21,563 nt of DNA from positions 1 through 21,563 of the IMG/VR virus record IMGVR_UViG_3300017739_000140, one strand, 5' to 3'. Source of the stretch: a virus. The translations under genes were made by a program, and so were the position numbers. The notes beneath the pieces were generated by a model that saw only the letters and a list, made by a program, of their open reading frames with translations, made no database searches and was not told the DNA's origin. Below, one piece after another: positions 1 through 21,563 of this stretch (position 1 is the first letter of the stretch; each line of letters opens with the position of its first letter).

Positions 1-123
1 TTAGACCGTTGGTCTGATGATGATTACTATCCAAAAAAACAAAAAATTAAACGTACAAAACCTCGCAAAAATGATTTGGATGGTGTAAAAAAAGGTCGTA
101 CGTTTAAATCAACTAAAAAATAA
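1..123 (+). CDS. C-terminal end of an unidentified protein (5' truncated by the window)
   Basis: An open frame runs from the first base to a TAA at 121-123 and gives the last 40 residues of a protein that begins outside the window. The visible part has an acidic/aromatic patch (WSDDDYY) followed by a very basic tail rich in Lys and Arg that ends STKK. Such a tail suits nucleic-acid binding, but this is only composition. It uses CGT/CGC for arginine and no AGA, unlike the structural genes downstream. The stop lies 3 nt before the next start, so it is probably co-transcribed with the following genes. The family cannot be named from this fragment. Confidence 0.65.
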   Translation, partial: LDRWSDDDYYPKKQKIKRTKPRKNDLDGVKKGRTFKSTKK

Positions 124-126
124 ATT

Positions 127-345
127 ATGGCTTACGAAAGACAAATAAATGAACATTTAGAAAGATTAGATCAATCTTTAGCACGTTTACATACAATGGT
201 TAAAAGAGGCGAAAATGCAGCTGCTAGTCGTTTTATGTTAGAAGGAGAATTAAAAGATTGTTTTGAAGATCTTAAAAATATAATTACTATATCACACACA
301 GGTAATTATGGGGCTAGAGGAGTTCAAAATACACGTCCACTTTAA
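127..345 (+). CDS. Small conserved-looking hypothetical protein (72 aa)
   Basis: This is a 72-residue, mostly helical, charged protein with no signal peptide or membrane segment. Residues 1-30 form an amphipathic stretch with Leu/Ile at heptad-like spacing (INEHLERLDQSLARL), suggesting a short coiled coil or oligomerisation helix. The C-terminal third is Gly/Asn-rich (GNYGARGVQNTRPL). The start is 3 nt after the preceding stop and the stop is 1 nt before the preferred start of the HD-domain gene, as is typical of this compact region. There is no Shine-Dalgarno sequence. I do not recognise the family; the context is a T4-like replication/late-regulation gene block, so a small accessory role is possible but unproven. 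Confidence 0.7.
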   Translation: MAYERQINEHLERLDQSLARLHTMVKRGENAAASRFMLEGELKDCFEDLKNIITISHTGNYGARGVQNTRPL

Positions 346-346
346 T

Positions 347-1129
347 ATGTTATCAGCAGAAAAAATCCAAGCAAATTGGGATCGTTATATAGGTGTAATA
401 GAAACTTGTTTTTCAAAAGAAAGAACAGACATATTATTACCATTTTTAGACAAATATAAAGAAAGAATGATGATGATGCCTGCCTCAAGTAAAAATTGGC
501 ACCATTCAGCATTTGCAGGTGGTTATACTGATCATGTTTTACGTGTATATGATTGCGCTAATTCGTTATATAAAACGTGGAAATTAATGGGGGGTGATAT
601 ATCCACATATACCGTTGAAGAAATGCATTTCGCCGCTTTATTTCATGATTTAGGTAAGATGGGCCAACAAGAAGGCGAGTACTACCAACCAAACGATTCA
701 CAATGGCATGTTGATAAATTAGGTATGGTTTATAAATTTAATACCGACATTCCTGCAATGAAAGTTCCAGAAAGGTCATTATTTATACTTCAAGAAATTG
801 GTTGTAAAGTAACTCAAAACGAGTTTATTACAATTAAAATTCATGATGGTTTATATGATGAGTCAAATAAGTTTTATTTTATGTCTGGTCAAAAAGAAAC
901 TAGATTAAGAACACATTTACCATTATTAATGCATCAAGCAGATCATATGGCTGCTCAAATTGAATTTGAATTATGGAATAATGCATCAAATAGCATTCCT
1001 AAATCAAAACCAGCTAATGCAAGTAAGGGTGATAAAACACTTAGGGCAGCTAAAAAAATAAACACAGAAAATAACCCAAAATTAGCATCAGCAACGTTAG
1101 ATGTTATAGATTCATTTTTTAAAGATTAA
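347..1129 (+). CDS. HD-domain phosphohydrolase-like protein
   Basis: This is a 260-aa soluble protein with an HD-superfamily metal-binding pattern: His63 in GGYTDHVLRV, the signature doublet His100-Asp101 in LFHDLGKMG, His166 in IKIHDGLY and Asp199 in HQADHMAA. HD proteins of this type hydrolyse phosphate esters of nucleotides or cyclic nucleotides with divalent metals. The substrate cannot be told from sequence. The C-terminal 50 residues are Lys/Ala/Asn-rich and probably flexible. The frame is also open from an ATG at 308, but that would overlap the upstream gene by 38 nt. The ATG at 347 sits 1 nt after the upstream stop and matches the junction style of the other genes, so it is preferred. 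The location two genes before the late sigma factor suggests nucleotide-pool or signalling control during infection, as inference. Confidence 0.8.
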   Translation: MLSAEKIQANWDRYIGVIETCFSKERTDILLPFLDKYKERMMMMPASSKNWHHSAFAGGYTDHVLRVYDCANSLYKTWKLMGGDISTYTVEEMHFAALFHDLGKMGQQEGEYYQPNDSQWHVDKLGMVYKFNTDIPAMKVPERSLFILQEIGCKVTQNEFITIKIHDGLYDESNKFYFMSGQKETRLRTHLPLLMHQADHMAAQIEFELWNNASNSIPKSKPANASKGDKTLRAAKKINTENNPKLASATLDVIDSFFKD

Positions 1130-1132
1130 AAT

Positions 1133-1393
1133 ATGACAACACTTAGTATTATATTATTAGTATTATTAACAATAGTTATAACTTCTTCTTTTTTTATAAT
1201 TAAAAATTTAATTTATAAAAGTGAAACTTTAGAAGATTTTATATCAAAACAGAGTGAAGCTATCCAAGCATGTGATCAAAGATTGAAACAAATAGATGAT
1301 AAAGGTATATTTTATTCTGATGATCAAATAGGATGGTTTTTTAAAGAAGTACAAAAAATACAAGAAGCATTAAACGAATTTACCCTTAAATAG
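1133..1393 (+). CDS. Small single-pass membrane protein upstream of the late sigma factor
   Basis: This 86-aa protein has one strong hydrophobic segment at about residues 3-28 (rich in Leu, Ile, Val, Phe), then a soluble charged part of about 58 residues. The soluble part is predicted helical by eye and contains the acidic motif SDDQIGWFF. The topology suggests an N-terminal inner-membrane anchor with the tail on one side. There is no lipobox or cleavable signal motif. The start lies 3 nt after the HD-domain stop and the stop 8 nt before the sigma-factor start. From memory, small membrane proteins with an acidic DD-x-G motif occur at this position in other marine T4-like phages, but I cannot verify homology. 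A holin or spanin role is not supported by anything specific. Confidence 0.75.
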   Translation: MTTLSIILLVLLTIVITSSFFIIKNLIYKSETLEDFISKQSEAIQACDQRLKQIDDKGIFYSDDQIGWFFKEVQKIQEALNEFTLK

Positions 1394-1403
1394 ACCCTTA
1401 AAT
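1382..1403 (+). repeat. Tandem 10-bp direct repeat across the sigma-factor start
   Basis: ACCCTTAAAT occurs at 1382-1391 and again at 1394-1403. The first copy encodes the last residues of the small membrane protein and runs into its stop codon; the second runs into the ATG of the sigma-factor gene at 1402. It may be a small duplication or a chance repeat in AT-rich sequence. Confidence 0.6.
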
Positions 1404-2169
1404 GTTAAATGAAAAAAAACTAGAACCGGCTACCACCGGTTCTCTTACTCCCCCACCAGTTGTTAAAAAGAAAAGAGGTAGAAAACCATCTAAAAAACAA
1501 TATTTTACATCAGATGTAGATGTAGCTATACAAGAATATTTAGCATCATCTAACCAAGCAGAAAGAAATGAAATATACCGTACTCGTATAGCATACGCTT
1601 TTTATAAATTAGCTGAAAATTTAATCCATACATTTAAATTTTATTATACAGAAGTTGAATCATTAGAAGATTTAAAACATGAAGTATGTTGTTTTTTCTT
1701 AGAAAAACTAGACTACTGGAAACCAGAAAGAGGTACTAAAGCATTTAGTTATTTTTCTATTGTAGGTAAAAATTATCTTATATTATATAATAATAACAAT
1801 TATAAAAAGAAAAAACAAAAAGCAGATCCATTAGCTGCTGATGAAGATGAAGGAGTATTACGTCAATTAGGTAGGGATCAACGTAAACAAGATATAAAAG
1901 ATTTCATAGATTATTTTACTGAATATGTAGATAAACATATGTTTACTATATTTAAAAAAGAACATGATAGAAAAGTATGTGATGCTGTAAATATATTATT
2001 TAAAAGAAGAGAAAATTTAGAAATATTTAATAAAAAAGCATTATATATTTATATAAGAGAGATGACAGGTGTAGAAACCCCAGTAATTACTAAGGTAACT
2101 AAAACCCTTAAAAAAATATATAAAAAATTATATACTGAATATAATGAAACAGGATATATAAAAGTTTAA
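1402..2169 (+). CDS. gp55: Late-transcription sigma factor, T4 gp55-like
   Basis: This 255-aa protein is a divergent sigma-70-family factor of the T4 gp55 type, which directs host RNA polymerase to late promoters together with the sliding clamp. The diagnostic stretch is residues 86-127: an acidic helix (ESLEDLKHEVCCFFLEKL), then WKPERGTKAFSYFSIVGKNY. It corresponds to the conserved sigma region 2 core, where the Lys/Pro-Glu-x-Gly-Thr-x-Ala-Phe-x-Tyr-Phe pattern is typical of gp55 homologues. The protein is about 70 residues longer than T4 gp55 (185 aa). The extra sequence includes a basic N-terminal tail with an AT-hook-like RGRKP (residues 25-29) and a Lys-rich loop (about 134-140). A GC-rich hairpin lies inside codons 7-14. 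Being immediately upstream of the virion genes fits its role in switching them on. Confidence 0.85.
   Translation: MLNEKKLEPATTGSLTPPPVVKKKRGRKPSKKQYFTSDVDVAIQEYLASSNQAERNEIYRTRIAYAFYKLAENLIHTFKFYYTEVESLEDLKHEVCCFFLEKLDYWKPERGTKAFSYFSIVGKNYLILYNNNNYKKKKQKADPLAADEDEGVLRQLGRDQRKQDIKDFIDYFTEYVDKHMFTIFKKEHDRKVCDAVNILFKRRENLEIFNKKALYIYIREMTGVETPVITKVTKTLKKIYKKLYTEYNETGYIKV
1422..1443 (+). promoter_or_regulatory. GC-rich hairpin inside the 5' end of the late sigma-factor gene
   Basis: AGAACCGG (1422-1429) and CCGGTTCT (1436-1443) are perfect reverse complements separated by the 6-nt loop CTACCA, giving an 8-bp stem 20 nt after the start codon. No T-run follows, so it does not look like an intrinsic terminator. 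It could modulate translation initiation or mRNA stability of the sigma factor. The structure is seen in sequence; the function is inferred. Confidence 0.4.
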
Positions 2170-2177
2170 CTTTTTCC

Positions 2178-2192
2178 ATATTTATAATAAAA
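2178..2192 (+). promoter_or_regulatory. Candidate late promoter before the spike/hub unit
   Basis: The 27-nt gap between the sigma-factor stop and the next ATG holds ATATTTATAATAAAA. The same motif recurs in the only two other gaps of this size (at 5521 and 17660). The core TATTTATA is the exact reverse complement of the T4 late promoter element TATAAATA, so it resembles that element in composition but not in orientation. It ends only a few bases before the ATG, implying a very short leader. Confidence 0.5.
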
Positions 2193-2196
2193 CAGT

Positions 2197-2580
2197 ATGG
2201 ATCCACTAAATCAAATATTATTTGACGATAAATCTTTTAGTGATTTATTAAAGGAAATTCATGGTAACCAAAAGAAAAAAGCTAAACAATTAGCTCAACT
2301 TATAGCAGAATTACGTCCTTTAGTACAATCATTAGGTGATGCTACTGTAGTAGTCCCATTAATAAAAGAATATATGGAAATTAGCGTTAAAAACGATGAC
2401 GCTCTCCTAAAAATGGCAGCTATTGTTCAACGTTTATCTACGGGTACAGTAAATTCAGGTGATGGTGGGTTATTAACAGAAGAAGAAATGGCTCAACTTC
2501 AAGATTTAACTGAAGAAATAGCTAAAACTGTTGAAGAACCTAAACAATTAGAAATACCTGATCAAAATGAGACTAGCTAG
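2197..2580 (+). CDS. Hypothetical helical protein, first gene of the spike/hub unit (127 aa)
   Basis: This is a soluble 127-aa protein with long predicted helices. Residues 20-70 are rich in Lys, Leu, Ala and Gln, then come a Gly/Ser-rich break (about 83-92, VNSGDGG) and an acidic C-terminal helix that ends EIPDQNETS. There is no signal peptide, membrane segment or recognisable catalytic motif. It sits right after a candidate promoter and overlaps the following hub-like gene by 14 nt, suggesting translational coupling and a tail- or baseplate-assembly role. It could alternatively be a late regulatory partner of the sigma factor, since T4 gp33 is a small protein of similar size, but no sequence feature decides this. 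I do not recognise the family. Confidence 0.75.
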   Translation: MDPLNQILFDDKSFSDLLKEIHGNQKKKAKQLAQLIAELRPLVQSLGDATVVVPLIKEYMEISVKNDDALLKMAAIVQRLSTGTVNSGDGGLLTEEEMAQLQDLTEEIAKTVEEPKQLEIPDQNETS

Positions 2581-3487
2581 AGTTCAAGAAGTTATAACAG
2601 ACAAAGAACTTCAAGAAAAATTTTATAATTTATATGGGAAAGAAAATTCTATAGGTTCTATTTTATTTACTTATTTAGATGAACCTACACCTATAAATTT
2701 TAATCCATCTAATTGTAAAGTAGCTAAACCTTTAAATTATAATATATCACATTATCCTGTAGCAGGTGAATTAGTTCATATTCTTATAGAACCTAATGAA
2801 AGATATAACCAAAATGGCTCTAAAGATTTTTATTATCAAGCTCCTTTATCTATTTATCAACTACCAAATAGTGATGCATATCCAGATAGTTTAGACGAAA
2901 ATGATGAATTTTATAAGGGACAATATTTTCCTGAGTTAAATAATATAAATCCTTTACTTCCATATGAAGGAGATATTATGATAGAGGGTAGATTTGGCCA
3001 ATCAATAAGATTTGGTTCAACTATTGATAATACAAAAGTTACAAAACCTAATAGATGGAGTAATGAAGGAAGCATAGGAAATCCTATTACTATTATTAGA
3101 AATGGACAATATAGTAACCCTAATATTGAAAATGGGGAAAGAATATTAGAAAATATGGATGAAGATAATTCTAGTATATATCTTTGTTCTAGCCAACAAT
3201 TATCTAATTTTCAACCAGCTTCTTTACATGATGAATCATATGGTCAAGATATATTTAAAGAAATACAAAAAGAAGAACCTATAATTTCAGATTCAGAAAT
3301 GACATCAGATGTAGAAGAAGATATAGAATTAAATAGAGCATCTAATTTACCAGCAGAAGAATTACAACAATTAGAAGAACCAATAGAAGATACACCATAT
3401 GCTTATTATGATGTAGCCCAAACAGAATTAATTGATAATGATTTTTTTGATGATGCTGAAAATTTACAAAATACTAATAACACATAA
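2567..3487 (+). CDS. Baseplate hub/spike protein, probable OB-fold gp5 N-terminal-like
   Basis: This 306-aa structural protein probably forms the base of the central tail spike. Residues 64-100 have the beta-strand pattern expected of the OB-type domain of gp5/gpV spike proteins (PVAGELVHILIEPN). Residues 133-181 carry YEGDIMIEGRFGQSIRFGS followed by a Trp/Asn region and GNPITIIRNGQ, then an Asp/Ser strand at 198-212 (DNSSIYLCSS). I associate this motif set with hub/spike proteins of marine T4-like phages. The last 80 residues are acidic and low in hydrophobics, and probably disordered. The start overlaps the upstream gene by 14 nt and the stop is 2 nt before a peptidase gene. Assignment rests on motifs and context, so gp5-like is likely but not certain. 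No lysozyme domain is present. Confidence 0.65.
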   Translation: MRLARVQEVITDKELQEKFYNLYGKENSIGSILFTYLDEPTPINFNPSNCKVAKPLNYNISHYPVAGELVHILIEPNERYNQNGSKDFYYQAPLSIYQLPNSDAYPDSLDENDEFYKGQYFPELNNINPLLPYEGDIMIEGRFGQSIRFGSTIDNTKVTKPNRWSNEGSIGNPITIIRNGQYSNPNIENGERILENMDEDNSSIYLCSSQQLSNFQPASLHDESYGQDIFKEIQKEEPIISDSEMTSDVEEDIELNRASNLPAEELQQLEEPIEDTPYAYYDVAQTELIDNDFFDDAENLQNTNNT

Positions 3488-3489
3488 AA

Positions 3490-4074
3490 ATGGCTTTAGA
3501 TTTTTACTACGAAGAATATTATGTATCAAAAACTGCTAATAAAAATGGCATTAATAATACACCGGGAATAGATGCTAATTTAGGTTCTGAATTTTCAGAG
3601 GCTACTATTAAAAATAATTTACAAAAACTTCATAATAATGTTATAAGTCCCTTAAGAACCGCTTTCCCTCCTGCTACAAATTCAGGAGGAAAAGATATAT
3701 GGATATCATCGGGATATAGATCTACAGCTTTAAATTTACGTGTAGATGGAGTAGAAAATTCACAACATAAATATGGATATGCAGTTGATGTATTTAGTCT
3801 TAAAAGTCCTACTTCTTTAATATTTAATTGGTGTTATCAAAATCTACCTCAATGGGGTCAATTAATTTGGGAATATCCTGAATTTGGGAATTGGCAAATA
3901 GGTAAGGCAAATATTTCATGGGTTCATATATCATATGTTGAAGGAAAAAATAAAAACAATACATCTATAGCAACTAAAAGAGAAGATTTACACGAAATGT
4001 ATAAATCCGAAAATACAACTAGAAAAGGAGATTATACTCATGGTATAAAATTAGCAGACGAAAATTTATTATAA
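3490..4074 (+). CDS. Peptidase M15-like tail-associated peptidoglycan hydrolase
   Basis: This 194-aa protein matches the D-Ala-D-Ala carboxypeptidase/endolysin fold of peptidase family M15. Visible are the substrate-binding SGYRS (residues 74-78, Arg77), the zinc motif SQHKYGYAVD with His93 and Asp100, and a C-terminal WVHISY with the third ligand His146. An acidic residue near 128 (Glu in IWEYPEF) is a candidate general base. M15 enzymes cleave peptide cross-links in peptidoglycan. No signal peptide is present. It lies between the hub-like and needle-like genes, where T4 gp5 carries its lysozyme domain, so it probably works in virion-borne cell-wall penetration. A lysis endolysin is the main alternative. 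The next ATG overlaps its stop (TAATG). Confidence 0.8.
   Translation: MALDFYYEEYYVSKTANKNGINNTPGIDANLGSEFSEATIKNNLQKLHNNVISPLRTAFPPATNSGGKDIWISSGYRSTALNLRVDGVENSQHKYGYAVDVFSLKSPTSLIFNWCYQNLPQWGQLIWEYPEFGNWQIGKANISWVHISYVEGKNKNNTSIATKREDLHEMYKSENTTRKGDYTHGIKLADENLL
3667..3689 (+). other. GC-rich hairpin within the M15 peptidase gene
   Basis: CCTCCTG (3667-3673) pairs perfectly with CAGGAGG (3683-3689) across a 9-nt loop. Three more A-T pairs are possible outside a single bulged C (TTT at 3663-3665 with AAA at 3690-3692). It lies in the linker before the SGYRS motif. A functional role is unproven; it may only reflect the Pro-Pro and Gly-Gly codons. Confidence 0.3.
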
Positions 4075-4547
4075 TGGCATATACACCTCAAGCACCCGGT
4101 ACATATCAGGGAAATCAAGTATTAATTAATTCAGATAGATTAATTTTTAATGCTAAAGAAGATAGTATCTTATTATTTTCAGATAAAGCTATTGGGTTTA
4201 GTACTAATGGTAGTTTTCATTTTGATACTAGTTCAGATGAAAATGAAAGTAAATTCGTAGTAAATTCTCCTAATATTTATTTGGGATTAGAATTTGATAA
4301 TACTTTACCTGAACAACCAGCAGTATTAGGTAATGAATTAGTATCATCTTTAGTAGAAATAGTAGATTTAATAGCAAAAATATATCAAGATTTATCATTT
4401 AGTATATCTTTTATATCAACATCACCTGGTACTCCTACAGGATTAAATCCTACTAATTATAATATAATGCAAAAAAGAATAAGAGAAATACAAAATGTTA
4501 GAGATAGTTTTGAATCATTTAAAAGCCAAAACACAAAATTAGTATAA
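4074..4547 (+). CDS. Spike needle/tip-like protein, gp5 C-terminal-like
   Basis: This 157-aa beta-rich protein shows short alternating hydrophobic strands typical of trimeric spike beta-helices: QVLINSDRLIFNAKEDSILL (15-34), then FSDKAIGFSTNGSFHFD (35-51) and FVVNSPNIYLGLE (61-73). After PAVLGNELV (82-90) comes a helical tail at about 91-107. The pattern of short turns with Asp, Asn and Lys between strands resembles the C-terminal prism of gp5/VgrG-like spikes. The start codon overlaps the stop of the peptidase gene by one base, so the two are likely coupled. It is inferred to complete a spike whose hub and hydrolase parts are encoded by the two preceding genes. It could instead be a separate tail-tip protein. 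Confidence 0.6.
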   Translation: MAYTPQAPGTYQGNQVLINSDRLIFNAKEDSILLFSDKAIGFSTNGSFHFDTSSDENESKFVVNSPNIYLGLEFDNTLPEQPAVLGNELVSSLVEIVDLIAKIYQDLSFSISFISTSPGTPTGLNPTNYNIMQKRIREIQNVRDSFESFKSQNTKLV

Positions 4548-4548
4548 T

Positions 4549-5502
4549 ATGTCAACTCAGAGTATAAAAAATATAGTATCTTCTCAATTAGATTCAGTTT
4601 TAGTAAATGCTAAACAAAAAATTAAAGATGAGGGTAAGAAAAAAATTATAGAATTAAAACAACAAATTCCTACACCACAAGAATTAGCTCAAAAATTAAA
4701 AGTAGATATTAATGAAGATTCTTGTAGTGTTAAAGGTGCTAATAAATTTCAAGATAAATTTAAAATAATAGAAGAAAAACTTAAAATAATAGAAAACTCA
4801 GCAACTAGTGCTTTAGATACACTTAAAGTACCAGAAGAAAAATTAAATGATATTTTAAACGCAGCAGATAGTGGTCCTATTGGTAAAATCAAATCAGCAG
4901 AAGAAAATTTAAAAGGTATAGTAGAAATATTTCAATATATAATTACTTTATCTCCTTTATTATTTTTAGCAAACTCGGGTCCTACAAGCTCGGGGGCCGT
5001 ACAAAACGATATAACTGAAAAAAGAAATTTAGCAAAATCTAGAGTAGGAGAATATTTAGCTTTATTTTCTACAATTCCCCTAATGATATTACATTTTCAA
5101 AATCAAGCTAGACAAACACTAACTCCCTTAAATTTATTAAAATCTAAAATCCAATTTATAAAAAATGAAGTAATAAAATTAAGATTATTTTTAGCGGGTT
5201 TATATTTAACTTATGAACAAAGATGTGATAATTTTGTAAATAATAATAATGATGATAATAATATTGATAATAATAATGGAGGTGAACTTTCTGATTTAGA
5301 TAAACTTTTACAGCTTTTAAAAGAGCAATATGGTGATGTATATCAGCAGTTAATTCAATCATCAAATTCATTAGCTATTCAAAGAGTTTATACTCTTAAT
5401 GAAAACTTTGAAGAAAACTATAATATTAGTTTTAAAACAATTAATCCTAGTTTAGGAGAAGGATCAGAATACCCAGGAACATCTTCTACATTACCAGATT
5501 AA
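4549..5502 (+). CDS. Helical tail/baseplate-associated protein with an Asn/Asp tract (317 aa)
   Basis: This 317-aa protein is mainly helical, with coiled-coil-like stretches at about 1-50 and 64-125 (Lys/Glu/Ile/Leu-rich) and 195-225. A central hydrophobic region (about 125-145, IFQYIITLSPLLFLA) and another near 167-180 (EYLALFSTIPLMILHF) could insert in a membrane or pack in a helical bundle. Residues 231-243 are a low-complexity NNNNDDNNIDNNN tract. The last 45 residues are Ser/Asn-rich. It begins 1 nt after the needle-like gene and ends the unit, with an A-rich gap following. I do not recognise the family. Possibilities from context are a hub-associated, membrane-interacting or tape-measure-related protein, with no decisive motif. 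Confidence 0.7.
   Translation: MSTQSIKNIVSSQLDSVLVNAKQKIKDEGKKKIIELKQQIPTPQELAQKLKVDINEDSCSVKGANKFQDKFKIIEEKLKIIENSATSALDTLKVPEEKLNDILNAADSGPIGKIKSAEENLKGIVEIFQYIITLSPLLFLANSGPTSSGAVQNDITEKRNLAKSRVGEYLALFSTIPLMILHFQNQARQTLTPLNLLKSKIQFIKNEVIKLRLFLAGLYLTYEQRCDNFVNNNNDDNNIDNNNGGELSDLDKLLQLLKEQYGDVYQQLIQSSNSLAIQRVYTLNENFEENYNISFKTINPSLGEGSEYPGTSSTLPD
5239..5277 (+). repeat. AAT/GAT trinucleotide tract within the 317-aa gene
   Basis: Thirteen codons are almost all AAT or GAT and encode a run of Asn and Asp with one Ile. Such tracts can change length by replication slippage in units of three, keeping the frame. It probably encodes a flexible, exposed linker. Confidence 0.75.
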
Positions 5503-5520
5503 AAAAAAATAAAAAAAATT

Positions 5521-5535
5521 ATATTTATTAACAAA
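5521..5535 (+). promoter_or_regulatory. Candidate late promoter before the wedge unit
   Basis: The 47-nt gap at 5503-5549 is A/T only apart from three C residues, and holds ATATTTATTAACAAA starting 29 nt before the ATG. It matches the motifs at 2178 and 17660 in sequence and in position ahead of a gene block. An A-rich tract (5503-5518) lies just upstream and may act as an UP-like element. No hairpin terminator for the preceding unit is visible here. Confidence 0.5.
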
Positions 5536-5549
5536 CATTAATTATTAAC

Positions 5550-5990
5550 ATGAAAGCAAAAACTTTTGAAAATCTAATTAGAAAAGTAGTTAGAGAAGAA
5601 ATCGATTATGCATTACGCAGAGAAATTAAATCACTTAAAGAAGATTTACGTGATGAAATTAAACCATCTATAGTAGAACATACTGAAAAAATGGTTGAAG
5701 TCCCACAACAATCATCTTTAAAAGAAAAAATAATGGGTAAATTACCTATTAAACAACGTCCAAAACAAAATTTTGTAGGTAATAGTACCTTAAATGATCT
5801 TTTAAACGAAACCGCAGCAGGAGATACAAATACTCAATCAGCTATGGCCCCTGCTAGTTTATCCCAACCATTTGCAACGGGAGCCCCAATGCCTATGGAT
5901 ACAGCAGGTATGCCTACTGAAGTAGCAAATGCAGTAACAAGAGATTATAGTGGTTTAATGAAAGCAATAAATGAAAAAAAAGGAAAATAA
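5550..5990 (+). CDS. Small charged protein before gp25 (146 aa), function unknown
   Basis: This 146-aa protein has a highly charged, helical N-terminal half (residues 1-50; FENLIRKVVREEIDYALRRE) that looks like a coiled coil. The C-terminal half is low in charge, rich in Ala, Pro, Met, Thr and Gly (about 88-130), and probably disordered, ending in a short basic tail. There is no membrane or catalytic motif. It uses some CGN arginine codons, unlike the large structural genes that follow. It is first after a candidate late promoter and 3 nt before gp25, pointing to tail or baseplate assembly. A chaperone or scaffold-like role would fit a coiled coil plus flexible tail, but this is conjecture; I do not recognise it by name. 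Confidence 0.7.
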   Translation: MKAKTFENLIRKVVREEIDYALRREIKSLKEDLRDEIKPSIVEHTEKMVEVPQQSSLKEKIMGKLPIKQRPKQNFVGNSTLNDLLNETAAGDTNTQSAMAPASLSQPFATGAPMPMDTAGMPTEVANAVTRDYSGLMKAINEKKGK

Positions 5991-5993
5991 TAT

Positions 5994-6401
5994 ATGCCTA
6001 TAATTAAAGGAATAAGAAGAATTAACCCTTTAAATCTTAACAAAAATGTTACGATTGGGGTAGCTTTTCCTTTAAATGAAAATAATATGTTTTCAGGTAC
6101 TGAAACTATAGAAGATCAAAATAGAGCTAATCTTATTAGTATTTTATTAACACAACCTGGAGAAAGAATTAACCAACCAAATTTTGGAGTAGGAGTAAAA
6201 AATTTATTATTTGAAAATAATATAGATTTAAATTTTCTAAAAACCCAAATTCAAACCCAAGTTTCTCAATTTTTAGGTAATATAAAAATCACAGAAATTC
6301 AAACTGGCTCTTCAGATGACCAACATACAATTTTTATAAGTATAACATATAAATCTTTATTAGATAATGAGGAAGATTCTATACAATTAAATTTTAACTA
6401 A
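5994..6401 (+). CDS. gp25: Baseplate wedge protein, gp25/gpW-like
   Basis: This 135-aa protein matches the gp25/gpW family, the small wedge component that contacts the first tail-sheath ring and triggers sheath contraction (T4 gp25 has 132 residues). The conserved core is visible: an N-terminal strand (IGVAFPLNENN, 21-31), a helix with NRANLISILLTQPGERI (43-59), then NQPNFGVGVKNLLFE (60-74), and a C-terminal alternating beta pattern ending SIQLNFN. The GER-x-x-x-P-x-FG-x-G motif is the family hallmark. It is followed by the gp6-like gene with a one-base TAATG overlap, the same adjacency as W and J in P2-like tails. The AAGGAAAAT-like sequence before its start is the nearest thing to a Shine-Dalgarno in the window, but is probably chance. 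Confidence 0.88.
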   Translation: MPIIKGIRRINPLNLNKNVTIGVAFPLNENNMFSGTETIEDQNRANLISILLTQPGERINQPNFGVGVKNLLFENNIDLNFLKTQIQTQVSQFLGNIKITEIQTGSSDDQHTIFISITYKSLLDNEEDSIQLNFN

Positions 6402-8293
6402 TGGCTTACAACAAAGTATTAAATACACCTAAGGAAAAAGAGATAAAATATTTAAATAAAGATTTTAATTCATTTAAAGATAATCTTATTGAGTTTACTC
6501 AAACTTATTTTCCCGAAAATTTTAATGATTTTAGTGAAGGTAATCCAGGTATGATGTTTTTAGAAATGGCTTCATATGTAGGAGATGTTTTATCTTTCTA
6601 TACCGATAACCAAATTCAGGAAACATTTTTATCTACAGCACAAGATAAAGAAAATTTATACAATATGGCATATGCCATGGGATATACCCCTAAAACAACT
6701 TCAGCTGCTAGTGTTAATTTAGATATATCTCAATTAGTTCCTTCAAAATTAATAAATGGTTCTTATGAACCAGATTATGATTACTCATTAGTTATTAGAG
6801 CTAATTCTACTTTTAATTCTTCTGAAGGATCATCTTTTTATATAGATCAAGATGTAGATTTTACATATTCATCTTCTTTAAGCAATATGGATGTAAGTAT
6901 ATTTCAATATGATACTTTAAATAACCCAGAATACTATTTACTTAAAAAAACTGTATCTTCAATTTCAGCTGAATCTAAAACTCAAACATTTGCTATTGGA
7001 GAACCAGAAAGATTTAAAACCCTAACATTATTTGACACAAATATTATATCAATTGAATCAATAACTGATTCAGATGGTAACATATATTATGAAGTACCTT
7101 ATTTAGCCCAAGATACTATATTTGAACAAATAACTAATATAGGTGCTAATGATCCTACTTTACAACAATATAATAATGAAACCCCTTATTTAATTAAACT
7201 AAAAAAAGTTCCTAGAAGATTTATATCTAGAGTCAAACCGAATAATCAAATAGAAATTCAATTTGGGGCGGGTATAAGTGATAAAGCAGATGAACAAATA
7301 ATTCCAAACCCAGATAATATAGGTTTAGGAATAAAAGATGGTAGATCTAAATTAGATAAAGCTTATGATCCCTCAAACTTTTTATATACAAAAGCATATG
7401 GTCAAGTACCATCAAATACAACATTAACAGTAACATATTTAGTTGGAGGAGGTTTATCTTCAAATGTAAATAGTAATACAATTATAGAACAAGGTACTTT
7501 ATTTATTACTAATAAACCTAATTTAAATTCTGGGATGTTAAATTTTGTTAAATCTTCTGTAACATCTACAAATATAGAAGCAGCTAAAGGTGGTGGGGCT
7601 GGTGATAGTATAGAAGATGTAAGACAAAATGCTATAGCTGCATTTTCAACCCAAAATAGAACAGTAACTAAAGAAGATTATATAATAAGAACTTTATCTA
7701 TGCCACCACAATTTGGGAGTGTAGCTAAAGCTTATATAACACAAGATGATCAAATGTCTCCTTTATCAACTGAACCTAATCGAATCCCAAATCCTTTAGC
7801 ATTAAATTTATATACATTAGGATATAATCAAGATAAAAAACTCACTACACTAAACACAGCTACAAAAACTAATTTAGCTACTTATTTAGAACAACATAGA
7901 ATATTAACAGATGCTATTAATATTAAGGATGCATTTATTATTAATATAGCATTAGATTTTGAAATAACTACTTTTAAAAATTATAATAATGAAAGAGTAT
8001 TACTCCAATGTATTACAGAATTAAAAAATTATTTTAACATAGATAAATGGCAAATAAATCAACCTATAATAATATCTGATATTAAAAACTTAATAGGAGC
8101 GGTAGATGGAGTACAAACAGTAGAAACAGTAGAATTTATAAACAAAAACGGCCTTATAAATGGATATTCACAATATATTTATCCTATTAATCAAGCTCTT
8201 AGAAATGAAGTACTTTACCCATCATTAGATCCTAGTATATTTGAAGTAAAATTTCCCGATATTGATATTAAAGGACGCGTAACAACATATTAA
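6401..8293 (+). CDS. gp6: Baseplate wedge protein, gp6 / baseplate J-like
   Basis: At 630 aa this is close to T4 gp6 (660 aa), the wedge protein that dimerises to form the inner baseplate ring. The N-terminal region (about 18-95) has the family pattern: DFNSFKDNLIEFTQTYFPE, then a GMMFLEMASYVGDVLSFYTDN segment and a NLYNMAYAMGYTP turn. The central baseplate-J part, about 390-450, has the Gly-rich loop AAKGGGAGDSIEDVRQNA followed by NRTVTKEDYIIRTL, as in gpJ proteins. The C-terminal third, with mixed alpha/beta segments, is where gp6 homologues dimerise. The start overlaps the gp25 stop by one base and the next gene begins 1 nt after its stop, so stoichiometric co-expression is likely. This is one of the safest assignments here. 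Confidence 0.9.
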   Translation: MAYNKVLNTPKEKEIKYLNKDFNSFKDNLIEFTQTYFPENFNDFSEGNPGMMFLEMASYVGDVLSFYTDNQIQETFLSTAQDKENLYNMAYAMGYTPKTTSAASVNLDISQLVPSKLINGSYEPDYDYSLVIRANSTFNSSEGSSFYIDQDVDFTYSSSLSNMDVSIFQYDTLNNPEYYLLKKTVSSISAESKTQTFAIGEPERFKTLTLFDTNIISIESITDSDGNIYYEVPYLAQDTIFEQITNIGANDPTLQQYNNETPYLIKLKKVPRRFISRVKPNNQIEIQFGAGISDKADEQIIPNPDNIGLGIKDGRSKLDKAYDPSNFLYTKAYGQVPSNTTLTVTYLVGGGLSSNVNSNTIIEQGTLFITNKPNLNSGMLNFVKSSVTSTNIEAAKGGGAGDSIEDVRQNAIAAFSTQNRTVTKEDYIIRTLSMPPQFGSVAKAYITQDDQMSPLSTEPNRIPNPLALNLYTLGYNQDKKLTTLNTATKTNLATYLEQHRILTDAINIKDAFIINIALDFEITTFKNYNNERVLLQCITELKNYFNIDKWQINQPIIISDIKNLIGAVDGVQTVETVEFINKNGLINGYSQYIYPINQALRNEVLYPSLDPSIFEVKFPDIDIKGRVTTY

Positions 8294-8294
8294 A

Positions 8295-9449
8295 ATGGCA
8301 TATTATTTTTTATTCCCAGAATTAGATACAACATTATATAGTCATCCTGATAGATCAGAAATGAATACAGGTAATGATGAAATTCTTGAAATTGTAAAAG
8401 AAAGAGGATCAACAGATAATATTTTATATCCTTCAAGAATTTTATTAAAATTTAAAAATGAAGAAATAAAAACTGTTATTAGTGATGTAATAGGATCTTC
8501 TACATTCAATAATTTTACAACAGCAAGTCTACAACTTACAGCTGCGGAACCCCAAAATTTAATATCTACTTTAAATTTAAATCTATTTGCTTTATCACAA
8601 TCATGGGATGAAGGGACAGGAAGATATTCAAATCTACCTACTAGTTCAAATGGGGCAAGTTGGAAATTTAGAAATAATACAACAGTAGCTACTGAATGGA
8701 CTACTGCAAGTTTTGGAGCAGGATCAACAGGATCTGTAGAAAACTCTACTCAATTAACCCAAGGGGGAGGAGTATGGTATACAGGTAGTGGTTTTACTAC
8801 AACACAACAATTTTTAATAGGAGATACATTAGATACTAATTTTAATGTAACTAATATAATAAAAAAACATTCAGCAAGTTTATTTGCTAGTGATACTTAC
8901 CCTACAGGTATTGAAAATAATGGATTTTTAATTAAAAAACCAAAAACTGTAGAAGAAAATATATCCGCTAGTTTTGGTGAATTACAATATTTTTCAGTTG
9001 ACACCCATACAATACATCCTCCTAAATTATGTTTTAAATGGGATGATAGTATCCATAATAAACAATCATCTGCTAAACAAAGTGGAGAATTAAATATTTC
9101 ATTATATAGAAATAAAGAGAAATATAATCAAAATGATGAAGCTATATTTAGGATTCACGTAAGAGATAAATATCCTACTAGACAATTTGCATCTTCATCT
9201 AATTATTTAAACCCGGGATATTTTACAACAGCATCTTATTATAGTATAAGAGATGCCCATACGGAACAAGAAATAATCCCTTTTGATAATAACAATACTA
9301 AATTAAGTGCTGATGATGAGGGTATGTTTTTTAAAATTTTTATGAAGGGTTTGCAACCTGAAAGATATTATAGAGTTTTATTTAAACATACTAATAACGA
9401 AAGCACAAAAATATATGATGATAATTATTTCTTTAAAGTTATTAGATAA
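8295..9449 (+). CDS. Baseplate/tail structural protein with DNRLRE-like domain
   Basis: This 384-aa protein is beta-rich. It resembles the DNRLRE/disaggregatase-like module: an N-terminal PSRILLKF strand (46-53), TTASLQLTAAEPQNL (75-89), the SQSWDEGTGRY turn (101-111), GASWKFRN (120-127), a Gly-rich GGGVWYTGSGF (157-167), the ILGD-like FLIGDTLDTNFNVTNII (173-189), and a closing ELQYFSVDTHTIHPPKL (229-245). Such domains occur in cell-surface and carbohydrate-associated proteins. The C-terminal part (about 255-384) is a second beta domain with SGELNISLYRNK and YYRVLFKH. It lies directly after the gp6-like gene, in the wedge operon, so it is probably a baseplate-periphery or fibre-attachment subunit. 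No T4 counterpart can be named with confidence; gp7/gp8 positions are only analogies. Confidence 0.7.
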   Translation: MAYYFLFPELDTTLYSHPDRSEMNTGNDEILEIVKERGSTDNILYPSRILLKFKNEEIKTVISDVIGSSTFNNFTTASLQLTAAEPQNLISTLNLNLFALSQSWDEGTGRYSNLPTSSNGASWKFRNNTTVATEWTTASFGAGSTGSVENSTQLTQGGGVWYTGSGFTTTQQFLIGDTLDTNFNVTNIIKKHSASLFASDTYPTGIENNGFLIKKPKTVEENISASFGELQYFSVDTHTIHPPKLCFKWDDSIHNKQSSAKQSGELNISLYRNKEKYNQNDEAIFRIHVRDKYPTRQFASSSNYLNPGYFTTASYYSIRDAHTEQEIIPFDNNNTKLSADDEGMFFKIFMKGLQPERYYRVLFKHTNNESTKIYDDNYFFKVIR

Positions 9450-11173
9450 TGGCAAATCAAAATATAAAATTAGAAAAATCTATTATAAGTAGTAAAACAT
9501 CAAATGATTTATATAGTAAAAATTTTAATAATATAGCTAAATCTGATGTAGAAATAGACCAATCAAGAATATCAGATATATATGATATAGTTTTTTATAA
9601 TACACCTAAAACAGGAACTTATTCACATACTTCTATAGTACAAAGAATTTTTGATTATATTCATGTTCCCCTTAATCGAACATTAGATAATAAAATAGAA
9701 ACATTATCTGATAGTTTAATTGAGTTAAATAATGAATTAGATAATAGACAAAGTCCTTTTGAACCCCAACACCCGGTATATGCTAATGGATCTTTTATTA
9801 TAGCGGGAGAAAATGGAGTTAAATATGATGGATTAGATACAGTTTATATAATGCAAGAAGGTTTAAAAAGACCTATTGCTAATACAGATATATATAAATC
9901 TATTAGAAAGTGTTTTGATCAGCCATATACTGGTTCAGCAATTTTTACTGGTTTATATTTTGTAAATTTAGAAGAAATAAACACTATAAATGAAGGAGCT
10001 AGAATAACAACTACAGATGATTTAAATATAACAGGAATAAATTTAGATGTTGAAGATACAGAAATAACAGCGTATTATTCTAGTTATATTTTAGAACTTG
10101 AATGTGTAGGTAATGAAATAGAAGATGCATCTGATTTATTAGTAATAGACCCAGATGCTCAATTTTACCTTAATGGTGGTTGTAGTATACGATATTTTGA
10201 GGCAGGTACTGAAGAAAATCGCAGGTCTGTCTTTAATCCTATACGAATATTAGGACTTAATCTTAATAAAGGCCAAAAACGAATTATCAGAGTGGGCAGA
10301 AATAATGATTTACAACCAACTATAGATGGTGTTCCCCCAAATGCATCTGATTATTATACAACCCCTAATGTACAATATAATGGTAATACAGTACAAGATT
10401 ATATTAAAGCATGGGGTGAAGGTACTAAATATGATGGTATTGTAGATATAACGGGAAGAGTAAAATATAAAGAATTAGGTAAAGATACAAAAATATATGA
10501 TAACCCTGGTAAACAAAAAATACTAAATGGATTACCTCCTAACTTTCTTATATCACCCCAAATAGTAGGAGAAGAATTAAGTATATATGGTACTAGAATA
10601 ATATATCCGGGTGGATCTGACCTATATGGAGATCAACAACATGAAAGTTATTTACAAAATGAAGTATTTAATGACCCTACAAGTAATTATTATAAACCAG
10701 AATTTTATGGACAACCTATTTTTAGATATGATAGTGATTATCTTGTTTTATTGGGATATGAAGATACTAATTTAGGTAATTATATAGGCTTTTTATCTTT
10801 AGAAAAACAAGAAGATAGAGTCCCTACTGGATTAAATGCTGCGTATTTAGGTTTAGCTACTCTTGGATTTGCACTTGATAGTACTCCAATAAGATTTTAT
10901 AAAAAATCAAAATTAAAAGAAGAAGACCCAAATGATAAACATATCTGTCCGTTACCTGAGGAAGATAGTGGTAAAGAATTTGGATGGAAAGATAGAGATT
11001 GGAATGTAAAAAGATTAAGATATAAAGGTTTTAAAAATACTCCAGCTTATGGTTTTAAAGTAGATGCAAGAAATTATGAAAGAGGAGGAAATAAAAATCC
11101 ATTACAAGATGGATTTATATATCCTTCATATTTATTTGATAACCATCCAAATCAATGGACTCCTTGGAATTAA
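9449..11173 (+). CDS. Unidentified baseplate/tail structural protein (574 aa)
   Basis: This 574-aa soluble protein starts in a one-base overlap with the previous stop (TAATG). The N-terminal 60 residues are polar. Residues about 60-105 hold a helical stretch (VQRIFDYIHVPLNRTLDNKI, then a Leu/Asn/Glu heptad region) that could trimerise. Residues about 110-300 are beta-rich with many Tyr, Asn, Gly and Asp. The C-terminal part (about 480-574) has KLKEEDPNDKHICPL with a lone Cys and an aromatic ending (HPNQWTPWN). No enzymatic motif was seen. The context between the gp6-like and gpI/gp7-like genes makes it a wedge or peripheral baseplate component. I do not recognise the family; T4 gp8 or gp10 analogues remain possible. 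Confidence 0.7.
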   Translation: MANQNIKLEKSIISSKTSNDLYSKNFNNIAKSDVEIDQSRISDIYDIVFYNTPKTGTYSHTSIVQRIFDYIHVPLNRTLDNKIETLSDSLIELNNELDNRQSPFEPQHPVYANGSFIIAGENGVKYDGLDTVYIMQEGLKRPIANTDIYKSIRKCFDQPYTGSAIFTGLYFVNLEEINTINEGARITTTDDLNITGINLDVEDTEITAYYSSYILELECVGNEIEDASDLLVIDPDAQFYLNGGCSIRYFEAGTEENRRSVFNPIRILGLNLNKGQKRIIRVGRNNDLQPTIDGVPPNASDYYTTPNVQYNGNTVQDYIKAWGEGTKYDGIVDITGRVKYKELGKDTKIYDNPGKQKILNGLPPNFLISPQIVGEELSIYGTRIIYPGGSDLYGDQQHESYLQNEVFNDPTSNYYKPEFYGQPIFRYDSDYLVLLGYEDTNLGNYIGFLSLEKQEDRVPTGLNAAYLGLATLGFALDSTPIRFYKKSKLKEEDPNDKHICPLPEEDSGKEFGWKDRDWNVKRLRYKGFKNTPAYGFKVDARNYERGGNKNPLQDGFIYPSYLFDNHPNQWTPWN

Positions 11174-11176
11174 TAT

Positions 11177-12091
11177 ATGGCACTTAAATTAAAAATATCA
11201 AAAAATCCTTTTAACCTTTCAGGTTCATCTAATAAAATAGTAGAACCTTTAAGTGATATACCTATATCAAATGTATTTACATCAACTACGTCTACTAACC
11301 AAACCTCAGTTAATAATGAATTAACTTCTAATTTAGCCCCTAAAAATTTACTCCCCCCATTATCCCCTACAGGAACCGTTAATTCTTTACCTTTTAATAT
11401 AAATCTTAGTAAAAATTTTTATGGATATAATGGAGCTTTAGAAGAATTAGATGAAGAATTTATAGAATTTAATCTTACTAAATACACAACTAAAGATTTT
11501 TTTAATATATTTGATAAATTTTTTTATCAATTAGATAAAGATATATTACTTACTCCTATATTAGCAAGAAGTGGAAATTATATAGGAGGATATATAAATC
11601 CTAGAAATATAGAAATAAAAAATTTACAAAGAGAAATACAAAAAATAAAAGATGAAATAGATTCTATAGAAAAAGAACACCCTTACTTTAAAAATGGTAA
11701 AGTAATAGCCCTTGATGCATATAAAAATAATGCATCTGCAGCTGTAAATGAATCACAAATTTATTATATGCAGTCAGCAAAAAAAAGAATAATATTAGAT
11801 AAAGATGTTTATAGGGGTATGAAAAATAGATTAGGAAAACCATCTGCTGGTAATACTGATCAAATAACAGACCAAGATTTTATAATTTTTGTAAAAAATT
11901 TAAATGCTATACCTATGGGTCCCCCAATTCGTAAATTTGATGATATTTATACACCGCCACAATTAGATGAAGATGGTGAATTAGGAATAGGCACTAATAA
12001 CATAACCCTATATATTAATAGATGGCCAAACAATGCCATTAATGGAGAAGAGGTTAATGGTGGTTATGGAACTATTAGTACAAGAGATTAA
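11177..12091 (+). CDS. Unidentified baseplate/tail protein with a central coiled coil (304 aa)
   Basis: This 304-aa protein has a Ser/Thr/Asn/Pro-rich N-terminal region (about 1-75), likely extended, followed by an aromatic/acidic segment (NLTKYTTKDFFNIFDKFFYQ, 98-117). A short strongly charged helix follows at about 147-167 (NLQREIQKIKDEIDSIEKEH), which looks like a coiled coil. Then comes a mixed region to residue 230 and a Gly/Asn-rich C-terminal end. No signal, membrane or catalytic motif was seen. It sits 3 nt after the 574-aa gene and 3 nt before the 1235-aa gene, so it is inferred to be a structural or linker protein of the same baseplate complex. The family is not recognised. Confidence 0.7.
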   Translation: MALKLKISKNPFNLSGSSNKIVEPLSDIPISNVFTSTTSTNQTSVNNELTSNLAPKNLLPPLSPTGTVNSLPFNINLSKNFYGYNGALEELDEEFIEFNLTKYTTKDFFNIFDKFFYQLDKDILLTPILARSGNYIGGYINPRNIEIKNLQREIQKIKDEIDSIEKEHPYFKNGKVIALDAYKNNASAAVNESQIYYMQSAKKRIILDKDVYRGMKNRLGKPSAGNTDQITDQDFIIFVKNLNAIPMGPPIRKFDDIYTPPQLDEDGELGIGTNNITLYINRWPNNAINGEEVNGGYGTISTRD

Positions 12092-12094
12092 AAA

Positions 12095-15000
12095 ATGATT
12101 AAAAACTACATACAAAGAGATCAATACGCAGGAGGAGGAGGTGGAGGTTCCTACGGGGGAAATAATACAAACACAACCACAACTTCACAAAATACTACAA
12201 CCCCATCAACTACAGGACCTGATATTATGATTACTGAAACAACTGAAGATCCTAATATAGGTTATGGAACTGATGATACTTTAGTATTAAATACTGTTTC
12301 TTCAAAAACAATAGATAGAACTTTTGGTAGAAGCGATGATTATATAGAATTACATATATATAATAATAATAATCAATTAATATATTCTGAAAAAGATTTT
12401 AAAGATTATCATTTAGTTTTAGAAGAAGGAAAATCAACTACAAGTAATATACAAGTAGATCCTAATAAAATATTAACAGACAGAGGATATATTACAGGAC
12501 AATTTCAAGTTAAATTAAATATATTAAAAAATAAAATATTTAATTCATCTGATTTACCATTTATTTTAAAAGAAGTATCAACTAGTAGAAGAGAAATAAG
12601 ATCAACTACATCAGTAGTTAAAAATAATACTTTTGATAGTGCAGTAAGTGGTTTTATTTCAGAAGTAGAATCTTCTGCTTATTTTAAAGAATTTTCTGTA
12701 AATTTTGGAAATGATATATTAATACCCTGTATTAATGTATTGTTAAATAAGGAACCAGTTAGACATGAATTACTATTAAAAACCTTAAATCCTTTACCAA
12801 CTGATATTTCTATAAGAACTAATTTTAAAGTAGTTGAAGAAATTTCAGATCCTATTATTTTAAATGTAGATTTAGGAGATCCTCAATTAGTTAATGAAGG
12901 AATTCCTATACAAGGACCTAATTTTCATATAGATATAAGACAAAATAATTCTGTTCCTAGTGGTTTTAAAAGTTATGATGAATTATTATCATATAATATT
13001 ACTTCTTCATACCAACACTTATTAAGTAAAATAGAAACCTCAGGATTAGAAATAGATATAAAATATGATAAAATAAAAACAGTATCTGAAAGTTTAGAAA
13101 ATATAGATATTCCATATCATTTTGATAATTTTGTTCATTTTAGTTCTGCTACTGAACGTTTAAAAAACTTTGAATATAAATTAAAATTAATAGAATTATA
13201 TGATAGTCAATTAAACCAAACAGATAAAATTACAGGAAATACATCTCAGTCTTCAGCTGTTATTTATGCCAAAAATTCAATTAACACTAAAAAGGAAAAC
13301 CTAATTAAGGGTCTTGATGGCTACGAGCAATTTTTATATTTTGAATCTGGCACTTATTCTTGGCCTAAACAAAATTCAACTAATCCTTATACATTACATT
13401 CAATAACTTCTTCAGAAGCTAAAATATGGTTAGGGGATAGTAGAGGAGCTTATCCACATTATGGGGGTCAACTTTTATCTGCTTCTTTATTTGATAAACA
13501 AAATGAATATGCTTTAGAAAAAATAATCCCTTCTTTTATTAAGGAAAATTCAGATAATAATTTATATATTAGTTTTACTAATATGGTAGGGCAACATTTT
13601 GATTCAATTTGGACTTATATAAAAGCAATTACTGAAACTAAAAATGCAACCCACACACAAGGAAGTATTTCAAAAGATTTAGTTTATTACCAACTTAAAA
13701 GTTTAGGCATTGAATCTTTTGATCAATTTGAAAATTCAAATTTAATAGAATATATTTTAGGAGAAGGATCTGGTAGTAATCAATATGATGTAGAAAATTT
13801 TTACTCATCTTCAGGTATACCCTCTGAAACAATGATAACTGCTTCAAATGATGGTTCAATTCCTAAAGGAGATATAGCAAAAGAAATTTGGAAACGATTA
13901 TATCACAACGCACCTTATCTTTTAAAAACTAAAGGAACAGAAAGAGGGATTAAAGCATTAATGAGTTGCTATGGTGTTCCTTCAACTATATTAAGTATAA
14001 AAGAATATGGTGGATCTACACCTGTAAGTGGTCCTTTAAAAGACTTAAAAACAGCAGATTTTTATAAAACATTTACATATGAAAAAGCTAGTTTAGCTTT
14101 AAATGGAAATTCTGGAACAGGAGGATTTTTTATAAAAACAAATTGGTCTTCTTCCTTAACAGATGCTTTATCTGCTTCTGCTAAAACAGTAGAATTTAGA
14201 ATTAAACCTGTAAGATCAGTAAGCCAATATCATTTATTTGGTTTATCAGGTAGTAATGCTGCTAAAGATCCACATTTAGTTTTAACACCGTACACAGGAA
14301 ATGATATATCTTCTTCGGGGGATGCTTCCCAATATGGTAAACTAGATTTATATATTAATAATAGTATAGTTGAATCTACATCTAATTTTCCTATATATAA
14401 TGGTGATTTTTGGAATATCCATGTGGGTACACTAGGAACATCTGGGAGTAGTGCTGAAGTTCAGTTTGGAGCTTATCAAGCTAATTTTAATAAAAATATA
14501 AGTAAATATGTAACCTCTAGTACACAAACAGAAGCAGATAGACAATTAACATTTGGAGATCCATTTAATGGGGGAAACAATATAGGGGGAGCATTACATG
14601 TTTATTTTGGGGGAGTACCCGCTAACGGAGCAGCAGCCTATAATACAATAGATACTTTAAAATATTCAGGTTCATTACAAGAAATTAGATATTATTTTGG
14701 TGAATTATTATCTGATAGTACTCTTACAAAACACGCTCTTGAACCATTTATGTATGCAGGTAATTCTATTTCATCATCCTATAATAATGTAGTATTAAGA
14801 TTACCCTTAGGGTCAAATGATATACAAGATAGTGGAAGTTTCCACCCTAATATAGATGTAGATTATTTAGGAATGATAAATGGTGCTTCAAGTTCTATGT
14901 CTTCACAGCAATTTGAAGAAATAATAGAAACTCATTTTTTACCAACTCCTGATACTGTAGGTATTTCAACTACAAGTGAAAAAGTTAGAATAGATGAGGG

Positions 15001-15802
15001 TACAGTAAATGAAAATATATTATCTCCATTTAAAAAATTTGAAACATCTACACTAGATAGACAACCACAAGATTTTGAAGATTTAGGAATATTTTTTTCA
15101 CCTACAAATGAATTAAATGAAGATATATCCTACCAGTTAGGAGCATTTAGATTAGATGATTATATAGGTTCACCCCTACCTTCAGAACAAACATCTTCTC
15201 AATATCAAGATTTAAAAGAAATAAAAGATGAATATTTTAAAAGAGTAAAGAATAAATATAATTATGGAGATTATATAAAAACTATTCAATATTTAGATCA
15301 TACATTATTTAAACTTATAGAACAATTTGTTCCTTTTAGAGCTAATTTAAAAACTGGTTTAGTAATAGAACCACATTTTTTAGAAAGATCTAAATTTCAA
15401 AGAACATTACCTATAAGATCGGATGCTCAAACAGCTATACCAGGAACACATCAAAATATAGAAACTAATTTAACTTTAAATTATAATAGTGGTTCTATTT
15501 ACTCTTTAGAAGATTCTAGTGTAGTTAGTGTAAATAATTTATCTTTTACTACTTCAAGTAAAGGAAAAAGATTAGATCAAGGTACTAATGGTACAATTTT
15601 TATTTATGACGATCATTTGGATCCCTCAGAAAAAGATATTAATAGAGAAAATAATCAATCGGCCCAAGCTCCTATTCAACCTTTTTTAAGCACTAAACCT
15701 TTTGGCTATATATCACATGAATCTAATATATTACTAGGAAATGCACCAACTGGAAGAAAATCTAATAAGTATTATAAATATAAAGAATATATACTAAAGT
15801 AA
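12095..15802 (+). CDS. Large wedge-like tail protein: P2 gpI/T4 gp7-like motif with embedded LamG-like domain
   Basis: This 1235-aa protein is the largest here and compares in size to T4 gp7 (1032 aa). The N-terminus (14-43) is a Gly- then Thr/Asn-rich linker. Residues about 490-640 resemble the tail protein I family: NMVGQHFDSIWTYIKAITE, then AKEIWKRLYHNAPYLL (595-610) and KTKGTERGIKALMSCYGVPS (612-631) plus IKEYGGS. The KGT-x-x-x-(I/A)-x-x-L plus Glu-Tyr pattern is the family signature. Residues about 697-870 form a LamG/concanavalin-like jelly roll (TVEFRIKP start, GSLQEIRYYFGELLSDS end). The C-terminal part includes FRANLKTGLVIEPHFLERSK. It probably links the inner wedge to outer fibres and may bind glycans. 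Domain boundaries are by eye. Confidence 0.7.
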   Translation: MIKNYIQRDQYAGGGGGGSYGGNNTNTTTTSQNTTTPSTTGPDIMITETTEDPNIGYGTDDTLVLNTVSSKTIDRTFGRSDDYIELHIYNNNNQLIYSEKDFKDYHLVLEEGKSTTSNIQVDPNKILTDRGYITGQFQVKLNILKNKIFNSSDLPFILKEVSTSRREIRSTTSVVKNNTFDSAVSGFISEVESSAYFKEFSVNFGNDILIPCINVLLNKEPVRHELLLKTLNPLPTDISIRTNFKVVEEISDPIILNVDLGDPQLVNEGIPIQGPNFHIDIRQNNSVPSGFKSYDELLSYNITSSYQHLLSKIETSGLEIDIKYDKIKTVSESLENIDIPYHFDNFVHFSSATERLKNFEYKLKLIELYDSQLNQTDKITGNTSQSSAVIYAKNSINTKKENLIKGLDGYEQFLYFESGTYSWPKQNSTNPYTLHSITSSEAKIWLGDSRGAYPHYGGQLLSASLFDKQNEYALEKIIPSFIKENSDNNLYISFTNMVGQHFDSIWTYIKAITETKNATHTQGSISKDLVYYQLKSLGIESFDQFENSNLIEYILGEGSGSNQYDVENFYSSSGIPSETMITASNDGSIPKGDIAKEIWKRLYHNAPYLLKTKGTERGIKALMSCYGVPSTILSIKEYGGSTPVSGPLKDLKTADFYKTFTYEKASLALNGNSGTGGFFIKTNWSSSLTDALSASAKTVEFRIKPVRSVSQYHLFGLSGSNAAKDPHLVLTPYTGNDISSSGDASQYGKLDLYINNSIVESTSNFPIYNGDFWNIHVGTLGTSGSSAEVQFGAYQANFNKNISKYVTSSTQTEADRQLTFGDPFNGGNNIGGALHVYFGGVPANGAAAYNTIDTLKYSGSLQEIRYYFGELLSDSTLTKHALEPFMYAGNSISSSYNNVVLRLPLGSNDIQDSGSFHPNIDVDYLGMINGASSSMSSQQFEEIIETHFLPTPDTVGISTTSEKVRIDEGTVNENILSPFKKFETSTLDRQPQDFEDLGIFFSPTNELNEDISYQLGAFRLDDYIGSPLPSEQTSSQYQDLKEIKDEYFKRVKNKYNYGDYIKTIQYLDHTLFKLIEQFVPFRANLKTGLVIEPHFLERSKFQRTLPIRSDAQTAIPGTHQNIETNLTLNYNSGSIYSLEDSSVVSVNNLSFTTSSKGKRLDQGTNGTIFIYDDHLDPSEKDINRENNQSAQAPIQPFLSTKPFGYISHESNILLGNAPTGRKSNKYYKYKEYILK

Positions 15803-15803
15803 T

Positions 15804-17633
15804 ATGCCAATTAACGAAAATTTTATATCACCAGGTTCTACAACTCCTAATTATCCAGGAACAAACAATCCTGTTACACATAGTTTTGATGATAGACAAT
15901 TAACAGCAGAATTTGATGATGCTTTAGTAGACCAAAAGGCCTGGAAAAATTCAAGATATGATGGTTCTAAATTAACTGCTGCTAAAATAAATAAATTTAC
16001 GGCAGGAGATGAAAGTTATCAAAACCAACCTACTTTATTAAAACAAACCACAGCATTATATATTGCTGATTCTATTATTGGGGGTGAAGAAGATAATAAT
16101 TTTACAACAATAAAAAACCACTCTTATGTAAATATAAGTAAAATATTAATAATAGATTCAGATACTAACCAAGTTCAATTAATAGATAAAGCTACAGAAC
16201 CTTTTACAGAGTTTCAAAGATTTGTTACAAGTGATTTCGAAACAGGAACTAAATGTACTGTTAAATTAATAGATGAAACCCCTTCAGATTTACAAAATTT
16301 TCATAGAGTAAAAATGAATAAAGGTAAACTACTTAAAAGTTTTGCTTTTAATTTTGCTGGAGAAACTAATGATTCAAGTTCATTTAATGACATATTAACT
16401 GAAAATAATTCAATATATTTTTATAAATCTGGATCTTTTAAAGATAATGTTGCAAGATCAGGATCTGTATCTCCCACTGTAACTGGGATAGACCAAACAA
16501 ATGCTTTAAGATTAAGATATGGAGTTATAGAATTATTTGATGCCCAAGTATCTAATACAAATGTAGGACACTTTTTTGATATAAGAAGAGCAGGTCCTTC
16601 TTTTGCATCTTCATCTATACATGAAAATAAATTTACACAACAATATTATTCTGGGGCTTTTGGTACTATTTTACATCAACCTATTGACTACACAGCTTCA
16701 AGCAACTCAGATACTTTAAATGCTTCTGGTTTGGGTTCTGCTAGTAGATTTTTAGGAATTGATACTTTAAATTTTTTATCAAATAATATTTCGGATACCT
16801 CATTAACCCAACAAGAAAAAACTGAAGTACATATTACATTTTTTAAGGGTACAAAAGATTTTGCTCCAGGATTTAATGATGAAAGAAGCATAGGAACATT
16901 TGAAGTAGATCAAAATATAGGAAATTTATACATTCAAGAAGGAGATTCATGTAATGGAGGTTTACCTACAAACCATGAATTAATTTTTAAAGGAAGAGAT
17001 GATGGAAGATTTTTACCTACACTAAATACATTTGCTGACACTATACAAAATGCTCATTTAGAATCCTCTAGTGTAACTACAACAGGAACATTAGATGGTA
17101 ATGGATGCGCATCATTTGGAGCTATGGTAACTAAATCTTCTGCTGATAGTAATATTCATTCTGGAGTGAGTGTACTAGGTACTAATGTAACAATAGATAT
17201 AATAGAATCAATTCAATGTTATGTACAAGGAGGAGCTTTAGGTCCTATAGGTAATGAAGGAGCTTTATCGGGGTCAGTATTTACTGATGGTGGTGCTTTT
17301 GGTGGTTCCGCAGATGGATCTATTACTACTTCTGCTCAAGGTCAAACTTCTCAAATAGGTAACATGACAATAGATAATTTTTATTCAGGGTCATTTGATT
17401 ATGAAATGTCATTTTTAGATAAAGATCATACTTTAATACTAGATTTAAATAAAGATGTTGAATTACAAAATGGGATAGGTAGTAATGGAGTAATAATTAT
17501 ACCTGAAACTGCTACTTCTCAAATAGCTAATAATATAGAATTTTATTTAGCACAAGCGGGAATAGTAGAAAATACAGTCGGATTAACTCAAAACTTAAAT
17601 TACTCTCAAACACCACCACCAGGAGCTCAATAA
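15804..17633 (+). CDS. Unidentified tail/fibre structural protein (609 aa)
   Basis: This 609-aa protein is polar and beta-rich, with frequent Ser, Thr, Asn, Gly and Asp, typical of phage fibres and baseplate appendages. The first 60 residues (FISPGSTTPNYPGTNNPVTH, then DDRQLTAEFDDALVDQKAWK) may be the attachment segment, as fibre N-termini are usually conserved. The middle (about 120-330) has strand/turn repeats such as RRAGPSFASSSIHENKF. The C-terminal third (about 420-530) is Gly/Ser-rich (GGAFGGSADGSITTSAQGQ), suggesting a fibrous or loop-rich tip. Cysteines are few. It ends the wedge unit; a 51-nt gap with a candidate promoter follows. It is inferred to be a fibre or fibre-connector component. 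The family is not recognised. Confidence 0.7.
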   Translation: MPINENFISPGSTTPNYPGTNNPVTHSFDDRQLTAEFDDALVDQKAWKNSRYDGSKLTAAKINKFTAGDESYQNQPTLLKQTTALYIADSIIGGEEDNNFTTIKNHSYVNISKILIIDSDTNQVQLIDKATEPFTEFQRFVTSDFETGTKCTVKLIDETPSDLQNFHRVKMNKGKLLKSFAFNFAGETNDSSSFNDILTENNSIYFYKSGSFKDNVARSGSVSPTVTGIDQTNALRLRYGVIELFDAQVSNTNVGHFFDIRRAGPSFASSSIHENKFTQQYYSGAFGTILHQPIDYTASSNSDTLNASGLGSASRFLGIDTLNFLSNNISDTSLTQQEKTEVHITFFKGTKDFAPGFNDERSIGTFEVDQNIGNLYIQEGDSCNGGLPTNHELIFKGRDDGRFLPTLNTFADTIQNAHLESSSVTTTGTLDGNGCASFGAMVTKSSADSNIHSGVSVLGTNVTIDIIESIQCYVQGGALGPIGNEGALSGSVFTDGGAFGGSADGSITTSAQGQTSQIGNMTIDNFYSGSFDYEMSFLDKDHTLILDLNKDVELQNGIGSNGVIIIPETATSQIANNIEFYLAQAGIVENTVGLTQNLNYSQTPPPGAQ

Positions 17634-17659
17634 TAATTTACACTTTTTTAAAAACATAT

Positions 17660-17674
17660 ATATTTATAACAAAA
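17660..17674 (+). promoter_or_regulatory. Candidate late promoter before the fibre-like unit
   Basis: The 51-nt gap at 17634-17684 contains ATATTTATAACAAAA, matching the motifs at 2178 and 5521. The ATG follows 10 nt after the motif through an A/C-rich leader without a Shine-Dalgarno sequence. A TTTTTTAAAAA stretch upstream (17645-17654) has no hairpin before it. Confidence 0.55.
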
Positions 17675-17684
17675 CAAAACAATA

Positions 17685-18347
17685 ATGGGATACTTAGATA
17701 ATAGTTCAATTACAGTAGACGCGATTTTAACTAAAAGAGGTCGTGAGTTACTATCTAGAAATGATGGTTCATTTCAAATTACACAATTTGCCTTAGGAGA
17801 TGATGAAGTCGATTATGGTTTATTTAATGAAACACACCCAAATGGTACTCAATATTCAGCTGAAGCAATTGAAAATATGCCTTTAATTGAGGCTATTCCT
17901 AATGGAGCTAATATAATGAATTCAAAATTAATCACTCTAACTAGAGGCGCGAATGCTATTCCTTTTATTACACTTACAAATGGGTCTACTACACTTAGTG
18001 TAAACCAAAACCAACAATTTACTATAGCAGCAGAAACTTTCAATTTAACAGGAACTAATGTAGCCCAAGCAGAGGAATATATATTTACTGTTTTAGATAG
18101 TAGATTAGTAATACCTGGATCATTTACAGCATCAGGAACAAATTTACCAACAGCAGCTGATATAGCAGAATTTAATACTATTGAAACCTCTTTATCTGTA
18201 AGGGGTACTTCATTAACTGCTAGAGCTACCGATTCAAATGCATTATTTAGTTCAACAGTTACTTCAAGAACTACAAGTGTAATTGTAGAAGGTGTAACAT
18301 CGGGAGCTATATTATCTGTTTCATTAACTGTTAATAAAACTACGTAA
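17685..18347 (+). CDS. Tail/fibre-associated structural protein with conserved N-terminal domain (220 aa)
   Basis: This 220-aa protein appears bipartite. Residues 1-97 (MGYLDNSSITVDAILTKRGR, then FQITQFALGDDEVDYGLFNE and AIENMPLIEAIPNG) form a compact domain whose pattern I associate with structural proteins of several marine myophages. Residues 98-220 are Thr/Ser-rich with alternating beta strands (TTLSVNQNQQFTIAAETFNL; ETSLSVRGTSLTARATDSNA), like an immunoglobulin-type or other beta-sandwich decoration domain. There is no signal peptide and no Cys. It is the first gene after a candidate late promoter, ahead of two fibre-like genes, so it may be an adaptor joining fibres to the tail. A head-decoration role cannot be excluded. 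Function remains inferred. Confidence 0.7.
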   Translation: MGYLDNSSITVDAILTKRGRELLSRNDGSFQITQFALGDDEVDYGLFNETHPNGTQYSAEAIENMPLIEAIPNGANIMNSKLITLTRGANAIPFITLTNGSTTLSVNQNQQFTIAAETFNLTGTNVAQAEEYIFTVLDSRLVIPGSFTASGTNLPTAADIAEFNTIETSLSVRGTSLTARATDSNALFSSTVTSRTTSVIVEGVTSGAILSVSLTVNKTT

Positions 18348-18359
18348 AAATAAAATATA

Positions 18360-19421
18360 ATGTATACAAGATTTGGAGATAATGATATAGTTACTAGACA
18401 AGCACAAGAGTTAGTAACATCAACATGGACTAATAATACAAATAACTTACAAGTAGCTCATACAGCTTCTTCGCAAGCAGATTTCTCATCAGCTACTAGT
18501 TCGGGACAATTTTTTATTGAAGTATATAATGGGGTTTCTTCAGAATCTACTTCAGAAGTCCAATATGCTTTAGCTTATGGACATAGAGTAGGTTCAGGTT
18601 CACCTGACTTTACTAATGACACTGGTTCATTTGGGTTAGGAGCATCTAGAGTAATATATAATCAATACAGACAATTACATTATAATGATGATACTACAAA
18701 CTTTATGTTCGGTACTCATATTCCTGATGATATTTATGTAATTAATATTAATAGAGCAAGATATAAACAAAGATTAACTCTTGGATCATTAAATTTAAAT
18801 ATATCAGGAGCGTCATTCTCTCCAACAGTAGATGGAGCTGAAATATCACAATCTATAATTCATCTTACTGATGATAGTGTTACAAATGGCCAATTTGCAG
18901 ATTCAAATTTAGGACCTGTATTTAGAATAGTATCAGGTACTAATGGAGTAGTAAGTGGATCTGTAACAAATCAATTAACACTTAATGGAAGTGCTTCTAA
19001 TTATGGTAATTTTTACCCACAAGCAGGTTTAGTAGTCTTAAATGGAGATGCATTTCATGGAGGTTTAAACCCAGCTACAAATACGGGAGCTACATCTAAT
19101 ACAGATAGAAATCATCGAAAATTATTTAATCATATTTCAGCAGCAGGAAGTTTTATAGTAGATACTACTGAAGAAATTAATTCACAATTTTATTTTGTAA
19201 GAGCTCGAAATGATCAATATAACTATACTAATAATGATTCTTTTGTAGATTCTAGTAATAATATTAGATTTGATTCTATGAAACTAAATCCAAAAGTATT
19301 TATTACAACTGTTGGTTTATATAATGATGCTTTTGAGTTATTAGGTGTAGCTAAATTAAGTCAACCAGTTACTAAAGATTTTACAAAAGAGGCACTCATT
19401 AGAGTAAAATTAGACTACTAA
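18360..19421 (+). CDS. Fibre-like structural protein with a shared C-terminal module (353 aa)
   Basis: This 353-aa protein is polar and beta-rich. The first 40 residues (MYTRFGDNDIVTRQAQELVT) may be an attachment segment. Residues 50-215 contain Ser/Thr/Gly-rich strand-turn repeats. The C-terminal module (about 215-353) has YGNFYPQAGLVVLNG, RARNDQYNYTNNDSF and VFITTVGLYNDAFELLGVAK. The same motif order appears at the end of the next gene (about 460-586). This indicates a duplicated or shared assembly/attachment domain. It lies 12 nt after the 220-aa gene and just before its paralogue-like partner. No LamG signature was seen here. Whether it sits on the tail or the head cannot be told from sequence. 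Confidence 0.7.
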   Translation: MYTRFGDNDIVTRQAQELVTSTWTNNTNNLQVAHTASSQADFSSATSSGQFFIEVYNGVSSESTSEVQYALAYGHRVGSGSPDFTNDTGSFGLGASRVIYNQYRQLHYNDDTTNFMFGTHIPDDIYVININRARYKQRLTLGSLNLNISGASFSPTVDGAEISQSIIHLTDDSVTNGQFADSNLGPVFRIVSGTNGVVSGSVTNQLTLNGSASNYGNFYPQAGLVVLNGDAFHGGLNPATNTGATSNTDRNHRKLFNHISAAGSFIVDTTEEINSQFYFVRARNDQYNYTNNDSFVDSSNNIRFDSMKLNPKVFITTVGLYNDAFELLGVAKLSQPVTKDFTKEALIRVKLDY

Positions 19422-19433
19422 AATGTCACTTAA

Positions 19434-21194
19434 ATGGGTTTATCATACATTTATAAAAAATTTTCTGCACAAGACTTTGCAATAGTCCCTTTTAATGCAC
19501 ACAAGCAATATAATTTTACTTCAGCATCTGCTGCTTCAAACCAAGTAATCCATTATAATACTAGTTATACTTCAGAATCTATATCCCAATATAGTTCAGC
19601 TAGTTCTGCTTATGGAGGTGATTCTAAAAATGTGACTAAATATAATCAATTAGATCATTTATTTTATAGAGATTATACACAAAAATTTGGTGTAAAAAAA
19701 GATAAGATAGATTATTTAGATAATAGAAGAGATTTATATGAAGTTGCTAATATAATGTCAATCCCATCAGGATTATATGGTTTTAAAATAAAAAAATCAT
19801 CTTTTTATTTATCTTCAAGTATATATCAATTAGTAGATGATTCAAAGGGAAATTTAATTATAAGTGGAACAAATGTATCTCAATATCCTAATGATGTACA
19901 AGAAAATATATTTAGATTAGATCCTATAAAAGGATTTAAAAAATATGATTTAAGTACTCATGAAGAAGATTATGTAGAAGTAGTTGGTGGTGATTATATA
20001 ACCGATAACTTTAGAATAATAAATAAAAATTATTTTAGAAAAGGACTTAAAAAAGCCTCTGTACCTTTAAATTATAGTTCTGAAGAAAAAATTCCAAAAG
20101 AGTATTATAAAAAAGATTTAGATGATAGTTATTTTTTAAATGAAATAAAATATGAAAATATAACTTTTGTAAAAACTAATGATTTTCCAAGTTTAAATTT
20201 TAATAGTATAGAAAATTCTTCTATAAGAGTTCCTCATAATAAAAGACTTAATTTTAGTACAAATCAAGATTTTTCAATATCATTTTATGCAACCCCCTCA
20301 GCAACAGGATCTGATGGGGATATATCAGAAACCGAAAAAAGATATATAATATCTAAAAATGGAACAGAAAAATTAATTACAACAGGTTCTGAACAGCAAG
20401 ATGTAGCAACTATTAGTCCACAATTCCCATATGAAATTTATATGCAAAGTCAGTCTTTATTCTTTGCTAGATCCGATGGAAAAACAATAACTACTATAAA
20501 TAGTGAAATTACAGCTAGTGGGGGGACCTCTCAAAACTTATCCCATGTATTATGCCAATTATCTTCTTCTGTAATGCAAATTTGGTTTAATGGAAATAAA
20601 ATAGCTGAGTCTACAAGTAATCTTACAAAATCAACAAGAAATAATTCAGATATATTTATTGGTTCTAAAGGAATCTTAACAACTTCAGATACAAGTAGTA
20701 TAAAAGGAAATAAACATTTTAATGGAAAATTAAGCAATATTAATATTTGGACACGGCCATGGTCAGAAACTCAGATAGCTAATATATCTGAAAGTATAAA
20801 TGCTTCACCATATATTGGAAATATATTTTATGAAAGTGGATTAGTAGCAATAACTCACCCAAAATATCAAACTATAATATCAGGCGCTACAGGAGATGGT
20901 ATTATTAATACTTTACAATTTCAAGGTTCCCATTTAATATATGAGCATGAATACCAATGTACAGTTCAAGAACATGAATTTAACACAACTTTAAATTCAT
21001 CTGCCCTAGATCAAACAGATTCAAACCCTTATAAAATATCAAGTTTTACGACTAGTTCACATTTTCAACCTTATGTTACAACAATTGGTTTGTACAACGA
21101 AAATAACGAATTATTAGTAGTAGGTAAATTAGGACAACCTATAAGAAAGTCAGATAAAACTGATATGACTTTTATACTTCGCTGGGATACCTAA
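19434..21194 (+). CDS. Fibre-like structural protein with LamG-like domain and shared C-terminal module (586 aa)
   Basis: This 586-aa protein has an N-terminal region (GLSYIYKKFSAQDFAIVPFN), then about 60-240 of mixed sequence, then a LamG/concanavalin-like jelly roll at about 254-455: SIRVPHNKRLNFSTNQDFSI at the start, MQIWFNGNKIAES (381-393) in the centre and FNGKLSNINIWTRPWSETQI (429-448) at the end. Such domains often bind glycans, suggesting receptor or surface recognition. The C-terminal module (about 460-586: IGNIFYESGLVAI, EYQCTVQEHEFNTTLNSSA, TTIGLYNENNELLVVGK) is shared with the preceding gene. The start is uncertain. The ATG at 19434 is 12 nt after the previous stop, but another ATG at 19423 lies 1 nt after that stop in a different frame; see the frameshift finding. 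Confidence 0.72.
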   Translation: MGLSYIYKKFSAQDFAIVPFNAHKQYNFTSASAASNQVIHYNTSYTSESISQYSSASSAYGGDSKNVTKYNQLDHLFYRDYTQKFGVKKDKIDYLDNRRDLYEVANIMSIPSGLYGFKIKKSSFYLSSSIYQLVDDSKGNLIISGTNVSQYPNDVQENIFRLDPIKGFKKYDLSTHEEDYVEVVGGDYITDNFRIINKNYFRKGLKKASVPLNYSSEEKIPKEYYKKDLDDSYFLNEIKYENITFVKTNDFPSLNFNSIENSSIRVPHNKRLNFSTNQDFSISFYATPSATGSDGDISETEKRYIISKNGTEKLITTGSEQQDVATISPQFPYEIYMQSQSLFFARSDGKTITTINSEITASGGTSQNLSHVLCQLSSSVMQIWFNGNKIAESTSNLTKSTRNNSDIFIGSKGILTTSDTSSIKGNKHFNGKLSNINIWTRPWSETQIANISESINASPYIGNIFYESGLVAITHPKYQTIISGATGDGIINTLQFQGSHLIYEHEYQCTVQEHEFNTTLNSSALDQTDSNPYKISSFTTSSHFQPYVTTIGLYNENNELLVVGKLGQPIRKSDKTDMTFILRWDT

Positions 21195-21218
21195 AATACT
21201 CTTCGTACATTAAAGGTT

Positions 21219-21563
21219 ATGTGGTATTATCAAGAAAAACAAATAAACGAAATTTCTGACCTTCCTAAGGAAGCATTCGGGTTTATTTATCAAACAACTC
21301 ACTTACCAACTGGAAAAAAGTACATTGGTAAAAAATCTTTAATTTATAATTTAAAGAAAAAAATAGGCAAAAAAGAAAAAGCACTTTGGGAAGGAAAAGG
21401 ACGACCTCCTATGTACAAACAAGTACAAAAAGAAAGCGATTGGAAAACTTATTATGGTTCACATTCTTTTATTAAAGAAGCAAATAATGAAGATTTAGAA
21501 AGAAAAATACTACATGTGGCTTTTAATAAAAAAGAACTTACATATTTAGAATGTAAATATCAA
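21219..21563 (+). CDS. GIY-YIG-like nuclease-domain protein, 3' end outside the window
   Basis: An ATG at 21219 opens a frame without stop to the window end, giving 115 residues. Near the N-terminus is a GIY-YIG-type signature: FGFIYQTTHLPTGKKYIGKK (residues 21-40), where GFIY stands for GIY and KYIG for YIG, separated by 10 residues as in the family. Further on are WKTYYGSHSFIKEA (82-95) and ERKILHVAF, consistent with the following helix and a possible catalytic Glu. GIY-YIG domains cut DNA; in phages they occur in homing endonucleases and in nucleases that process or degrade DNA. Gly-Phe replaces the usual Gly-Ile. It follows the fibre gene by 24 nt with no promoter motif. The exact role is unknown. 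Confidence 0.7.
   Translation, partial: MWYYQEKQINEISDLPKEAFGFIYQTTHLPTGKKYIGKKSLIYNLKKKIGKKEKALWEGKGRPPMYKQVQKESDWKTYYGSHSFIKEANNEDLERKILHVAFNKKELTYLECKYQ

Follow-up and report, generated by a model that had tools for sequence, protein, structure and literature searches.

Three consecutive genes of a 21.6-kb marine phage contig (the window, by which we mean the whole stretch of DNA analyzed) likely encode a single membrane-piercing tail spike. We propose that an OB hub is docked to the tube hub, that an M15 zinc peptidase is held between hub and needle, and that a needle capped by a helical hairpin completes the structure, with a gene boundary in place of the proteolytic cut of T4 gp5 (Table 1).

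Table 1. Genes and features of the spike locus in the window
Feature	Position	Strand	Description
Upstream protein	2197..2580	+	127 aa; overlaps the hub gene by 14 nt
Spike hub	2567..3487	+	306 aa; OB domain and neck ~1-226, then an 80-aa acidic tail
Acidic hub tail (linker/adaptor)	3245..3484	+	motif YDVAQTE; tail present in most relatives with a separate M15 gene
M15 zinc peptidase	3490..4074	+	194 aa; probable spike-borne cell-wall enzyme
Needle protein	4074..4547	+	157 aa; probable trimeric beta-helix ~11-72, then a C-terminal helical hairpin
Downstream protein	4549..5502	+	coiled-coil-like by eye; directly 3' of the needle gene
gp25-type baseplate wedge protein	5994..6401	+	PF04965, 1.6e-9
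gp6-type baseplate wedge protein	6401..8293	+	PHROG 219, 1.7e-19

The probable split spike locus

The initial annotation had placed three consecutive ORFs here, separated by a 2-nt gap (hub/M15) and a 1-nt overlap (M15/needle), and the ORF coordinates bore out both the genes and their junctions. The genes do abut as described, but packing of this kind is general in the window: nearly all of its genes abut their neighbors, so close spacing does not in itself point to a special link. Comparison of relatives with the window gave dN/dS values below one for the hub (0.28–0.33), M15 (0.22–0.53), and needle (0.15–0.19, the lowest), indicating real genes under purifying selection. Counting the window, 35 non-redundant loci in which M15 is a gene of its own show the order hub, M15, needle, and the gp25-type and gp6-type wedge genes lie just 3' of the spike genes, a baseplate synteny.

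Because the genes abut and the frame changes between them, the split could be only apparent, with ribosomal frameshifting or a sequencing error joining hub, M15, and needle. We regard this as extremely improbable. Among 27 loci, the relative frame takes all three values at both the hub/M15 and the M15/needle junctions, which led us to reject programmed frameshifting; ORF starts at the junctions are nearly all ATG, and the same split is present in many independent contigs. The gap lengths at both junctions also differ among relatives.

Hub and needle as two halves of one spike

Homologs of the hub were detected by tblastn in Flavobacterium phage immuto, Microcystis phage Mel-JY01, and LR756508, and homologs of the needle in immuto and Mel-JY01; the needle match of LR756508 came from a blastp search of its ORF. 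The corresponding proteins (378, 503, and 485 aa) comprise hub and needle as a single chain. Aligned with such fused spikes, the hub is homologous up to about residue 226 and the needle from about residue 11 of the 157-aa protein, and the M15 gene takes exactly the position of the hub–needle linker. The genes flanking the spike on both sides are common to the window and the fused relatives. The proposal that hub and needle are parts of one spike was thus upheld, since they are homologous to the two halves of a single polypeptide; judged by this alignment, hub and 157-aa protein belong to a single spike, of which the latter forms the needle half.

Neither hub nor needle had a Pfam or PHROG identity, and profile searches of PDB sequences with the two alignments returned chance matches only (for the needle, VgrG 8gra at E 0.4). 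The AlphaFold2 model of the hub had a pLDDT >90 over most of residues 1–215. A plain Foldseek search with this model gave nothing under E 0.001, with R2 pyocin spikes among the top rows. Using VIA-align, the P1 spike ranked top (Z 6.7 over 129 residues), and the spikes of P2 gpV, AlgoCIS, VgrG, Mu, and R2 pyocin reached Z 4.8–5.8, mostly over residues 1–219; generic OB proteins reached similar Z values but mostly covered only residues ~1–100. These Z values are middling, and Z <8 is weak if taken alone; the spike assignment rests on the longer coverage by spikes together with the fused relatives and synteny. The predicted fold, an OB domain leading into a spike as in the gpV/VgrG/gp5 superfamily, agrees with the OB/hub-like character first suggested for the 306-aa protein, which on this model is a contractile-tail spike hub with a predicted OB domain.

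The monomer model of the needle (pLDDT 87.5) has an extended N-terminal half followed by a helical hairpin at residues ~86–149, so that, unlike the beta-rich needle initially envisaged, the protein is not beta throughout. A test for period-2 beta alternation on the needle was negative. In a later, post hoc test, hydrophobicity along the needle alignment recurred every ~8.2 residues (shuffling p 0.001, the period having been chosen after looking), and the same test recovered a period of 8.2 in T4 gp5C (p 0.05). An 8-residue period was missing from the controls (hub, M15, T4 OB, and T4 lysozyme). Foldseek found no PDB match for the monomer model, as expected for a single chain of an intertwined trimer, and we did not count this as support. 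A PAAR tip was looked for and not found. The model and the periodicity suggest that the needle is probably a short trimeric beta-helix with a helical hairpin cap, and the spike as a whole would be trimeric.

The M15 peptidase as the probable cell-wall cutter of the spike

The middle protein had been read as an M15 peptidase, and profile matches agree (PF08291, 1.4e-8, 35.3 bits against a cut-off of 23.2; best PHROG match, an endolysin family, 1.7e-20). The only solved relative found was 1LBU (profile match 7.6e-5), a muramoyl-pentapeptide (D-Ala) carboxypeptidase. The zinc-site residues of the family are intact. Across 36 homologs, H93, D100, and E131 never vary, whereas conservation is at least 90% at E128 and H146; H93 and D100 align with the SRHMYGHAAD motif of 1LBU, and H146 is placed in the zinc site by its motif. 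The M15 family contains both carboxypeptidases and endopeptidases. The sequence supports a peptidoglycan peptidase, whose target may be the cross-links, as first suggested, the stem peptide, or just the terminal D-Ala.

Every searched contig that has an M15 gene has a single one, located at the spike. The suggestion that M15 stands in place of the T4 lysozyme was corroborated by gene order and by hub–M15 fusions in six non-redundant relatives. These fusions, together with other wall-cutting domains in the same place in relatives, indicate that M15 is very probably the cell-wall cutter of the spike: an exchangeable cartridge in the position that lysozyme has in T4 gp5.

Could M15 instead be a host-lysis endolysin that lies among the spike genes by chance? 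Among PHROGs it best matches an endolysin family, its homologs in Bacteroides phages are in or beside genes annotated as endolysin or holin, and no Amidase_2 or phage lysozyme was found elsewhere in the partial contigs. We nevertheless consider this unlikely, given that relatives have hub fusions with M15 or with other wall-cutting domains and that M15 lies between hub and needle, which in relatives form a single spike protein. M15 might also be carried in the virion but off the spike (the tube hub or tape measure being possible sites), leaving a spike of hub and needle only. There are precedents in P1 (PMC9024508) and Anabaena phage A-1(L) (PMC10966104), whose spikes are enzyme-free and whose wall-cutting domain is on the tape measure or hub, and the 48 fused relatives have no enzyme domain in the spike; an off-spike location is highly unlikely here, since it is this same hub protein to which M15 and other enzymes are fused in cis.

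A census of spike layouts

Two scans of IMG/VR with the hub and needle alignments yielded 155 further loci, hub relatives being represented by the best 80 of 588. After near-copy removal, 114 spikes were classified with purpose-built HMMs. The most common layout was a fused hub–needle without enzyme (48/114, immuto and Mel-JY01 among them), followed by separate hub, M15, and needle genes (29/114, two of which, L014 and L128, end before the needle). Six spikes had a small ORF, the acidic tail alone, between hub and M15; six joined hub and M15 in a single chain followed by a needle gene; and six had a hub–Amidase_2 chain followed by a needle gene. Another C-terminal extension of the hub preceded a needle gene in 11, an enzyme-less split of hub and needle was found in six, and two layouts were interrupted by contig ends. 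The 11 other extensions included M23 (L028), VanY (L121, and L125 by similarity), DUF2272 (L124, and L126 by similarity), and lambda-type lysozyme (L141). The insert type was not recognized in five of the 58 insert-bearing spikes (hub extensions L061 2593-5007, L068 3081-5477, L129 4215-5918, L132 1989-4565, and L136 4521-5909); the extensions of L061 and L068 exceed 500 aa, and that of L129 has a cysteine-rich stretch.

The needle was its own gene in all 58 insert-bearing spikes, compared with six of 54 insert-free ones, an association that rests on few independent events because the pattern is mostly one clade; an independent-pairs test of enzyme against split needle was without power. On the hub tree, for which supports are SH-aLRT only, 59 separate-needle rows formed one group (support 93), and separate needles occur outside this main group as well (L042; L055, L070, and L078; L141). 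M15 switched between joined and separate at least four times on this tree, and the six layouts whose tail stands as its own ORF grouped together (support 98).

An acidic hub tail with a candidate docking motif

The 80-aa acidic tail of the hub follows the region of homology with fused spikes, which ends near residue 226, and is a separate ORF in six relatives (L019, L021, L111, L112, L116, and L117). A motif, [YFH][DE][IVN]xx[TS][EDS], was found in 28 out of 35 separate-M15 spikes, located in the acidic tail or in the tail ORF, and in none of the 77 other classified spikes, the pattern having been derived from the positive set itself. Spikes without it comprise six hub–M15 fusions, 17 other insert-bearing spikes, six enzyme-less split spikes, and 48 fused spikes; for this distribution, the hub tree provides just two independent contrasts with good support, and an independent-pairs test had no power. 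The hub–M15 fusions show related but changed stretches by eye (e.g., YYEVEENTD in L033). The motif is a candidate docking site for the M15 protein.

A broader scheme, which we put forward tentatively and consider less likely than not, is that these spikes are built of four swappable modules: the OB hub, an acidic adaptor bearing a docking motif similar to YDIAPTE, the wall-cutting enzyme, and the needle. The hub–adaptor and adaptor–enzyme joints would be covalent or not depending on the phage, the enzyme–needle joint would always be a gene boundary replacing proteolytic maturation, and the motif would recruit a separate enzyme.

Neighboring genes

The position of the downstream gene after the spike is kept in L002–L005 and L007, and an ORF in the same place also follows fused spikes. 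In the fused-spike phages this gene ranges from ~250 to >800 aa (L073 7163-8716, L133 6433-8898, L040 6375-8060), sometimes with weak Ig-like or CarboxypepD_reg matches. The 127-aa upstream protein is found immediately before the spike even when the phage is distant (immuto, Mel-JY01, and LR756508).

We noted several further features of these contigs. In Mel-JY01 (L008 10361-11392), a gene annotated as chitinase (COG3179), with no match in Pfam, lies directly 3' of the fused spike and is perhaps another separate wall enzyme. The fused spike of a 484-kb phage record (L010 7506-8963) carries HTHPSPVGPTGPP near its C-terminus, which recalls the HxH metal-binding tip of P2 gpV. An incomplete ORF at the contig end of the window (21219-21563) is GIY-YIG nuclease-like by eye.

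Discussion

In the proposed mechanism, the spike proteins would be incorporated into the virion, with the OB domain of the hub docking the spike onto the tail tube hub. M15 would be held between hub and needle, probably by docking to the acidic hub tail. The needle would pass the outer membrane, the hub tail would carry the peptidase to the cell wall, and M15 would then open the peptidoglycan. With a gene boundary as the enzyme–needle joint, no proteolytic cut would be needed and the needle would be free to leave the enzyme; we infer that the role of the T4 proteolytic cut falls to the separate needle gene, which would allow needle release.

Taken together, these loci are a naturally occurring set of variants on the T4 gp5 plan: every joint is found both broken and continuous, and one enzyme takes the place of another. 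With this set, one can test whether enzyme activity depends on a needle that can be separated, and how an enzyme that is not covalently attached stays on the spike. It also assigns a probable wall-cutting function to genes that at present lack annotation across a sizable group of marine phage contigs.

Comparison with known spikes

Mature-virion T4 gp5 consists of two chains. The window shares with T4 gp5 the order of OB domain, wall-cutting enzyme, and needle, the location upstream of gp6-type wedge genes, a needle period of ~8 residues, and an enzyme that in the mature form is no longer continuous with the needle, owing to proteolysis in T4 (PMC3004832) and to a gene boundary in the window. 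T4 gp5 trimerizes through its needle and is cut at Ser351/Ala352 in the lysozyme–needle linker, and its lysozyme is kept at ~10% activity until the needle leaves (PMC3004832). Differences are that T4 uses one gene where the window has three, and a Phage_lysozyme domain where the window has an M15 peptidase, and that the window needle ends in a helical hairpin. The label "T4 gp5-type" given initially thus stands for fold, order, and synteny, but not for sequence: Gp5_OB (PF06714) and Gp5_C (PF06715) had no match in the window proteins or fused relatives while the T4 control matched, and an hhalign comparison of 46 fused relatives with T4-like gp5 profiles gave no match, so we make no claim of gp5 family membership by sequence.

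Other spikes vary the same plan. The P1 gp5, P2 gpV, Mu, R2 pyocin, and VgrG spikes share the OB and needle fold but are single polypeptides with the enzyme absent or elsewhere. Immuto and Mel-JY01 have homologous hub and needle and the same neighbors, but the two are fused with no enzyme between them. The gp5 of KVP40-like phi-pp2 is without lysozyme, and in Ackermannviridae gp5 (phage A221) the lysozyme is replaced by CHAP, another wall-cutting domain, in a single polypeptide whose Gp5_OB is recognized. Genes 154/155 of Methylophilales phage Melnitz EXVC044M (Kyanoviridae) encode a Gp5_OB protein with VanY (M15-type) and then a separate Gp5_trimer_C needle; there, the OB and M15-type domains are one chain, the sequence is clearly of the gp5 family, and the second gene is much longer (667 aa).

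A search of the open-access literature found no published split gp5 with M15, nor a description of the fully split hub, enzyme, and needle, of the split tail ORF, or of the range of enzymes within one lineage. Partial precedents are known in the OB–VanY protein of Melnitz and in the cleavage of T4 gp5.
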